A stretch of DNA of 64,000 nt, taken from the NCBI GenBank assembly GCA_902567785.1, contig CACFOR010000002.1:62001-126000 (forward strand), read 5' to 3'. Below, piece after piece: positions 1 through 64,000 of this stretch (its first letter is position 1; the number at the start of each line of letters is the position of its first letter). The notes beneath the pieces are model-generated. The model was not told the origin of the DNA. It worked only from the letters and a program-made list of their open reading frames with translations, and made no database searches. The DNA is from an uncultured Pelagibacteraceae bacterium. GTDB taxonomy: Bacteria; Pseudomonadota; Alphaproteobacteria; Pelagibacterales; Pelagibacteraceae. The translations under genes were made by a program, and so were the position numbers.

Positions 1-1154
1 CATATATATTTTTCTCCATTTGTCATCTTTGAAACTGCAGCATTTATTTTTCCAGGCATTGTAAATGCTTTATAAATATTCCATCGTGGGCAAGCACCTC
101 CATAACGTGGTATTTCTATACCTGACAAGGAAAATCTTTTGGAAATATTTCCAGCAACATCTGCGCGAAGCATATGAAAGGGAATACCTTTCATTTTATC
201 ATCTTGTAAACATGTAAGTCTATGTGCAACTTGTTCAAATGATACGGCAAACGTATTTTGTAAAAGTTCAACATCATATCTTTGTTTAATACACTCTTCA
301 TAAAATAATTTGTAAGGCATTATAATTGCTGCTCCAGTATAATTAAGTAAAGCAACTTTTGATAATTTTTTTGACTCTTCACTAGGAAATGAGAATGTAT
401 TTAAATATTTATCTATAATCTCAATAGCTTCTAGCTGAGCTACCTGTGCACCTGCATATAATTTTTTTGTTTCAAGATTCAAATAGTCAGATACAAGAAA
501 AATTTTCTTATTTATGTCATATTGTTTTGTAAATGGTTTGTTTTCATCTGGAACAACATCCTTTACTTCTATTTTATGTTTATTAAATAAATATTCACAT
601 ATTGATGAATAACCAACTCGATTATTAGTTTGAATTTTTTGGAATAAATTACTTGCAAATTCTTCTAGTTTTGGAAAATAATTTTCATTTTCTTGTATAA
701 AATCAGCAACCACTTCACCAGGAAATGAGTTTTTACGATTATCTATAATTTTACCAGATATATTTTCAACTCTATTCACTATATCCTGATTTTTTTTTTT
801 GTAATTATCTCCAAGTTTTACTAATGCTTTTGCTATTAGTGGGTTATTGTTTAAAAGTTCCTTAACATCAAAATTTGTTATATCTAAATTTTCAAATAAA
901 TTATCACCAAGTAAATCCATCAAATTTTGATAGAGATTTGTATCTGCTTTTCTTGATATATCTGTTACATCAACTTTCAATTCACTTGCTAATTTTAATA
1001 GCAAATCCATATTTATTTTTCGTTTACCGCTTTCCATTAGGTTAAGGTAACTCGGTGATATAGATAGTTTCTTTGATAAATCAGCCTGAGTAATTCCAAG
1101 CTTTCTTCTCTTACTCTTAATTTTTTGCCCTATTTGTACATTTATTTGGTTCAT
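1..1154 (-). CDS. Short-chain fatty acyl-responsive regulator, XRE/DUF2083 type (partial, C-terminus beyond the window)
   Basis: The minus-strand reading frame is open from an ATG at 1154 to the window edge, giving 384 residues of a family usually around 470. The first ~65 residues form an XRE helix-turn-helix (MNQINVQIGQKIKSKRRKLG, then SYLNLMESGKRKI). The visible C-terminal part contains RYGGACPRWNIYKAF, the hallmark of DUF2083 in ScfR/RamB regulators. The IrrE-like middle lacks an HExxH zinc-protease motif, as expected for a ligand-sensing rather than proteolytic member. Relatives sense acyl-CoA or acetate status and control isocitrate lyase, propionate or acetate genes. Here the gene diverges from aceA across a 103-base spacer, so control of the glyoxylate shunt is a well-supported inference. 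The exact ligand cannot be read from sequence. Confidence 0.88.
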   Translation of the reverse strand, partial: MNQINVQIGQKIKSKRRKLGITQADLSKKLSISPSYLNLMESGKRKINMDLLLKLASELKVDVTDISRKADTNLYQNLMDLLGDNLFENLDITNFDVKELLNNNPLIAKALVKLGDNYKKKNQDIVNRVENISGKIIDNRKNSFPGEVVADFIQENENYFPKLEEFASNLFQKIQTNNRVGYSSICEYLFNKHKIEVKDVVPDENKPFTKQYDINKKIFLVSDYLNLETKKLYAGAQVAQLEAIEIIDKYLNTFSFPSEESKKLSKVALLNYTGAAIIMPYKLFYEECIKQRYDVELLQNTFAVSFEQVAHRLTCLQDDKMKGIPFHMLRADVAGNISKRFSLSGIEIPRYGGACPRWNIYKAFTMPGKINAAVSKMTNGEKYI

Positions 1155-1257
1155 ATTTACAATATTTACATTTGATAAACTATTTCTTTACATAAATTTA
1201 CAAGCAAAATCAATAAAAATATTGAATATTCGATAATTTGTAAATATAGTAAATTTT
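1155..1257. promoter_or_regulatory. Divergent control region with repeated TTTACA motifs (candidate operator of the ScfR-like regulator)
   Basis: The spacer between the regulator and the aceA side carries TTTACAA at 1156-1162, TTTACA at 1165-1170 and 1187-1192, TTTACAA at 1197-1203, and the inverse TTTGTAAA at 1237-1244. RamB/ScfR operators are known to contain TTTGCAAA-like half sites, so this AT-shifted cluster is a plausible autoregulatory and aceA operator. The motif is seen directly; its use as an operator is inference. Confidence 0.45.
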
Positions 1258-1386
1258 ATGAGTGACTTAGTAAATCCAAAAAAGCAAATAATTGATCGGT
1301 CTTCTGATAAGGGATTGTATGTAAAAGAAGATGATCAAGATTGGGGTAGTGCTGGGATGAACGACGTTCAAGAAGATTCCGAATAA
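1258..1386 (+). CDS. Small acidic hypothetical protein (42 aa) upstream of aceA
   Basis: An ATG at 1258 opens a 42-codon frame ending at TAA 1384-1386. It begins MSDLVNPKKQIIDRSS and ends with an Asp/Glu-rich tail (EDDQDWGSAG, then VQEDSE). It has no membrane segment, signal peptide or cysteine. It sits 30 bases before the aceA start in the same direction and directly downstream of the candidate operator, so it would be the first gene of the aceA transcript. I do not recognise a family. It could be a real small protein, perhaps a partner of isocitrate lyase or of the regulator, or a chance frame in the leader. Composition unlike random AT-rich sequence (many Asp, Gly, Trp) favours a real gene. 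Confidence 0.55.
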   Translation: MSDLVNPKKQIIDRSSDKGLYVKEDDQDWGSAGMNDVQEDSE

Positions 1387-1416
1387 AATCAAAAACTTTA
1401 TTCAAAAGTATTATTT

Positions 1417-2703
1417 ATGAGTTCAAAGATTAAATCAGGCAAAGTGTCTTTTGACCTAAAAAGATTTGCAGGAATTAAAAGAGATTACACGAAAGAAGAA
1501 GTAGAAAAACTAAAGGGTACATTTAATATTGAATATACTATTTGTAAATCCCAATCAGAAAAACTTTGGAATTTATTAAATACCGAACCATATGTTAATA
1601 CACTAGGTTCTTTATCTGGTAATCAAGCTGTTCAACATGCAAAAGCTGGTTTAAAAGCAATTTATTTAAGTGGCTGGCAAGTAGCAGCTGATGCTAACAG
1701 TGCCGGAGAGATGTATCCAGATCAAAGCTTATATCCTTATGATAGTGCACCAAAACTAGTTGAAACTATGAATAATGCTTTAATAAGGGCAGATCAAATT
1801 CAACATATGGAAACTTTAGAAGGAAAAATTAATACAAAAGATCAGATAGATTACAAAATGCCAATTGTTGCGGATGGAGAAGCTGGCTTCGGAGGTCCAT
1901 TAAATGTATTTGAATTAACAAAGAAATTTATAAAATCTGGTGCTGCAGCTGTTCATTTTGAAGATCAACTTGCATCAGAAAAAAAATGTGGTCATATGGG
2001 AGGAAAAGTACTAGTTCCTACTCAAACTATGATAAAAAATTTAAAATCTGCAAGACTTGCGGCAGATGTTATGGAAGTTCCATTAATTATTTTAGCAAGA
2101 ACTGATGCAAATGCTGCAAAACTTATAACTAGTGACATTGATGAAAATGATAAACCATTTTTAACTGGAAAAAGATCATCTGAAGGATTTTACTATGTAA
2201 AAAATGGTTTGGATCAAGCTATTTCAAGAGGTTTGGCTTATGCTCCTTATAGTGATTTAATTTGGTGTGAAACAGCAAAGCCAGATTTAGAAGAAGCAAA
2301 AATATTTGCTAAAGCTATTCATGAAAAATTTCCAGGGAAATTATTAGCTTATAATTGTTCTCCATCATTTAATTGGAAAAAAAATTTATCAGACAAAGAG
2401 ATAGAAATTTTTCAAAAAGAAATTGGAAATATGGGATATAAATTTCAATTTATAACTTTAGCAGGCTTTCATGCTCAAAACTATGCAGTTTTTGATTTAG
2501 CTAAAAAATATAAAGCTTACGGAATGGCGGCCTATTCGAGATTACAACAAAAAGAATTTGATAGTGAAAAAGAAGGTTATACTGCTACAAAACATCAAAA
2601 AGAAGTTGGGACTTCCTATTTTGATGCTATCTCAAATACTATTTCCTCTGGAGAAAGCTCCACTACAGCAATGAAGGATTCGACAGAAACAGACCAATTT
2701 TAA
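1417..2703 (+). CDS. aceA: Isocitrate lyase
   Basis: This enzyme cleaves isocitrate to succinate and glyoxylate, the first step of the glyoxylate shunt, in the cytoplasm. The 428 residues match the usual length. The catalytic signature [14 protein letters not shown] starts at residue 189, with Cys191 as the active-site nucleophile. Further conserved stretches are [10 protein letters not shown] near the N-terminus, ADGEAGFGG (metal and substrate binding), ARTDANAA and YNCSPSFNW. The gene lies beside a ScfR/RamB-type regulator, consistent with acetate or C2-dependent control. Malate synthase is not in this window. The reading frame is intact, and the 3' end meets the convergent ubiH-like gene with a 6-base gap. 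Confidence 0.97.
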
Positions 2704-2718
2704 ATTTTATTAAAATTG
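2695..2718. terminator. AT-only inverted repeat across the aceA/ubiH convergent stops
   Basis: CAATTTTAA (2695-2703) and TTAAAATTG (2710-2718) form a perfect 9-bp stem with a 6-base loop. Both stop codons lie inside the stem. It could act as a weak two-way terminator, but it contains a single GC pair and may be chance in such AT-rich DNA. Confidence 0.3.
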
Positions 2719-3855
2719 AAAACCTTTGTCTGCAATATTAAAAAAGGTATTTTTTGCTAAATTACTTTTATTTAAAATCTTTAAACTTTCGCTTTTAAAT
2801 TTATCGTACGTAAACATATTTTTTAATAAATCTACACTGATCGTAAAAATAAAATTTCTTGGTTTTGTCTTTTGTGTAAATTCAGATAAAATATCATTCG
2901 TACCTATATCTAAACCTAAATTTATTTTTTCTCTCAACAGATTTTCTAAGGATGACAAATCCCTTATTGTCATATTAAAACCTTGTCCTACAAATGGATG
3001 TATCGTATGTAATGTATCTCCAAATAAAAGTATTCTTTCTTTGTAATAATTATTTCTAATTAAAATACTCAAATCTCTAGATTTTATTTTTGCTATTAGT
3101 ATTGGATTTTTTAAATAACTCTTAACATGGTATAATATTTTTTTTTTAAAATTTAATTCATTTGCATTTGGCAATTCTTTTGTGGAATAAACTATTGATG
3201 TTTTTGTATTTGAGATAGGAAGTAAAGCTAAAATTCCATCATTTAAAAAAAGTTGTCTAGTTATATTATTTTTTATTGAATCATGTTTTATAATTGTCGT
3301 TAAAGATTTTTCTTTATAAGAATTTTCTATTGTATTTTTTGTAAATATATTTTTTACTAAATTCGAATTATTTCCTGTGCAAATAATAATTAAATTATAC
3401 TTATGATAATTATTCTTGATTTTTATGCTTTTTAATAAGCCAGAATCATATATATCTGAAATTAGCTCATTATTTATTATAGAAATTGATTTTATTTTTT
3501 TTATTTTATCCATCATAAGTTTAATAATTCTAAAATTTTCAATCATATAAAAAATTTTTTTTGGTTTATTATTGTTATCTAAATGAAACACTTCAGAAAC
3601 TTTATCATTTTTATTTTGTGAATATAACTTCATGACAGAACATGGCCATATATTTTTTGAAAGTGATTTCGAAATATTTAAACTATTTATATAATTCATA
3701 TTACTTTCTGAAATAGCTATAGTTCTATTAGATTTTTGATTTTTAGGAGCACCTCCTATTATCAAATCAATTTCACAATTTAGTTTTGATAGACTAATGG
3801 CCGTTAGTAGTCCAGTTAAGCTACCCCCAATAATACAAATTTTTTGCTTTTCCAT
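2710..3855 (-). CDS. FAD-dependent ubiquinone-biosynthesis hydroxylase, UbiH/UbiF/COQ6 family
   Basis: A 381-residue flavin monooxygenase. The N-terminal Rossmann motif is CIIGGSLTGLLTAI (residues 7-20), a variant of GxGxxG. The second FAD motif is LLFGDTLHTIHPFVGQG with Gly-Asp at about 279-280. These two motifs and the length fit the UbiH/UbiF/VisC/COQ6 group that hydroxylates the ubiquinone ring. Which ring position is modified cannot be decided from this sequence alone. It is divergent in the middle part and Asn/Lys-rich, as expected of an AT-driven genome. It diverges from ftsK across 75 bases that show no recognised motif. Confidence 0.85.
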   Translation of the reverse strand: MEKQKICIIGGSLTGLLTAISLSKLNCEIDLIIGGAPKNQKSNRTIAISESNMNYINSLNISKSLSKNIWPCSVMKLYSQNKNDKVSEVFHLDNNNKPKKIFYMIENFRIIKLMMDKIKKIKSISIINNELISDIYDSGLLKSIKIKNNYHKYNLIIICTGNNSNLVKNIFTKNTIENSYKEKSLTTIIKHDSIKNNITRQLFLNDGILALLPISNTKTSIVYSTKELPNANELNFKKKILYHVKSYLKNPILIAKIKSRDLSILIRNNYYKERILLFGDTLHTIHPFVGQGFNMTIRDLSSLENLLREKINLGLDIGTNDILSEFTQKTKPRNFIFTISVDLLKNMFTYDKFKSESLKILNKSNLAKNTFFNIADKGFQF

Positions 3856-3930
3856 GATTTTTTATTTTATAAACCAATTTTAACAATTATTAATAAGTGA
3901 TACAAAGTTAATTAAGTGATTTGAAAAAAA

Positions 3931-6057
3931 ATGAACTCACATATTTTAACAAATATTAACCTATTTTTAAGAAAAAGGTTAATTGAATCACTGGGGATTC
4001 TACTTATATTTGTAGGTGTCTATCTTTTAGTAACAATTCTGAGTTATTCACCGGAAGATCCAAATTTTATTTACAATCCAGAAAATTCAGAAATCAAAAA
4101 TTTAGGTGGTTTTTATGGAAGTGTCATATCTGATTTTCTTCTTCAATCGTTAGGATTAATTTCTATTTTATTAACTGTTAATTTTTTTTCTTGGGGTTTT
4201 AGATTAATTGCAGATAAATCAATAAGTAATTTTAATACAAAAGTTTTTTTTATACTAGTTTACCTTATTTTTGGAACAACCGTTCTTAACATTTATTACA
4301 ATGATTCATTCTGGTTAATTGATAATGGAAATGGTGGATTTGTCGGTAGAACAATTAAAGAAAACATTTATTATTTTACCCCTCTAATTGAAAACGTATA
4401 TATAATTTATAGTCTTATTTTTCTAACAACTATATTTTTTATTCTAAGCTTGAGTATTAAATTAAATGAAATTTTAAAAATTCTTCTTATTCCAGTCAAA
4501 TTAATTAAAAAAATTTTCCAACTATTTGTTAGTAGTAAAAAAATAAATATATCTAACAATGATTTTTCTCATGATTACACTGAGCAAAAAGATGTGGATG
4601 AAAATAATGCAAAAATAAAACAACCAATTCTTCCATTCGTTACTAAAAAAGTATCTAACGAGAAAGAAATTGATAATAATTTTAGGTTACCAAGTATTAA
4701 TTTTTTAGAAAAAAATTCTGATTTAAAAAATAGAAAAAATATAAATGATTCAGAATTGGTAAAAAATTCTGAATTTCTAGAAAAAATATTACTTGATTTT
4801 GGTGTTCAGGGTAAAATCAAAAGAATAAGTTGTGGACCTGTAGTTACCCTAAATGAATTTGAACCCGCTTCAGGAATTAAAGTTTCAAAAATAGTTAATT
4901 TAGCTGATGACATAGCAAGAAATACTAGTTCAATATCAACCAGAGTTGCAACAATACCTGGAAAAAATACAATTGGTATAGAGATCCCAAATTCAAAAAG
5001 AGAGAATGTATTTTTAAGCGAAATTATTTCAGACGAAAAATTTAGTAAAAGAGAAATAAAGTTACCTATAGCTTTAGGAAAAAATATTTCGGGCACACCT
5101 ATTGTTCACGATCTTTCTGCAATGCCACATTTGCTAATAGCTGGAACTACAGGTTCAGGAAAATCTGTATGTATCAATACTATAATATTGTCTTTACTCT
5201 ATAAATATACTCCTCAAAAATTAAATTTAATTTTGATTGATCCAAAAATGCTAGAACTATCAGCCTACGAAGGAATTCCTCATTTATTGTGTCCAGTAAT
5301 TACTGAAGCAAAAAAAGCTACAGCAGCACTTGGTTGGGCAGTAAAGGAAATGGAAAGTAGATATAAATTAATGACCAGTGTCGGTGTAAAAAATATTGAT
5401 GGTTATAATATAAAACATAAAAAACACATGCCTTATATCGTTGTAATAGTCGACGAAATGTCAGAGATGATGTTGGTTGCTGGAAAAGAAATAGAAAATT
5501 CTATTCAAAGATTATCTCAAATGGCAAGGGCTGCCGGAATTCATATTATCATGGCAACACAAAGACCAAGTGTTGATGTTATTACAGGAACAATAAAAGC
5601 AAATTTTCCTACAAGGATTTCATTTCAGGTAAGTTCAAAAATTGATAGTAGAACTATTTTGGGAGAACAAGGAGCTGAACAATTATTAGGTAAAGGAGAT
5701 ATGTTATTTATGTCCTCAGCTAATAGAATAATTAGGATTCATGGCCCCTATGTTTCTGAGTCGGAAATAGAAAAAATAAATAGTTTTTTGAGATCTCAAG
5801 GAAAGCCCGACTATATTGATGAGATTACAACTGTTAAAGATAATGAAAAGAATATTAAAGAAAATAGTGATGATGAAAGAGATGAATTATATCACAAAGC
5901 TGTAAATATGATAAAAATTGAAGGTAAGGCATCAACAAGTTTCTTACAGAGAAAACTACAGATTGGTTATAACAGAGCGGCAAGAATAATGGAGACTATG
6001 GAAAAAGATGGTATTGTTGGTCAAGCAAACCATGTAGGTAAGAGAGAAATTTTATAG
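3931..6057 (+). CDS. ftsK: DNA translocase FtsK
   Basis: This septum-anchored motor clears chromosomal DNA from the division site and aligns dif sites for XerCD. The 708 residues begin with four predicted membrane segments (about residues 20-190), then a short low-complexity linker, shorter than in many proteobacteria. The motor domain carries Walker A GTTGSGKSV at about 405-413 and Walker B VVIVDEMSEMM near 502-513. ATQRPSVDVITG and the C-terminal winged-helix gamma domain (about 640-708, ending in NRAARIMETMEKDGIVG) complete the family pattern. lolA follows after 7 bases, the common alphaproteobacterial ftsK-lolA order. Confidence 0.97.
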   Translation: MNSHILTNINLFLRKRLIESLGILLIFVGVYLLVTILSYSPEDPNFIYNPENSEIKNLGGFYGSVISDFLLQSLGLISILLTVNFFSWGFRLIADKSISNFNTKVFFILVYLIFGTTVLNIYYNDSFWLIDNGNGGFVGRTIKENIYYFTPLIENVYIIYSLIFLTTIFFILSLSIKLNEILKILLIPVKLIKKIFQLFVSSKKINISNNDFSHDYTEQKDVDENNAKIKQPILPFVTKKVSNEKEIDNNFRLPSINFLEKNSDLKNRKNINDSELVKNSEFLEKILLDFGVQGKIKRISCGPVVTLNEFEPASGIKVSKIVNLADDIARNTSSISTRVATIPGKNTIGIEIPNSKRENVFLSEIISDEKFSKREIKLPIALGKNISGTPIVHDLSAMPHLLIAGTTGSGKSVCINTIILSLLYKYTPQKLNLILIDPKMLELSAYEGIPHLLCPVITEAKKATAALGWAVKEMESRYKLMTSVGVKNIDGYNIKHKKHMPYIVVIVDEMSEMMLVAGKEIENSIQRLSQMARAAGIHIIMATQRPSVDVITGTIKANFPTRISFQVSSKIDSRTILGEQGAEQLLGKGDMLFMSSANRIIRIHGPYVSESEIEKINSFLRSQGKPDYIDEITTVKDNEKNIKENSDDERDELYHKAVNMIKIEGKASTSFLQRKLQIGYNRAARIMETMEKDGIVGQANHVGKREIL

Positions 6058-6064
6058 GCTTACT

Positions 6065-6640
6065 TTGATAAAAAAAAATAATTTTATTTTATTAAGTATT
6101 CTTTTTTACTTTTTTTTTATTGAATATTCTGAAGCAAATTTTCAACAAAAACTTATTGATAAATATCAATCTGTATTTAGTTTATCTTTTGAATTTACTC
6201 AAAAAATTGGTGATAAAATAGAAATTGGAAATTGTAGAATTAAATATCCTTTACTCATGAATTGTGAATATCCTGAAAAAAAGAAAAGTATAATTGCGAA
6301 TGGGAAAAAAATTGCAATAGTAAAAAAGCGATATAAAAAAATTTATTATTATCCTTTAAAAAAAACACCTTTATTTTTTTTACTTAATAAAAAAAATATT
6401 TTAAATGTTATTAAAAATTCTGAACCTATATTTAAAAATTCTAATTCAGTTCAATATAAAATAACAGACGAAAATTCGAATAATTTAAATATTTTTTTTG
6501 ATAAAAACTCATTAGATTTATTAGGATGGGAAACAGTAGATGCTTATAATAATGAAGTTAGTTTTTTAATTAAAAATATTAAAACAAACACAATTATTGA
6601 TAACGAATTATTTAAAATTCCAGCTGAAGAAGATCTTTAG
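6065..6640 (+). CDS. lolA: Outer-membrane lipoprotein carrier protein LolA
   Basis: A periplasmic chaperone that carries lipoproteins from LolCDE to the outer membrane. The 191-residue product starts at TTG 6065, seven bases after the ftsK stop; no ATG fits better. The N-terminus is a signal peptide (Lys-rich start, then ILLSILFYFFFIEYSEA with cleavage expected after SEA). The region around FSLSFEFTQKIGDK and the C-terminal DLLGWETVDAYNNEVSF match the LolA beta-sheet pattern. Its position behind ftsK supports the call. Sequence conservation is modest, as is usual for LolA. Its TAG stop overlaps the TAA of the convergent HIT gene in a shared TTAG. Confidence 0.87.
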   Translation: MIKKNNFILLSILFYFFFIEYSEANFQQKLIDKYQSVFSLSFEFTQKIGDKIEIGNCRIKYPLLMNCEYPEKKKSIIANGKKIAIVKKRYKKIYYYPLKKTPLFFLLNKKNILNVIKNSEPIFKNSNSVQYKITDENSNNLNIFFDKNSLDLLGWETVDAYNNEVSFLIKNIKTNTIIDNELFKIPAEEDL

Positions 6641-7005
6641 GAAACCATTTTTCCAATTTTTTCTCCACCAAAAATATGAAAATGTAAATGAGGAACTTCT
6701 TGACCACCATTTTGCCCAACATTAACTAGAGTTCTATAACCACCACCTTTTACTGCTTCAGATACACCAATTTTTTTAGCAACTGTTCCAATACCTTTAA
6801 TTAATCCAACAATTTCTTTTTCGGATGCTTTTGATGAAAAGTCATCAAGATTTATATACTCTCCTTTGGGAATGACTAGTGCGTGTACTTTTTTTTGTGG
6901 ATTTATATCATGAAAAGCTAAAACAAACTCATCTTCATAAATTTTTTTACAAGGTATTTCACCTCTTAAGATTTTAGCAAAAATATTATTTTTATCGTAA
7001 TTCAT
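6637..7005 (-). CDS. HIT family nucleotide hydrolase (Hint-like)
   Basis: A 122-residue histidine-triad protein, full length for Hint/HinT. The catalytic triad is HLHFHIFGGEKIG at residues 106-118. IFAKILRGEIPCKKIYEDE at the start and HALVIPKGEY in the middle are also typical. Family members hydrolyse AMP-lysine or other adenosine 5'-phosphoramidates. It is the last gene of the minus-strand his cluster, 5 bases after a small membrane ORF. HIT-type genes near his genes recur in alphaproteobacteria. The physiological substrate is unknown. Confidence 0.94.
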   Translation of the reverse strand: MNYDKNNIFAKILRGEIPCKKIYEDEFVLAFHDINPQKKVHALVIPKGEYINLDDFSSKASEKEIVGLIKGIGTVAKKIGVSEAVKGGGYRTLVNVGQNGGQEVPHLHFHIFGGEKIGKMVS

Positions 7006-7010
7006 TTTAT

Positions 7011-7145
7011 TTAATTAATAAAAAAATGATAAATTAATAAACCAATCAATATACCCTTAAAAAATGATATCCAAAGAACTCCATAATCAGAAACGTTTAG
7101 TTTTTTTTTCCAATATTCTATATATCTTTTATGCAAATTTATCAT
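7011..7145 (-). CDS. Small single-pass membrane protein in the his operon (44 aa)
   Basis: An ATG at 7145 on the minus strand opens a 44-codon frame ending at TAA 7013-7011. The product starts MINLHKRYIEYWKKKLNVSD and continues into one hydrophobic helix (YGVLWISFFKGILIGLLIYHFF). The positively charged N-terminal half followed by a helix suggests an N-in topology. It overlaps the end of hisE by 17 bases and ends 5 bases before the HIT start, so it sits in the transcript between them, and it fills almost the whole gap between those genes. I do not recognise a named family; function unknown. Retention in such a compact genome argues that it is real. Confidence 0.68.
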   Translation of the reverse strand: MINLHKRYIEYWKKKLNVSDYGVLWISFFKGILIGLLIYHFFIN

Positions 7146-7413
7146 TTTGTCTTTTCTTTAACTCATCCATTACATCCTCAATTTTAATACCATTTGCTTC
7201 TAAAAGCACCATTAAATGATAAACAACATCTGCTGATTCATGAACTTTGTTTGAATTTTTTTCAATAGCATCAATAAGTTCTGCTATTTCTTCTTTTACT
7301 TTCCCAATACTTAATTTCTTATCATTTAATAATTTTTTCGTATAAGATTCCTCGTTTGAGGATTCTTTTCGTTTGCGTATAACAGCAATTAATTCTTCTA
7401 AAGTTTTAAACAT
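7129..7413 (-). CDS. hisE: Phosphoribosyl-ATP pyrophosphatase
   Basis: Second step of histidine synthesis: phosphoribosyl-ATP is hydrolysed to phosphoribosyl-AMP. The 94-residue all-helical protein matches the stand-alone HisE length. The MazG-like metal site is visible as KVKEEIAELIDAIE followed by HESADVVYHLMVLLEANGI. It lies 3 bases after hisF in the hisB-H-A-F-E cluster. The HisI cyclohydrolase domain is not fused here and must be elsewhere. The last 17 bases overlap a small membrane ORF. Confidence 0.95.
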   Translation of the reverse strand: MFKTLEELIAVIRKRKESSNEESYTKKLLNDKKLSIGKVKEEIAELIDAIEKNSNKVHESADVVYHLMVLLEANGIKIEDVMDELKKRQNDKFA

Positions 7414-7416
7414 TTT

Positions 7417-8175
7417 TTAAATTCTTACAGGAATTCCTTTCGAGTCCAAATATTTTTTTGCATCTTGTATTGAAAATTCACCAAAATGGAAAATTGACGC
7501 TGCTAACACAGCGTTTGCTTTACCAATTTTTATGCCTTGACGTAAATGTTCTAAACTACCAACTCCCCCTGAAGCAATAACTGGTATATTTACAAGACTA
7601 GATACCTTTTTGGTTAAATCTAAATCATAACCTTTTTTTGTTCCATCTCTATCCATCGAAGTAAGTAATATTTCTCCCGCACCCATTGCTTCCATCTTCT
7701 CCACAAATTTCATAGCATCTATTCCCGTAGACTTTCTTCCTCCGTGAGTAAATATTTCCCACTTATTTTCTTTAACTTTTTTTGCATCGATAGCAACAAC
7801 GATACATTGAGAACCAAATTTTTCAGCACTTTCTTTGACCAAATTCTTGTTATTAACTGCTGCTGTATTTATTGATACTTTATCTGCACCAGCTAATAGT
7901 AAACTTCTTATATCTTCTAATGTTCTAACGCCTCCTCCAACTGTTAAAGGCATAAAACACTTCTCGGCAGTTTTTTTTACTGTATCTAATATAATATCTC
8001 TATTCTCATTTGAGGCTGTAATATCTAAAAAACATAACTCGTCAGCACCTTGTTCATCATATATTTTTGCTTGTTCCGCAGGATCTCCTGCATCAACTAA
8101 ATCTACAAAGTTAATTCCCTTAACCACTCTTCCATTTTTTACGTCTAGACAAGGTATAATTCTATTTTTTAACAT
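7417..8175 (-). CDS. hisF: Imidazole glycerol phosphate synthase, cyclase subunit
   Basis: HisF makes imidazole glycerol phosphate and AICAR from PRFAR using ammonia delivered by HisH. It is a 252-residue (beta/alpha)8 barrel. Catalytic Asp11 lies in [15 protein letters not shown], and the second catalytic Asp is in [11 protein letters not shown] near residue 130. The phosphate sites are TVGGGVRT and [10 protein letters not shown]. The length and both half-barrel repeats are intact. It begins one base after hisA ends and continues to hisE. Confidence 0.98.
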
Positions 8176-8176
8176 T

Positions 8177-8896
8177 TTATATCTGCTTTGCTAGTTCGGT
8201 AATTTTTATATCACCATCATAAATTGATTTACCTACTACCACACCTTTAATATTTGAATTATTTAAAGATTTAATTTTTTTAATATCTTCTATAGAAGAG
8301 ATACCTCCAGATATTACAAAAGGAATTTTTACTTTGCTTGATAACTCAATAGTCTCCTTTATGTTTGGACCTTTTTTTGTCCCATCCTTATTCACATCTG
8401 TATAAATAATTCTATCAACTCCAAAATTTTCAATTTTTTTTATAAAATCCAGAGCTAAAATATTAGTTTGTTTTTTCCATCCTGATAAAACAATAAATCC
8501 ATCTTTTACATCTAAAGATACAGCGATTTTATTTTGAAATTTTTTGCAAACAGTTCTAAGTAAATCTGTATTTTCAACAGCGGCGGTTCCCATAATAACC
8601 TTATCTGCACCACTTTTTATCCAATTCTCAACATCAATAATTGTTCTTATTCCTCCACCAATTTGAATTTTTAAATCAAAATTATTAATTATATCTTTAA
8701 CAATTTTTGAATTTGTTGAGCGACCATCTAAAGCACCGTTTAAATCAACAATATGAATATTTTTAAATCCATTTTGAAAATATATTTTAGCTTGATCAAA
8801 TGGAGAATTCTCATAGGCAGTCATTTTATTAAAGTCTCCCTTTATAAGTCTTACACATTTGTTATCTTTAATATCAATTGCTGGAAAAATTATCAT
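8177..8896 (-). CDS. hisA: ProFAR isomerase (HisA)
   Basis: HisA isomerises ProFAR to PRFAR by an Amadori rearrangement, feeding HisF/HisH. The 239-residue half-barrel-duplicated TIM barrel begins [17 protein letters not shown] with catalytic Asp8. The partner acid is in [16 protein letters not shown]. Phosphate motifs IQIGGGIRT and [13 protein letters not shown] are present. It overlaps hisH by 4 bases (ATGA), which suggests translational coupling. Confidence 0.98.
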
Positions 8897-9537
8897 GAGA
8901 TCTCCCAGTTCAAAAAATTTTGTAAAATCAACACACCATTTTTTTGACTTTTTTCAGGATGAAATTGTGTTCCAAAAATATTTTCTTTATTGACTGATGC
9001 AATAATTGAATTGCCATAATCAGTAGTAGCAACTACGCAGTCTTTCTTTTTTGTCATAAACTCATAACTATGAATAAAATACATATGAGATTTGTTTTTT
9101 ATATTAGAAAAAAGGAAACTATCTTTCTTAAATTCTATTTGATTCCATCCGATATGAGGCAATTTTATTTTTTTATTTATATTATTAATTTTTCTAACTT
9201 CAGCATCTATCCATCCAAATCCTTGGGTTTCTTGAGATTCGTAACCAGTTTTTGCAAATAATTGCATACCAACACAAATTCCAAAAATAGGTTTTTTCTT
9301 TTCCAAAACAAATTCATTTAAAGACTCATTTAATCCAGGAATTTTTTTTATACCTAGATAACAATCCCTAAAGGATCCTTGACCTGGCAAAACTATTTTA
9401 TCACATTGTCTTATAGTTTTCGGATCAGAAGTCACTACTATTTTACAATTTTTATTTATATTATTAGCAGCCGCTTCAAGTGCTTTAGCTGCTGACTTTA
9501 AATTGCCAGAACCGTAATCAATTACTGCAACGGACAT
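8893..9537 (-). CDS. hisH: Imidazole glycerol phosphate synthase, glutaminase subunit
   Basis: HisH supplies ammonia from glutamine to HisF. The 214-residue class I glutamine amidotransferase starts MSVAVIDYGSGNLKSAAKAL. The oxyanion strand is VLPGQGSF, the nucleophile Cys88 lies in FGICVGMQLF, and the His/Glu of the triad are in FGTQFHPEKSQKNG near the C-terminus. The spacing to hisB is 6 bases and it overlaps hisA by 4. The frame is intact. Confidence 0.98.
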   Translation of the reverse strand: MSVAVIDYGSGNLKSAAKALEAAANNINKNCKIVVTSDPKTIRQCDKIVLPGQGSFRDCYLGIKKIPGLNESLNEFVLEKKKPIFGICVGMQLFAKTGYESQETQGFGWIDAEVRKINNINKKIKLPHIGWNQIEFKKDSFLFSNIKNKSHMYFIHSYEFMTKKKDCVVATTDYGNSIIASVNKENIFGTQFHPEKSQKNGVLILQNFLNWEIS

Positions 9538-9543
9538 TTTAAT

Positions 9544-10134
9544 TTATAGAACACCTTTGGTTGAAGGTACTTTATTTTTAATTCTTTTATCAATTTCTAT
9601 TGCTTCACGTAATGCTCGTGCCAATCCTTTGAAGCAAGATTCTATTATGTGGTGACTATTATCTCCATAAAGATTTTCAATATGCAAAGTAATACCAGCT
9701 GCTTGAGAAAAAGCTTGGAACCATTCTTTAAATAATTCTGTATCCATTTCTCCTAATTTTTCTACTTTTAATTTTACTTTCCAAATCAAGTATGGTCTGT
9801 TTGATATATCCATAGTTACCCTGGTAAGAGTTTCATCCATAGGTATAAGTGAATTAGCAAATCTTTTTATACCTTTTGTAGATCCTAATGCTTTCTTTAT
9901 ACATTCTCCAATAGCAATTCCTGTATCTTCGGTAGTATGATGCAAATCAATGTGTGTATCTCCTTTGGCTGATATTTTAAAATCAATCAAAGAGTGCTTT
10001 GATAATTGTTCGAGCATATGATTTAAAAAACCTATTTTGGTATCTATTTTATAGATTCCTTTGCCATCTAAATTTACGTCAACAATTATATTTGTTTCTT
10101 TGGTCTTTCTGTTTATTTTAGCTTTTCGTGCCAT
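9544..10134 (-). CDS. hisB: Imidazoleglycerol-phosphate dehydratase
   Basis: HisB dehydrates imidazole glycerol phosphate to imidazole acetol phosphate. I place the start at ATG 10134 ([16 protein letters not shown]), giving 196 residues, the normal stand-alone HisB length. An AGGAG ribosome site lies just upstream. The frame stays open further upstream, but that part is antisense to hslV. Mn-binding motifs [13 protein letters not shown] and [20 protein letters not shown] are intact. This is the first gene of the hisB-H-A-F-E run. It diverges from hslV across a 106-base spacer. Confidence 0.96.
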
Positions 10135-10201
10135 ATCGCGCTCCTGTAATATCAGGGTATATAAATAATTCAAGAATTTATCGATAAATCTAACTTTTAC
10201 C

Positions 10202-10230
10202 CTTGAAGATATTAAATAAATCTCCACATA
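10202..10230 (+). promoter_or_regulatory. Possible heat-shock (RpoH/sigma-32) promoter of hslVU
   Basis: CCCTTGAAG, with its CTTG at 10202-10205, is followed after 18 bases by CCACATA at 10224-10230. This resembles the sigma-32 pattern (CTTGAA, then a C-rich CCCCAT-like -10). hslVU is a classic heat-shock operon. The -10 lies only about 10 bases before the hslV ATG, so any transcript would be nearly leaderless, which lowers confidence. Confidence 0.35.
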
Positions 10231-10240
10231 AGATAATACT

Positions 10241-10780
10241 ATGAGTGGAAATTCAAATTGGCATGGCACAACAATTGTTTTGATCCGAAAAGGAAAAGAT
10301 GTTGTTGTAGCTGGAGATGGCCAGGTTAGTTTAGGAAATACTGTAATCAAAAGTACAGCAAAAAAAGTTAGAAAAATTGAAAAGAGAAATGTTATAGCTG
10401 GTTTTGCTGGATCTACTGCTGACGCTTTAACTTTATTTGAAAGGCTAGAAGCTAAATTAGAAAAACATGCTGGAAATCTTACAAGAGCTGCTGTTGAATT
10501 GGCCAAAGATTGGAGAACAGACAAATATTTAAGAAGATTAGAAGCTTTAATGGCTATTGCTGACAAAGAAAAAAGTTTTATAATTTCTGGCACAGGTGAT
10601 GTGTTAGAGCCAGAGGAAGGAATTATAGGAATAGGATCGGGAGGCAATTATGCTTTAGCTGCAGCAAAAGTCTTAATGGATTCTAAAATGTCTGCTGAAG
10701 AAATTGCAAAAAAATCTATTGAAGTAGCTTCTGAAATATGTGTATTCACAAATAAAAATATAACAATAGAAAAAATTTAA
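10241..10780 (+). CDS. hslV: ATP-dependent protease HslV (ClpQ), peptidase subunit
   Basis: Proteasome-like threonine peptidase that forms the HslUV complex. The 179-residue product begins [18 protein letters not shown]; autoprocessing should expose a Thr of the TTIV motif after the short alphaproteobacterial propeptide. [31 protein letters not shown] and [13 protein letters not shown] are conserved. hslU follows after 4 bases. No good Shine-Dalgarno sequence precedes the ATG. It diverges from the his cluster. Confidence 0.98.
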
Positions 10781-10784
10781 ATTA

Positions 10785-12158
10785 ATGAAACAAAAAACAA
10801 ATATAACGTCATTACCAACAAGAGATTCTAAGCAAATTAAAGAAGATAATTCGGTGGTTTCTTCTTTGTCACCACGAGAAATTGTTTCCGAATTAGATCG
10901 TTATGTAATTGGTCAAACTGCTGCAAAAAGAGCTGTGGCAATTGCTTTAAGAAATAGATGGAGAAGACAAGCTCTAAAAGGTGAAATGAAAGATGAAGTT
11001 TTGCCAAAAAATATTCTTATGATAGGACCTACGGGTGTTGGTAAAACTGAAATTTCACGAAGACTTTCAAAACTAGCTGAAGCTCCATTCATAAAAGTAG
11101 AAGCAACAAGATTTACTGAAGTTGGTTACGTAGGTAGAGATGTAGAGCAGATAATTAGAGATTTATTAGAAATTGCCATAGCTATTGAAAAAGAAAAAAT
11201 GAAAAAACAAGTTTACGCACAAGCTCAACAAGCTGCTGAAGAAAGAGTATTAAGCGTTCTAGTCGGCAACAAAGCAAGTGTTGCTACTAGAGAGAGCTTT
11301 AGAAAGAGATTAAGAAATGGTGATCTAGATAATAATGAAATCGAAATTGAAGTAAATGACACACCGAGTATGCCAAGTTTTGAAATACCTGGAATGCCAG
11401 GAGCAAATGTTGGAATGATAAATATATCTGAAATGCTAGGAAAAAATGCAAAAAAAGGAAAAAAGAAAAAAATGACAGTAAAGGAATCTCATCAAATATT
11501 AATTGGGGAAGAATCAGATAAAATGATTGAGCAAGATGCAATCATTAAATCTGCAAAAATTTCAATTGAAAATAATGGAATAGTTTTTTTAGATGAGATT
11601 GATAAAGTGTCTGCTAGAGGTGATCGTATTGGTGGCGATGTTTCAAGGGAAGGTGTACAAAGAGATTTGCTTCCGCTGATTGAAGGAACTACAGTTAGCA
11701 CAAAACATGGCCCGATTAAAACAGATCATATCCTATTTATTGCTTCCGGTGCATTTCAACTTGCTAAACCATCAGACTTATTACCCGAGCTTCAAGGAAG
11801 GTTACCTATTAGAGTAGAATTAAAAGCATTAACTAGCGAAGATTTTAGAAGAATATTGGAAGAACCAGATAATAGTTTAATAAAACAATATAAAGCATTA
11901 TTAGAAACTGAAAAAGTTATTCTTGAATTTTCCAAAGATGGAATTGAAACAATCGCAAAGTTAGCTACTGAAATTAATGCTAGTATAGAAAATATTGGTG
12001 CACGAAGATTACATACTATTATAGAAAAGGTATTAGATGAAATTAGTTTCACTGCAACAGATAGAGGCGGAGAAAAAATTGTAATAGACAAAAATTTTGT
12101 TACTAAAAATCTTGGTGAATTAGCTAAAGATACAGATTTATCAAAATTTATTTTATAA
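10785..12158 (+). CDS. hslU: ATP-dependent protease HslU (ClpY), AAA+ unfoldase subunit
   Basis: Hexameric AAA+ unfoldase that feeds substrates into HslV. Of its 457 residues, [21 protein letters not shown] is the N-terminal signature. Walker A is [13 protein letters not shown] (about residues 83-95), the pore loop region is [14 protein letters not shown], and Walker B is [11 protein letters not shown] near 264. The intermediate I domain lies between them and includes a Lys-rich stretch ([15 protein letters not shown]). The C-terminus ends in TDLSKFIL; the HslU tail inserts into HslV pockets. An AT-rich inverted repeat covers its stop codon. Confidence 0.98.
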
Positions 12159-12163
12159 ATTTT
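12143..12163. terminator. AT-only inverted repeat over the hslU stop
   Basis: AAAATTTAT (12143-12151) and ATAAATTTT (12155-12163) form a perfect 9-bp stem with a 3-base loop across the hslU TAA, followed by a T-rich stretch. It resembles the element at the aceA/ubiH junction. There are no GC pairs, so terminator function is uncertain. Confidence 0.3.
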
Positions 12164-12164
12164 A

Positions 12165-12584
12165 TTAATTTTTTAAAAAAATATAAAAAGCCCCCTCTCC
12201 TCCATCTTTTTTGTCGGCCTTTGTTATTTTAGTAATTTTGCGATTTATTTCTCCTTCTCGCTTTATGTACTCTGGAATTGAATTTTTTAATACACTTAGT
12301 TCTTGTGAAATATAGGGATTGTCATATGATTTTGATCTCATTCCTTTACCTGTAACTATTAAAAGCTTTTTATATCCTTCAGAATAACTTTTGATTATGA
12401 ATTTTTTTATTACTTTATTTGCTTCATTTAAAGAATAACCATGTAAATCTAGTTTTCTAACCTTATTTAAATGTTGATTTTTATTTAACAAATCAGGATC
12501 TTTTGAAAAGATATCGCCCATATCCTTTGTAAAAGAAATCCAATCTTTTTTATCTTTTTTTGAAACAGAATGTTTTTTTTTCAC
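12165..12584 (-). CDS. Smr-domain endonuclease-like protein
   Basis: A 139-residue protein with a C-terminal Smr (small MutS-related) domain: LDLHGYSLNEANKVIKKFI, then LLIVTGKGMRS, then IKREGEINRKITKI. LDxHG and GxG motifs are present. Stand-alone Smr proteins are nickase-like nucleases acting on DNA or RNA; the physiological target is not known. It starts at GTG 12584, overlapping the Tim44-like TAG stop by one base, which implies coupling. In many alphaproteobacteria a lytic transglycosylase gene (mltA) lies between these two; it is absent here. Confidence 0.9.
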   Translation of the reverse strand: MKKKHSVSKKDKKDWISFTKDMGDIFSKDPDLLNKNQHLNKVRKLDLHGYSLNEANKVIKKFIIKSYSEGYKKLLIVTGKGMRSKSYDNPYISQELSVLKNSIPEYIKREGEINRKITKITKADKKDGGEGAFYIFLKN

Positions 12585-13186
12585 TACTTATTTGATGTTT
12601 CTACTAAATACCATGTTGGGTCCTGGCTCCACATATTTTTCGAAAACTTCCAAACATCATTTGCAACTTTTATTTTATCAGGATTTCCTTCGATTATTTT
12701 ATTATTTTTATCTTTTACACACGTTATAATTTCACTTACAAAATTTACACTCACCTTATAAATGTTTTCGATTTTTTTAAATTCTAATATTTTTGAAGAT
12801 TTTATTCCTATGAAAGTTGTCTCATATTTAAGTTGTTTTTTTTGTCTGTCATCTATAACTTCAGAAAAATTATTAAATAATTCTTTACCTAATAGACTTT
12901 TTAGCGATCCCTTGTCTCCTTTTGAAAAGGAGGTTATAATTTGTTCATAAGCAATATTTGCGCCCTTTAAAAACTGTTTTTTTGCTTCTTCATCTATATT
13001 GCCAGATCTAATTGCTTCATTATTTTCTATATCTTTCATTACCTCCATGCCTCTAGGAAAATATCTATTCACAGGTCTTCCTTGATGACCAGTTTTTCTT
13101 CCTAAAATATTTCTAAGGCGTAAGATTATAAAGCCAGCAAACATTGCTAGTAGAATTATATCTATAAATCCAAACTGACTGCTCAT
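12584..13186 (-). CDS. Tim44-like domain protein
   Basis: A 200-residue inner-membrane-anchored protein. I start it at ATG 13186 (MSSQFGFIDIILLAMFAGFI), because residues further upstream add nothing conserved and run towards the divergent fxsA promoter. One N-terminal membrane helix (about 6-24) is followed by LRNILGRKTGHQGRP, a typical alphaproteobacterial feature. The C-terminal half is the Tim44/TimA fold (EQIITSFSKGDKGSLKSLL, then DPTWYLVETSN). The bacterial function is not settled; the family is related to the mitochondrial import motor subunit Tim44. It is followed directly by smr. Confidence 0.88.
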   Translation of the reverse strand: MSSQFGFIDIILLAMFAGFIILRLRNILGRKTGHQGRPVNRYFPRGMEVMKDIENNEAIRSGNIDEEAKKQFLKGANIAYEQIITSFSKGDKGSLKSLLGKELFNNFSEVIDDRQKKQLKYETTFIGIKSSKILEFKKIENIYKVSVNFVSEIITCVKDKNNKIIEGNPDKIKVANDVWKFSKNMWSQDPTWYLVETSNK

Positions 13187-13243
13187 ATGATTTTTATTAT
13201 AATACTTATATGATATAGTATGCAAATACAAATAAGCACATAA

Positions 13244-13666
13244 ATGAACTTTATTGTCCTACTTATAATTGGAATACCTGCTATTGAAATTTACCTAATG
13301 ATTAAAGTTGGTGGTGTGATAGGTGCACTAAATACGATTTTTTTAATTTTTTTTACAGCAATAACCGGAGTTTATTTTGCAAAGATTGCTGGCTTAAGTA
13401 CTTTACGATCAGGTCTAAATCAATTAATAAAAAATGAAATTCCAATATATGAAATTATATCTGGAGCAGCATTAGCCTTCGCAGCATTATTACTTATAAT
13501 ACCGGGATTTGTAACAGATATAGTTGGATTTTTATTAATTATACCTGTGACAAGAAAACTTATGATTAAACCAATATCTTCAAAGTTTAATAAAAAAAAC
13601 GATACTAACACTATTGAAGGAAGCTTCGAAGAACACAAGCAAGATGAGGATAAAAAAGATAGTTAG
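13244..13666 (+). CDS. fxsA: FxsA family cytoplasmic-membrane protein
   Basis: A 140-residue membrane protein with three or four hydrophobic helices: FIVLLIIGIPAIEIYLMI, then AITGVYFAKIAGL, then ALLLIIPGFVTDIVGFLLII. The motif GFVTDIVGFLLIIP identifies the FxsA (formerly YtfF-like) family, whose E. coli member suppresses phage F exclusion when overproduced; the native role is unclear. The C-terminus is a charged cytoplasmic tail (EEHKQDEDKKDS). secB starts on the next base after its stop, so the two are co-transcribed, as in other alphaproteobacteria. Confidence 0.92.
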   Translation: MNFIVLLIIGIPAIEIYLMIKVGGVIGALNTIFLIFFTAITGVYFAKIAGLSTLRSGLNQLIKNEIPIYEIISGAALAFAALLLIIPGFVTDIVGFLLIIPVTRKLMIKPISSKFNKKNDTNTIEGSFEEHKQDEDKKDS

Positions 13667-14083
13667 ATGAGCTACAAAATAATATCAAAATTTATAAAAG
13701 ATGTTTCTTTTGAAATTCCAAACATTCAAGCCTTTACCATGTTGGAAAAAGAAATACCAAATTATTCATTGAATTTTGATATAAAAAGTAAAAATTACAA
13801 AGATCACATAATAGAGGTAAACACAATTTTAAAAATTTCGCCAAATGAAAATGTTAAACATAAAGTCCTTACTGAAATTACTGGGACAGCTTTGGTTTCT
13901 TTTGAAAAAAATATTAAGGATAAGACAGAATTAGAAAAAATTATTTTGATTAAAATTCCTACAGAATTATACCCTACTTTATATGATACCTTTTTTTATT
14001 TATTTTCACAAGCAGGTATAAAAAATATTCAAATTGCAAAAGAAGTGGATTTTGAAAAATTATATAACGAAAAGAAAAAATAG
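13667..14083 (+). CDS. secB: Protein-export chaperone SecB
   Basis: A tetrameric cytosolic chaperone that keeps preproteins unfolded and delivers them to SecA. It has 138 residues. The N-terminal SYKIISKFIKDVSFEIPN and VNTILKISPNENVKHKVL match the SecB core. The substrate groove and C-terminal SecA-contact region are shorter and more Lys-rich than in E. coli. It starts immediately after the fxsA stop and ends back to back with dnaQ (no gap). Divergent but clearly SecB by pattern and synteny. Confidence 0.9.
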   Translation: MSYKIISKFIKDVSFEIPNIQAFTMLEKEIPNYSLNFDIKSKNYKDHIIEVNTILKISPNENVKHKVLTEITGTALVSFEKNIKDKTELEKIILIKIPTELYPTLYDTFFYLFSQAGIKNIQIAKEVDFEKLYNEKKK

Positions 14084-14761
14084 TTAGTTAAAATTATTTT
14101 TAGGTAAATCAGATTTCAAATATTTTTTATGTGATTCCAGTTCTTGGATGTTTGGTTTGATTTTTTTTCTTAATACATCTTTCCTTTTTTTAGAATTATC
14201 AAGAATTTTTATATTAATATTTTCGCTACTTTCTAAATTTAACTTTGGAGCTTTTTGATCCAAAAGATTTATATAAACATCTTTCAACAAGTGGCAATCA
14301 ATTAGAGCACTGTGTTTTTCTCTTTTTGTATTATCTATATTAAAACGTTTGCACAGGGCGTCTAATGAATTCTGGGAGCCGGGGTATTTTGATCGTGCTA
14401 TTTCCAAAGTATCAATTACACTACTTTTACTAATTGGCCCTTTATTTATAAGTTTCAATTCGTAATTTAAAAACGATAAATCAAATGAGGCATTATGTAT
14501 TATTATTTTTTTATCCTTTATAAAATTCACAAAATCCTCCGCTATTTCTGCAAAGGTCTTTTTGTCAGATAAAAATTTTTCCGAATATCCATGAACCTTG
14601 TAGGCTTCTTCTGATATTGATCTTTTGGGATTTAAATATTGATGAAAAATCTTATTAGTAGGGATTTGGTTATCTAATTCAACACATCCAATCTCTACAA
14701 TTCTATGATTTTCTGATGTTGATAAGCCAGTTGTTTCTGTATCTAATATTACTTCAAGCAT
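14084..14761 (-). CDS. dnaQ: DNA polymerase III epsilon subunit (3'-5' proofreading exonuclease)
   Basis: Proofreading exonuclease of the replicative polymerase. The 225-residue product has ExoI VILDTETTG (Asp7, Glu9), ExoII NASFDLSFLNYEL, and ExoIII-epsilon HSALIDCHLLKDVY with the catalytic His. The C-terminal tail (about 180-225) should bind the alpha subunit. It overlaps coaE by 8 bases at the end of the ppsR-maf-aroE-coaE-dnaQ operon. That operon runs leftward from the putative origin. Confidence 0.97.
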   Translation of the reverse strand: MLEVILDTETTGLSTSENHRIVEIGCVELDNQIPTNKIFHQYLNPKRSISEEAYKVHGYSEKFLSDKKTFAEIAEDFVNFIKDKKIIIHNASFDLSFLNYELKLINKGPISKSSVIDTLEIARSKYPGSQNSLDALCKRFNIDNTKREKHSALIDCHLLKDVYINLLDQKAPKLNLESSENINIKILDNSKKRKDVLRKKIKPNIQELESHKKYLKSDLPKNNFN

Positions 14762-15332
14762 TTAATAAAATTTTTTCTTTAATCATTCTAACATTTTTTT
14801 TAACTGATTTATTTTTAAAATTATTTTTTAATATAAAGTGTGATTTATTTTTTTTTCTTTCTAAAGGAAGTTGTAATTTTCTTAATTTGCTTACGATTTT
14901 AGGGTTGAAATTTCTTCTTTTTCTTAACTTTCTATAGATATCTTTTTTTTTAGAGTCAACATATATTAAAATATCATTTTTTTTATTTAACTTGTTCTCT
15001 AAAAATAATGGAATATCTAAAACAACAAATTTTTTATTTTTGTTTTTTTCAAGAAAAAAATTCATTTTTTTACGAACTTCTGGATGAATAATTTTATTTA
15101 TTTTTTTTAAATTGTTATGGTTTGTTTTTATTGCTTTGAATAACTGATTTTTTTTTACTGGAAATGAATTTATATAACTTGGTAATACTTTTTTAAGTTT
15201 TTTATAACATTTTCTATTTCTTCTATATAATTTTCCTACCTCGACATCAGCATTAAACACTGAATAGTTAAATAATTTTGATATATAGCTCTTACCAGAT
15301 CCTATATCTCCTAGAATTGCTATTCTTATCAT
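14754..15332 (-). CDS. coaE: Dephospho-CoA kinase
   Basis: Catalyses the last step of coenzyme A synthesis, phosphorylating the 3'-hydroxyl of dephospho-CoA. The 192-residue P-loop kinase starts MIRIAILGDIGSGKSYISKLF. The CoA domain region contains NKIIHPEVRKKM and FVVLDIPLFLEN, both typical. It is rich in Lys/Asn in the C-terminal half, so similarity falls off there. It overlaps aroE by 4 bases and dnaQ by 8. Confidence 0.94.
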   Translation of the reverse strand: MIRIAILGDIGSGKSYISKLFNYSVFNADVEVGKLYRRNRKCYKKLKKVLPSYINSFPVKKNQLFKAIKTNHNNLKKINKIIHPEVRKKMNFFLEKNKNKKFVVLDIPLFLENKLNKKNDILIYVDSKKKDIYRKLRKRRNFNPKIVSKLRKLQLPLERKKNKSHFILKNNFKNKSVKKNVRMIKEKILLNA

Positions 15333-16114
15333 TGGTCCAATAAATTTTTTTTTATTTTTGGCAATATATTATGCCAGATTTTAAAAGCTAGTTGTGCTTG
15401 ATATATAAACATCATCATGCCATTTTCACCTTTATTTCCCATTGCTTCTCCCTTTAAAAGAAAATTTGTTTTTTTAGGGTTGTAAATTAAATCATAGAAT
15501 AGTTTGCCTGATCCTATTTTTTCTAGATTTAATTTTATTTCATCTTCACTTTTTAAACCTAAACTTGTTGCATTAATTATCATATCAAAATCTATAATAG
15601 TTCCCCAATCCACAACTTCTAGATCTGGGTAATTTTTTTTATAATTTTCAGCTTTTTCTTTTGTTCTGTTACTTAAAGTTATTTTAGATGCTCCTAAATT
15701 TTTTAAAACATAAATAATTGAAGATACAACGCCGCCTGCTCCTAAAATAAAAATTTTTTTGTTTTTTACTTCATAGTTAATATGTTCTAATGCTTTTTCG
15801 AATCCTACGATATCTGTATTATCTCCTAGTATTTTATTGTCTTTTTTAAAAATTGTATTTACTGAATAAGTTTTCTCTGCTTCTGGGGTTAGTGCATCTA
15901 AAAAAGGGATAATTGATTTTTTAAATGGAATTGTAACATTCAGACCTTGAATTTTTTCATTTCTTATTTCCGAAATAATTTCTTTAATGTGATTTTCAGT
16001 AATTTTCTTTTTTTCATATATCGCATCGATATTATTTTCCTTGATCCAGTGATTATGTAATTTAGGTGATAAAGAATGCTCAATTGGATTTCCTATAACT
16101 AAATATTTTTTCAT
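15329..16114 (-). CDS. aroE: Shikimate dehydrogenase (NADP+)
   Basis: Reduces 3-dehydroshikimate to shikimate in aromatic amino acid synthesis. Its 261 residues carry the N-terminal substrate motif NPIEHSLSPKLHNHW, the catalytic Lys in NVTIPFKKSIIPF, and the second catalytic Asp in GDNTDIVGFEKAL. The NADP-binding loop is LGAGGVVSSI followed by SNRTKEKA. The C-terminal QAQLAFKIW is also conserved. It overlaps maf and coaE by 4 bases each. Confidence 0.97.
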   Translation of the reverse strand: MKKYLVIGNPIEHSLSPKLHNHWIKENNIDAIYEKKKITENHIKEIISEIRNEKIQGLNVTIPFKKSIIPFLDALTPEAEKTYSVNTIFKKDNKILGDNTDIVGFEKALEHINYEVKNKKIFILGAGGVVSSIIYVLKNLGASKITLSNRTKEKAENYKKNYPDLEVVDWGTIIDFDMIINATSLGLKSEDEIKLNLEKIGSGKLFYDLIYNPKKTNFLLKGEAMGNKGENGMMMFIYQAQLAFKIWHNILPKIKKNLLDQ

Positions 16115-16698
16115 TTTAAAGTGTTTAAATATTCCTTTATTTGTTTAACTGGCAACCCCATAATTGCATCTTCGTCTCCTTTTATTTCAGAAAATAAAGA
16201 TCTTCCATCAGCTTCTATTTGATAGACTCCATAAGCAAATAGTTCTTTATCTCTTATCTTAGTTAAATATGTTTTAATTTCATCCAAATTAAGTTTTTTC
16301 ATTGTTAATGTAGATTCGTCAGTAACATTCCATATCATAGAACCATTTTTTGAAATACAAACTGAACTTATTAACTTGTGCTTTTTGCCATTTAATTTTT
16401 TAAGAATATTAGTTGCTTCTTCTCTATTTGTTGGTTTTGAAATTAGTTCACCTTCTAAGTCTATTACACTGTCAGCTCCCAGAACAATTTCTTCAGGTTT
16501 TTTTTGACTAACTTTATTTGCTTTCACTTCTGCTAAATTTTTAGAAATTATTTTTGGCGTAGCTTTTTCTTTAATCAATGATTCTTTGATTGAATCTTCA
16601 TCAACATTTGCGGGTATTACCTCGCAAATAATATTGTTTTGATCTAAAATTTTTTTCCTCACTCCGCTTTTTGATGCAAGAATTATTTTTTTACTCAT
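16111..16698 (-). CDS. maf: Maf-like nucleoside triphosphate pyrophosphatase
   Basis: House-cleaning hydrolase of non-canonical or modified nucleotides. The start is set at ATG 16698 (MSKKIILASKSGVRKKIL), which overlaps the ppsR stop by 4 bases and gives 195 residues. LASKSGVRKKIL is the Maf N-terminal motif with an altered SxxR. VLGADSVIDLEGE carries the catalytic Asp, and YGVYQIEADGRSLFSEIKGD the C-terminal signature. The exact substrate preference (dTTP/UTP versus m7GTP) is not decided. A reading from further upstream would only duplicate the ppsR end in another frame. Confidence 0.93.
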   Translation of the reverse strand: MSKKIILASKSGVRKKILDQNNIICEVIPANVDEDSIKESLIKEKATPKIISKNLAEVKANKVSQKKPEEIVLGADSVIDLEGELISKPTNREEATNILKKLNGKKHKLISSVCISKNGSMIWNVTDESTLTMKKLNLDEIKTYLTKIRDKELFAYGVYQIEADGRSLFSEIKGDEDAIMGLPVKQIKEYLNTLK

Positions 16699-17516
16699 CT
16701 TGAATTTAATATATCCAATATCTTTATAATGGAAGCCGCAGTTTCTTCTACGGATTTTCTTGTAACATCTATAGTTGGCCAATTATTTTTTTTAAATAAT
16801 TTTTTTGAATCTTCTAATTCATTTAAAATTTTTTTCTCATCTGTGTAATCTCCTGGTCTATCTTCGTTCAAGGAATGAATTCTATTTCTTCTAACATCTG
16901 ACAATCTTGTGGCATCACAAATGAGACCTACAATGCAAGTCTTTTTTGAAATTTCTATTAATTTATTTGGCACATCTTTATTTAAGATAAGAGGTATATT
17001 TGCAACTTTGTAACCTCTATTTGCTAAATAAATTGATGTTGGAGTTTTGCTTGTTCTACTAATCCCTACTAAAACAACATCTGATTTTTCTAAGTCTGAT
17101 ATAATTTTTCCATCATCATGTGAAATTGTAAATTGAACAGCTTCAATTCTCTTATAATATTCCTCGTCTAAAATGTGTTGTCCACCTGGTTTACGAATTG
17201 GTTCCTTTTTAAGTAACTTTGAAAAATCAGAAATTATATTGCCTAAAATCTCAAAAGATGGAATATTATTTTCTTTGCATTTTGCAGCTAAATTTTTAGA
17301 TAAATTTTTGTCAATAATAGTATATAAAACAATTACATTTTTTTCTTCTTTACACTTACTAATGATTTTATTAATTTGATTTTCAGTTCTTGTAAAAGAA
17401 TAATGGATTGTTTTACATTCAAAATCTATAAACTGTGCCTTTATAGCTAAAAAAATTCTATCCAGAGCCTCACCGGTTGAATCTGACACTTGATAAACTT
17501 GGTAAATCTTGTTCAT
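16695..17516 (-). CDS. Pyruvate, phosphate dikinase (or PEP synthase) regulatory protein, kinase/phosphotransferase
   Basis: A DUF299 bifunctional regulator that inactivates PPDK or PEP synthase by ADP-dependent Thr phosphorylation and reactivates it by phosphorolysis. The 273-residue length is normal. YQVSDSTGEALDRIFLAI opens the protein, GISRTSKTPTSIYLANRGYK holds the P-loop-like nucleotide site, and PLILNKDVP and GLICDATRLSDVRRNRI follow. This is the RP001 homologue that flanks the origin in Caulobacter and Rickettsia. Here too it transcribes away from the origin-like spacer on its right. Confidence 0.95.
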   Translation of the reverse strand: MNKIYQVYQVSDSTGEALDRIFLAIKAQFIDFECKTIHYSFTRTENQINKIISKCKEEKNVIVLYTIIDKNLSKNLAAKCKENNIPSFEILGNIISDFSKLLKKEPIRKPGGQHILDEEYYKRIEAVQFTISHDDGKIISDLEKSDVVLVGISRTSKTPTSIYLANRGYKVANIPLILNKDVPNKLIEISKKTCIVGLICDATRLSDVRRNRIHSLNEDRPGDYTDEKKILNELEDSKKLFKKNNWPTIDVTRKSVEETAASIIKILDILNSR

Positions 17517-17794
17517 AAAGGTGTTGATATTTTTTTAAATAATAGTTTATTCATATATTTTATAAAATTGTTAAAGTTATTAAAAATAACAAACAACAAA
17601 TTAAGTTAGTTATAAACGTTGGTAAAATATAAACAAAATATTATAAACATTAACAAAATATAACATATGTAATTAAATCAATAGTTTATAATGTATATTA
17701 TTAACAGATCTTATGGATAAATTGTAGACAACTAATTAATACCATTATTAACATGACCTAATAATACTATTAAACTTATTTATATATTTATTTA
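17517..17794. other. oriC: Putative chromosomal origin of replication (oriC) between ppsR and hemE
   Basis: This 278-base, gene-free, very AT-rich spacer is one of the largest gaps in the window. It lies between the DUF299/RP001 homologue and hemE, the gene pair that flanks the characterised Caulobacter origin and is conserved in alphaproteobacteria. It holds TATGGATAA at 17712-17720, 8 of 9 matches to the DnaA box TGTGGATAA. The word TTATAAAC is iterated at 17610 and 17641 on the plus strand and at 17684-17691 inverted; TTATAAACA at 17641 matches TTATCCACA at 7 of 9 positions. Genes on both sides read outward. parA, parB and a parS site lie about 11-12 kb away. No good TTAA-N7-TTAA CtrA site was found. 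Confidence 0.72.
17610..17663 (+). repeat. Two imperfect 23-bp direct repeats in the origin region
   Basis: TTATAAACGTTGGTAAAATA at 17610 and TTATAAACATTAACAAAATA at 17641, each extended by TAA, form two 23-base units (17610-17632 and 17641-17663) identical at 19 of 23 positions. The repeat period is 31 bases, about three helical turns, which would place bound proteins on one face of the DNA. A further inverted TTATAAAC lies at 17684-17691. These look like iterons or degenerate DnaA sites. Confidence 0.55.
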
Positions 17795-18805
17795 ATGAAC
17801 GAAAAATTGAGAAATTGTATTGAAAAGAAAACAACTTCTTATACACCCATTTGGTTTATGAGACAGGCTGGAAGGTATTTGCCTGAGTTTAGAGAAATAA
17901 GAAAAAAAAATCCAGACTTTATAAAATTATGTTTAAACGAAAGGTTATCAGCTGAAATTTCACTTCAACCAATTAAAAGATTCGACTTAGATGCAGTTAT
18001 AATATTTTCCGATATCTTAATGATACCATATGGTCTTGGACAAAAAATTGAATTCAAAAAGGGAATTGGGCCGATTTTGGGAGATTTAAATTTTAACGTT
18101 ATTCTTAATACAAAACCAAATGATTTTATTGAAAAATTATCTCCAGTATATGAAGCAATAAAAAGAGTAAAAAAAGAAGCAAAAGATAAAAACCTTATCG
18201 GCTTTGTTGGGGCTCCTTGGACATTATTAATGTACATGTTGAATAAAAAATCTCCAAAAAACAACTTTGATATAAATAAAATTATTAAAAATAAAAGTTT
18301 AATGAGAGATTTAATTATAAAATTAGAAGATATAATTTTTTTACATACGAAAGAACAAATTAAAGCTGGGGCGGATATTATTCAAATATTTGATTCTTGG
18401 GCTGGTTTATTACCAAAAAACAAACTTTCAGAGTACTGTTATATTCCTACTTCGAAGATAGTAAAAAATATAAAATCATTAGAAATTCCAGTGATATGTT
18501 TTCCAAAAGGAATTGGAGAAAATTATATAGATTTTTGTTCTGCAGTTGAACCGAGTTGTATAAGTATAGATTATGAAATTGAACCACAATGGATCAAAGA
18601 AAATTTACATGGAACACCAGTGCAGGGAGGATTGGATCCAAAAATATTATTAGGTGACAGAGAAGAAATAAAAAAAAATATTAATAAATACCTCGATGTA
18701 TTTAAGGATTATCCTTATATTTTTAATTTAGGTCATGGTGTTTTACCAGAAACAAAACCCGAAACAATCGAATATGTAATCCAAACAATTAGAAATAAAA
18801 AATAA
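17795..18805 (+). CDS. hemE: Uroporphyrinogen decarboxylase
   Basis: Decarboxylates uroporphyrinogen III to coproporphyrinogen III in heme synthesis. It has 336 residues. The signature PIWFMRQAGRYLPEFREIRKK (from about residue 19) holds the substrate Arg residues. IIFSDILMIPYGLG contains the catalytic Asp region, GFVGAPWTLLMYML is conserved, and NLGHGVLPETKPE closes the active site. It is the first rightward gene after the origin-like spacer. hemH follows after one base. Confidence 0.98.
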   Translation: MNEKLRNCIEKKTTSYTPIWFMRQAGRYLPEFREIRKKNPDFIKLCLNERLSAEISLQPIKRFDLDAVIIFSDILMIPYGLGQKIEFKKGIGPILGDLNFNVILNTKPNDFIEKLSPVYEAIKRVKKEAKDKNLIGFVGAPWTLLMYMLNKKSPKNNFDINKIIKNKSLMRDLIIKLEDIIFLHTKEQIKAGADIIQIFDSWAGLLPKNKLSEYCYIPTSKIVKNIKSLEIPVICFPKGIGENYIDFCSAVEPSCISIDYEIEPQWIKENLHGTPVQGGLDPKILLGDREEIKKNINKYLDVFKDYPYIFNLGHGVLPETKPETIEYVIQTIRNKK

Positions 18806-18806
18806 A

Positions 18807-19820
18807 ATGAAAAAAGCGGTTATTCTATTTAATCTAGGGGGGCCCGATAAATTAGAAAGTGTTGAATCATTCCTTTTTAATTTATTTAATGATCCCGCAA
18901 TAATAAGTATACCTTCAATTATCAGATATCCTTTAGCAAAGTTTATTTCTAAAAGAAGAGCACCAATAGCTAAAAATATTTACAGAGAAATTGGAAATAA
19001 ATCTCCAATACTTGAACTTACCCAAGAACAAGCAAAAAGTTTAGAAAATAGTTTATCCAAAGAAGGAAATTATAAATGTTTTGTTGTTATGAGGTGCTGG
19101 CATCCAAGAGCTAAGAAAATTATAAAAGAAGTAAAAGAATATAACCCAGACGAAATAGTGCTTTTACCTCTTTATCCGCAATATTCAGCCTCAACATCTG
19201 GTTCTTCCATAAAAGAATGGAATGATTTGTGTAAAAAAGAAAACTTTAATATTAAAACTAAAACTATTTGTTGTTATCCAACAGAAAACAATTTTTTAAA
19301 ATCTCACGCATTCCTTATTAAAAAAACAATAAATAATTTAGATAAAAATTTTAAATTACTTTTTTCAGCCCATGGCTTACCCGAAAATAAAATAAAAAAA
19401 GGTGATCCTTATCAGTGGCAAGTAGAGCAAACTGTTCAAGGAATAATGTCTAAATTAACTAATGAAAATATAGATTATATAATAAGTTATCAAAGTCGTG
19501 TTGGACCCCTAAAATGGATTGGACCATCTACAGATGAAGTAATTGTTAAATATTCTAAAGAAAAAAAGGGTATTGTTATAGTTCCTGTAGCTTTTGTTTC
19601 AGAACACTCAGAAACCTTAGTAGAATTAGATATTGAATATAAAAAATTAGCAGAAAAAAATGGTTGTAGTTTCTATAAAAGAGTACCAGCATTAGGCATA
19701 GAGGAGAATTTTATTAAGGGACTTACAGAGCTAGTTTTGCAACAAGAAACAAGAGGAAATTTTGTTTCATCTGTAATGTGTCCAAATAAATATGCAAAAT
19801 GCCCATGTTTAGAAATATGA
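18807..19820 (+). CDS. hemH: Ferrochelatase
   Basis: Inserts Fe2+ into protoporphyrin IX, the last step of protoheme synthesis. The 337 residues open with VILFNLGGPDKLESVESFL. LLFSAHGLPENKIKKGDPY holds the catalytic His, and VPVAFVSEHSETLVELD the Glu-rich second active-site helix. The C-terminal tail has three clustered Cys (MCPNKYAKCPC), which may relate to the iron-sulfur cluster of some alphaproteobacterial ferrochelatases; that is inference. It lies directly downstream of hemE and 3 bases upstream of a PhyH-type dioxygenase. Confidence 0.97.
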   Translation: MKKAVILFNLGGPDKLESVESFLFNLFNDPAIISIPSIIRYPLAKFISKRRAPIAKNIYREIGNKSPILELTQEQAKSLENSLSKEGNYKCFVVMRCWHPRAKKIIKEVKEYNPDEIVLLPLYPQYSASTSGSSIKEWNDLCKKENFNIKTKTICCYPTENNFLKSHAFLIKKTINNLDKNFKLLFSAHGLPENKIKKGDPYQWQVEQTVQGIMSKLTNENIDYIISYQSRVGPLKWIGPSTDEVIVKYSKEKKGIVIVPVAFVSEHSETLVELDIEYKKLAEKNGCSFYKRVPALGIEENFIKGLTELVLQQETRGNFVSSVMCPNKYAKCPCLEI

Positions 19821-19823
19821 AAA

Positions 19824-20651
19824 ATGAATGCTTTAAACACAAAACAACTTGCAGATTATGAAGAGAATGGATTTGTTGCACCTATAAATGTTTTATCATT
19901 AAAAGAAGCAACAGAAATTAATAAAGAAATAGAATACATTGAAAAAAAATGGCCCGACGAATTAGTTGGTTTGGGTAGGAATAATGTACATTATATTTCA
20001 CCTGTTTTTGATCAGGTTTGCCATAATTCTAAAATTTTAGATGCAGTAGAAAGTATTATTGGAAAAGATATTTTAGTTGGCGGGACCACATTATTTATAA
20101 AAAATCCAGATAAAAAAGGTTTTGTGAGTTGGCACCAAGATGCAAAATATATTGGTTTTGAACCTTATAATTGGGTGACAGCATGGTTAGCTATTACAGA
20201 TGCTAATGAAGAAAATGGCTGCATGAGAATGTGGTCAGGATCTCATAAAGAAAAAATCAAAGATCATAAAGATACATATGATCAAAATAATTTATTAACG
20301 CGCGGTCAAACTGTTCAAAATGTTCCAATTGCAAAAACCACACCTAATATACTTAAAGCTGGCCAATTATCCCTTCATCATCCAATGATTGTCCATGGAT
20401 CTGGACCCAATAAAAGTAATCAAAGAAGAATTGGTTTTGTTATTCAAAGCTATATAGGAACTAATGTTGATCAAGTATTAGGAAAGATTTATGTGCAACA
20501 AGCAAGAGGTAAAGACACATTTCAATATCATGAACATACAAAAAGACCAGTTGAATTAATGAGTAAAAAAGACATAGAATTAAAAAATAAAGCAAACGAG
20601 GAATTGTCAAAAATCTTTTATAAAGATGCTAAAAAAATAGGAAAATATTAA
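19824..20651 (+). CDS. Phytanoyl-CoA dioxygenase (PhyH) family Fe(II)/2-oxoglutarate oxygenase
   Basis: A 275-residue double-stranded beta-helix oxygenase. The metal facial triad is visible as His-x-Asp in SWHQDAKYIGF (about residues 101-111) and the distal His in HHPMIVHGSGPN, followed by the 2-oxoglutarate Arg in NQRRIGFVIQ. The Asp of HxD is kept, so it should hydroxylate rather than halogenate. AWLAITDANEENGCMRMWSGSH is also a family feature. The substrate is unknown. It sits between hemH and a DUF1989 gene with 3- and 0-base gaps, so it is almost certainly co-transcribed with both. Neither gene belongs to heme synthesis, which suggests insertion into a heme operon. Confidence 0.9.
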   Translation: MNALNTKQLADYEENGFVAPINVLSLKEATEINKEIEYIEKKWPDELVGLGRNNVHYISPVFDQVCHNSKILDAVESIIGKDILVGGTTLFIKNPDKKGFVSWHQDAKYIGFEPYNWVTAWLAITDANEENGCMRMWSGSHKEKIKDHKDTYDQNNLLTRGQTVQNVPIAKTTPNILKAGQLSLHHPMIVHGSGPNKSNQRRIGFVIQSYIGTNVDQVLGKIYVQQARGKDTFQYHEHTKRPVELMSKKDIELKNKANEELSKIFYKDAKKIGKY

Positions 20652-21464
20652 ATGAACGCCAAACCTATAATTTGCTATCCTAAAGAAAAACTAAAACCTT
20701 CTAATCTAAAAATTTATCAAGAAGCAAAAAAGAATTTAAAAGTTATAAATGAAGTTATTATTCCTCCTAGGGACGCCAAATGTTTTCAAGTTAAAGCAGG
20801 TCAATTTTTTAGAATCGAAAATATCGAAGGTCCACAAGTTGGAGATTTAAACCTTTTTAATTCTGATAATTTAGATGAAAAATTTTACTCTGGAAAAACT
20901 AGAGCATTACATGGAACACATATATCAACCGGCGATCAAATGTGGAGCAGTTTTCCTTATTTACGACCTTTAGCAACTATTACAAAAGATACACTTGATT
21001 GGTATGGAATAGATGACGATGGCGGGTCTGTGCATGATGTAATTGGAACACGATGTGATCCCTATACTGAAAAATTACTAGCAGGAAACGATTATCATTA
21101 TTGTTGTCATTCAAATTTAATAAGAGCTTTAGCAAAAGAAAAAAATATTAAAACAAATGAATCAGAAAAATATATTCATGATGTTCTAAATGTTTTTATG
21201 TGCACTGGATTTACTAAAGATACTCATCAATATTTTATGAAGGCAAGTCCAACAAAACCAGGCGATCATTTAGAATTTTTTGCTGAAATAAATTTGCTTG
21301 GAGTTTTATCCTCTTGTCCTGGTGGCGATTGTGGGTCTGAACATTCTTCTGATAAGGCAAAATGCTATCCATTAAAAGTTACAACTTTTTCAACAGATAA
21401 AACAAATCTAAAAGGGTGGTCTTCTCCCGAAGTATCTGCATATAATAGAAAACATGGATTATAA
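20652..21464 (+). CDS. DUF1989 (urea carboxylase-associated type) domain protein
   Basis: A 270-residue protein of the DUF1989 family. GQFFRIENIEGPQVGDLNLF opens the domain, followed by GDQMWSSFPYLRPLATIT, DDDGGSVHDVIGTRCDPY and YCCHSNLIRAL. The C-terminal SSCPGGDCGSEH gives a Cys/His set that could bind metal. Relatives are found with urea carboxylase or amino-nitrogen catabolic genes; several are annotated as aminomethyltransferase-like or urea-related, without a firm reaction. It begins on the base after the dioxygenase stop, and hemJ follows after 2 bases. Pairing with an Fe/2OG oxygenase suggests a two-step oxidation of an N-containing compound, which is inference. Confidence 0.87.
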   Translation: MNAKPIICYPKEKLKPSNLKIYQEAKKNLKVINEVIIPPRDAKCFQVKAGQFFRIENIEGPQVGDLNLFNSDNLDEKFYSGKTRALHGTHISTGDQMWSSFPYLRPLATITKDTLDWYGIDDDGGSVHDVIGTRCDPYTEKLLAGNDYHYCCHSNLIRALAKEKNIKTNESEKYIHDVLNVFMCTGFTKDTHQYFMKASPTKPGDHLEFFAEINLLGVLSSCPGGDCGSEHSSDKAKCYPLKVTTFSTDKTNLKGWSSPEVSAYNRKHGL

Positions 21465-21466
21465 AA

Positions 21467-21910
21467 ATGAATACATATTTGTTGTTTAAATCAATTCATC
21501 TAATAGCCGTAATTTCTTGGATGGCAGGGCTTTTGTATTTACCTAGAATATTTGTTTATCATAGCGAGGCTTTACGAGATAATAAATCTGAAGATTTGAT
21601 ATCTACTTTTAAGATTATGGAAAGAAGGCTTTTTATTTATATTATGAATCCTGCAATGATCGTATCTTGGATATTTGGAATGTTGCTAATCCATACGATT
21701 GGTGTGGAAAATTTTGGTTCATCTTGGCTCCAGTTAAAGTTTATTTTTGTGATTATATTAACCATTTACCATTTCTTTTTGTTTCAATGCTTAAGAAAAT
21801 TTGCCGAAAACAATAACTCTTATTCCCCTAAATTTTATAGAATAATCAACGAAATACCCACTGTTTTGCTAATAGTCATTGTGCTTGTTGTAGTATTTAA
21901 ACCATTATGA
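21467..21910 (+). CDS. hemJ: Protoporphyrinogen IX oxidase, HemJ type
   Basis: A membrane enzyme that oxidises protoporphyrinogen IX to protoporphyrin IX. The 147 residues form four membrane helices. The signature HLIAVISWMAGLLYLPRIFV, with the invariant His near residue 11, is in the first helix, and FHLFQCLRKFAENN-like loop residues follow helix 3. It completes the hemE-hemH-hemJ set, although two unrelated genes separate it from hemH. rho follows after a 65-base gap with no hairpin seen. Confidence 0.94.
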   Translation: MNTYLLFKSIHLIAVISWMAGLLYLPRIFVYHSEALRDNKSEDLISTFKIMERRLFIYIMNPAMIVSWIFGMLLIHTIGVENFGSSWLQLKFIFVIILTIYHFFLFQCLRKFAENNNSYSPKFYRIINEIPTVLLIVIVLVVVFKPL

Positions 21911-21975
21911 GACTTGAAATTTTATAAAAAGCTATTATATTAATAATACGTTTCTCAATAGCAAATCACCAAAAT

Positions 21976-23247
21976 ATGAACTTAGAACAATTAAAAAAGA
22001 AGTCGCCGGCAGAATTAATTTCTCAAGCTGAAAAGCTAGCCATAGAGAATCCGAGCACACTAAGAAAACAAGAGATTTTATTTGCGATACTTAAAAAACT
22101 TGCAGAAAAAAATGAACAAATAACAGCAGGCGGGGTTTTAGAAGTGTTACAAGATGGATTCGGATTTTTAAGAGCTATCGAATCAAATTATTTGCCTGGG
22201 CCAGACGATATTTATGTTAGTCCAAATCAAATTAGAAAATTTGGTTTGAGAACTGGAGACTCCGTTGAAGGCGAAATAAGAGCCCCCAAAGATCAGGAAA
22301 GATATTTTGCTTTATTAAAGGTGGACAAAATAAATTTCGATAATCCAGAGAAGGCTAGACATAAAATTGCTTTTGATAACTTAACTCCTTTATATCCAGA
22401 TAAACAATTAAGGATGGAAGTAGAGTCAACGAAAATTGAAAAGAAACCTGACTTAACCGCTCGAATAATTGATCTTGTAAGTCCTATTGGGAAAGGTCAA
22501 AGATCTTTAATTATTTCACCACCAAAAGCGGGTAAGACTATTATTTTACAAAATATTGCTCATTCAATCGCACAAAATCATCCAGAATGTTATCTAATGG
22601 TTTTACTAATAGATGAGAGGCCCGAAGAAGTCACAGATATGCAAAGATCTGTTAAGGGAGAAGTGATAAGTTCTACTTTTGACGAACCTGCTTCAAGACA
22701 CGTAGCTGTAGCTGAAATGGTTATAGAAAAGGCAAAAAGATTAACAGAGCACAAAAAAGATGTAATTATTCTTTTAGATTCCATAACAAGATTAGGTCGT
22801 GCCTACAACGCAGTAGTTCCTAGTTCGGGAAAGGTACTAACAGGCGGAGTGGACGCAAATGCATTGCAAAGACCGAAAAGATTTTTTGGAGCAGCAAGAA
22901 ACGTCGAACAAGGAGGATCTTTAACAATTATATCAACTGCTTTGGTTGATACCGGCAGCAGAATGGATGAAGTTATATTTGAAGAATTTAAAGGAACTGG
23001 TAACAGTGAATTAATTTTAGACAGAAAAATTTCTGATAAAAGAATTTTCCCAGCTGTAGATATTACAAGATCTGGGACTAGAAGAGAAGAAATGCTATTT
23101 AAAAATGAAGATTTGCTTAAAATGAACGTTTTAAGGAAAATATTAAGTTCAATGGGAACGATGGATGCAATTGAATTCCTCCTTTCTAAATTAAAAAATA
23201 CAAAAAATAATGCTGATTTTTTTGTATCAATGAATAAACCTAGTTAG
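21976..23247 (+). CDS. rho: Transcription termination factor Rho
   Basis: Hexameric RNA helicase that terminates transcription. The 423 residues comprise an N-terminal RNA-binding CSD region ([20 protein letters not shown], then [14 protein letters not shown]). The motor has Walker [30 protein letters not shown], and Walker [17 protein letters not shown]. The R-loop region [16 protein letters not shown] is intact. Its position between hemJ and mnmE is conserved in alphaproteobacteria. Since only one strong intrinsic terminator was seen in this window, Rho may carry much of the termination load. Its stop overlaps the convergent methyltransferase stop (TTAG). Confidence 0.98.
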
Positions 23248-23702
23248 TTCCTCTCAAAATCTAATAATTTTTTTTTTAATGAAATACCTCCGCTGCTTGA
23301 AAATCCACCAATATCACCATTAGACTTTATAACTCTGTGGCACGGTATTCCTAAAAGGATTTTATTTTGGCCACAAATTTTACCCACATGACGAGGCGAT
23401 AATTTATATTTCCTTGCAATTTCCCCATAACTTTTGGTTTTACCATACGGTATATTTTTTAATTCTTTCCATACTTTTTTTTGTACTAAATCACCTTCAA
23501 TATGAAAATTTGATTTAATAGATTTTCTTTTTTTAAAAAAAAAATTATTTAAATTAGATTTAAATTTTCTTAGATTGGAACTAACAGATTTGTTTTTGCT
23601 TCTACCGAATTTAACTCTATAAATCTTACCTTTTTTCTCAAAAGCACTAATCCAGCCTATTTTGGTTTTGATCGATAGTGAATTAATCATTTTGTAAACC
23701 AT
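23244..23702 (-). CDS. Methylated-DNA--protein-cysteine methyltransferase (Ogt/Ada C-terminal type)
   Basis: Suicide DNA repair protein that removes alkyl groups from O6-alkylguanine. I start it at ATG 23702 ([17 protein letters not shown]), giving 152 residues; ATG 23690 is the alternative. A start further upstream would run into the divergent TPR gene. The active-site motif is [20 protein letters not shown] with the acceptor Cys. The helix-turn-helix and Arg finger region [22 protein letters not shown] is present. The N-terminal domain is short and Lys-rich. It is convergent with rho (4-base shared stop). Confidence 0.92.
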
Positions 23703-23761
23703 ATCATTAAATGTAAAAATTAAATATATTAATAAACAAATAAATATATTAATAAATAAGT

Positions 23762-25531
23762 ATGAATAAAAAAAATGGACAAACATTAAAAGATATTTTT
23801 GAAGAAGCTTATAGTAGCTACAGAAAAAAAGATTTTAAAAATGCTGAACTTTTTTGCTATAAAATACTTAGCATTGATGCAAATCATTTAGATTCGATTT
23901 CTCTTTTATCTTCTGTATCTGTCCATAAAGGAGACTATGCTAAAGCAAAGAAATTGATGGAAAGAGGTTTGGAGATCGACCCTAAGAATACTAGTTTTTT
24001 AAGCAATTTAGGTACTGCAAATAAAGAACTTGGAAATATAAAAGAAGCAATAAAAATATATAACAAAGCATTAAAAATAAATCCAAATCATACTAATTCC
24101 AATTATAATTTGGGCTTAGCTTATTATAAGTTGGGTGATTTAAAAAATGCAAAAAAATGGCTACAAAAGACAGTTGAAATTCAAAATAATTATGCAGTTG
24201 CTTTTTTAAGTCTTGGCAACGTTCATTTTGATTTGAATGAACTAAAAAGTGCTGTGAGTTGTTATCAAAAAGCTATTGAAATAAATCCAAATATAATAAG
24301 TGCTCATAATAATTTAGGTTTAGTATTTAGAGATCTAAATGATCTTAAAAATGCAACAAGTTGTTACATAAAAGCTATTAAACTTAACCCAGCTTATGCA
24401 CACAGTCACCACAACTTAGCACTGGTCTACAAAGAGCTTGGTGAATTCGGTAAATCAATAAAATCACATGAAGATGCAATAAAATATGAAAGTGAAAATT
24501 TAATGCATTATCATTTTTTGAGTGAACTAAAAAAAGAAGTATTAGATTCTGACTTAAAAAATAAGGTACAAAAAATTTTATCAAATAAGAATCCAGCAAC
24601 GGTCAATTTAGCTTATGGAAATTACCTATTAGCGAAATATGAGAATAAAGATAAAAATTACCAAAAAGAATTAACACATTTAATCGAGGGGCATAAAAAT
24701 TTTTTTAATATTCATAAGGCAAAATTTGACTTAAATAATAAGTTTTGTTTTGAGGATGTTCATCAGATAATGCAAGGTGCAAAGTTAACAAAATTAACTA
24801 AAAAAAATAAAATTGATTTAAAGCCAATCTTTATTGTTGGAGTACCAAGATGTGGTTCAACCGTTATTGAAAGAATCATTGGATCTGGAAAAAAATTTAT
24901 CCCAATAGGTGAAGAAACGGGAATTATAGGAAAATACATACAACAGAAAGTTTTAGAAAAAAAATCACTAAACTTGGGGGCGACTGAAGAAATTAGGAAT
25001 GAATTATATAATATTTATAAAGAAAGAGGATTAGTTTCAGAAAAATATAACTATACTTTTACTGATAAATCATTAGATAATTTTTTCTATTTAAAACTGT
25101 TAAAAGAAATTTATCCAAAGTCAAAAATAATTAACTGCAAAAGAAATGTTCTTTCTTCAATAATGTCAATTTTTCAGAATAATTTAACTGTATTAGCGTG
25201 GACACATAATCTAGATAATATTTTTAAATATTTTGATAATTATTTGAAAATTATTAGAAATTATAAAGAATCAGATCCCGATCTTTTTTATGAATTACAA
25301 TTTGAGGAATTAATTAATAATCCAGAAGAAGAATCAAAGAAATTAATGAAATATTGTGATTTACCATGGGATAAAAAATGTTTGGAATTTCATAAAAGAA
25401 AAGAACTATTTTCTAAAACTGCTAGCAATATACAAATTAGGAAGGCCATATATAAGGATCCAGTTGATAAATATTTCCCCTATAAAAAATTGCTAGATAA
25501 GTACGCAAAAAGATATATTTGGTTTAATTAG
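23762..25531 (+). CDS. TPR-repeat protein with C-terminal sulfotransferase domain
   Basis: A 589-residue fusion. Residues about 10-260 hold a series of tetratricopeptide repeats with the usual pattern, for example AIKIYNKALKINPNHTNSNY and AVSCYQKAIEINPNIISAHN. From about 350 a PAPS-dependent sulfotransferase-type domain follows, with the 5'-phosphosulfate loop PIFIVGVPRCGSTVIERIIG and the 3'-phosphate region KIINCKRNVLSSIMSIFQNN. It has no signal peptide. The TPR part may bind a protein partner or acceptor. The substrate is unknown; members are common in marine alphaproteobacteria. It lies between rho and mnmE, where most alphaproteobacteria have no such gene, so it is an accessory insertion near the origin. 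Confidence 0.92.
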   Translation: MNKKNGQTLKDIFEEAYSSYRKKDFKNAELFCYKILSIDANHLDSISLLSSVSVHKGDYAKAKKLMERGLEIDPKNTSFLSNLGTANKELGNIKEAIKIYNKALKINPNHTNSNYNLGLAYYKLGDLKNAKKWLQKTVEIQNNYAVAFLSLGNVHFDLNELKSAVSCYQKAIEINPNIISAHNNLGLVFRDLNDLKNATSCYIKAIKLNPAYAHSHHNLALVYKELGEFGKSIKSHEDAIKYESENLMHYHFLSELKKEVLDSDLKNKVQKILSNKNPATVNLAYGNYLLAKYENKDKNYQKELTHLIEGHKNFFNIHKAKFDLNNKFCFEDVHQIMQGAKLTKLTKKNKIDLKPIFIVGVPRCGSTVIERIIGSGKKFIPIGEETGIIGKYIQQKVLEKKSLNLGATEEIRNELYNIYKERGLVSEKYNYTFTDKSLDNFFYLKLLKEIYPKSKIINCKRNVLSSIMSIFQNNLTVLAWTHNLDNIFKYFDNYLKIIRNYKESDPDLFYELQFEELINNPEEESKKLMKYCDLPWDKKCLEFHKRKELFSKTASNIQIRKAIYKDPVDKYFPYKKLLDKYAKRYIWFN

Positions 25532-25534
25532 TGA

Positions 25535-26866
25535 ATGACAATCTATGCTTTATCATCAGGACCAGGAACATCTGGAATAGCTGTAATAAGAGTTTCAGGT
25601 AAAAATACTACAGAAGTAATAAAAAGATTAACTGGAACGAGTTTACCTAAACCAAGAATGGCTACCCTCAAAAAATTCAATAAAAGTGGGGGAAAAAAGC
25701 TGATTGATGAAGGGGTAATTTTATGGTTTCCCGGTCCAAATAGCTACACAGGTGAAGATTTAGCAGAATTTCATGTGCATGGTAGCCGCGCTGTTATTAA
25801 AGCTATGCATTTGGCTATATCAAAGATAAAAAATTGTCGTCTAGCAGAGCCAGGAGAATTTACCAAAAGGGCATTTCAAAATGGAAGAATAAATTTGCTA
25901 AAAGCTGAAAGTGTTGCTGATCTTATTTCGGCAGAAACAGAAATTCAAAGAAAACAAGCTCTAGAAATTATGAGTGGCAAATCCTCAGACAAGTATAATT
26001 CATGGAGAGATAAACTTCTTAAAATTTTATCACATATTGAAGCTAAAATTGATTTTCCCGATGAAGATTTGCCTAAAAATATTATTAATGAAATACAAAA
26101 AAAATCCAGTGGTGTTTTAAAAGAAATTAAAAAAGCATTAAATGATCAAAAAGTGGGAGAAAGGATCAGAGAGGGTTTTAAGATCGCAATCTTGGGACCT
26201 CCTAATTCTGGTAAATCCAGCCTATTAAATTATCTTTCAAAACGTGATGTTGCTATTGTTTCCGAAATAGCTGGGACAACTAGAGATGTTATAGAAACAC
26301 ATTTGAATCTCGACGGATATCCCGTGATAGCTTCTGATACCGCAGGAATTAGAAACTCAAAAAATGAAATAGAAAAAAAAGGAATTAAAATAGCTTTAAA
26401 AAGAGCTGAGGATGCCGACTTAAAGTTGATAATTGTTTCTGCAAAAAACGTTGGTTTTACTGCCCTTTTGAAGAAATTATTAACGAAAAATGCTATTTTA
26501 GTCGTAAATAAATCTGATTTAGTTAAAGGAAAATTAAATAACAAATTTAAAAAATATGATCATGTTTTAATATCTATTAAAAAAGATTTAAATTTAAATA
26601 AATTAATTTTAAAAATAAAAAGTAAATTAAAAAATAAATTTACAACAACTGAAGAAATTTTAATTACTAGAGAAAGACATAGGCAAAATTTAATAAATTG
26701 CGTTCAGCACTTAGAAAAATTTCATAACAAGAAATCAGCTGAGGATTTTGATAAAGCTGCAGAAGATTTAAGGCTAGCTACAAGACATCTCGGTATGATC
26801 GTTGGAAAAGTAGATGTAGAAGAGCTATTAGGTAGCATTTTCAACGATTTTTGCATTGGTAAATAA
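25535..26866 (+). CDS. mnmE: tRNA U34 5-carboxymethylaminomethyl modification GTPase MnmE
   Basis: With MnmG, it modifies the wobble uridine of several tRNAs. Of its 443 residues, the N-terminal formyl-THF-binding domain opens with IYALSSGPGTSGIAVIRVSG. The GTPase G1 loop is GPPNSGKSSLLN (about 222-233), G2/G3 are GTTRDVIE and SDTAGIRNS, and G4 is VVNKSD. The C-terminal catalytic FCIGK motif is intact. The gene starts 3 bases after the TPR-sulfotransferase stop and leads the mnmE-mnmG-rsmG-parA-parB run. Confidence 0.98.
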   Translation: MTIYALSSGPGTSGIAVIRVSGKNTTEVIKRLTGTSLPKPRMATLKKFNKSGGKKLIDEGVILWFPGPNSYTGEDLAEFHVHGSRAVIKAMHLAISKIKNCRLAEPGEFTKRAFQNGRINLLKAESVADLISAETEIQRKQALEIMSGKSSDKYNSWRDKLLKILSHIEAKIDFPDEDLPKNIINEIQKKSSGVLKEIKKALNDQKVGERIREGFKIAILGPPNSGKSSLLNYLSKRDVAIVSEIAGTTRDVIETHLNLDGYPVIASDTAGIRNSKNEIEKKGIKIALKRAEDADLKLIIVSAKNVGFTALLKKLLTKNAILVVNKSDLVKGKLNNKFKKYDHVLISIKKDLNLNKLILKIKSKLKNKFTTTEEILITRERHRQNLINCVQHLEKFHNKKSAEDFDKAAEDLRLATRHLGMIVGKVDVEELLGSIFNDFCIGK

Positions 26867-26913
26867 AACAGCAATCAGCTTGTAAATCGATATATCATCT
26901 ATAAATTCAAACT

Positions 26914-28788
26914 ATGAAGGATGATTTGTCATTTGATGTGGTAGTGATTGGTGGAGGTCACGCAGGCTGCGAAGCTGCTGCTGCCTCAGCTCGAATGGGA
27001 GTAAATACTGGTCTATTTACTCATAAAATAGAAACTATAGGCGAGATGTCTTGTAACCCAGCTATTGGAGGTTTGGGTAAAGGACACCTAGTAAAAGAAA
27101 TCGACGCTCTAGATGGAGTGATGGGTGTGGTGGCTGACAAATCAGGAATTCAATTTAGATTACTAAATAGAAGTAGAGGACCAGCCGTAAGAGGTCCCAG
27201 AACTCAGTCAGATCGAGCTTTATATAAGAAATATATGCAGAAAACACTCCTAAGTTATTGTAATTTAAGGGTTTTTTCAGACCCTGTAATTGAGTTCATT
27301 TTTGATAAAAATTTGGTAGTTGGGTTTCACACCAAGTCAGGAAAAAAAATTAATTGCAAAAAAATGATTTTAACTACAGGAACTTTTCTAAACGGACTCA
27401 TCCATATTGGTGATGAAAGAACCCCAGCAGGCCGTCATAATGAAAAACCTTCCACGGGATTAAGTGAGCAGTTAGAAAAATTTAAAATAAAACTAGGAAG
27501 ACTAAAAACTGGAACTCCACCGCGATTAGATGGGTCTACAATAAATTATGAAAATTTGGAAAAGCAAGATGCCGATACTGATCCAGAATATTTTTCTTTT
27601 TTAACAAAAAAAACTTATAATAAACAAATTGCATGCAGCGTTACCTATACAAATAAAAAAGTTCACGAAATCATAAAAAAAAATTTAAAAAAAAGTGCAA
27701 TGTACTCTGGAAGCATTAAAGGTGTTGGGCCCAGATACTGTCCTTCTATAGAAGACAAGATTGTAAAATTTTCTGATAAGACAAGACATCAAATTTTTTT
27801 AGAACCTGAGGGTCTAAATGATAACACGGTTTACCCAAATGGTATTTCTACGTCTTTACCAGCTGATATACAGGCTGAAATATTGAGTGAAATCAATGGG
27901 TTAGAGAGAACTCGAATAATACGACCTGGATATGCTATTGAGTATGATTATGTCGATCCTAGAGAGCTGAATTCTACTTTGGAAACAAAAAAAATAAAAT
28001 CACTTTACTTAGCGGGTCAAATAAATGGAACAACAGGCTATGAAGAAGCGGCAGCTCAGGGACTGATGGCAGGAATTAATGCTGCTTTATCAATTAAAAA
28101 ACAGGAACCACTAATTTTAGATCGAGCCCAAGCCTACATAGGAGTCATGATAGATGATTTAGTTACAAAGGGAGTTGCTGAACCGTATCGGATGTTTACA
28201 TCACGAGCTGAATATAGATTAAGTTTGAGAGCAGACAATGCAGATACTCGATTAACTCAAATCGGAATTAATATTGGTCTGATCGAAGCTGAGAGAGCTG
28301 ATTTATATACTAAAAAAGTTAACAAAATCAATGAGTTAACTAATACCTTAAAAAGTATGAAAATATCTCCAAATGAGGCTCAAAAATTTAATATTAAGAT
28401 AGCAAAAGATGGAGTGAAAAGGTCCGCCTTTGAAATTTTATCAAGGGATGGTGTTACTTTCAACAAGTTAAGATCTATTTGGAACAGAATACCTAAAGCA
28501 AAAAGAGATGAAGAAGAACAAATTGAAATAAGCGCACATTATTCAGGTTACCTAGAAAAACAAAAGGCTGATATTATTGCATTTAGAAAGGATGAGAATT
28601 TGTTAATACCTGAAAATATTGATTATTCTAAATTAAGCGGGTTATCTAATGAGGTAAAAAGCAAATTTAAGCTTATAAGACCTAAAACATTAGGTCAGGC
28701 CCTTAGAATTGATGGAATTACACCTGCTGCTGCATATATTTTGCTATCACATGTAAAAAAGGGGAAAGAAAAGTTAAAAAGAGCATAG
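26914..28788 (+). CDS. mnmG: tRNA uridine-5-carboxymethylaminomethyl(34) synthesis enzyme MnmG
   Basis: FAD-dependent partner of MnmE. The 624-residue product begins with the Rossmann motif [51 protein letters not shown] and [15 protein letters not shown] are MnmG signatures. The C-terminal helical domain (about 550-624) binds MnmE and tRNA. The 47-base gap from mnmE holds no recognised motif. rsmG starts on the next base after its stop. Confidence 0.98.
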
Positions 28789-29424
28789 ATGGGTAAGGCT
28801 ATCCAGATAGACACCTTCAGTAGAATTACGCAAGTTTCACGTGAAACAATCCTAAGTTTAAAGACATATGAAGACAGCCTAATTAATGCAAATAAAACAC
28901 TAAATTTAATTGGAAAGTCAACAATTGAAGAAATTTGGATAAGGCATTTCCTAGATAGTGCTCAAGTCATTGATTTTATTGATAAAAATAATAAAAGCTT
29001 GATAGATATAGGTTCTGGGGCAGGTTTTCCCGGTCTAGTACTGGCAATTCTACTAAAAGATAGAAAGATACCAATAAAAGTAAAGTTAATTGAAAAAAGT
29101 CCAAAAAAAGTAAAATTTTTAAAAAAAATTATTAATGAACTTAGACTTAGTGTTGAGGTAATAGAGAAAAATATTTTGCAATATCCAAAAAAATTGTCCG
29201 AAGATGTTTTTGTTGTTAGAGCCTTCAAACCATTAAATATAATTTTAGAACTTATTCACAATCAGGCTGAAAATTGGAAAAAAATTTTTATTTTTCTAGG
29301 AAAAACGGGTCATACCCAATTACTTCAAGCTTCAAAAAGTTGGGATATGAAGTATAAGCAAAGACAGAGTGTTACGAGCAATGATTCGATAATAATTGAG
29401 GTAAATAGTATTAAAAAAAAATAA
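28789..29424 (+). CDS. rsmG: 16S rRNA (guanine527-N7)-methyltransferase RsmG
   Basis: SAM-dependent methyltransferase acting on G527 of 16S rRNA. It has 211 residues. SAM motif I is LIDIGSGAGFPGLVLAI, followed by VKLIEKSPKKVKFLKKI and VVRAFKPLN. The N-terminal residues ITQVSRETILSL are encoded by a parS-like palindrome, a known arrangement in which VSRET reads across TTTCACGTGAAAC. It is contiguous with mnmG and 1 base upstream of parA. Confidence 0.97.
   Translation: MGKAIQIDTFSRITQVSRETILSLKTYEDSLINANKTLNLIGKSTIEEIWIRHFLDSAQVIDFIDKNNKSLIDIGSGAGFPGLVLAILLKDRKIPIKVKLIEKSPKKVKFLKKIINELRLSVEVIEKNILQYPKKLSEDVFVVRAFKPLNIILELIHNQAENWKKIFIFLGKTGHTQLLQASKSWDMKYKQRQSVTSNDSIIIEVNSIKKK
28833..28848. 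promoter_or_regulatory. parS: parS centromere site inside rsmG
   Basis: AGTTTCACGTGAAACA matches the bacterial parS consensus TGTTTCACGTGAAACA at 15 of 16 positions, and its 14-base core (28834-28847) is a perfect palindrome. It lies about 1.4 kb upstream of parB and about 11 kb from the putative origin, as expected for a ParB nucleation site. I saw no second copy of the core in the window. Confidence 0.93.
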
Positions 29425-29425
29425 A

Positions 29426-30226
29426 TTGAAAAATACTCAAATAATTTCTGTAATTAATCAAAAAGGTGGGGTAGGAAAAACTACTACAGTAATAAATTTA
29501 GCAACAGCACTTACTTTTCACAATAAAAAAATTTTAATAATTGATCTTGATCCCCAAGGTAATGCTACAACAGGATTTGGGTTATCAAATAATGATAGTG
29601 AAAAAACGATTTATGATGTGTTAAACGGTAACTCAAAATTTGAAGATACAATTAAGGATACAAAAATAGATAATTTAAAAATCATTTCTTCAAATGTAGA
29701 CCTGTCTGGTTTAGAAGTAGAAACTGCTAGTGAAAATAGAAGAGCTTTTTTATTAAAAGATAAAATAGAAAGCTTCATTAATAGTTCTAAAAATGATTTT
29801 TCATATATTTTTATTGACTGCCCTCCTTCGCTAAGTTTACTTACAGTAATGTCTCTTGTGGTTGCCAATTCCCTAATTGTTCCTCTTCAAGCAGAATTTT
29901 TTGCACTAGAAGGTCTAAGCCAATTGATGAAAACTATTGAAAGAGTTAGAGTTAAATTAAATCCTGCGTTACAAATCAGAGGCGTCCTTTTAACAATGTT
30001 TGATAGGAGAAATAAACTTTCTAATCAAGTGGATACAGAAGCAAGAAAATTTTTTAATGAAAAAGTTTATAAAACAGTTATTCCAAGAAATGTAAGACTT
30101 TCCGAGGCACCATCGCATGGTATTCCAATTTTAGTATATGATAAATTATGCGCTGGAAGCAAATCTTATTCAAATTTTGCCGATGAGTTTTTAAAGCAGG
30201 AAAATGTAATGGAAACCGCAGCATAA
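29426..30226 (+). CDS. parA: Chromosome partitioning ATPase ParA (Soj)
   Basis: Moves the ParB-bound origin region during segregation. It is 266 residues from TTG 29426, one base after the rsmG stop. The deviant Walker A motif is NQKGGVGKTTTVINLA with the signature Lys, then LIIDLDPQGNATTGFGLS and Walker B YIFIDCPPSLSLLT. The nonspecific DNA-binding basic residues of the C-terminal half are consistent (RVRVKLN, then RKFFNEKVYKTVIPRNVRLSEAP). parB follows after 3 bases. Confidence 0.97.
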   Translation: MKNTQIISVINQKGGVGKTTTVINLATALTFHNKKILIIDLDPQGNATTGFGLSNNDSEKTIYDVLNGNSKFEDTIKDTKIDNLKIISSNVDLSGLEVETASENRRAFLLKDKIESFINSSKNDFSYIFIDCPPSLSLLTVMSLVVANSLIVPLQAEFFALEGLSQLMKTIERVRVKLNPALQIRGVLLTMFDRRNKLSNQVDTEARKFFNEKVYKTVIPRNVRLSEAPSHGIPILVYDKLCAGSKSYSNFADEFLKQENVMETAA

Positions 30227-30229
30227 AGC

Positions 30230-31075
30230 ATGGAAAATAAGTTAAAAAAAGGTTTAGGGAGAGGGCTTTCATCGTTATTAGGTGATTCCACAAAAAAAAT
30301 TGAGACTAGTAAAATTTCCATAAAAGATTTATCTAGAAATAAATTTCAACCAAGAAAACACTTTGACAAAGAAGGATTGGAAGACTTAACGAACTCAATT
30401 AAAGAACAAGGAATTATCCAACCGATAGTAGTTAGACCTGATAAATTGAACAGTGGTAAATATGAAATTATTGCAGGTGAAAGAAGGTGGTTAGCATCAC
30501 AAAATGCGGGGTTGCACGAAGTTCCAGTAGTCATTTTAAACATCGATGATGTAAAGTCATTGGAGTTTGCTATAGTTGAAAATGTTCAAAGACAAGATCT
30601 CAATCCAATCGAAGAAGCTCAAGGGTACCAAAAGTTAACTGATGATTTTGGGTATAATCAGGAAAAATTATCTAAATTTATTGGCAAAAGCAGAAGTTAT
30701 ATAGCTAATTCATTAAGATTGCTATCTCTTCCAGAAGAAATTCTTATAATGGTTCAGAAAGGTAATTTGTCAGCTGGTCACGCAAGAACTCTAATTGGTT
30801 TAAATAATTCTACTGAAATTGCAAAAAAAATATTTGAAAAAAAACTTTCCGTACGTCAGTCAGAAATTTTAACAAAACAATTCAGAGATAAAAAATTTAA
30901 ACTTGTATCTAAAAAAGATCCAAATATTCTTGATTTACAAAAAGATTTAGAAGAAAAAACTGGATTAAATGTTTCTATTAATAATAAAAAAAATAATTCA
31001 GGTACAATTACATTTGAATATAAATATCTTGATCAATTGGATAAAATTATAGATTCAATTAAGAAGAACTACTAG
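30230..31075 (+). CDS. parB: Chromosome partitioning protein ParB (CTP-dependent clamp)
   Basis: Binds parS and spreads as a CTP-loaded sliding clamp. It has 281 residues. The N-terminal KGLGRGLSSLLGD contains the ParA-contact region. The CTP-binding domain shows QPRKHFDKEGLEDLTNSI and GERRWLASQNAGL. The helix-turn-helix that reads parS is QEKLSKFIGKSRSYIANSLR, followed by LSAGHARTLIGL. The C-terminal dimer domain ends at residue 281. The last 17 bases overlap the 3' end of the convergent holA. Confidence 0.97.
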   Translation: MENKLKKGLGRGLSSLLGDSTKKIETSKISIKDLSRNKFQPRKHFDKEGLEDLTNSIKEQGIIQPIVVRPDKLNSGKYEIIAGERRWLASQNAGLHEVPVVILNIDDVKSLEFAIVENVQRQDLNPIEEAQGYQKLTDDFGYNQEKLSKFIGKSRSYIANSLRLLSLPEEILIMVQKGNLSAGHARTLIGLNNSTEIAKKIFEKKLSVRQSEILTKQFRDKKFKLVSKKDPNILDLQKDLEEKTGLNVSINNKKNNSGTITFEYKYLDQLDKIIDSIKKNY

Positions 31076-32078
31076 CTTTTTTACAAATTTCTGAAAAGAA
31101 ATTAAAGAAAATAGAATTAGATATTTGGGGATTTTTTTTACATAAAAGTTCTGTATAATTAATTTCATCAATTATTTTTTTTAGGTCATCTATTTTCCAT
31201 ATTTTTAATTGTTTTTTTACGAGTGGTTTTTCTTTCCAAAAAATCTGAGGTTTAATTGCATTAATTAGATTATCAATTTGTTCAGTTTTATTTTCCCCTT
31301 CTTTTATTCTTAGTAACCTCTGAATTTTATTACTTAAAATTCTTAGTAAAAGAATTTGATTAACGGCGTTTATGTATAGCTCTGATATAATTTTTCTATA
31401 TTGAGAAATGTTTCCACATAAACATTCGTTTATTAACAAGTCAGATTTATAATCGCCAGAAAAGTTAATTAGTGATTTTAATTCATCTAGTTCTATTTTT
31501 TTTTTGTTAAGCGAAAATGAATGAATTTTTTCAATTTCATTTCTTAAATTATTTCTATCAGAATTAGATTTTTCAATTAATAAATTAATTGCTTCTCTAG
31601 ACAAAGATATATTATTTTTTTTTAATTCTAATTGAGCTATTGTTTCTAAATCTTTTTCGTTATCCATATAACATGCAATACAAACTGCTTTTTTTGTTTT
31701 TTCAAAAAAATCTCTTAATTTAGATTTTTTTTCTAAAACTTGCGAAATAAAGATAAAAAAAATATTTTCTGGATTTTTTTCAAATACATTACTTATTTTT
31801 TTTAAAATTTTATCAGTTGATTCGTAAACGTATATAATTTTTTTACTACCAAACAATGACCCTGAGTAGGCTGCGTTGTAAAAATTTTCGTCATTGTTAA
31901 TAATATCACTTTCATAAAAAGAGGAAGTTTCTAAATCGTTTTCATTTTCTTTTAATAATGAGGTAATAAAATTTTTAATATCTTTTTTTAATCCTATATT
32001 TTCACCATAAATTAAAAAAAAGTTATTTTTTTTAATTTCTAACTTACTTTTTTTAATTTGGTAACTTTTTACTATCAT
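31059..32078 (-). CDS. holA: DNA polymerase III delta subunit (clamp loader)
   Basis: The 339-residue clamp-loader subunit that opens the beta ring. The N-terminal half contains FFLIYGENIGLKKDIKNFI, a degenerate P-loop-like start of HolA, and FIFISQVLEKKSKLRDFFEK. The helical lid SRDAINLLIEKSNSDRNNLRNE-like segment and the C-terminal collar follow. Conservation is low, as usual for delta, but position (parB-holA-lptE-leuS) is the standard alphaproteobacterial order. It overlaps lptE by 4 bases. Confidence 0.88.
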   Translation of the reverse strand: MIVKSYQIKKSKLEIKKNNFFLIYGENIGLKKDIKNFITSLLKENENDLETSSFYESDIINNDENFYNAAYSGSLFGSKKIIYVYESTDKILKKISNVFEKNPENIFFIFISQVLEKKSKLRDFFEKTKKAVCIACYMDNEKDLETIAQLELKKNNISLSREAINLLIEKSNSDRNNLRNEIEKIHSFSLNKKKIELDELKSLINFSGDYKSDLLINECLCGNISQYRKIISELYINAVNQILLLRILSNKIQRLLRIKEGENKTEQIDNLINAIKPQIFWKEKPLVKKQLKIWKIDDLKKIIDEINYTELLCKKNPQISNSIFFNFFSEICKKASSSS

Positions 32079-32560
32079 TTTGTTAAAATATTTTCAGACA
32101 TATTAATTATTAAATCTTGCACTGTTTTGTCCAGTAAGTTTTGTAACGTTCTGTCTTCTAACTTTTTAGTTTCAGAAAATTGATCTTGAACATTATAAGA
32201 GGAAGAAAGTATGAAATTTTGGTTAAGTAGTTCCTTATTATCTAAAAAATCATTTATTATAATTTTTGTGTTTAGTGTGATTTTATACTCTAAAGTTTTA
32301 CCAGTTTTATCTTTAACAGTAGAATTCTTAACTTTTTTTATATCGATGAAAATATCCAAGGCTCTTCCATCTTTTCTATCAGAATTAGCTAATTTATATA
32401 ATTTAGAATAAATTTGGGTTCCTAATTTTTTTTCTCCATTTATAGTATGGCTATTAATTTGAAAGTTTAAATTTGAGGAAAAAATTGGTTTATATCCAGT
32501 ACATTCTTGAATAAATATTAGTAAAAATAATAAAACCGTAAGATTTATAAATTTTTTCAT
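32075..32560 (-). CDS. lptE: LPS-assembly lipoprotein LptE (RlpB-like)
   Basis: Outer-membrane lipoprotein that plugs LptD during lipopolysaccharide insertion. The 161-residue product has a hydrophobic N-terminus ([18 protein letters not shown]) followed by [11 protein letters not shown], resembling the CGxxPxY start of mature LptE. The lipobox is unusual, with Gln-Glu at -2/-1 instead of small residues. The position between leuS and holA, where lptE lies in most proteobacteria, makes the call firm despite weak similarity. It overlaps both neighbours by 4 bases. Confidence 0.82.
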
Positions 32561-35097
32561 TTTTTTGTTATAAAGTTCAAAATTTTATTTTTAATATAAA
32601 TATTCTTTATTATCTCTTTATTTTCTAAGTATTTTAAAACGTTATCAATATTTTTTGATTTTTCTACAATTATATCTTCTTTTGAATTTATTGGTACTTC
32701 TAATATACCTCTTTTTCTTCCATCAACTTGCACCACAACTGTACAATTTTCTTCTTTAAGTAAGTTACTATTATACTTTGGCCAATAAAATTTTTTATTA
32801 ATTTTTTCAGAACACTCATATGCTAAATGTGGCACAAGTGGAATTAACAGCATTATAATTTTTTCCCATTCATTTTGTAGAGTTTCGTTTGATGTTTTAT
32901 TATTGATAAGATGTTGATTAAAAATATTATATATCTCATGTATATTTGCTATCACAACGTTATATTGAAAATTTTCTAAGTTTTTAGTTACATTGTAGAT
33001 AGTTTTATTAACTGTTTTTTTTAGAAAAATGTCTTCTGTTTTACTCTCAGAATTTTTTTTATCTAATATTTCTAAGTTCAATTTCCAAAGTTTTTGAATA
33101 AATTTAAAAGCGGCAGAAACTCCCTCAAGAGACCATTGCACGTCTCTTTCTGGGGGGCTGTCAGATAGTATAAACCACCTAATTGAATCTGCTCCATACA
33201 TATTAATCATCTCTTCCGGGTCAACAGTATTTTTCTTGGATTTTGACATAGCTTCGGAGGGACCAGCTATCACTCTTTTTCCGTCTTTTTTTGAACATAA
33301 ATTTCCATCTGATTTTTTTTCTACTTCATCAGGATATAGCCATTGATTTTTTTCATTTTTATAAGTTTGGTGACAAACCATTCCTTGAGTAAACAAACTT
33401 TTAAATGGTTCTACATAACTAAATTTTTTATTATTAAATCCTAGTGTTCTCATAAAAAATCTAGAATAAAGTAAATGTAATATCGCATGTTCTACCCCGC
33501 CTATATACTGATCTACTGGCATCCAGTATTTAACTTCACTTAAGTCATATCCATATGTTTTATGCTTTGGTGAACAAAATCTTAAGAAATACCAAGATGA
33601 GTCAACAAATGTATCTAAAGTATCTGTTTCTCTAACCACTTTTTCTCCAGACGAAAGTTTGGTGTATTTCCACTTAGAGTGTTTTTCAAGAGGATTGCCA
33701 TTTACATTAAGGTCAACATCATTAGGTAGCAGCACAGGTAGATTTTTTTTTTTAAGAGGAATAGTTTTGCCTTTTTTGTTATAAACAATAGGAATAGGAC
33801 AACCCCAATATCTTTGTCTAGAAACACCCCAATCTTTAAGTCTATATGTAATTTTTTTTCTTCCTAATTTTTTCTTAGTAATTATGGTGATTATTTTTTT
33901 TATTGCTTCATTTACTTCTAAGCCATTTAAAAAGTGGGAGTTAAATAAAGTTCCTTCACCCGTGTAAGCTTCATTTTTGATAACAAAATTGTCAGAATTA
34001 ATATTTTGCGGTTTAACTACGGGTAATACCTTTAGTTTATATTTATTTGCAAAATCTAAGTCTCGCTGATCATGTGCCGGACAACCAAATATTGCACCCG
34101 TTCCATAATCCATCAATACAAAGTTCGCAAAATAAATTGGGAGTTTAATTTTTTTATCCAAGGGATTTAACGCAAATAAACCAGTATCAAAGCCGATTTT
34201 TTCAGCAATAGCCAATGCCTCTTCTGTAGTTCCTATCTTGGAACATTTTGACTTAAAAGAAATAAAATCATTATTTTTTTCAAAAATTTTTGAAACTGGA
34301 TGATCTAGCGAAAGTGCAATAAAGGAAGCACCAAATATTGTATCCGGTCTAGTAGTAAAAACTTTTATTTTGTCAAATTTGTTTTTCTTATCAATTTTAA
34401 AATTAATTTCACATCCATATGATTTTCCTATCCAATTTTTTTGCATAAGTTTAACTTTGTCTGGCCAATTATCTAATTTTTCTAATCCATCTAATAAATT
34501 TTGAGAAAATTTTTTAATATTAAAAAACCACTGAGAAAGTTTTTTTCTTTCCACAGGAACACCAGAACGCCAACCTTTACCATCAATTACTTGCTCATTA
34601 GCCAAAACCGTTTGTTCTGCGGGGTCCCAATTTACATATGTGTCTTTTTTATAAACTAGTTTTTTACTATATAACTCAAGGAAAAATTCTTGTTGATGTT
34701 TATAATATTCAGGATCACAAGTTGATATTTCGCGATTCCAATCTAAAGAAAGTCCTAAAAGTTTTAATTGTCTTTTCATAGTAATTATATTTTTTTTAGT
34801 CCAATCTTTAGGATGAAGATTGTTTTCACGAGCTGCATTTTCCGCAGGTAAACCGAATGAATCCCAACCCATCGGGTGTAATACGTTGAATCCTAAAAGT
34901 TTTTTGTATCGAGCTAATACATCTCCAATAGTATAATTACGTACGTGCCCCATATGTATTTTTCCTGAAGGGTATGGAAACATTTCAAGACAATAAAATT
35001 TTCTTTTATTTTTATCTAAATTAGCAGTATTAACTTTTTTTTTTGACCAAATTTCCTGCCATTTTTTTTCAACAACTTTAATATTGTATCTTTCCAT
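32557..35097 (-). CDS. leuS: Leucyl-tRNA synthetase
   Basis: Class I synthetase that charges tRNA-Leu. The 846 residues contain the HIGH-type motif [17 protein letters not shown] (about 43-59). The editing (CP1) domain shows [13 protein letters not shown] and [15 protein letters not shown]. The KMSKS-type motif is [15 protein letters not shown], with the Met-Ser-Lys-Ser core. The anticodon-binding and C-terminal domains are complete (QVDGRKRG near the end). It overlaps lptE by 4 bases; 29 bases separate it from the upstream DUF3576 gene. Confidence 0.98.
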
Positions 35098-35126
35098 TAT
35101 TAGAAAATTATATTTTATAAAATATT

Positions 35127-35699
35127 TTATTTTAAATCAGATCTCTTGTACTTTTTTTTATATTTTTTATTGAATTCTTTTTCAAAAATTATTGCTTTTT
35201 TGAGTATAGCTACTTGTAATTCATGCTCTAATGCAGAACTTATTTTTGTGACTTTACAAGTTTGCTGTACGCTACATATTTTTTTATGAACAATTATTTT
35301 AAGTCCATCAGATCTTATTTCATTTGTTAGAAATCTTACGGTGATTTTAATCGACTCATCTTGTGAAGTTCCTTCGTTATACCAATCAGTTGTTATAATT
35401 CCCCCAGAATAATCAACATTTGATAATGGTAAAAAGTCGAGTATTTCTAATGTTGCTCTCCACATAGGATTTGAACTGGCAAATTGATAATTTGTTCCAC
35501 CACTTCCTGAATCCATCATCTTTCCGAAAGACATTCCTTTACCTTCTTCTAAATTTTTCTTTACTCTCTCTTTGGAATTTGGAGATACTACTCTTGCGTC
35601 TGAAGGTTCATAAATTCCGCAGGAATTTAATAGGCTAAAGACGACAATTCCAGATATTAGAATCTGTACTCTTTTTGAGATATATTTTAAAATGGCCAT
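35127..35699 (-). CDS. DUF3576 domain lipoprotein
   Basis: A 190-residue envelope protein whose signal sequence ends in a lipobox ([14 protein letters not shown], Cys at about 27). The remainder matches DUF3576, an alphaproteobacterial family regularly found upstream of leu[21 protein letters not shown], then [13 protein letters not shown] and [16 protein letters not shown]. Function unknown; the genetic link to leuS-lptE-holA suggests an outer-membrane role, which is inference. It diverges from the porin promoter region. Confidence 0.85.
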
Positions 35700-35924
35700 T
35701 AATTTATAATATATGTTTATTACATAAAATCTCCTTTGAAAATGACAATTAAGAGATAGAAAAAAGCTAGTAAAATCAGTGTAAATTTAACAACTTGAAT
35801 TAGTGTTGTAAATTTATCACAAAGTCAAAAAATATTGATATTAAATGCTTATTAAGATTTTTTTCACTTATTACAGTGTTATTTTAGCACCATTCATATG
35901 AATAATAATAATAAGGAGATAATT
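35700..35924 (+). promoter_or_regulatory. Upstream control region of the tandem porins
   Basis: This 225-base region before the first porin holds two copies of TGTAAATTTA (35780-35789 and 35807-35816), 27 bases apart, with an ACAAC/GTTGT inverted repeat between them. A good ribosome site, AAGGAG at 35913-35918, precedes ATG 35925 and decides the start. I could not single out a convincing -35/-10 pair. The repeats may be operator half sites. Confidence 0.45.
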
Positions 35925-36938
35925 ATGAATAAATTAAACAAACTAGGGATAACTGCATTGTGCGGTTCCCTTGCTGCAATCTCATCTGCTAACGCAGGCG
36001 ATCTTTCAGTAACTGGTGGCGTAGACATGACATGGATGTCTTTAGATGCTCAGCAATCCACTGGTAACCCAATCGGTGTTGGTTCTAACTACACATTAAA
36101 AGGTAGTGGTGAACTTGAAAACGGTTGGTCTGTAGATCTATCGATTGCAATGACTAACGCTAACGCGTATTCAAATACGACGGTAACAGTTGGTCTTCCT
36201 GGATTAGGAGATGTTCTAATTTCTCAAGGTGTATCTGGAACAGGTATACAGAGAATGGACGATCTAACTCCTTCAGTATGGGAAGAAGCTGATGGCGCTG
36301 GTCTAAGTGCTGGAATAACTAAAGTTGCTGGTACTTCAGCTGGTTCAACAATTGAAGTAACACCAACAGACATGATGCCTGCAGGTTTAACTGCTCGTTT
36401 CGCTTGGTCGCCTGATTCTGACGGAAAACAGGCTTCTGATAAGGGAACAAGTGGCGGAACTTCTGGCGACTTAGGTGCTGGTTGGGATTTAACCCTTGAA
36501 GCTGGTAGCGATTTACACGGTGTAGACGGATTAACTGTGTATGGTGGTATGTCACAAGTTGACAGATTCCAAAACGCTTCTACAGTTAGCGGTGATTCTG
36601 ACGAAAGAGTACTAGGTATTAAATATGCTATGGGTAATTTCACAGCAGGTTATCAAATTAATAATGATGACACTGGTGGAGCTACAAACGGTGAATATGA
36701 TAATACTATGTACAGCATAACGTTTAACGTTAACGATGACTTGTCAATCGGATACGGTCACGTTGAGTCTGAAAAAGAAAACTCAAACACAGCTGAAGCT
36801 GATTCTATACAGATTGCTTACACTATGGGTGGAGCATCATTTAGACTTGCTGAAGTTGATGTTGAGAACAAAGCATACTCAACTGCCGCAACGAGTGACT
36901 TAGAAAATACGATTATATCAGTCGGTCTAGCGTTTTAA
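35925..36938 (+). CDS. Outer-membrane porin (alphaproteobacterial type), copy 1
   Basis: A 337-residue beta-barrel porin. ATG 35925 is chosen because AAGGAG lies 6 bases upstream; an in-frame ATG at 35898 would prepend only MNNNNKEII. The signal peptide is MNKLNKLGITALCGSLAAIS with cleavage expected after ANA. The mature part alternates polar and nonpolar residues, is rich in Gly/Asn/Asp/Thr, and ends in a C-terminal Phe (IISVGLAF), the BAM-recognition signature. Codon choice is visibly less AT-rich than that of neighbours (many AAC, GGC, GCT), typical of very high expression. It should admit small solutes; specificity is unknown. A paralogue follows after 21 bases. Confidence 0.93.
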   Translation: MNKLNKLGITALCGSLAAISSANAGDLSVTGGVDMTWMSLDAQQSTGNPIGVGSNYTLKGSGELENGWSVDLSIAMTNANAYSNTTVTVGLPGLGDVLISQGVSGTGIQRMDDLTPSVWEEADGAGLSAGITKVAGTSAGSTIEVTPTDMMPAGLTARFAWSPDSDGKQASDKGTSGGTSGDLGAGWDLTLEAGSDLHGVDGLTVYGGMSQVDRFQNASTVSGDSDERVLGIKYAMGNFTAGYQINNDDTGGATNGEYDNTMYSITFNVNDDLSIGYGHVESEKENSNTAEADSIQIAYTMGGASFRLAEVDVENKAYSTAATSDLENTIISVGLAF

Positions 36939-36959
36939 GTATAGGAGAAAGGCAAAAAT

Positions 36960-38015
36960 ATGAATAAATTAACAAAAGTTGGTTGTTCAGCACTTTGCGG
37001 ATCTCTAGCTGCCATATCAGCTGCTCACGCAGGTGATCTTACAGTTACTGGTGGCGCAGACATGACATGGGTATCCAAAAGCAAAGAAGCTAATGGTAAC
37101 CCGATCGGTATAGGTTCTAACTGGTCGTTGAAGGGAGATGGTGAATTAGATAATGGTTGGACTTTTGGTATAACCATAGCTAACACTAATGCTAACGCAT
37201 ATTCTTCAACAGCAGTTAACTTAGTAATGGGTGGACTTGGTAGTCTAAACATTAACTCAGGTGATAGTGGGAACGGAATACAAGCAATGGATGACAAAAT
37301 GCCAACTGCTTGGGAAGAGGTATGGGGAGCTGGATCAGGAACTGGTACAAGACCCCTAGTATCTGGTGTCGGTCCTTCTATGAACGTTCAGTACACTACT
37401 CCAAAATTGTTAGGTACAACTCTAGTTGTAGCTTATGCTCCAGTAGCAGGACAATCTGATACTGGCGACAAAGCAACAGGCGGAGTTGGTGCAGGTAAAG
37501 GTGCAGGATATGATGCTACGTTTAACATCAATCCAACAATGGGCACTGAAATATTATCTGGATTAAACCTATTTGGTGGTGGACACTATACTGAAATATA
37601 TGATGGTCACTCAGTTGAGCACGATACATATCAAGCTACTGCAGGTATGACTTTTGATATTGGTCCTATGTCTCTTGGATTTCAAAAATCTGGGGAATAT
37701 ACAGGTCAAGATAAAGGAGCTACTGCAAACTACCATACGTACGTAAACTGGACTTATGCGGTCGCATTTAATGTAAATGACGATCTATCAGTTAGTTACG
37801 GAAAATCGGAAAGTAGACAAGCTGGATATAATAAATCGTCTGCCTCAACTTCAGAGGGTAGTAGAAGAGTCATAGTAAACGGAGTTCAAGCTGCTTATAC
37901 AATGGGCGGAGCTTCATTACGTGTTGCTAATATTGATACTGAAAATGCGTACTTCAGTACCTCTACTAGTGCTGACAAAAATCAAACTATAGTCTCTCTG
38001 GGATTAGCGTTCTAA
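36960..38015 (+). CDS. Outer-membrane porin (alphaproteobacterial type), copy 2
   Basis: A 351-residue paralogue of the preceding porin. The signal peptide is nearly the same (MNKLTKVGCSALCGSLAAIS, cleavage after AHA). The mature start GDLTVTGGADMTWVS and later words FNVNDDLSVSYGKSES and YTMGGASLRVANID parallel copy 1. The C-terminus VSLGLAF also ends in Phe. The middle (about 100-220) differs strongly, where surface loops and the pore constriction would lie. An AGGAGAAAGG ribosome site precedes the ATG. It ends just before the strongest terminator in the window. Tandem duplication with loop divergence suggests different solute or phage exposure. Confidence 0.93.
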   Translation: MNKLTKVGCSALCGSLAAISAAHAGDLTVTGGADMTWVSKSKEANGNPIGIGSNWSLKGDGELDNGWTFGITIANTNANAYSSTAVNLVMGGLGSLNINSGDSGNGIQAMDDKMPTAWEEVWGAGSGTGTRPLVSGVGPSMNVQYTTPKLLGTTLVVAYAPVAGQSDTGDKATGGVGAGKGAGYDATFNINPTMGTEILSGLNLFGGGHYTEIYDGHSVEHDTYQATAGMTFDIGPMSLGFQKSGEYTGQDKGATANYHTYVNWTYAVAFNVNDDLSVSYGKSESRQAGYNKSSASTSEGSRRVIVNGVQAAYTMGGASLRVANIDTENAYFSTSTSADKNQTIVSLGLAF

Positions 38016-38027
38016 ATAACCTAGAAA

Positions 38028-38606
38028 TTAAAAGATTTTATCTTTATTAAAACCGGCCTCTTTGAGGCCGGTTTTTTTTTTAAATATTCGAATTCCTCCA
38101 AAACCTTTTATATCTAATAATTGAAGTTTTCGTATATTGTTTTTTTCAATTCCACCTAATGCAAAAAAATTTATTTTATTTGCATATGATAAATAATTAA
38201 ATTGATGTATTCCCAGATATTTTTTAGATTTTTTAATGTAAAATAAAGGTGATAAAAATATACCTTTACAATTTTGCAATATTTTTTTATTAATTTCCAT
38301 TTGTGAATGCGCTGATCCTAGTATTGAAATATTTTTCTTTTCTACATTTAAAAAATATTTGGTTTTATTAAATGATGGTATATATATACCGTCTGCTTTA
38401 AATTTTAGTGCTAATTTTAAATCATTTGAAACATAAAGCTTATATCTTTTTTTTCTGCATTCTTTTGCTATTTTTATTAATTCCTTTTCTCTCCTTTTTT
38501 CTTTATAATTTCTGTAAATAATACCTATATTTTTGTTTTTATTTTTGAATATTTCACTATTGTATTGATCTATAAAAATAAATAATTTTGGTAAGTGTTT
38601 ATGCAT
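38028..38606 (-). CDS. Thiamine-phosphate synthase/TenI-like protein
   Basis: A 192-residue small TIM-barrel protein of the ThiE/TenI superfamily. Recognisable parts are LALKFKADGIYIPSF, ISILGSAHSQMEINK, GIFLSPLFYIKKSKKYLGI and NFFALGGIEKNNIRKL, which follow the ThiE/TenI order (pyrophosphate site, phosphate loop, GGI). It is divergent and Lys-rich, so ThiE catalysis (joining HMP-PP and THZ-P) is not assured. A TenI-like role or a decayed function is possible. Its last codons are written by the porin terminator hairpin. The start overlaps the divergent yggS start by a few bases. Confidence 0.78.
   Translation of the reverse strand: MHKHLPKLFIFIDQYNSEIFKNKNKNIGIIYRNYKEKRREKELIKIAKECRKKRYKLYVSNDLKLALKFKADGIYIPSFNKTKYFLNVEKKNISILGSAHSQMEINKKILQNCKGIFLSPLFYIKKSKKYLGIHQFNYLSYANKINFFALGGIEKNNIRKLQLLDIKGFGGIRIFKKKTGLKEAGFNKDKIF
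38051..38081 (+). terminator. Rho-independent terminator of the porin operon, inside the convergent thiE-like gene
   Basis: AACCGGCCTC (38051-38060), loop TTT, GAGGCCGGTT (38064-38073) form a perfect 10-bp GC-rich stem followed by a run of T up to about 38080. It is the only strong canonical intrinsic terminator seen in the window. It ends plus-strand porin transcripts, and on the minus strand its sequence encodes the KKTGLKEAGF tail of the thiE-like protein. Confidence 0.95.
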
Positions 38607-39272
38607 TCAAGTGTTAATAATTTAATATCGTTAAAAAACAAAGTTAAAGAAATTGTAAGTAAAAAACAACTTAAAACTAATCCTGAAATTATAGTTGTTA
38701 CAAAAACTTTTTCTATAGATAAAATTTATCCTCTTATAGAAGGTGGGCATATGCATTTTGGTGAAAATAAAGTCCAAGAAGCAGAAAAAAAGTGGAATGA
38801 AATAAAGTCTAAATTTATTAATTTACAGTTACATATGATAGGTAAATTGCAAACTAATAAAGCAAAAAATGCAGTTAAATTATTTGATTATATTCATTCC
38901 TTGGACAATGAGAAGCTTGCATTAAAATTAAGTCAACATCAAAAGGAAATTAATAAAAAATGTAAATATTTTATCCAAGTCAACATTTCTAATGAACAAC
39001 AAAAATCTGGTATCAGTGAAGAATTATTAAATAGTTTTTACAATTATTGCACTAAAGAGTTATCATTAGATATTATTGGTTTAATGTGCATACCACCAGT
39101 GAATATTGATACTAATAAATATTTTAAGCTTCTAAGAGCTAAAGCTAAAGAATTAAATTTAAATAATCTAAGTATGGGTATGAGCTCAGATTATGAAAAT
39201 GCTGTGTTAAATGGTTCTACACATTTAAGATTAGGTACGGCAATACTTGGAGAAAGAAATTCAGTTAATTAG
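38601..39272 (+). CDS. PLP homeostasis protein, YggS/PROSC family
   Basis: A pyridoxal-phosphate-binding protein that buffers PLP and affects amino and keto acid balance. ATG 38601 gives 223 residues (MHSSVNNLISLKNKVKEI); a GTG at 38595 is the alternative. The PLP Lys is in IVVTKTFSIDKI, followed by HFGENKVQEAEKKW, MIGKLQTNKAKNAV and IHSLDNEKLALKL. The phosphate site GMSSDYENAVLNGSTHLRLG is intact. The start overlaps the divergent thiE-like start. It is convergent with the L,D-transpeptidase (12-base overlap). Confidence 0.95.
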   Translation: MHSSVNNLISLKNKVKEIVSKKQLKTNPEIIVVTKTFSIDKIYPLIEGGHMHFGENKVQEAEKKWNEIKSKFINLQLHMIGKLQTNKAKNAVKLFDYIHSLDNEKLALKLSQHQKEINKKCKYFIQVNISNEQQKSGISEELLNSFYNYCTKELSLDIIGLMCIPPVNIDTNKYFKLLRAKAKELNLNNLSMGMSSDYENAVLNGSTHLRLGTAILGERNSVN

Positions 39273-39752
39273 TATTTTTGTGTTTTTATTTATCATTGGA
39301 AGTATTTTTAATAAATCTTTCTTTTTTATAGCTATACATCCTTCAGTTGGTTCGTAGTTCTTTTTTGCTATATGTAAAAAAATTGCACTACCTCTACCGT
39401 TTGTTTTGGGTGAATAATTGTATTTTATATTAATTAAAATATCATAAATATTATCTCTTCTATATAGTTTTTCAGCTTTATAATTAAATGGAAATCTAAT
39501 TTCACGATTATAACTTTTGCTTTTAGGATCATTACACCAACCCATATTTTTTTTAATAATTCTTTTATTCATTTTAAATTTTAAAGACTTAATTCTATCT
39601 TTTCTGTAATACAATCTACCCAGCTTAAATTCTCCTTTAGGTGTAGCTAAATCACCTTCTTTTTTATGAAGAGTAGTACCTGATTTACCAATACTACATT
39701 TTATTTTATAACCTTGATATAATAAGTAATGTTTTTTTATAATGATATGCAC
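39261..39752 (-). CDS. L,D-transpeptidase (YkuD-type) family protein
   Basis: A 163-residue protein with the catalytic YkuD signature: FLHIAKKNYEPTEGCIAIKK, with His and the nucleophilic Cys, and SGTTLHKKEGDLATPKGEF earlier. No clear signal peptide is present. This shorter subgroup of YkuD proteins (DUF/L,D-transpeptidase catalytic domain) is common in alphaproteobacteria and may act on peptidoglycan or another peptide. Export would require a non-classical route, which is a doubt about a wall role. It overlaps the divergent regulator's alternative start. Confidence 0.88.
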   Translation of the reverse strand: MHIIIKKHYLLYQGYKIKCSIGKSGTTLHKKEGDLATPKGEFKLGRLYYRKDRIKSLKFKMNKRIIKKNMGWCNDPKSKSYNREIRFPFNYKAEKLYRRDNIYDILINIKYNYSPKTNGRGSAIFLHIAKKNYEPTEGCIAIKKKDLLKILPMINKNTKILIN

Positions 39753-39765
39753 AACTCTAGTATTA

Positions 39766-40389
39766 ATGAATAACTACATTATATCAATATTTGGAAATAA
39801 AATATTTTTCGAAATAGTGAACAAAATGAAGTTATTTTCAAAATTTAAAATAAGTTATTATGAAGATTTAGATTTATGTTTAAAAAATTCAAAAAATAAA
39901 AATCAGATAATTGTTTTATTCAATAATATACCAGAAAATATTAAAATAAGTAATTTTCCTTTAATTTTAATTAATAAATCTATAGATCAGACAAAAAAAT
40001 CATTTGATGATCTCAAGGAGTATTTGGAAGAACCTTTTACCATACTTGATTTTGAAAAAAAAATTACCTCTTTAATTGCAAAATATGAATTTAGAAAAAA
40101 TTCCTTAATTAATTTGAATAACTATATAATTGATAAAAATGAAAGAAAAATTAAAAAAAATAATTTAGAACTTAAATTATCAGAAAAGGAAATTAATTTT
40201 TTAATTTTATTTAGTAAAAATGATAAATCAATAAGCAGAGATGAAGTTTTAAAAAATGTTTGGAAATACTCTTCAGAAACTGAAACACATACAGTAGAAA
40301 CACACATTCATAGATTAAGAAAAAAAATAGCAAAAAAATTTGGAGATAAAAATTTTATAAAAAATAATAATAAAGGCTATTATATTTGA
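39766..40389 (+). CDS. Winged-helix (OmpR C-terminal type) transcriptional regulator with degenerate receiver
   Basis: A 207-residue regulator starting at ATG 39766 (MNNYIISIFGNKIFFEIV); an upstream ATG at 39742 would overlap the divergent transpeptidase. The N-terminal ~110 residues look like a receiver fold but lack the usual phosphoacceptor Asp pattern (ILFNNIPENIKI instead of DxxLP). The C-terminal part is a clear OmpR-type winged helix: LELKLSEKEINFLILFSKN, then SRDEVLKNVWKYSS and TVETHIHRLRKKIAKKFGD, ending NKGYYI. No kinase lies nearby. It is probably an orphan, phosphorylation-independent regulator. The ArfA-like gene overlaps its stop. Confidence 0.85.
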   Translation: MNNYIISIFGNKIFFEIVNKMKLFSKFKISYYEDLDLCLKNSKNKNQIIVLFNNIPENIKISNFPLILINKSIDQTKKSFDDLKEYLEEPFTILDFEKKITSLIAKYEFRKNSLINLNNYIIDKNERKIKKNNLELKLSEKEINFLILFSKNDKSISRDEVLKNVWKYSSETETHTVETHIHRLRKKIAKKFGDKNFIKNNNKGYYI

Positions 40390-40499
40390 AAAAAAAATCA
40401 CGTAATTTTATTGCTAGAGATCTTTTTACATCTAAATATAAAAAAAGAATTATAAAACCTAAAAAAGGTAAAGGAAGTTTTAAAAGAAAAAAAAACTAA
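40386..40499 (+). CDS. ArfA-like alternative ribosome-rescue factor (37 aa)
   Basis: A TTG at 40386 overlaps the regulator's TGA (TTGA) and opens a 37-codon frame ending TAA 40497-40499. The protein is very basic and contains LFTSKYKKRIIKPKKGKGSF followed by KRKKN. This matches the ArfA (PF03889) core, where E. coli has [20 protein letters not shown]. ArfA recruits RF2 to ribosomes stalled without a stop codon. The family pattern was known to me mainly from gamma- and betaproteobacteria. E. coli ArfA is active only after loss of its C-terminus; this gene ends naturally just after the KKGKGS segment. Its stop overlaps the convergent adoK stop (CTAA). The match is by eye and short, so another small basic family remains possible. 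Confidence 0.66.
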   Translation: MKKKSRNFIARDLFTSKYKKRIIKPKKGKGSFKRKKN

Positions 40500-41425
40500 T
40501 CTAACCTAGCACCTATTTTTTGAATAATCTTTGAAGACATTTCAGTTCCTTTTTCAAGGCTATTCTTTGTTGGTAAATTATTTATATAACCATGTAAAAA
40601 ACCTGCAGCAAAAAGATCTCCAGCTCCAGTTAGATCAACAATTTTTAAATTTTTTTGGCTATCACACTCAATTACTTTGTTTTTTTCAATAGCTACACTT
40701 CCTTTTTCACCTCGAGTGATAACAAGTATTCTGCCTAATTGTTTTCCAAAAGAAATGACTTCATTGAAACTTTTAGCGTCAATCAAGGATAGAATTTCTT
40801 GTTCATTTGCAAAAGTAATATCTAATTTATTATTTACTAAGTTCAAAAAACTTTTCTTATGACGTTCAACACAAAATTGGTCAGACAATGACATAGCTAC
40901 TTTTTTGGATAGCTTAATTGCTTTATCAAATGCTTTTTTTGGTTCACCTTCATCCCACAAATAACCTTCTAAAAAAATCAATTCACTGTTTTTTATTGCA
41001 TTTTCATCAATATCTTTATCGTTAATTTTTCCTGCAATGCCGAGAAAAGTTACCATTGTTCTTTCAGAATCTGGTGTAATTAAAATTAAACATGTTCCCG
41101 TTGGGGATGATTCTTCTTTTTTTTTGTAAAAATATTTTACTTTTTGTTTTGTTAGACTTTTTTCATATTTATTTCCTAAATCATCATTATTAACTTTACC
41201 TATGAAAGAAACTTTATTTCCTAATTGTGATAGACCAACAATGGAGTTTGCAACTGAACCTCCAGCAACAGTTTCTTCAATTTTTAAACTTAATAAAATT
41301 TTTTTAAATTCCGCTTCATCAACTAACTTCATAGTTCCTTTAGTAAGATTATTTTTTTTTATAAAACTTTCTTCTACCTTACAAATTACATCAACTATGG
41401 CATTTCCAATTCCTAATACTTTCAT
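40496..41425 (-). CDS. Adenosine kinase / PfkB-family sugar kinase
   Basis: A 309-residue ribokinase-fold enzyme. MKVLGIGNAIVDVICKVEES opens it, VAGGSVANSIVGLSQLGNK is the substrate-binding Gly pair, and VDLTGAGDLFAAGFLHGY is the PfkB second signature with the catalytic Asp. The adenosine kinase subgroup is common in alphaproteobacteria and would phosphorylate adenosine to AMP, useful for salvage from S-adenosylhomocysteine. A related sugar or nucleoside substrate cannot be excluded. It is the last gene of the grpE-dnaK-dnaJ-dapB-nth-adoK run and overlaps nth by 4 bases. Confidence 0.9.
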   Translation of the reverse strand: MKVLGIGNAIVDVICKVEESFIKKNNLTKGTMKLVDEAEFKKILLSLKIEETVAGGSVANSIVGLSQLGNKVSFIGKVNNDDLGNKYEKSLTKQKVKYFYKKKEESSPTGTCLILITPDSERTMVTFLGIAGKINDKDIDENAIKNSELIFLEGYLWDEGEPKKAFDKAIKLSKKVAMSLSDQFCVERHKKSFLNLVNNKLDITFANEQEILSLIDAKSFNEVISFGKQLGRILVITRGEKGSVAIEKNKVIECDSQKNLKIVDLTGAGDLFAAGFLHGYINNLPTKNSLEKGTEMSSKIIQKIGARLD

Positions 41426-42057
41426 CTCAATTCCTTACTCTTGTATTTACAATATTTGATTATTACACATGTCTTACACGAAGGTGTTCTTGCTTTGCAA
41501 GTATATCTTCCATGAAGTAGCAATGTGTGTCCTGCATTTTTTAAGTATTTTTTCGGAACTACTTTATATAAATTTTTTTGAACTTCATCAGGATTTTTAC
41601 CAGAAGCCAACCCTGTCCTATTGCTAACTCTAAATACATGAGTATCAACAGCAATAGTTGGTAATCCAAACCCTTCATTTAAAACAACACTTGCAGTTTT
41701 CCGTCCAACACCTGGAAGATCAATCAATTTTTCAAAATTTTTGGGAACTTTACTATTGTGCTGTTGAATTAATTTTTTTGATAATAGATAAATACTTTTA
41801 GCTTTATTTCTAAAAAAGTTAATTTTTTTTATTAAAACCTCAATTTTTTTTCTTCCGAGTTTTACAAAATCCTCAGGTTTGTTATATTTTATATAAATAT
41901 CTTTAGTTACATTATTAACATTTACATCAGTACATTGTGCAGAAAGTACAACGGAAACTAATAAAGTAAATTTACTTTTGTATGTTAGATCAGTTTTTGG
42001 ATTTTTTATTACTTTACTTAGATTTTTGAATAGAGAATTTATATCTCCTTTTTTCAT
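41422..42057 (-). CDS. nth: Endonuclease III (DNA glycosylase/AP lyase)
   Basis: Base-excision repair of oxidised pyrimidines. It has 211 residues. The helix-hairpin-helix LIDLPGVGRKTASVVLNEGF precedes the catalytic Asp in IAVDTHVFRVSNR; the Lys is in the HhH (GRKTAS). The C-terminal 4Fe-4S loop is CKARTPSCKTCVIIKYC, spacing C-x6-C-x2-C-x5-C, which is canonical. The start lies 15 bases after the dapB stop. Confidence 0.98.
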   Translation of the reverse strand: MKKGDINSLFKNLSKVIKNPKTDLTYKSKFTLLVSVVLSAQCTDVNVNNVTKDIYIKYNKPEDFVKLGRKKIEVLIKKINFFRNKAKSIYLLSKKLIQQHNSKVPKNFEKLIDLPGVGRKTASVVLNEGFGLPTIAVDTHVFRVSNRTGLASGKNPDEVQKNLYKVVPKKYLKNAGHTLLLHGRYTCKARTPSCKTCVIIKYCKYKSKELR

Positions 42058-42072
42058 TTATTCTTTTTTTCG

Positions 42073-42849
42073 TTATTTAAAATTTAATAGGTCTCTCATT
42101 GAATAAAGTCCAGGTTTTTTGTTCATTAACCATCTTGCTGCAGTAAATGCACCTTCAGAATAAAGGGCTCTATCAAACGCTTCGTGGTTCAATGTAATTA
42201 TTTCTTTTCCACTTGAGAAGAGAACTTTATGATTTCCTATAACTTCGCCTTTTCTAATCGAATTAAAATTAATTTTTTTACTATAAGGAAAAGTTTTTTT
42301 ATTTAAATATTTTTTTCCAATTAATTGATAAAAATCTTTATTTTTTCCTGCTGCTATTCCTTTTCCAAGCATTAATGCCGTTCCCGAAGGATGATCTTTT
42401 TTGTGTTTATGATGTACTTCAAAAACTTTGTTTAAAAAATTGCTTCCAAGCGATTTAGATGTTATTTCAGTTAAGTACATCAATAAGTTTATTCCTAAAC
42501 TCATATTTCCAGCTTTAAGTATAGGTATTTTTTTAGAATATTTTTTAATTAAATTTTCTTCTTTTTTAGAAAAACCAGTAGTGCCAATCACTACTCTTTT
42601 TTTTAACTTAGATGCAATTTTAAGCACTTCCAATGTGGATTTTGGAATTGTGAAATCTATAATGATATTTACATTTCTAAAAGCAGGTTCTGAATTTAGC
42701 TGAGGTAGCAAACCAGATACTTTTTTATTAATTATTCTACTTTCTGTAACTGAGATTAACTTAAAATTTTTTTCACTTTTTAAAGATGCAATAAGTTGCC
42801 GCCCCATTCTCCCAAGACATCCAGTGATTGCTAAATTAATTTTTTTCAT
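42073..42849 (-). CDS. dapB: 4-hydroxy-tetrahydrodipicolinate reductase
   Basis: NAD(P)H-dependent step of the lysine/diaminopimelate pathway. The 258 residues open with the Rossmann motif ITGCLGRMGRQLIASL. VIGTTGFSKKEENLIKKYS and the catalytic HHKHKKDHPSGTALMLG (His-His and Lys) are intact, and NFNSIRKGEVIGNHKVLF follows. It starts 3 bases after dnaJ, so lysine or cell-wall precursor synthesis is linked here to the chaperone operon. Confidence 0.97.
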   Translation of the reverse strand: MKKINLAITGCLGRMGRQLIASLKSEKNFKLISVTESRIINKKVSGLLPQLNSEPAFRNVNIIIDFTIPKSTLEVLKIASKLKKRVVIGTTGFSKKEENLIKKYSKKIPILKAGNMSLGINLLMYLTEITSKSLGSNFLNKVFEVHHKHKKDHPSGTALMLGKGIAAGKNKDFYQLIGKKYLNKKTFPYSKKINFNSIRKGEVIGNHKVLFSSGKEIITLNHEAFDRALYSEGAFTAARWLMNKKPGLYSMRDLLNFK

Positions 42850-42852
42850 TTT

Positions 42853-43995
42853 TTAATTTTTCCAAAATTTTTTTGCTTTTTCAAAGAAATCTTTAATAAT
42901 CGGGTTTGTTTTTGTATCTTCTAGTTTTTTAAACTGTTCTAGTAGATTTTTTTGTTCTTTGGTTAAAGACATAGGAACTTGAGTCATAGCTTGAATGTAT
43001 AAATCTCCGTAATCTTTGTTTCGCATTATTGGCATTCCTTTATCTTTTAGTCTAAATTGTTTTCCATTTTGTGTGCCAGCAGGGATTTTTACTTTGGCTT
43101 TCTTCCCATCTATAGTTGGGACTTCAACTGTCGTTCCAAGTGCTGCGTCTGCTAAAGAAATAGGAAATTCGAAAAAAAGATTTTCTTCTGATCTTTTAAA
43201 AATATTATGTGATTTTATTGACACGAAAATATATAAATCTCCATTTCCACCACCTTTTATGCCTGCTTCTCCCTTGCCTGACAATCTAATTCTTGTACCA
43301 TCATCAACACCCTTTGGTATGTTAGCATATATTTTTCTTTGAGTTTGTTTTTTACCAACACCTCTACATTCATTACAAGGGTTAGAAATTTGTTCACCTG
43401 AACCAGAACATTCTGGACAGGTTTGTTGAATAGTGAAGAATCCCTGACTTGATCTTACTTGTCCACGACCTCCACAAGTTGAACATGAAATAGGTTTTGA
43501 TCCCGGTTCTGCACCGTATCCATTACATCTTGTACACTTATCTGATGATGAAAAATTAATTTCTTGTTTTTTTCCGTTATATGCATCTTCGAGCGAAATT
43601 GACAAATCATATCTTAAATCAGCACCTCTAAAATCGGCAGATCTTCTTCTGCTCCTTCCTCTAGTTCCGCCAAAACCTTCAAAAAAATCATCGAAAATAT
43701 CTGATCCAAAAATATCTGAAAAAGCACCAGTAAAATCAAAATTTGAAAAACCTCCTCGTCCTCCCGCTCCTTCAAAAGCCGCATGACCAAATTGATCATA
43801 GCCTCTTCTTCGATCTTTGTCGGAAAGAACATGATAAGCTTCACTAGCTTCTTTAAATTTAGCTTCTGCTCCTTTATCGCCTTTATTTTTATCTGGGTGA
43901 TATTTTAATGCTTGTTTTCTGTAAGCTTTCTTTATTTCTTCTGAAGAAGCCGACTTAATAACGCCCAAGACTTCGTAGTAATCTTTTTTTGCCAT
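42853..43995 (-). CDS. dnaJ: Chaperone protein DnaJ (Hsp40)
   Basis: Co-chaperone that delivers substrates to DnaK and stimulates its ATPase. It has 380 residues. The J domain contains [17 protein letters not shown] with the HPD motif (about 33-35). A Gly/Phe-rich segment follows ([15 protein letters not shown]). The zinc domain has four CxxCxGxG repeats: [24 protein letters not shown] and CNECRGVG. The C-terminal client domain is complete. 30 bases separate it from dnaK. Confidence 0.98.
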
Positions 43996-44025
43996 ATATT
44001 TACCGACATTTTTATCTTTTCAGAC

Positions 44026-45957
44026 TTAGGCTCTTTTTTCTTTATCTTTATCGTTTTTATTTTCTTTTACTTCCTCAAAATCTGCATCGACAACATTTTC
44101 TTTGTCCTTAGAATCTTTGTTTTGCTTTGTATCTTTTTTTCCAGAATCTTTTTGTTGGGTTTTATATATAGCTTCACCAAGTTTCATTGAAGTTTGAACT
44201 AAAGCCTGTGTTTTTTTCTTCACTTCTTCTGTATCAGTGCCTTTAAGAGCATTTCTCAGTTCAGAAATTGAAGTTTCGATAGCCTTTTTATCGGTTTCAG
44301 AAATTTTATTTCCGTGCTCCTTTAGATTTTTTTCAGTTGTATGAACAATTGCTTCTGCTTGATTTCTCGCATCAACCGTTTCTCTTTTCTTTTTATCTGC
44401 TTCTTTGTTTGCTTCAGCATCTTTTACCATTTTCTTTATTTCTTCATCACTCAATCCTCCTGAAGCCTGAATTTGTATCTTTTGTTCTTTACCAGTTCCC
44501 TTGTCTTTTGCAGAAACACTTACTATTCCATTTGCATCAATATCAAATGTTACTTCGATTTGAGGAACACCTCTTGGAGCATTTGGTATTCCAACTAATT
44601 CGAAATTACCTAATAATTTATTATCAGTAGCCATTTCTCTTTCACCTTGCAAAACTCTTATAGATACTGCTGGCTGGTTATCTTCTGCAGTTGAAAAAAC
44701 TTGGCTTTTTTTTGTTGGAATAGTTGTATTTTTTTCTATAAGTTTTGTAGATACTCCTCCCAGAGTTTCTATTCCAAGTGATAAAGGAGTAACATCCAAT
44801 AAAAGAACATCTTTTACATCACCTTGCAAAACTCCACCTTGTATTGCTGCACCCATAGCAACAACTTCATCTGGGTTTACACTTTTGTTTGGGTCTTTGC
44901 CAAAAAAAGTTTTAACAGTTTCAACTATTTTAGGCATTCTTGTCATTCCACCAACAAGTACTACTTCGTTTATTTCTGCAGCTCTAAATCCAGAGTCTTT
45001 CAAAGCTATTTCGCAAGGTTTAAGAGTTCTCTTCACTAGGTCTTCAACTAGTGCCTCCAGCTTTGCTCTAGTTAATTTCATATTGATATGTTTTGGACCA
45101 GTTTTATCAGCAGTAATAAATGGCAAATTAATTTCAGTTTGTGCCGTTGAAGAAAGTTCAATTTTTGCTTTTTCAGCAGCTTCTTTAAGACGTTGCAAAG
45201 CTAACTTGTCAGTTTTTAAATCTATGCCATTATCTTTTTTAAATTCTTCAGCTAAATAATTTACAATTTGGTTATCAAAATCTTCTCCACCCAAAAAAGT
45301 ATCACCATTAGTTGATTTTACTTCAAAAACACCATCTCCAATTTCAAGTATTGATACATCAAATGTTCCACCACCCAAATCATAAACAGCAATTTTCTTT
45401 CCACCTTTTTTATCTAAACCATAAGCCAGAGAAGCAGCAGTAGGTTCATTTATAATTCTAAGAACTTCTAAGCCAGCAATTTTTCCAGCATCTTTCGTTG
45501 CTTGTCTTTGTGAATCATTAAAATACGCAGGCACAGTGATAACGGCCTGTTTGACTTCTTGTCCTAAATATTTTTCTGCAGTTTCTTTCATTTTCTGTAA
45601 AATAAAAGCAGATATTTGTGATGGAGAATATTTTTTTCCTCTTGATTCTAACCAGGCATCATTATTATCAGCTTTAATAATTTTGTATGGTGCTTTGGCT
45701 ACATCTTTTTTTACAGTTTCATCATCAAAATTTCTTCCAATTAATCTTTTTACCGCAAATAAAGTATTTTCTGGATTAGTCACAGCTTGCCTTTTTGCTG
45801 CTTGGCCTACTAGTTTTTCATTATTTTCTCCAAACGCAACTACAGAAGGAGTTGTTCTTGCACCTTCAGCGTTTTCCAAAACTTTTGCTTGTGTACCTTC
45901 CATTACAGCTACACAAGAATTTGTTGTACCTAAATCAATTCCTATTACTCTACTCAT
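44026..45957 (-). CDS. dnaK: Chaperone protein DnaK (Hsp70)
   Basis: ATP-dependent Hsp70 chaperone. The 643-residue product has the three Hsp70 signatures: [15 protein letters not shown] at the N-terminus, [20 protein letters not shown], and [20 protein letters not shown]. The substrate-binding domain follows ([17 protein letters not shown]). The C-terminal tail continues past the usual [11 protein letters not shown] into [11 protein letters not shown], a short charged extension. A heat-shock-type promoter and AAGGAAAG ribosome site lie directly upstream. Confidence 0.99.
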
Positions 45958-45979
45958 AAAATTAGCTTTCCTTGTGATC

Positions 45980-46008
45980 TATATGGGTGTTTTTTTGATT
46001 ACTACAAG
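45980..46008 (-). promoter_or_regulatory. Heat-shock (RpoH/sigma-32-type) promoter of dnaK
   Basis: Read on the minus strand, CTTG (46008-46005) is followed after 17 bases by CCCATATA (45987-45980), close to the alphaproteobacterial RpoH pattern of CTTG and a C-rich CxCATATnT-like -10. It lies in the 60-base grpE-dnaK gap and would start transcription about 16 bases before the dnaK ATG, with AAGGAAAG as ribosome site. Confidence 0.65.
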
Positions 46009-46017
46009 TTAAAAAGT

Positions 46018-46605
46018 TCACTTTTTTTCGCCTTTTTCAGGTGTTTTTTTGGCAACCCCAACTAGAGAAGGTCTTAGTAAACGATCCTTCATCATATATC
46101 CTTTTTGTATTTCTTGTACCACAGTTCCAGGTTCTTTATTGCTGTTTTCCACTTCTAACATAGCCTGATGGAAATTGGGGTCAAATTTTTTATTGATACA
46201 ATCTATTGCTTCAATTCCATTTTTTTTAAAAATAGAAATTAAATCTTTTTTTATAACCTCTATTCCATCAATAATTTTGTTTATATCTTTATTGTCTTTA
46301 AAATTTTCATCATTTTTAAATGAAACAACAGCTCGATCAATATTATCTATTAGTGACAAGGATTCTGCCGCAAAATTAAAACCCCCAAATTCAAAAGCTT
46401 CTTTTTTTTCTTTTTCAAATCTTCTTCTTTGATTTTCCATTTCAGCTAATGTTCTAAGTAATTTTTCTTGAACATTATTTAGTTTTTCTTCGACTGTTTC
46501 TTTTTTCAAAGAATCAGATATTTTTTCTGTCTCTTCGTTTTTTTTAATTTTACTTTTATCTTCTGTTGAAGATTTTTCCTGCTTATTTTTTTCGGATTTT
46601 ATCAT
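46018..46605 (-). CDS. grpE: Nucleotide exchange factor GrpE
   Basis: Releases ADP from DnaK. Its 195 residues contain a charged, Lys/Glu-rich, disordered N-terminus (about 1-40), then the long coiled coil VQEKLLRTLAEMENQRRRFEKE. The C-terminal beta domain carries IEAIDCINKKFDPNFHQAML and VVQEIQKGYMMKDRLLRPSLVGVA, the GrpE signature. It leads the dnaK operon and diverges from rdgB across 43 bases that contain a weak heat-shock-like promoter (CTAG, 18 bases, CCATATAT at 46620-46613). Confidence 0.96.
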   Translation of the reverse strand: MIKSEKNKQEKSSTEDKSKIKKNEETEKISDSLKKETVEEKLNNVQEKLLRTLAEMENQRRRFEKEKKEAFEFGGFNFAAESLSLIDNIDRAVVSFKNDENFKDNKDINKIIDGIEVIKKDLISIFKKNGIEAIDCINKKFDPNFHQAMLEVENSNKEPGTVVQEIQKGYMMKDRLLRPSLVGVAKKTPEKGEKK

Positions 46606-46648
46606 TTATATGATATATGGTAACTTAAAAAAAAATTGCTAGTGTTAA

Positions 46649-47245
46649 ATGAATAAAATTAAAGAAATTTTAATTGGTACAAATAATAAGGGAAAATATA
46701 GGGAAATATCTAATTTATTGCCTAATAAAGTAAAAATACACTCCCTTAATGAGTTTAATATTTTATCACCTAAAGAGACAGGAAAAACATTTAAAGAAAA
46801 TTCATTCATAAAAGCATCATATTTTTCAAGAAAGACAAAATTAATTTGTTTATCAGATGATTCGGGTTTGGAAATAGATCTTTTGAAAGGTGAGCCTGGA
46901 ATATATTCATCAAGATGGAGTGGAAAAAAAAATGATTTTAATTTAGCAATCAATAAAATTTTCAAAAAAATGAAAAATACTAAAAAAAATTGGGAAAGTT
47001 TTAATTCAGCTAGATTTATTTGTTGTATTACAATTTTTTGGCCAAATGGTAAAAGTTTTTCTAGCAAAGGAATGATAAAAGGTAAAATATCAAATGTTAA
47101 AAAAGGAAAAAATGGATTTGGTTACGACCCAATTTTTATTCCTCATGGTTATGATCAAACTTTTGGAGAAATGAAATCCAAACTAAAAATGTCTATTGAT
47201 CATAGATTTAAGGCATTTTTAAAAATAAATAAATTTTTTATTTAA
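46649..47245 (+). CDS. rdgB: XTP/dITP pyrophosphatase (Ham1/RdgB)
   Basis: Removes deaminated purine nucleoside triphosphates. The 198-residue protein opens with ILIGTNNKGKYREISNLL. SDDSGLEIDLLKGEPGIYSS is the catalytic Asp loop, GFGYDPIFIPHGYDQTFGEM the second signature, and SIDHRFKAF the C-terminal purine site (SxHR variant). It shares 4 bases at the stop (TTAA) with the convergent lipoprotein gene. Confidence 0.96.
   Translation: MNKIKEILIGTNNKGKYREISNLLPNKVKIHSLNEFNILSPKETGKTFKENSFIKASYFSRKTKLICLSDDSGLEIDLLKGEPGIYSSRWSGKKNDFNLAINKIFKKMKNTKKNWESFNSARFICCITIFWPNGKSFSSKGMIKGKISNVKKGKNGFGYDPIFIPHGYDQTFGEMKSKLKMSIDHRFKAFLKINKFFI
47227..47243. terminator. AT-only inverted repeat at the rdgB stop
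   Basis: AAATAAA (47227-47233), loop TTT, TTTATTT (47237-47243) form a perfect 7-bp stem over the rdgB end and the convergent stop. This is the third such element at a convergent junction. Terminator role is uncertain because it contains no GC pair. Confidence 0.22.
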
Positions 47246-48420
47246 TAAACCTTAACAAATTTTTTTTCTTGAATTTTATATATCTTTAATTTCTGTTTGC
47301 TTATATTATTTTCTATAAGAAATTCAGCGTGCAATCCCTTAAAACCTTTATCACTATAAAGTTGGTCTTTGCTAAATTCAAAATTATTATTTGACCAGCA
47401 ATAGTAAATTAAACCTAGAGCATCGTATGCGAGTATAGAAACCTCGTTCGGAACTATATTGAATTTTTTTGAAAATTTTTTATTAAATTTCTTTAAATTT
47501 TTTAAATTTATCGATGGAAAATGAAGATTTTCTGCAGCATTTTCGTTAAAAAAAGTTTCATCAAACCACTGATTTACAGTAAAAAAATTAATTTTATTAC
47601 TTGGTACATCAGAAAACATAAATGATGTTAGAACACTTTTAAGCCTTTCTCCAAAATCTATTACAAAAACAGAGTCGAAGTTAACTTTTCCTAAAGTATG
47701 CATACGTTCCAATTTTTTTAATTCTTGTTTATGTTTATATAAATCTGATTTTTCCAATATTTTAATTCTTCTCTCCAGGTCCTTTTTGCGTTCACGGTAT
47801 TTTGTTAATTTTTCTATTTCACCAGTTATTTTTTTTGGATTTGGATTATAAGAATAGGTTCTATAAAATTTTAAAACATCTTTAGTAGTAACCGAATTCG
47901 ATTCATAAATAAATTCTGATTTTGGTGATAAAAGTATTGTTTTTTTAATTTCAATTTTATCAAAATATTTTTTTAGTGCATTAATTTGTGATTCTATATT
48001 AATTCCGAAAGCTATTGCATTTTTTGGAATATCATTTGTTTTATTTGTTAATGAAATAAATGTAACATTATCTATATTTTCTAATTTTCTTAAGTTTTCA
48101 TAAAAAATTGGACCTATTACAATTTTTATGCCCATTTTTTCAAATTGTTTTGCTGCTTCCAAAGTATGCTTTGAGTCTCCCTTACTATCTTTTGGGTAAA
48201 TTTTGATATTTTCATTTGATATATCAAACAGGGCTAGCTCAATTGATCGTAAAAAAGATTCTCCTATATCTTGATATTTTCCACTTAGTGGAAGCAATAC
48301 ACCTATTTTGAGAATCTTTTCTTCATTAAAATTATTTTTCGTTGAGTTTTGATTGTCAGCGAAACTATTTATTGTGAATAACAAATAAGTTAATATTAAA
48401 AATGTATTAAGCTTTTTCAT
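47242..48420 (-). CDS. Periplasmic-binding-fold penicillin-binding protein activator (LpoA/LppC-like)
   Basis: A 392-residue exported protein. The signal peptide is KKLNTFLILTYLLFTINSFA with cleavage after SFA; no lipobox Cys is present, unlike E. coli LpoA. The mature part has the type I periplasmic-binding fold: LKIGVLLPLSGKYQDIGESF, then VIGPIFYENLRKL and VSILAYDALGLIYYC. Alphaproteobacterial genes of this type are regularly placed divergently from rsmI, as here, and are annotated as penicillin-binding protein activators. An amino-acid-binding receptor is the alternative. Confidence 0.83.
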   Translation of the reverse strand: MKKLNTFLILTYLLFTINSFADNQNSTKNNFNEEKILKIGVLLPLSGKYQDIGESFLRSIELALFDISNENIKIYPKDSKGDSKHTLEAAKQFEKMGIKIVIGPIFYENLRKLENIDNVTFISLTNKTNDIPKNAIAFGINIESQINALKKYFDKIEIKKTILLSPKSEFIYESNSVTTKDVLKFYRTYSYNPNPKKITGEIEKLTKYRERKKDLERRIKILEKSDLYKHKQELKKLERMHTLGKVNFDSVFVIDFGERLKSVLTSFMFSDVPSNKINFFTVNQWFDETFFNENAAENLHFPSINLKNLKKFNKKFSKKFNIVPNEVSILAYDALGLIYYCWSNNNFEFSKDQLYSDKGFKGLHAEFLIENNISKQKLKIYKIQEKKFVKVY

Positions 48421-48455
48421 AAATTTTAAAAAGTAAAATATAATTTAGGCAGTAA

Positions 48456-49304
48456 ATGGACAGAAATAAACAACAAACTTATAATCCTGGACTTTATTTA
48501 GTATCTACACCCATAGGGAATATGGAAGATATAACTCTAAGGGCTTTAACCCTACTCAAAAAGTCAGATTTAATTTTATGCGAAGATACTAGAAGATCAG
48601 TAAAATTACTTTCTCATTTCGGTATAAAAAATAAACTTAATTCTTATCATAAATTTAATGAACAAAAAATTAGCAACAAGGTATTAGAAATTATTAAAAA
48701 AAATAAAATCGTTTCATTAATTTCTGATGCTGGAACTCCGGGAATTTCTGATCCAGGAATGATACTTATTAACAAATGTATTGAGAAAAAAATAAATATA
48801 TATCCAATTCCAGGAGCCTCAGCTGTTACAACAGCTGTTAGCGTTTCTGGCTTTAACGATCAATATTTATTTTATGGCTTTTTGGAAAAAAAAGAAAAAG
48901 AATTAAATGTTACTTTAAAACAGCTATCCAATATAAACTACACGATTGTTTTTTTTATTCCGGCTTCAAAAATAAATTTTTATATTTTTAAATTTAAAAG
49001 ATATTTTTTAGGAAGAAAAATATTAATTGCAAAAGAGATGACCAAAATTCATGAAGAATTTATAAGGGGCGATATTAGCTCTATCAATAATTTTCCCCAG
49101 GATTTAAAGGGTGAGCTTACCATAATTTTATCTGAAAAAAGTAAGGAAAAAAATGTTAAAATAGAGCTTAACGAATCAGTTAAAATAGAAATAAAAGAAA
49201 TGATGAAAAAATATAGTCACAAAGATGTTGTGGAATTTATATCGAAAAAAGAAAATTTATCAAAAAAATTAATTTATGAATATAGTTTAAAATTTAAGAA
49301 ATAA
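48456..49304 (+). CDS. rsmI: 16S rRNA (cytidine1402-2'-O)-methyltransferase RsmI
   Basis: SAM-dependent ribose methylation of C1402 in 16S rRNA. Its 282 residues carry LYLVSTPIGNMEDITLRAL, LILCEDTRRSVKLLSHFGI, SLISDAGTPGISDPGMILIN and PIPGASAVTTAVSVSGF, which are the family signatures in order. The C-terminal HTH-like tail (HKDVVEFISKKENLSKKLIY) is present. In other alphaproteobacteria yraN usually follows; here a BON lipoprotein follows directly after one base. Confidence 0.97.
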   Translation: MDRNKQQTYNPGLYLVSTPIGNMEDITLRALTLLKKSDLILCEDTRRSVKLLSHFGIKNKLNSYHKFNEQKISNKVLEIIKKNKIVSLISDAGTPGISDPGMILINKCIEKKINIYPIPGASAVTTAVSVSGFNDQYLFYGFLEKKEKELNVTLKQLSNINYTIVFFIPASKINFYIFKFKRYFLGRKILIAKEMTKIHEEFIRGDISSINNFPQDLKGELTIILSEKSKEKNVKIELNESVKIEIKEMMKKYSHKDVVEFISKKENLSKKLIYEYSLKFKK

Positions 49305-49305
49305 A

Positions 49306-49896
49306 ATGAAAAATTTTTTTTTTATATTATTTATTTTGTTATTACTTAACTCTTGTGTTGGTTCTTCTACAGGCGGAGTGTTTGGTTCTGGAGTAAGTAT
49401 TGCATTAGATCCTCGAACATTAGGAACGCAAATAGATGATTCAATTATGCAAAAAAATCTAATCGCAAGATTAGCATTAACTGAAAAAAAATATCTGGTT
49501 AAATTATCTGTTAAGGTACTTGATGGCAGAATTTTTTTAGGTGGTAAAGTTGATACAGCTGAAGAAAAATTGAAGATTACAAAAATGGCTTGGGAAACAA
49601 AAGGAGCAAGATCTGTAAAGAATAATATTTCAATAAAACAAAAATTTTCCTTTAAAAATACTGCTATAGATGTTTTGATAACATCTCAGCTCAGAGCTGG
49701 TTTAATTATAAATAAAAATGTGAAAGCAGCAAACTTTAATATTGATACAATTAATCAAAAAACTTATGTTTTCGGTATTGCGCATACAGAGGATGAAAAA
49801 AGAGAAATTATTCAAGAAGCAAAGCAAATAGTTGATCTAAAAGAGCTTGTAACTAGTATTTTAATGGTTTCTGATTTGAGTCGACAAAGAGAGTGA
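49306..49896 (+). CDS. BON-domain lipoprotein (YraP/DolP-like)
   Basis: A 196-residue lipoprotein: the N-terminus KNFFFILFILLLLNSCVGSS carries a lipobox ending in Cys17. Two BON domains follow: KNLIARLALTEKKYLVKLSV with LDGRIFLGGKVDTAEEKLKI, then ISQLRAGL-like helix and TYVFGIAHTEDEKREIIQEA. E. coli DolP of this build binds anionic phospholipids and supports outer-membrane integrity. The position after rsmI matches dolP/yraP order in proteobacteria. Its stop is one base from the convergent maeB stop. Confidence 0.9.
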   Translation: MKNFFFILFILLLLNSCVGSSTGGVFGSGVSIALDPRTLGTQIDDSIMQKNLIARLALTEKKYLVKLSVKVLDGRIFLGGKVDTAEEKLKITKMAWETKGARSVKNNISIKQKFSFKNTAIDVLITSQLRAGLIINKNVKAANFNIDTINQKTYVFGIAHTEDEKREIIQEAKQIVDLKELVTSILMVSDLSRQRE

Positions 49897-49897
49897 T

Positions 49898-52195
49898 TTA
49901 GTTTTTTTTATTTTTTTTATAATCTATTACATCAGAAGAATAAGCTGCTACAGAAGCCAAATTTAATATATCGCTAGTAGATGATCTCAGAGGTGCAATT
50001 TCTATTGCTTCTCCCAATCCAATTAATAAAGGTCCAACAACTTTTACCGCACTTAAACTTTTCATTAATTTAAATGAAATTGCAGCACTGTGTCTTCCTG
50101 GCATTACTAAGATATTTGCGTTTCCTACGATTTCTGAAAATGGATAAAGATCTTTATACTTTTCATCTAAAGCTACATCTGGTTGCATTTCGCCATCAAA
50201 TTTAAAATCAACTTTTTTTTCTTTTAGTATTTCAACCGCATCCCTCATGTTTTTTGTAGATCTAGTTTTTGGAGTACCAAAGGTAGAATGAGATAGGAAT
50301 GCTACTTTTGGGTCAAAACCAAATAATTTGGCAACTCTAGCTGAAGATATAGCTATTTGAGCAAGTTGTTCCGCAGTGGGAATTTCATGTACAGTTATAT
50401 CTGCAATAAAAACAGTTCTACCTCTGTTAACCATTATGTTTAAACCAAAAATTATTTCCCCAGACCTTGGGTCGACTACACGTTTCACTTTATCTAATGT
50501 AGATGTATATCTTCTTGTATTCCCGGTAACTAATGCATCAGCATCTCCACAAGAAACCATACAAGTTCCCCAAGTAACCCTATCATTTCTTACTAATCTA
50601 TCGCAGTCTCTTTCTAACAAACCTTCTTTTCTTTGTAATTTTCTATACAAAAATTTTGCATATTTCTCTCTCTTTTCTTTGTCGGTTGAGTTTACAATTT
50701 CTATTTTATAATTTTCATCTAAACCAATATCTTTAAGTTTTTGTTTCACAATTTCTTTTTTTGCTATTAATATTGGAATTCCCAAGCCATTACTTTTAAA
50801 TGCTATTGCAGCTTTTAATGTATTTTCATCTTCACCGTCAGCAAAAACAACTTTTTTCTGTGATTTTTTTATTTGAGTATTTACACCCTGCATAATGGTT
50901 GTTGATGGATCAAGTCTTTGTTTAAGCTGTTCCTTATAAGTTTCAAAATTTTCTATTTTTCTTCTTGCCACTCCACTTTTTATTGCAGCTTTTGCTACAG
51001 CAACTGGTATTACGCTTATTAATCTTGGGTCAAAAGTTGATGGAATTATATATTCTTTTCCATACATTGGTCTTTCACCACCCATTGCGGCGACAACTTC
51101 ATCAGGAACATATTGTCTAGCAAGTTCAGCTATTGCATGTGCGGCCGCTACTTTCATTTCTTCATTTATTGTTTTTGCTCTAACGTCTAATGCACCTCTA
51201 AAAATATACGGAAACCCAATTAAGTTATTAACTTGATTTGGGTAATCTGATCTGCCGGTTGCTACTATTGCATCTTCTCTCACTTCATTTACGTCTTCAG
51301 GGTTAATTTCAGGATCAGGATTTGCACATGCAAAAATAATTGGATTTTTTGCCATAGATTTTACCATGTCTTTTGTTAGTACATCTTTTGTAGATAAGCC
51401 TAAAAATACATCTGCTCCTTTTATTGCTTCTTTAAGATTTCTTAATTTTGTATCTATTGCATGAGCAGATTTCCACTGGTCAAGATTATCTCTTCCACGA
51501 TATAAAACCCCTTTTCTATCTACCATAATTATATTGTCATTTGGGACGCCGCTACTCTTAAATAAATTTGTACAAGCTATAGCTGATGCACCAGCACCAT
51601 TTACAACAACTTTAATTTTTTTTAGAGATTTTCCTGATATATCAAGTGCATTAATTAATGCTGCCAAAGTTATAATTGCTGTACCATGTTGATCATCATG
51701 AAATATTGGAATATCTAATTTTTCTCTTAATTTTTGTTCTATGACGAAACAATCTGGAGCAGCTATATCTTCCAAATTTATACCACCAAAACTTTTAGAA
51801 AGACTTGTTATACAATTAATAATTTCATTTGTATTTGATGAATCTATTTCTAAATCTATAGAGTCTATGTCAGCAAAACGTTTAAATAGTATTGCTTTAC
51901 CTTCCATAACTGGTTTTGATGCCAGAGCACCTAGATTTCCCAATCCTAGTATTGCCGACCCATTACTAATAACTGCTACTAAATTTCCTTTAGTAGTATA
52001 GTCATAAGCAGCATCCGGGTTTTCTGCTATTACTTTTACAGGTGCTGCAACACCTGGTGAGTAAGCAAGAGCCAAATCTCTTTTACTCGTCATTGGTTTT
52101 GAGGATAAGATTTCAATCTTTCCAGATTTTCCACTATTGTGATAATCTAAAGCTTCTTGATCTGTGTATTTTTCTATTTTGGACTTTTTCTTCAT
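49898..52195 (-). CDS. maeB: NADP-dependent malic enzyme with C-terminal phosphotransacetylase domain
   Basis: Converts malate to pyruvate and CO2 with NADPH formation. ATG 52195 (MKKKSKIEKYTDQEALDYHN) gives 765 residues; an upstream ATG at 52246 adds an atypical Cys-rich leader running into the murJ promoter. The malic domain (about 1-390) shows DLALAYSPGVAAPVK, FHDDQHGTAII (metal) and VVNGAGASAIACTNLF (NADP site). The PTA-like domain (about 430-765) contains VFADGEDENTLKAAI and LGEAIEIAPLRSST and is regulatory rather than catalytic in characterised members. Confidence 0.96.
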   Translation of the reverse strand: MKKKSKIEKYTDQEALDYHNSGKSGKIEILSSKPMTSKRDLALAYSPGVAAPVKVIAENPDAAYDYTTKGNLVAVISNGSAILGLGNLGALASKPVMEGKAILFKRFADIDSIDLEIDSSNTNEIINCITSLSKSFGGINLEDIAAPDCFVIEQKLREKLDIPIFHDDQHGTAIITLAALINALDISGKSLKKIKVVVNGAGASAIACTNLFKSSGVPNDNIIMVDRKGVLYRGRDNLDQWKSAHAIDTKLRNLKEAIKGADVFLGLSTKDVLTKDMVKSMAKNPIIFACANPDPEINPEDVNEVREDAIVATGRSDYPNQVNNLIGFPYIFRGALDVRAKTINEEMKVAAAHAIAELARQYVPDEVVAAMGGERPMYGKEYIIPSTFDPRLISVIPVAVAKAAIKSGVARRKIENFETYKEQLKQRLDPSTTIMQGVNTQIKKSQKKVVFADGEDENTLKAAIAFKSNGLGIPILIAKKEIVKQKLKDIGLDENYKIEIVNSTDKEKREKYAKFLYRKLQRKEGLLERDCDRLVRNDRVTWGTCMVSCGDADALVTGNTRRYTSTLDKVKRVVDPRSGEIIFGLNIMVNRGRTVFIADITVHEIPTAEQLAQIAISSARVAKLFGFDPKVAFLSHSTFGTPKTRSTKNMRDAVEILKEKKVDFKFDGEMQPDVALDEKYKDLYPFSEIVGNANILVMPGRHSAAISFKLMKSLSAVKVVGPLLIGLGEAIEIAPLRSSTSDILNLASVAAYSSDVIDYKKNKKN

Positions 52196-52247
52196 TTGAA
52201 AAGCAAGTATCTTACAATTGTCACAAAAATAAGGCTTACATGTCAAG

Positions 52248-53774
52248 ATGAACTTAATTGCTTCAACCTCAACATTTGGATTTTATACATTAATAAGTCG
52301 AATACTTGGCTATGTCAGAGATATTTTAATTGCAATATTTTTAGGGACCTCACTTTTTGCAGACGCCTTTTTTGTAGCCTTTAGATTGCCCAATACGTTT
52401 AGAAGATTGTTTGCAGAAGGAACTTTTAATGCTGCATTTATACCTAGCTATGCTGGTGCTCTAGAAAAAAATAAAATAGAAGCAGATAATTTTGCTAAAA
52501 ATGTATTTAATTTACTCTTTATTATTTTATTATTTTTTGTATTAGTGGCAGAAATTTTTATGCCACAATTAATTTTTTTAATAGCACCAGGATTTTACAA
52601 AGATCCTGAAAAATTAAAGTTGGCAATTGATTTAAGCAGAATTACTTTTCCTTTCTTATTTTTTGTATGCTTAGCTTCGTTTTTTGGAGCAATATTAAAT
52701 TCATACAATAAATTTGCAGCAGCAGCTGGTGTTCCAATCATACTAAATGTAGTATTAATTGGATCCTTATTTTTTTCCCAATGGGTTAGCACACCTGATG
52801 TTTTAATATTATCCTACGCTGTTTCATTTGCGGGTTTTTTGCAATTAATAGTTCTACTATTTTTTGTTAAAAAACATTTTAAGCCAATTTTGAGTTTTAG
52901 AATTAAAGCAGATGAAAAAGTAAAGTTTTTTTTTAAAAAATTACTTCCCAGCATTTTTTCATCTGGTGTTACGCAAATAAATATTTTAGTTGGTACAATA
53001 ATAGCATCTTTTCAAGCAGGCGCAGTTTCTTACCTTTATTATGCTGACAGAGTCTATCAAATAAATTTGGCTGTTGCTGGTATTGCAGTTGGTACTGTTA
53101 TGCTTCCTCAATTATCTAAATATGTTGAAAAAAATAATTTTAAAGCGATAGATCATTTACAAAATAGAGCTTTCGAATTATGTTTATTTTTGTCAATACC
53201 CGCAGCTGTTGCACTAGTTTTAGCTTCAAAAGAAATTATTACTTCTCTCTTTGGTTATGGTTCTTTTGATAATACTAGTGTTGTTAATACTGCTATTGCA
53301 CTTACTTTTTTTGCTTTTGGAGTTCCAGCTTTTTCAATATTAAAAATTTTTTCAAATTTCTTTTTTGCTAGAAATGATACTAAAACTCCTTTCTATTTAT
53401 CTCTTATATCGGTAATTATAAATATAGTTATTAGTGTTGGTTTATTTAATAAGTATGGTTTTATTATAATACCCATAGCAACTTCAATTTCTTCTTGGAT
53501 AAATGTTTTTATGCATTATTTTTTTATAAAAAAAAGAAATTTATATACATTTGATTCTAAGTTTATTTATAAATTTCCTCGTATGATATTATCTGTGGTT
53601 GTAATGGGAATAGTTTTATATTTATTGTTATGGTTTTTTTCAGATAAATTTGATTATAATGAAAGTTGGAAATTTATTTACTTATTTATTATAGTAGTAA
53701 TCAGCTTAATAATTTATTTTTTGACTTCAAATTTTTCGGGGGCTTTTAAATTAAAAGATATTAAATTAAAATAG
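52248..53774 (+). CDS. murJ: Lipid II flippase MurJ
   Basis: Inner-membrane MOP-superfamily flippase that exports the peptidoglycan precursor. It has 508 residues with about 14 hydrophobic helices. The N-terminal TFGFYTLISRILGYVRDILI and FFVAFRLPNTFRRLFAEGTF carry the essential Arg-rich lateral gate, and PSYAGALEKNK follows. The start ATG 52248 has an AAG-rich site upstream. The C-terminal helices are rich in Phe/Ile. trpS follows after 12 bases. Confidence 0.96.
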   Translation: MNLIASTSTFGFYTLISRILGYVRDILIAIFLGTSLFADAFFVAFRLPNTFRRLFAEGTFNAAFIPSYAGALEKNKIEADNFAKNVFNLLFIILLFFVLVAEIFMPQLIFLIAPGFYKDPEKLKLAIDLSRITFPFLFFVCLASFFGAILNSYNKFAAAAGVPIILNVVLIGSLFFSQWVSTPDVLILSYAVSFAGFLQLIVLLFFVKKHFKPILSFRIKADEKVKFFFKKLLPSIFSSGVTQINILVGTIIASFQAGAVSYLYYADRVYQINLAVAGIAVGTVMLPQLSKYVEKNNFKAIDHLQNRAFELCLFLSIPAAVALVLASKEIITSLFGYGSFDNTSVVNTAIALTFFAFGVPAFSILKIFSNFFFARNDTKTPFYLSLISVIINIVISVGLFNKYGFIIIPIATSISSWINVFMHYFFIKKRNLYTFDSKFIYKFPRMILSVVVMGIVLYLLLWFFSDKFDYNESWKFIYLFIIVVISLIIYFLTSNFSGAFKLKDIKLK

Positions 53775-53786
53775 TGAATTTTATAT

Positions 53787-54797
53787 ATGCATAAAAAAAG
53801 AGTTTTTTCAGGAGTCCAACCAACAGGAAATTTACACCTTGGAAATTATTTGGGAGCAATAAAAAATTTTGTCAATCTTCAAAATAAGTTTGAATGTGTT
53901 TATTGTATTGTTGATTTACATGCAATAACCAATCGCCAAGATCCAAAGGAATTAAAATCTAATATTTTAGAGACGGTAGCTAGCTTTATTGCCTCAGGTT
54001 TAAATCCAGAAAAAAACATTATATTTAATCAAGCAAGTGTATCAGCCCACAGCGAGCTTGCGTGGGTATTTAATTGTGTAGCAAGAATTGGATGGATGAA
54101 TCGAATGACTCAATTTAAAGAAAAGGCTGGTGCAAATAAAGAAAATGCCAGCGTTGGTCTCATGGTTTATCCTAATTTGATGGCAGCCGACATACTTATA
54201 TATAAAGCTACTCACGTTCCCGTAGGTGAAGATCAAAAACAGCATTTAGAATTAACAAGAGATATTGCAAAAAAATTTAATAATGATTTTAATTGTGAAA
54301 ATTATTTTCCAATTGTAGAACCTTTAATTCCAAAAGAAATTTCTAGAGTAATGAGTTTAAGAGATGGTAAAAAAAAGATGAGTAAATCAGAAGAATCTGA
54401 TCAAAGCAGAATAAATTTAAAAGATGATAAAGATTTAATTGATCAAAAAATAAAAAAAGCTAAAACAGATAATGATTTAATTCCTTCAGAAATCATTGGA
54501 CTTAAAAATAGACCCGAAGCTACAAATTTAATATCAATTTATGCTAGTTTAAATGATTTAAGTATTGAAAAAGTTCTAAAAGAATTTAAAGGAAAAAATT
54601 TTTCAACCTTCAAGAGTAAATTAAGCGAATCAGTTGTTGAAAAAATATCTCCAGTTGGAAATGAAATTAATAAACTACTCAAAGATCAAAGCTATTTAAA
54701 TAAAATTTTAGAAAAAGGTTCAAAAAAAGCAGATTTAATAGCAAAAAATAATCTGAAAGAAATATATGATATTATTGGTCTTAGAAAGTTTTCTTGA
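53787..54797 (+). CDS. trpS: Tryptophanyl-tRNA synthetase
   Basis: Class Ic synthetase. Its 336 residues contain the HIGH-type motif [20 protein letters not shown] near the start and the KMSKS loop [17 protein letters not shown] (about 196-212). [17 protein letters not shown] and [20 protein letters not shown] are typical of the bacterial enzyme. murJ-trpS is a common alphaproteobacterial pair. Confidence 0.98.
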
Positions 54798-54828
54798 TAT
54801 GGGAATATATCTATAATAAAAACTAATT

Positions 54829-55386
54829 ATGATTGTTGAAACAGAGCATACACCAAATCCTGACACTTTAAAATTTTTGCCAGGAAAAAAGGTTTCGGAA
54901 ATAGGCCCTAAAGAATTTTTAAAAAATGAGAAAAATATAAAAATTCCACTGGCAAATAAAATATTATCTCTAAAGGGTACAACCATGGTGTTTTTTGGCG
55001 AAGATTTTATTACAGTAAAAAAAGAAAAAAATTTGAATTGGAATGATTTAAAACATTCAATCATTTCGGAAATAAATGATTATTATTCCACTGGAAATAA
55101 TGTAGTAATTAAAAAAGAAGCAAACAAATCTAGTAAGAAGTTGGAATCGCACCAATCAAATGAAGTAATTAATAAAATTAATGAGGTATTGGATTCAAAA
55201 ATTAGACCAGCAGTTGCAAGAGATGGTGGAGATATTACATTTAAATCTTTTAAGGATGGAGTGGTAACCGTTGAACTTAAAGGTAGTTGTTCAGGATGCC
55301 CAAGCTCAATTATGACTCTTAAACAAGGAGTGCAGAATCTTCTTTGTCATTACATACCCGAAGTAAAAAGCGTGGAGGCAAAATAA
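54829..55386 (+). CDS. Nfu-type iron-sulfur cluster carrier (NifU C-terminal domain)
   Basis: A 185-residue protein with the two-domain Nfu build: an N-terminal Nfu_N domain (VETEHTPNPDTLKFLPGKKV at the start, then KGTTMVFFGEDFITVKK) and a C-terminal NifU domain. The latter contains RPAVARDGGDITFKSFKDGV and the cluster CxxC in LKGSCSGCPSSIMTLKQGV. It binds and passes 4Fe-4S clusters to apoproteins. A peptidoglycan hydrolase gene follows from a TTG 2 bases after the stop. murJ-trpS-nfu order is typical. Confidence 0.96.
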   Translation: MIVETEHTPNPDTLKFLPGKKVSEIGPKEFLKNEKNIKIPLANKILSLKGTTMVFFGEDFITVKKEKNLNWNDLKHSIISEINDYYSTGNNVVIKKEANKSSKKLESHQSNEVINKINEVLDSKIRPAVARDGGDITFKSFKDGVVTVELKGSCSGCPSSIMTLKQGVQNLLCHYIPEVKSVEAK

Positions 55387-55388
55387 AA

Positions 55389-56597
55389 TTGTCTAAGAAG
55401 ATAGAAAAATTATTTAAATCTTATCGAGATCAACTTCTTCACTTAGCTAAATTATATGGAATAGTTGAAATAAAAAGTTATGCACGAAGTTCAAAAAGGC
55501 TTACAATTTCTCAATTAGAATTATTACTAATAAAAAATCATATAAAGTTACCAATTAACAGATCTAGTGATAAGGCAAATGCAAAAGAAGAATTGAGAAG
55601 AAATACAGTAACAAATGTTTATCTAACATTTTTTGTGATTTTCTTTATAGGAGCTCTAATTTTAACTAGACCATATATCAAAAATGTAGTTAACGAAGTT
55701 AAGTTTACCTATGTTGCCCAGGAATATAAAACATCAAAAATTGAAAAGAAAAAAAGTACAAAGAAAAAAACAAAAAAAATTCAGGAACCAGAATTACCTA
55801 AAGAGAACTATGACAATACCGTTAGCTTAAATGCTGAAACCACACGAAATCTATTTGATGATTTAGGTTATGATCTTAGAGGTGTACGAGCTGGTCAAAA
55901 AGTGAAACCAATTTATCTTACAAAACTTCCAAAAGATCTTAAAACCTTAGGAGATACAAATCAAAAAAGGGAACTATTTATAAAAATTGTTTTACCTCTA
56001 ATACTAGCTGAAAATGATAAAATAAGTGAAGATCGAGAAAAACTTTTTAAAATATTAGGTAAAAATTTTAATTCCGTTGGAGAAAGAGTATGGTTAAAAA
56101 GAAGATTTAAAGAATATAAAATTGATGATAAAGATTTATCAAAACTAAAAATGAGGATGGATATAGTTCCAGTTTCTTTAGCATTAGCGCAAGCAGCTAA
56201 TGAAAGTGGTTGGGGGACGTCCAGATTTGCTTTAGAAGGCAATGCTTTGTTTGGCCAATGGACTTGGAGCAAAAAAGGTATATCTCCCAAAAATAAAGAT
56301 CCAAATAAAAGTCATAAAGTTTTACAATTTCAAATTCTCAAAGCTTCAGTAAGAGCATATAAAAATAATTTAAATACTCATAATGCGTATCAGGAATTTA
56401 GAGAAGCTAGAGCTCAATTAAGACAAGAAAATAAAATAATTGATGGATTAGAATTAGCTAAGTATGTAAAGAATTATGCAGCAATTGGAGAGAAGTACGT
56501 AGCAATTCTAGAAGATATTATAGAAAAAAATTCATTAACAGATTTTGATAAAGCAAATTTGTTACCTACAAATTTAAAGCAAGGTTTAGCTTTATAG
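55389..56597 (+). CDS. Membrane-anchored glucosaminidase-domain protein (Bax-like)
   Basis: A 402-residue protein from TTG 55389, two bases after the nfu stop. The frame is open to 55344, but that part overlaps nfu. The N-terminal ~85 residues are a cytosolic, charged segment with an SAP/HTH-like look (SYARSSKRLTISQLELLLIK). One membrane helix follows (VYLTFFVIFFIGALILTRPY), then a Lys-rich linker. The C-terminal glucosaminidase domain shows SLALAQAANESGWGTSRFA with the catalytic Glu, and ALFGQWTWSKKGI. It should cleave peptidoglycan in the periplasm, tethered to the inner membrane. The cytosolic extension is not part of E. coli Bax. Confidence 0.85.
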   Translation: MSKKIEKLFKSYRDQLLHLAKLYGIVEIKSYARSSKRLTISQLELLLIKNHIKLPINRSSDKANAKEELRRNTVTNVYLTFFVIFFIGALILTRPYIKNVVNEVKFTYVAQEYKTSKIEKKKSTKKKTKKIQEPELPKENYDNTVSLNAETTRNLFDDLGYDLRGVRAGQKVKPIYLTKLPKDLKTLGDTNQKRELFIKIVLPLILAENDKISEDREKLFKILGKNFNSVGERVWLKRRFKEYKIDDKDLSKLKMRMDIVPVSLALAQAANESGWGTSRFALEGNALFGQWTWSKKGISPKNKDPNKSHKVLQFQILKASVRAYKNNLNTHNAYQEFREARAQLRQENKIIDGLELAKYVKNYAAIGEKYVAILEDIIEKNSLTDFDKANLLPTNLKQGLAL

Positions 56598-56605
56598 AAA
56601 TTTTA

Positions 56606-57661
56606 TTAATATTCTGCGATAACATATTGAATTCCTAACCATCTCCATTTTCCATTTTCTTCTTGTAGAGAACAATTTATTCGTCCTCTTTCGCTTTTAA
56701 ATTTTTCTTCTATAAGAACTATTATTTCATAATTATTTAAAAATTCTATAACAGATTTTCTCCATCTATTACCTTCATTTGAATAGCAATTTATTTTTTC
56801 TATATTAATTAAGTTATCAAAAAATTTAACTTTGACCTTAGGAGGGTTCTCATTTACTTTTAAATATCTATTTTCTGGTGTGATCTCTTCATATGGGAAT
56901 GGCAAAGTTTTTAATATAGTTTTGAATCTTTTTAACTCACCATATTTTTCGTTAATTGGAAATCTTGGTAATTCAAGAAAATCTTTTGTTTGATCAATTA
57001 CACCAGAATGTTGTCCAAATGCGAATTTAAAATTTAAATCTGAGACTATTTTTTTTAAATTACTACTATATTCTCCAAAAGGATAAGAAAAAATTTTAGG
57101 AGAATAGCCTAATTTATTTTTAAAAATTTTTATTGATGTTAATAAATCAGATTTTATTTCATTATCACTCCAGTCAATTAAATATTCATGAGAATGACTA
57201 TGATTACCTATTGTTGCTAAACCACTAGCTTCAAGTTCTTTTATTTGATCCCAGGTCATGTATCCATGCTTATCGACTTCTCTAGTACTTACGAAAAGCA
57301 CAAATGGTATATTTTTATTTTTAAGTATAGGCCAAGCATTTAAATAAAAAGATTCAAATGCATCATCAATTGTTAAAAGAATATAATTTTTATCTATATT
57401 GTTTTTTATTACTTCTTCAAAATTGTTAAAATGAATAAATTCTATTTGAGATTTTTTTATTTCAGATAGTTGTTGCTTAAAAATTTCCATTTTTATATTA
57501 GTAGATGGATATTTGTTTTCATTAAATCTGTGGTACATCAATGAAATAATGCCAACTTTTGTGTTCATTTCATTTAAATTTAGTGCAAAGGATTTACTTA
57601 TTGATAATAATAGTAGTATCAATACAGTTATTATGAATTTTTTTTCTATAGATTGTAGCAC
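56606..57661 (-). CDS. Polysaccharide deacetylase (NodB-type) family protein
   Basis: A secreted protein of about 351 residues from GTG 57661; ATG 57709 is the alternative and overlaps the divergent tsaB more. A signal peptide is formed by KKFIITVLILLLLSISKSFA. The NodB fold has motif 1 ILLTIDDAFESFYLNAW (the Thr-x-Asp-Asp pair), motif 2 IGNHSHSHEYL (metal His residues) and motif 3 IFSYPFGEYS. It should de-N-acetylate a cell-envelope polysaccharide or peptidoglycan. The ~100-residue C-terminal region has no recognised domain. It is convergent with the Bax-like gene, so both may be linked to wall turnover. Confidence 0.88.
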   Translation of the reverse strand: MLQSIEKKFIITVLILLLLSISKSFALNLNEMNTKVGIISLMYHRFNENKYPSTNIKMEIFKQQLSEIKKSQIEFIHFNNFEEVIKNNIDKNYILLTIDDAFESFYLNAWPILKNKNIPFVLFVSTREVDKHGYMTWDQIKELEASGLATIGNHSHSHEYLIDWSDNEIKSDLLTSIKIFKNKLGYSPKIFSYPFGEYSSNLKKIVSDLNFKFAFGQHSGVIDQTKDFLELPRFPINEKYGELKRFKTILKTLPFPYEEITPENRYLKVNENPPKVKVKFFDNLINIEKINCYSNEGNRWRKSVIEFLNNYEIIVLIEEKFKSERGRINCSLQEENGKWRWLGIQYVIAEY

Positions 57662-58238
57662 AGAAATAGGATCATTATTTATAAAGACTAAAAATAAATC
57701 ATTTATCAAACTTTTGCAAAGTGATAAATACGAAAATGATTTATTAATGAAACAAATCCTAATTTTTTTTGAAGAAAATCATCTTAGTTTTGACGATATA
57801 TCTCAAATTTTTGTAAACCAAGGTCCTGGCAATTTTTCTAGTTTGAGGACATCCTTAGCAATTGCAAAGGGAGTGGGACTGTCAAAAAATATAAAAATTT
57901 CTGGATATAATACATTTATATGGTCTTGTGCAAAATTTTTCGAACAAAAAGATATTATTTATAGTCTTGTTAATCTTAGAGAAAAATATTTTATTAAACA
58001 ATTTGATAAAAATTTAAAAAGTTCTTCAAAAGTAGAAGAGATTTCAGTAGAGAAAATTTTTAAAAAATATAATGCTGAATTTATAGTTATTTCAAAAAAT
58101 TTAATTAAAAAATTAGACAAAAAACTCTTAAATTCTGGTTATTTAAATATAGTTGATTTAGACCATAATGACCTTGAATTTCTTTATTTAAAAGGCTTAC
58201 TAGATAAAGATTTGATCAAACCACTGTATTTGAGTTAA
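57633..58238 (+). CDS. tsaB: tRNA t6A synthesis protein TsaB
   Basis: Scaffold partner of TsaD in N6-threonylcarbamoyladenosine synthesis of tRNA. ATG 57633 (MNFFSIDCSTEIGSLFI) gives 201 residues; upstream codons in frame are antisense to the deacetylase. FVNQGPGNFSSLRTSLAIAK is the family signature, with GVGLSKNIKISGYNTF after it. The C-terminal half is divergent. rimI, which follows tsaB in many alphaproteobacteria, is absent; fur comes next after 11 bases. Confidence 0.9.
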   Translation: MNFFSIDCSTEIGSLFIKTKNKSFIKLLQSDKYENDLLMKQILIFFEENHLSFDDISQIFVNQGPGNFSSLRTSLAIAKGVGLSKNIKISGYNTFIWSCAKFFEQKDIIYSLVNLREKYFIKQFDKNLKSSSKVEEISVEKIFKKYNAEFIVISKNLIKKLDKKLLNSGYLNIVDLDHNDLEFLYLKGLLDKDLIKPLYLS

Positions 58239-58249
58239 AATAAAAATTG

Positions 58250-58660
58250 ATGACTAATGCTATAGAGAAAAAATGCGCCAAGAGAGGACTTAGACTAACT
58301 GATCAAAGAAAATTAGTTGCAAAAGTAATGTCAGAGTCAGAAGATCATCCAGATGTATATGAATTACATAAACGTGTTAGTAAGTTAGATTCGAAAATTA
58401 GTATTGCCACTGTTTATAGAACAGTAAAGTTATTTGAAGAAGCTGGAATAGTTGCAAAACATGATTTTAAAGGAACTAAAGCAAGGTACGAACAGACCAC
58501 TGACGAACATCATGATCATCTTATAGACATTAATACAGGCGAAATAACAGAATTTGTTAATGAAGATATTGAAAAATTACAAAAAGAAGTTGCTGAAAAA
58601 CTTGGATATAAGCTTGTTGATCACAGATTAGAGCTATATGGTTCAAAAATAAAAAAATAA
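58250..58660 (+). CDS. Fur family metal-responsive regulator (Fur/Mur type)
   Basis: A 136-residue winged-helix metalloregulator starting at ATG 58250; a TTG at 58247 is possible. The DNA-binding domain shows RGLRLTDQRKLVAKVMSE and ISIATVYRTVKLFEEAGIV. The metal site is in TTDEHHDHLIDINTGEITEF, and EKLGYKLVDHRLELYG closes the dimer domain. This sequence type is closest in pattern to alphaproteobacterial Fur/Mur, which may sense manganese as well as iron; which metal is used here is open. Synteny tsaB-(rimI)-fur/mur-miaB supports the call. Confidence 0.93.
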   Translation: MTNAIEKKCAKRGLRLTDQRKLVAKVMSESEDHPDVYELHKRVSKLDSKISIATVYRTVKLFEEAGIVAKHDFKGTKARYEQTTDEHHDHLIDINTGEITEFVNEDIEKLQKEVAEKLGYKLVDHRLELYGSKIKK

Positions 58661-58664
58661 CACA

Positions 58665-60002
58665 TTGTCTAAAAAAATATTTATTAAAACCTTTGGATGT
58701 CAAATGAATGAATACGACTCAAATCGTATCTATGATTTATTATCAACAGTTGGCTATTCTAAAACTGAGGAAAAAAAAGATGCTGACTGCTTTCTTTTAA
58801 ATACTTGTCATATTCGAGAAAAGGCAACAGAAAAAGTTTATGATGAAGTTGGCAGGATTAAAAAAGATTTTAAAAATTTAAATAAACCTTTAGTTATAAT
58901 AGCTGGTTGTGTTGCACAAGCAGAATCAAAAGAAATGTTAAATCGAGAACCATACATTGATATGGTGATTGGTCCCCAATCTTATCACAAAATTGTAGAT
59001 TTAATTTTGATTTCTGAAAGAAAAAAAATAAAAATTACCGAAACAGAATTTGATGTAATTAAAAAATTTGATGAATTAAAAAACATTTCCAGTAAGCAAA
59101 ATAAAATTTCATCTTATATAACCATACAAGAAGGTTGTGATAAATTTTGTCATTTCTGTGTAGTGCCTTACACAAGAGGACCTGAATATTCTAGACCTTT
59201 TGATCAAATTATTTTAGAAGCAAACAGTTTAATTAAAAATGGTGCTAAAGAAATTATATTGTTAGGTCAAAATGTTAATGATTATAATTTTTCTAATAAT
59301 AAAACAAAATATAAGCTTTCTTCTATAATTAAAGAATTAAATGAAATAAAAAATTTAAAGAGAATTAGATTTATGACTTCACACCCAAAAGATATGACAG
59401 AAGATTTAATTAATTGCTATAAAAGTTGTGATAAACTTATGCCATTTTTACACCTTCCGATCCAGAGTGGATCAAATAAAATTTTAAAATTAATGAATAG
59501 AAAGCATGATATTAAATATTATTTAACTATCATTGATAAATTAAAAACAATTAACAAAAATATTGGAATCTCAAGTGATTTTATTTTGGGATATCCAGGT
59601 GAAACTGAAAGTGATTTTAATGATACAATTGATCTTATAAAAAAAATTGGTTTTATTAATTCTTATTCATTTATTTTTAGTCCAAGACCAGGTACACCAG
59701 CAGCATTAAAAAAATCAAATAAAATTGATGTTAGTAGGAAAAGACTTAAAAAATTACAACTTGTTTTAGAAAATATTCAAAGAGAGAATAACAAAAAATA
59801 CATGGGACAAACTTGTGAAGTATTGGTAGAAAATAAATTAAATAATCAGGAAAAATATTTTGGAAGAACGAAATATATGATTCCAGTTATATTTGATGCA
59901 GATAATTGTAAGCCTGGTGAATTGCTAAATATAAAAATTACATCTTTTAATCGTAATAATTTATTTGGTTCATATAAATTTAATAAATTGAAAGTAGCAT
60001 AA
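58665..60002 (+). CDS. miaB: tRNA-2-methylthio-N6-dimethylallyladenosine synthase MiaB
   Basis: Radical-SAM methylthiotransferase acting on i6A37 of tRNAs. It is 445 residues from TTG 58665, four bases after the fur stop. The UPF0004 domain contains IKTFGCQMNEYDSNRIYDL and FLLNTCHIREKATEKVYDE with the auxiliary-cluster cysteines. The radical-SAM triad is EGCDKFCHFCVVPYTRGPEY (CxxxCxxC). The C-terminal TRAM domain starts near KYMGQTCEVLVENK. phoH follows after 5 bases. Confidence 0.97.
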   Translation: MSKKIFIKTFGCQMNEYDSNRIYDLLSTVGYSKTEEKKDADCFLLNTCHIREKATEKVYDEVGRIKKDFKNLNKPLVIIAGCVAQAESKEMLNREPYIDMVIGPQSYHKIVDLILISERKKIKITETEFDVIKKFDELKNISSKQNKISSYITIQEGCDKFCHFCVVPYTRGPEYSRPFDQIILEANSLIKNGAKEIILLGQNVNDYNFSNNKTKYKLSSIIKELNEIKNLKRIRFMTSHPKDMTEDLINCYKSCDKLMPFLHLPIQSGSNKILKLMNRKHDIKYYLTIIDKLKTINKNIGISSDFILGYPGETESDFNDTIDLIKKIGFINSYSFIFSPRPGTPAALKKSNKIDVSRKRLKKLQLVLENIQRENNKKYMGQTCEVLVENKLNNQEKYFGRTKYMIPVIFDADNCKPGELLNIKITSFNRNNLFGSYKFNKLKVA

Positions 60003-60007
60003 TTTTA

Positions 60008-61024
60008 ATGAAAATAATTAAGCAAAATAAAAATGGAAAAGATTTTTCAATAACACATGGTTCGGGAGATTCAATAAACATAAGTATATTTAATAATGAA
60101 ATTTTGATGGAAGTCGTTGGGTCTTTTGATAGTAATTTGAAAGAGTTAGAAAGAGCAACTGGGTCGAAAATTTTTTTTAGGGGTAATTCAATAGCTATTA
60201 AGGGTAAAAAATATGCAAATGAGAAAGTCAAAAATGCAATTGAGTACTTAATAGAACGCTTTAGATCTGATAAAAAAATCGATAAAAATGATATAATTTT
60301 ATCATTAAATAATGAAATGATTAAAGATATAAAAAATCAATCAAAAATTCAGTCACTAGAGGAAATAATTAAGACACCAAAAAGATCTGTTATACCTAGG
60401 TCCAAAAAACAAAAAGAGTATGTTAGAGCACTTAAAACAAACCAAATAATAATGTCCTTAGGGCCAGCCGGAACTGGGAAAACTTATTTAGCTGTAGCTG
60501 TTGCCCTGACGATGTTATTGGAAAAAAAAGTAGAAAGAATAATATTATCAAGACCTGCAGTTGAAGCAGGTGAAAGATTAGGTTTTTTACCAGGAGATAT
60601 GAAAGAGAAAATAGATCCATATCTAAGACCTTTATATGATTCTCTGCATGACTTATTTCATTACGACAAAATTCAAAAGAAAATCGAAACAGGGGAAATT
60701 GAAATAGCACCTCTAGCCTTTATGAGAGGACGTACTTTAAAAAATTCGTTTGCTATTCTTGATGAAGCTCAAAATGCTACCCAGACACAAATTAAAATGT
60801 TTTTAACAAGAATAGGAGAAAATTCAAAATTAGTTGTTAATGGTGATCCTTCGCAAATTGACTTACCAAACAAAAATCAGTCTGGTTTAATTGAATCACA
60901 GAAAATACTAAAAGAAATTAAAGAAATATCCATAATTAATTTTGATCATAATGATGTGGTTAGGCATCCTTTAGTAACAAAAATTGTAGAAGCTTATCAA
61001 AAGAATAATAATGATAAAAGTTAA
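60008..61024 (+). CDS. PhoH-like ATPase
   Basis: A 338-residue PhoH/YbeZ protein. An N-terminal KH-like region (about 1-120) precedes the P-loop domain with Walker A MSLGPAGTGKTYLAVAVAL and Walker B SFAILDEAQNATQTQIKMF. RPAVEAGERLGFLPGDMKEK and VNGDPSQIDLP are family signatures. It pairs with YbeY (overlap 14 bases) in ribosome and RNA maturation in proteobacteria. The partner role follows from the family and gene order. Confidence 0.96.
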   Translation: MKIIKQNKNGKDFSITHGSGDSINISIFNNEILMEVVGSFDSNLKELERATGSKIFFRGNSIAIKGKKYANEKVKNAIEYLIERFRSDKKIDKNDIILSLNNEMIKDIKNQSKIQSLEEIIKTPKRSVIPRSKKQKEYVRALKTNQIIMSLGPAGTGKTYLAVAVALTMLLEKKVERIILSRPAVEAGERLGFLPGDMKEKIDPYLRPLYDSLHDLFHYDKIQKKIETGEIEIAPLAFMRGRTLKNSFAILDEAQNATQTQIKMFLTRIGENSKLVVNGDPSQIDLPNKNQSGLIESQKILKEIKEISIINFDHNDVVRHPLVTKIVEAYQKNNNDKS

Positions 61025-61466
61025 TGTCGAGATAAAAAATAAATCTTGGCATAAGGAAATAAAAAATCCAAAAAAATATTTTAACCAAAAACTAAAAAAA
61101 ATTTCAAAAATTATTAAAATTTTTAATAATAAAAATATAACTTTTACAATTTTATTAACAAATTCTTTAAATATGCGTAAACTTAATAAAAAATTTAGAA
61201 AAAAAAATAACCCAACTGACGTTTTATCATTTCCTTCATTTTCTAAGAAAAATTTAGAACAAAGAAAAGAAAAGAAAATTTATATAGGAGATATTGCTAC
61301 TTCTTACGAAATTATTTATTTAAGGAGTAGAAAAAAAAATTTTATAAAAGAATTTGATAAAGCTTGGGTCCATGGACTTTTGCATTTGATCGGATATGAC
61401 CATATTAGAAATAGAGATTATTATAAAATGAATAAAATTGAGAAAAGGATTTTAAATTCAATTTGA
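61011..61466 (+). CDS. ybeY: Endoribonuclease YbeY (16S rRNA 3'-end maturation)
   Basis: Zinc-dependent RNase of 151 residues. The zinc motif is HGLLHLIGYDHIRNRDY (His-x3-His-x5-His). RKKNNPTDVLSFPSFSKK and IGDIATSYEIIY are also conserved. The N-terminal part is Lys/Asn-rich and divergent. It overlaps phoH by 14 bases and lnt by 4 (TTGA). The CBS-domain gene corC that often separates ybeY from lnt is absent. Confidence 0.96.
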   Translation: MIKVNVEIKNKSWHKEIKNPKKYFNQKLKKISKIIKIFNNKNITFTILLTNSLNMRKLNKKFRKKNNPTDVLSFPSFSKKNLEQRKEKKIYIGDIATSYEIIYLRSRKKNFIKEFDKAWVHGLLHLIGYDHIRNRDYYKMNKIEKRILNSI

Positions 61467-63028
61467 ACTCTTTATTAAACAATAAATTGTTTGTTATATT
61501 TGTTGGACCTTTTATACTTGGTGCAATAACTATTTTTGGTTTTGCTCCGTATAATTTAACTTATATAAATTTTTTTACCTTTACCTTTTTATTGTTTTTA
61601 ATATTAATAGTTAAAAAGCGTACTCAGTCTAAATATAGAAAAAAAATTTCTAATCGGTATTTTTTTTATTTAGGATGTGCTTATGGTTTTGGATTTTTTT
61701 TATTTGGTAATTACTGGATCTCTATATCTCTAACTCACGACGAATCCTTTAAAGAACTAATTCCTTTTGCAGTAATATTAATTCCATTATTTTTATCTAT
61801 TTTTTTTGGATTAGCAATCTTACTTACAGGATTTTTTGCAGAAAAAAGTATTTCATTTATTTTAATTTTTTCTTTATTTTTCTCATTGTTTGAATATATA
61901 AGGGGAAATATTTTAACAGGTTTTCCTTGGAACCTGATTTCCTACACATGGTCTTGGTCGCTCGAATCAATACAAACACTATCGTTAATAGGTGTATATT
62001 CGCTTAGTTTAATTTCAATCACCCTTTTTTCAATTCCATTATTATTTTTACAAAAAAAAATTGTAAAAAAAAATATTTTTTTCCTTTTAATTTTTTTAAT
62101 AATTTTTATTGGAAATTATTCGTATGGAAAATATAAACTTAAAACTGATTCTTACAAATTAGATAAAAATATATATGTTAAAATAATTTCACCTAATTTT
62201 TCACTTAAAGATTACAATGCTAGAAGTGAAGAATTTCAATTAAAACGACTTATTAAAATTAGCGAACCTTTAAAAGAAAAAAAAACTATATTTATTTGGC
62301 CCGAAGGAATATTTTATGAGTCAAATTTAAAAGATATTAAAAAATATCAATATTTATTTGAAGATAAATTTTCTAATAATCATTTGATTATTTTGGGGAT
62401 CAATAATTTTAAAATTTTAAATGAAAAAAAATATTTTAACAGTTTAGTTATTTTAAACAACAAATTAGAAATTTTATCGGTATATAATAAGATTAATCTT
62501 GTTCCATTTGGTGAATTTCTTCCTTTTGAAAACTTTTTATCTAAAATTGGTTTAAAAAAAATTACATGGGGATACAATTCATTTTCCCCCGGGGAGACAA
62601 GAGAAGCGATAAATCTAGGAAAAGAATTTAATAATAAATCAATTTTACCTTTAATTTGTTATGAAATAATTTATGCAGGGAATATTAAGAACAAAAACCA
62701 TCTTCCAGATTTAATAGTTAATATTTCAGAGGATGCATGGTTTGGTAACTCAGCGGGTCCTCATCAACATTTTACAAAGGCAGTATACCGTTCAATTGAA
62801 GAGGGAGTTTTTGTTGCTAGATCAGCTAACAAGGGTATATCAGCCTTCATTAACCCCAATGGGAGAGTTTTAAAATCACTTAATACGGGAGAAGCAGGAA
62901 ATATTGAATTAAATTTCCCATATTTTTATGAACCAACTTTTTTTTCAAATTATGGAAATAAAATATTTTTTTTAATAATTTTCTTGTATATATTCCTAGC
63001 TTTAATTTTTAAAAAACTAAAAATCTAA
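61463..63028 (+). CDS. lnt: Apolipoprotein N-acyltransferase
   Basis: Adds the third acyl chain to lipoproteins at the inner membrane. The 521-residue protein starts at TTG 61463, inside the ybeY stop. Several membrane helices occupy about 1-215 and one C-terminal helix sits near 500. The nitrilase-type periplasmic domain has the Glu-Lys-Cys triad in [25 protein letters not shown] and [27 protein letters not shown] is another signature. metK starts inside its stop (TAATG). Confidence 0.96.
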
Positions 63029-64000
63029 TGAGTAAAAAATCGTATTTGTTTACAAGTGAGTCAGTTTCAGAGGGCCATCCAGACAAGGTTTGTGACCGTA
63101 TCTCAGATATGGTTGTGGATACTTACTTATCCAAAGAACCTTTAGCAAGGGTAGCATGTGAAACTTTAACAACCACAAATAAAGTTGTTTTAGCTGGAGA
63201 AACAAGAGGTCCAGAAATTAAAAAAGATGATTTAATAGAAAAAGTTCGCAACTGTATTAAAGATATAGGGTATGAGCAAAAAGGTTTTCATTGGAAAAAT
63301 TGCAATATAGATGTTCATTTACATTCTCAATCAGCTGATATTGCAATGGGAGTTGATTCAAAAGATAACAAAGATGAAGGAGCAGGTGATCAAGGTATAA
63401 TGTTTGGTTACGCTTGTAATGAAACTGAAGTTTTAATGCCAGCACCTATTTATTATTCTCATAAAATTTTGGAATTAATGGCTCAAGATAGAAAAAATGG
63501 TATGGCAGATAAATTAGAACCAGATTCCAAAAGTCAGGTTACAATGATGTATGAAAATGGAAAACCTAAAAAAGTTACTTCTGTAGTTATTTCCACACAA
63601 CATTCTCCAAAAATAAATCAAGCACAAGTAAAAGAAATTGTTAGACCATACTTAGAAAAAGCTATTCCAAAAGAATTATTATTAGGATTAAAGGAAGAAG
63701 AGTTTTACGTAAATCCAACAGGTCAATTTATAATTGGAGGTCCAGATGGAGATTCTGGATTGACAGGAAGAAAAATTATTGTTGATACGTATGGAGGCGC
63801 TGCACCACATGGTGGAGGAGCTTTCTCGGGAAAAGATCCAAGCAAGGTAGACAGATCAGCGGCGTATGCTGCTAGATATGTTGCAAAAAATGTTGTTGCT
63901 TCAAAAATTGCTGAAAAATGTTTAATTCAACTTGCTTATGCAATTGGAGTTTCTAAACCCTTATCCATTTATGTTGATCTTTTTGATGGAGATGAAAAAA
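63028..64000 (+). CDS. metK: S-adenosylmethionine synthetase (partial, 3' end beyond the window)
   Basis: Makes S-adenosylmethionine from methionine and ATP. The ATG at 63028 overlaps the lnt stop by one base. 324 complete codons are visible, of a usual ~390. [18 protein letters not shown] is the N-terminal methionine/ATP site, [19 protein letters not shown] the central signature, and [20 protein letters not shown] the P-loop-like signature. No SAM riboswitch is possible upstream, because lnt leaves no leader. The reading frame continues to the window edge. Confidence 0.98.

Follow-up and report, generated by a model that had tools for sequence, protein, structure and literature searches.

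The replication origins that most resemble the locus described here are the Cori of Caulobacter crescentus and the oriC type of Rickettsia and Wolbachia (hemE-RP001/COG1806), which have in common with it the flanking genes, an IHF-type site, DnaA boxes and a high A+T content (PMC1914354). CtrA sites vary or are missing in accepted hemE-type origins, and those of Caulobacter Cori are unsupported in the spacer studied here; origins in Wolbachia were found with the canonical TTATNCACA consensus, whereas most DnaA boxes here read TTATNAACA (PMC1914354). A second parallel is the basal unwinding system (BUS) of Bacillus subtilis, in which DnaA-trios read 3'-NAT-5' on the complementary strand (PMC8287927). 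Our locus likewise has a box, a 4-bp gap and five consecutive trios with a conserved middle A on the complementary strand, although its trio-proximal box has A rather than C at position 6 and no second box clearly in tandem with it can be seen in the SAR11 genus concerned. Precedent for a lineage-specific DnaA-box preference comes from the epsilonproteobacterial origins of Helicobacter and Arcobacter (PMC5043019), but there it is box position 5 and DnaA helix-5 residues that differ, whereas here position 6 has become A and the base-contact residues look unchanged.

The window, the whole stretch of 64,000 nucleotides that we analysed, spans positions 62001-126000 of contig C2 in a Pelagibacterales (SAR11) genome whose close relatives are titled Pelagibacteraceae; the assembly (G000) consists of 820 kb in 13 contigs and is 63% complete. 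A spacer of 278 bp and 15% G+C (17517-17794) separates the divergent genes for a DUF299/RP001 homologue (PF03618; COG1806) on the left (16695-17516, minus strand) and hemE on the right (17795-18805, plus strand), the placement typical of a hemE-type oriC and, to the nucleotide, the one given in a first-pass annotation made from the sequence. That annotation also had genes diverging on both sides, which holds locally (minus strand from 14.1 to 17.5 kb, plus strand from 17.8 to 23.2 kb) and gives way to mixed orientations beyond. We conclude with high confidence that this spacer is the chromosomal replication origin (oriC) of the SAR11 bacterium, because its gene neighbourhood is syntenic, the skew of complete relatives switches there, and it contains an IHF-type site as well as an element made of a DnaA box and DnaA-trios.

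The flanks differ in some relatives. In one genome (G030; locus L239, contig C1, DUF299 at 140546-141307 plus the next 600 bp), hemE is gone from the origin, and the order is DUF299, an oriC-like spacer and a rho-like reading frame; the only hemE-like gene there is a distant one (29% identity, at 718 kb), and the same weak match is found in G096. In the sister family (f2; L026-L031, L320-L333), DUF299 is absent from the origin and a maf-like gene stands directly opposite hemE; the boxes of these origins are mostly canonical or near-canonical, and CTACTACTACTA-like trios occur in low-G+C genera.

Plain GC skew per 10 kb was uninformative; it tracks gene orientation, and we therefore measured G against C at third codon positions gene by gene, controlling for coding strand, and contrasted presumed leading with presumed lagging genes for candidate origins on a 10-kb grid over sampled stretches of complete relatives. 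In the complete genome G026, the hemE spacer was the best of all grid positions, with a log-likelihood gain of 26.8 as against 11.8 at dnaA (these likelihoods take codon sites as independent), and in G024 the best breakpoint fell at 60-70 kb, a range that includes hemE (67 kb). When the profiles of four complete genomes (G026, G024, G101 and G099) were added together, the maximum lay at -10 to 0 kb relative to the spacer (47.9 and 47.8), with 24.1 and 20.1 at +60 and +70 kb, the distance of dnaA, which lies ~64 kb from the spacer in the window's genome and 62-72 kb away in relatives. Since G099 gave no usable skew signal, as was also the case for the G017 contig, and G101 alone peaked at +30 to +40 kb, the localisation comes mostly from G026 and G024. 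The window's own contig is consistent with it, showing a broad maximum around the spacer and a value of ~1 at dnaA; T3/A3 skew indicated no clear origin. By third-codon-position skew in the four complete relatives, the switch is found at the spacer and not at dnaA, so that the skew check by which the first-pass annotation could have been refuted comes out in its favour.

We name DnaA boxes by position 6, the canonical TTATNCACA being C6 and the variant TTATNAACA being A6. Alignment of 13 spacers from the genus brought out a conserved IHF-type site, AATCAATAATTTA, then TTATTAACA just before hemE with a short gap and CTAATAATACTATTA-like repeats, and additional conserved TTA(T/A)TAACA and ATAT(A/T)AACA sites. 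In the window the IHF-type site, as expected of a hemE-type oriC, is AATCAATAGTTTA (17676-17688, plus strand; consensus WATCAANNNNTTR); 11 such sites occur in 10 of the 13 genus spacers, with 0.6 expected, and genes of the HU/IHF family are present. The TTATTAACA before hemE, an A6 variant at 17745-17753 (plus strand), is the predicted trio-proximal DnaA box, and other SAR11 genera have TTATTCACA in this slot. It is followed by the 4-bp gap TGAC (17754-17757, plus strand) and by the trios CTA ATA ATA CTA TTA (17758-17772, plus strand; 3'-NAT-5' five times on the complement), the predicted strand-opening site. The definition of a BUS asks for three or more NAN trios no farther than 16 bp from a DnaA box, and here five are found 4 bp from a box of the A6 class. 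When 1.255 Mb from four genomes were scanned for a box, 3-6 bp and at least 4 NTA, only two matches were obtained, one in the window's spacer and one in the closest orthologous spacer, that of G017. Several other genera have breaks in the trio run, and CTACTACTACTA-like trios are found in three genomes of the sister family.

Upstream of this element, a predicted DnaA box TTATCCATA lies on the minus strand at 17712-17720, one mismatch from TTATNCACA and at slot -33 from the trio-proximal box; read on the plus strand it is TATGGATAA, the near-consensus box that had been noted at 17712. A second predicted A6 box, again TTATTAACA (17698-17706, plus strand), is TTAATAACA in most sister genomes, and ATATAAACA (17627-17635, plus strand) is aligned with ATATTAACA in some sisters, marking a conserved A6-type position. 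The IHF-type site (17676), the two TTATTAACA boxes (17698 and 17745) and the DnaA-trios (17758-17772) had no place in the first-pass annotation.

We counted every 9-mer in 72 non-redundant spacers of the family, an unbiased scan with shuffles as the reference. The most enriched was TTATTAACA (111 seen, 4.8 expected) and the second was the canonical TTATTCACA (39 seen, 0.62 expected), and 70 of the 72 spacers contain the TTATNAACA class. Exact canonical TTATNCACA numbers 1 in the 13 genus spacers and 46 in the 59 others, A6 being the commoner class in both sets. In the window's genome, 37 intergenic regions (8.4 kb) of the contig contain three TTATNAACA sites, every one of them in the spacer, and by the count of A6 plus C6 the orthologous spacer comes first, alone or tied, in three relatives. 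Spacer regions of the sister family, whose members mostly have a higher G+C content, contain no more than one or two A6 sites each. With the trio-proximal box as the zero point, the boxes occupy slot 0 on the plus strand and, at intervals of roughly a helical turn, slots -22, -33 and -44 on the minus strand, together with upstream slots, and the two classes interchange: C6 and A6 account for 33 and 12 of the occupants at slot 0, 4 and 9 at slot -224, and 1 and 14 at slot -148. Because slot 0 feeds the trios, nothing speaks more strongly for A6 boxes as DnaA sites than this interchange.

The base-specific contacts of E. coli DnaA are made by residues 399, 423, 432-435 and 438-439 (PMC5043019). 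SAR11 DnaA retains RDHTT(V/I) and the ARPRQ/VRPRQ basic loop, and as far as can be judged from sequence its base-contact residues look intact. The residue before R432 (RDHTT), usually glycine, is asparagine in most Pelagibacteraceae genera sampled (f1; L112-L134, L202-L231). We considered a link between this residue and the A6 box and rejected it: SN genera have TTATTCACA or TTATTAACA at slot 0, and xG genera carry A6 boxes too.

In our judgement, the working DnaA box of the Pelagibacteraceae is now probably TTATNMACA (M = A or C), most commonly TTATTAACA; the sites, not the base-contact residues of DnaA, would have changed, and initiation would proceed mainly through boxes that standard searches score as mismatched. 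The simplest reading would be that the sites drifted under A+T pressure within the tolerance of DnaA. A6 boxes may be lower-affinity sites that are filled cooperatively, and they could be weak sites or sites of another protein; the candidate sites named for a comparison of DnaA binding are TTATTAACA, TTATAAACA, TTATTCACA and TTATCCACA, with a scramble. Literature searches for SAR11 DnaA boxes, oriC boxes or DoriC entries returned none, and a search for A6 9-mers gave only unrelated sequences among the matches listed.

That a DnaA site here had drifted toward A+T was already proposed in the first-pass annotation, for TTATAAAC. The drift is borne out for TTATTAACA and its class TTATNAACA, by 9-mer enrichment and slot interchange, and not for TTATAAAC, so that the place and the idea were right and the motif copy was wrong. 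The three TTATAAAC copies do exist, at 17610 (plus), 17641 (plus) and 17684 (minus), as do the 23-bp direct repeats (17610-17632 and 17641-17663, 83% identical and 31 bp apart), which are unique to this genome. The first copy, TTATAAACG (17610-17618, plus strand), is genome-private and reads TTATATACG in most sister genomes. The second, TTATAAACA (17641-17649, plus strand), belongs to the A6 class and is not conserved in the genus; most sister genomes have no counterpart, only unalignable sequence. The third (17684-17691, minus strand) overlaps the IHF-type site and is shared only with sister genome G015. Other genera often have TTATAAACA at slots -22 and -33, and in G030 it occupies slot 0, followed by TGAC-CTAATA. 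As it fills DnaA slots elsewhere, the window's copies may bind DnaA, yet they do not belong to the conserved core; within this box class, TTATAAAC can be ranked as no more than an accessory element private to the genome.

Readings other than a DnaA-driven origin at this spacer account less well for these observations. The origin might adjoin dnaA, as oriC does in many bacteria, with the spacer merely a divergent promoter region, and the TATAAA within TTATAAAC does look like a -10 element; but the skew support at dnaA, summed over the four complete relatives, is about half of that at the spacer, the TTATAAAC copies lack conservation and are 104-185 bp away from hemE, and in 21 genomes the 350 bp upstream of dnaA contained no DnaA box, standard or variant, a result by which we also discarded autoregulatory boxes at dnaA. 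We regard this reading as highly unlikely. Scarcely tenable is an origin gated by CtrA in the manner of Caulobacter: the flanking genes are the same and TTAA-N7-TTAA shows a modest excess in spacers of the genus (20 against 5.9 expected, strand-counted, in 7 of 13 genomes), but it is not enriched in other genera (36 against 31) and is confounded by the TTAA within TTATTAACA. Among the four OmpR-type regulators found in the window's genome (63% complete), PhoB scores above its curated cut-off, the other three fall below any cut-off shown, and none approaches the cut-off for CtrA; Pelagibacter, moreover, has been reported to lack ctrA (PMC2877005). The pairing of TTAA-N7-TTAA sites with a ctrA gene that would mark a Caulobacter-type origin was thus not found, and we do not claim CtrA control of the spacer. 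One OmpR-family protein with a degenerate receiver domain is encoded at ~39.7-40.4 kb of the window (DNA-binding domain G000:C2:102168-102380), and a similar gene lies ~18-28 kb from oriC in G024, G026 and G030.

Two further readings accept the spacer as oriC and assign its repeats differently. The TTATNAACA repeats could serve a different regulator, a SAR11 stand-in for CtrA, leaving DnaA to a few canonical boxes only; another regulator is conceivable given that none of the four OmpR-type proteins scores as CtrA, and the genus spacers are nearly devoid of exact TTATNCACA while rich in TTATTAACA. However, A6 and C6, which have TTATN-ACA in common, swap at the same slots and on the same strand, and do so even at the box that stands 3-6 bp from the trios. 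One would not expect some other protein to follow the slots of DnaA, so we consider this unlikely. Less probable again is the notion that initiation in this one species is set by the TTATAAAC iterations, acting as iteron-like sites. At least three copies arise by chance with p ~0.002 (2000 dinucleotide shuffles of the spacer; p is uncorrected for the choice of motif), and two of them lie inside the 23-bp repeats, but a repeat as good appeared in 40 of 500 shuffles and is therefore unremarkable by itself. Most sister genomes lack copies at the same positions, and the genus spacers show no enrichment of TTATAAAC (4 seen against 2.0 expected, in 2 of 13 genomes); on alignment and count together we rejected it as the conserved motif of the lineage.

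Returning to oriC driven by DnaA, we infer DnaA binding to A6 boxes, strand opening and IHF binding at this spacer, and the following sequence of events can be proposed. DnaA would bind a box array that in this family is composed mostly of the A+T-drifted class (TTATNAACA, mainly TTATTAACA) with a few canonical boxes; in other genera the boxes stand 22, 33 and 44 bp from the trio-proximal box. An IHF/HU-type protein would bend the stretch that separates the upstream from the downstream boxes. Nucleated on the trio-proximal box (TTATTAACA at 17745), a filament of DnaA would cross TGAC onto the DnaA-trios (CTAATAATACTATTA) and melt the A+T-rich stretch before hemE, where the helicase would be loaded.

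SAR11 is among the most abundant bacterial groups of the ocean. With the change mostly from TTATNCACA to TTATNAACA, by one conserved letter, standard origin searches would miss most such boxes. That oriC lies 62-72 kb from dnaA is relevant to growth-rate estimates based on ori/ter read coverage; one such method puts dnaA-bearing fragments at the origin (reviewed in PMC7852909), a placement that would be off in this case. The drifted box itself offers a concrete and cheap way to test how far a site can change in sequence and still be recognised by DnaA.
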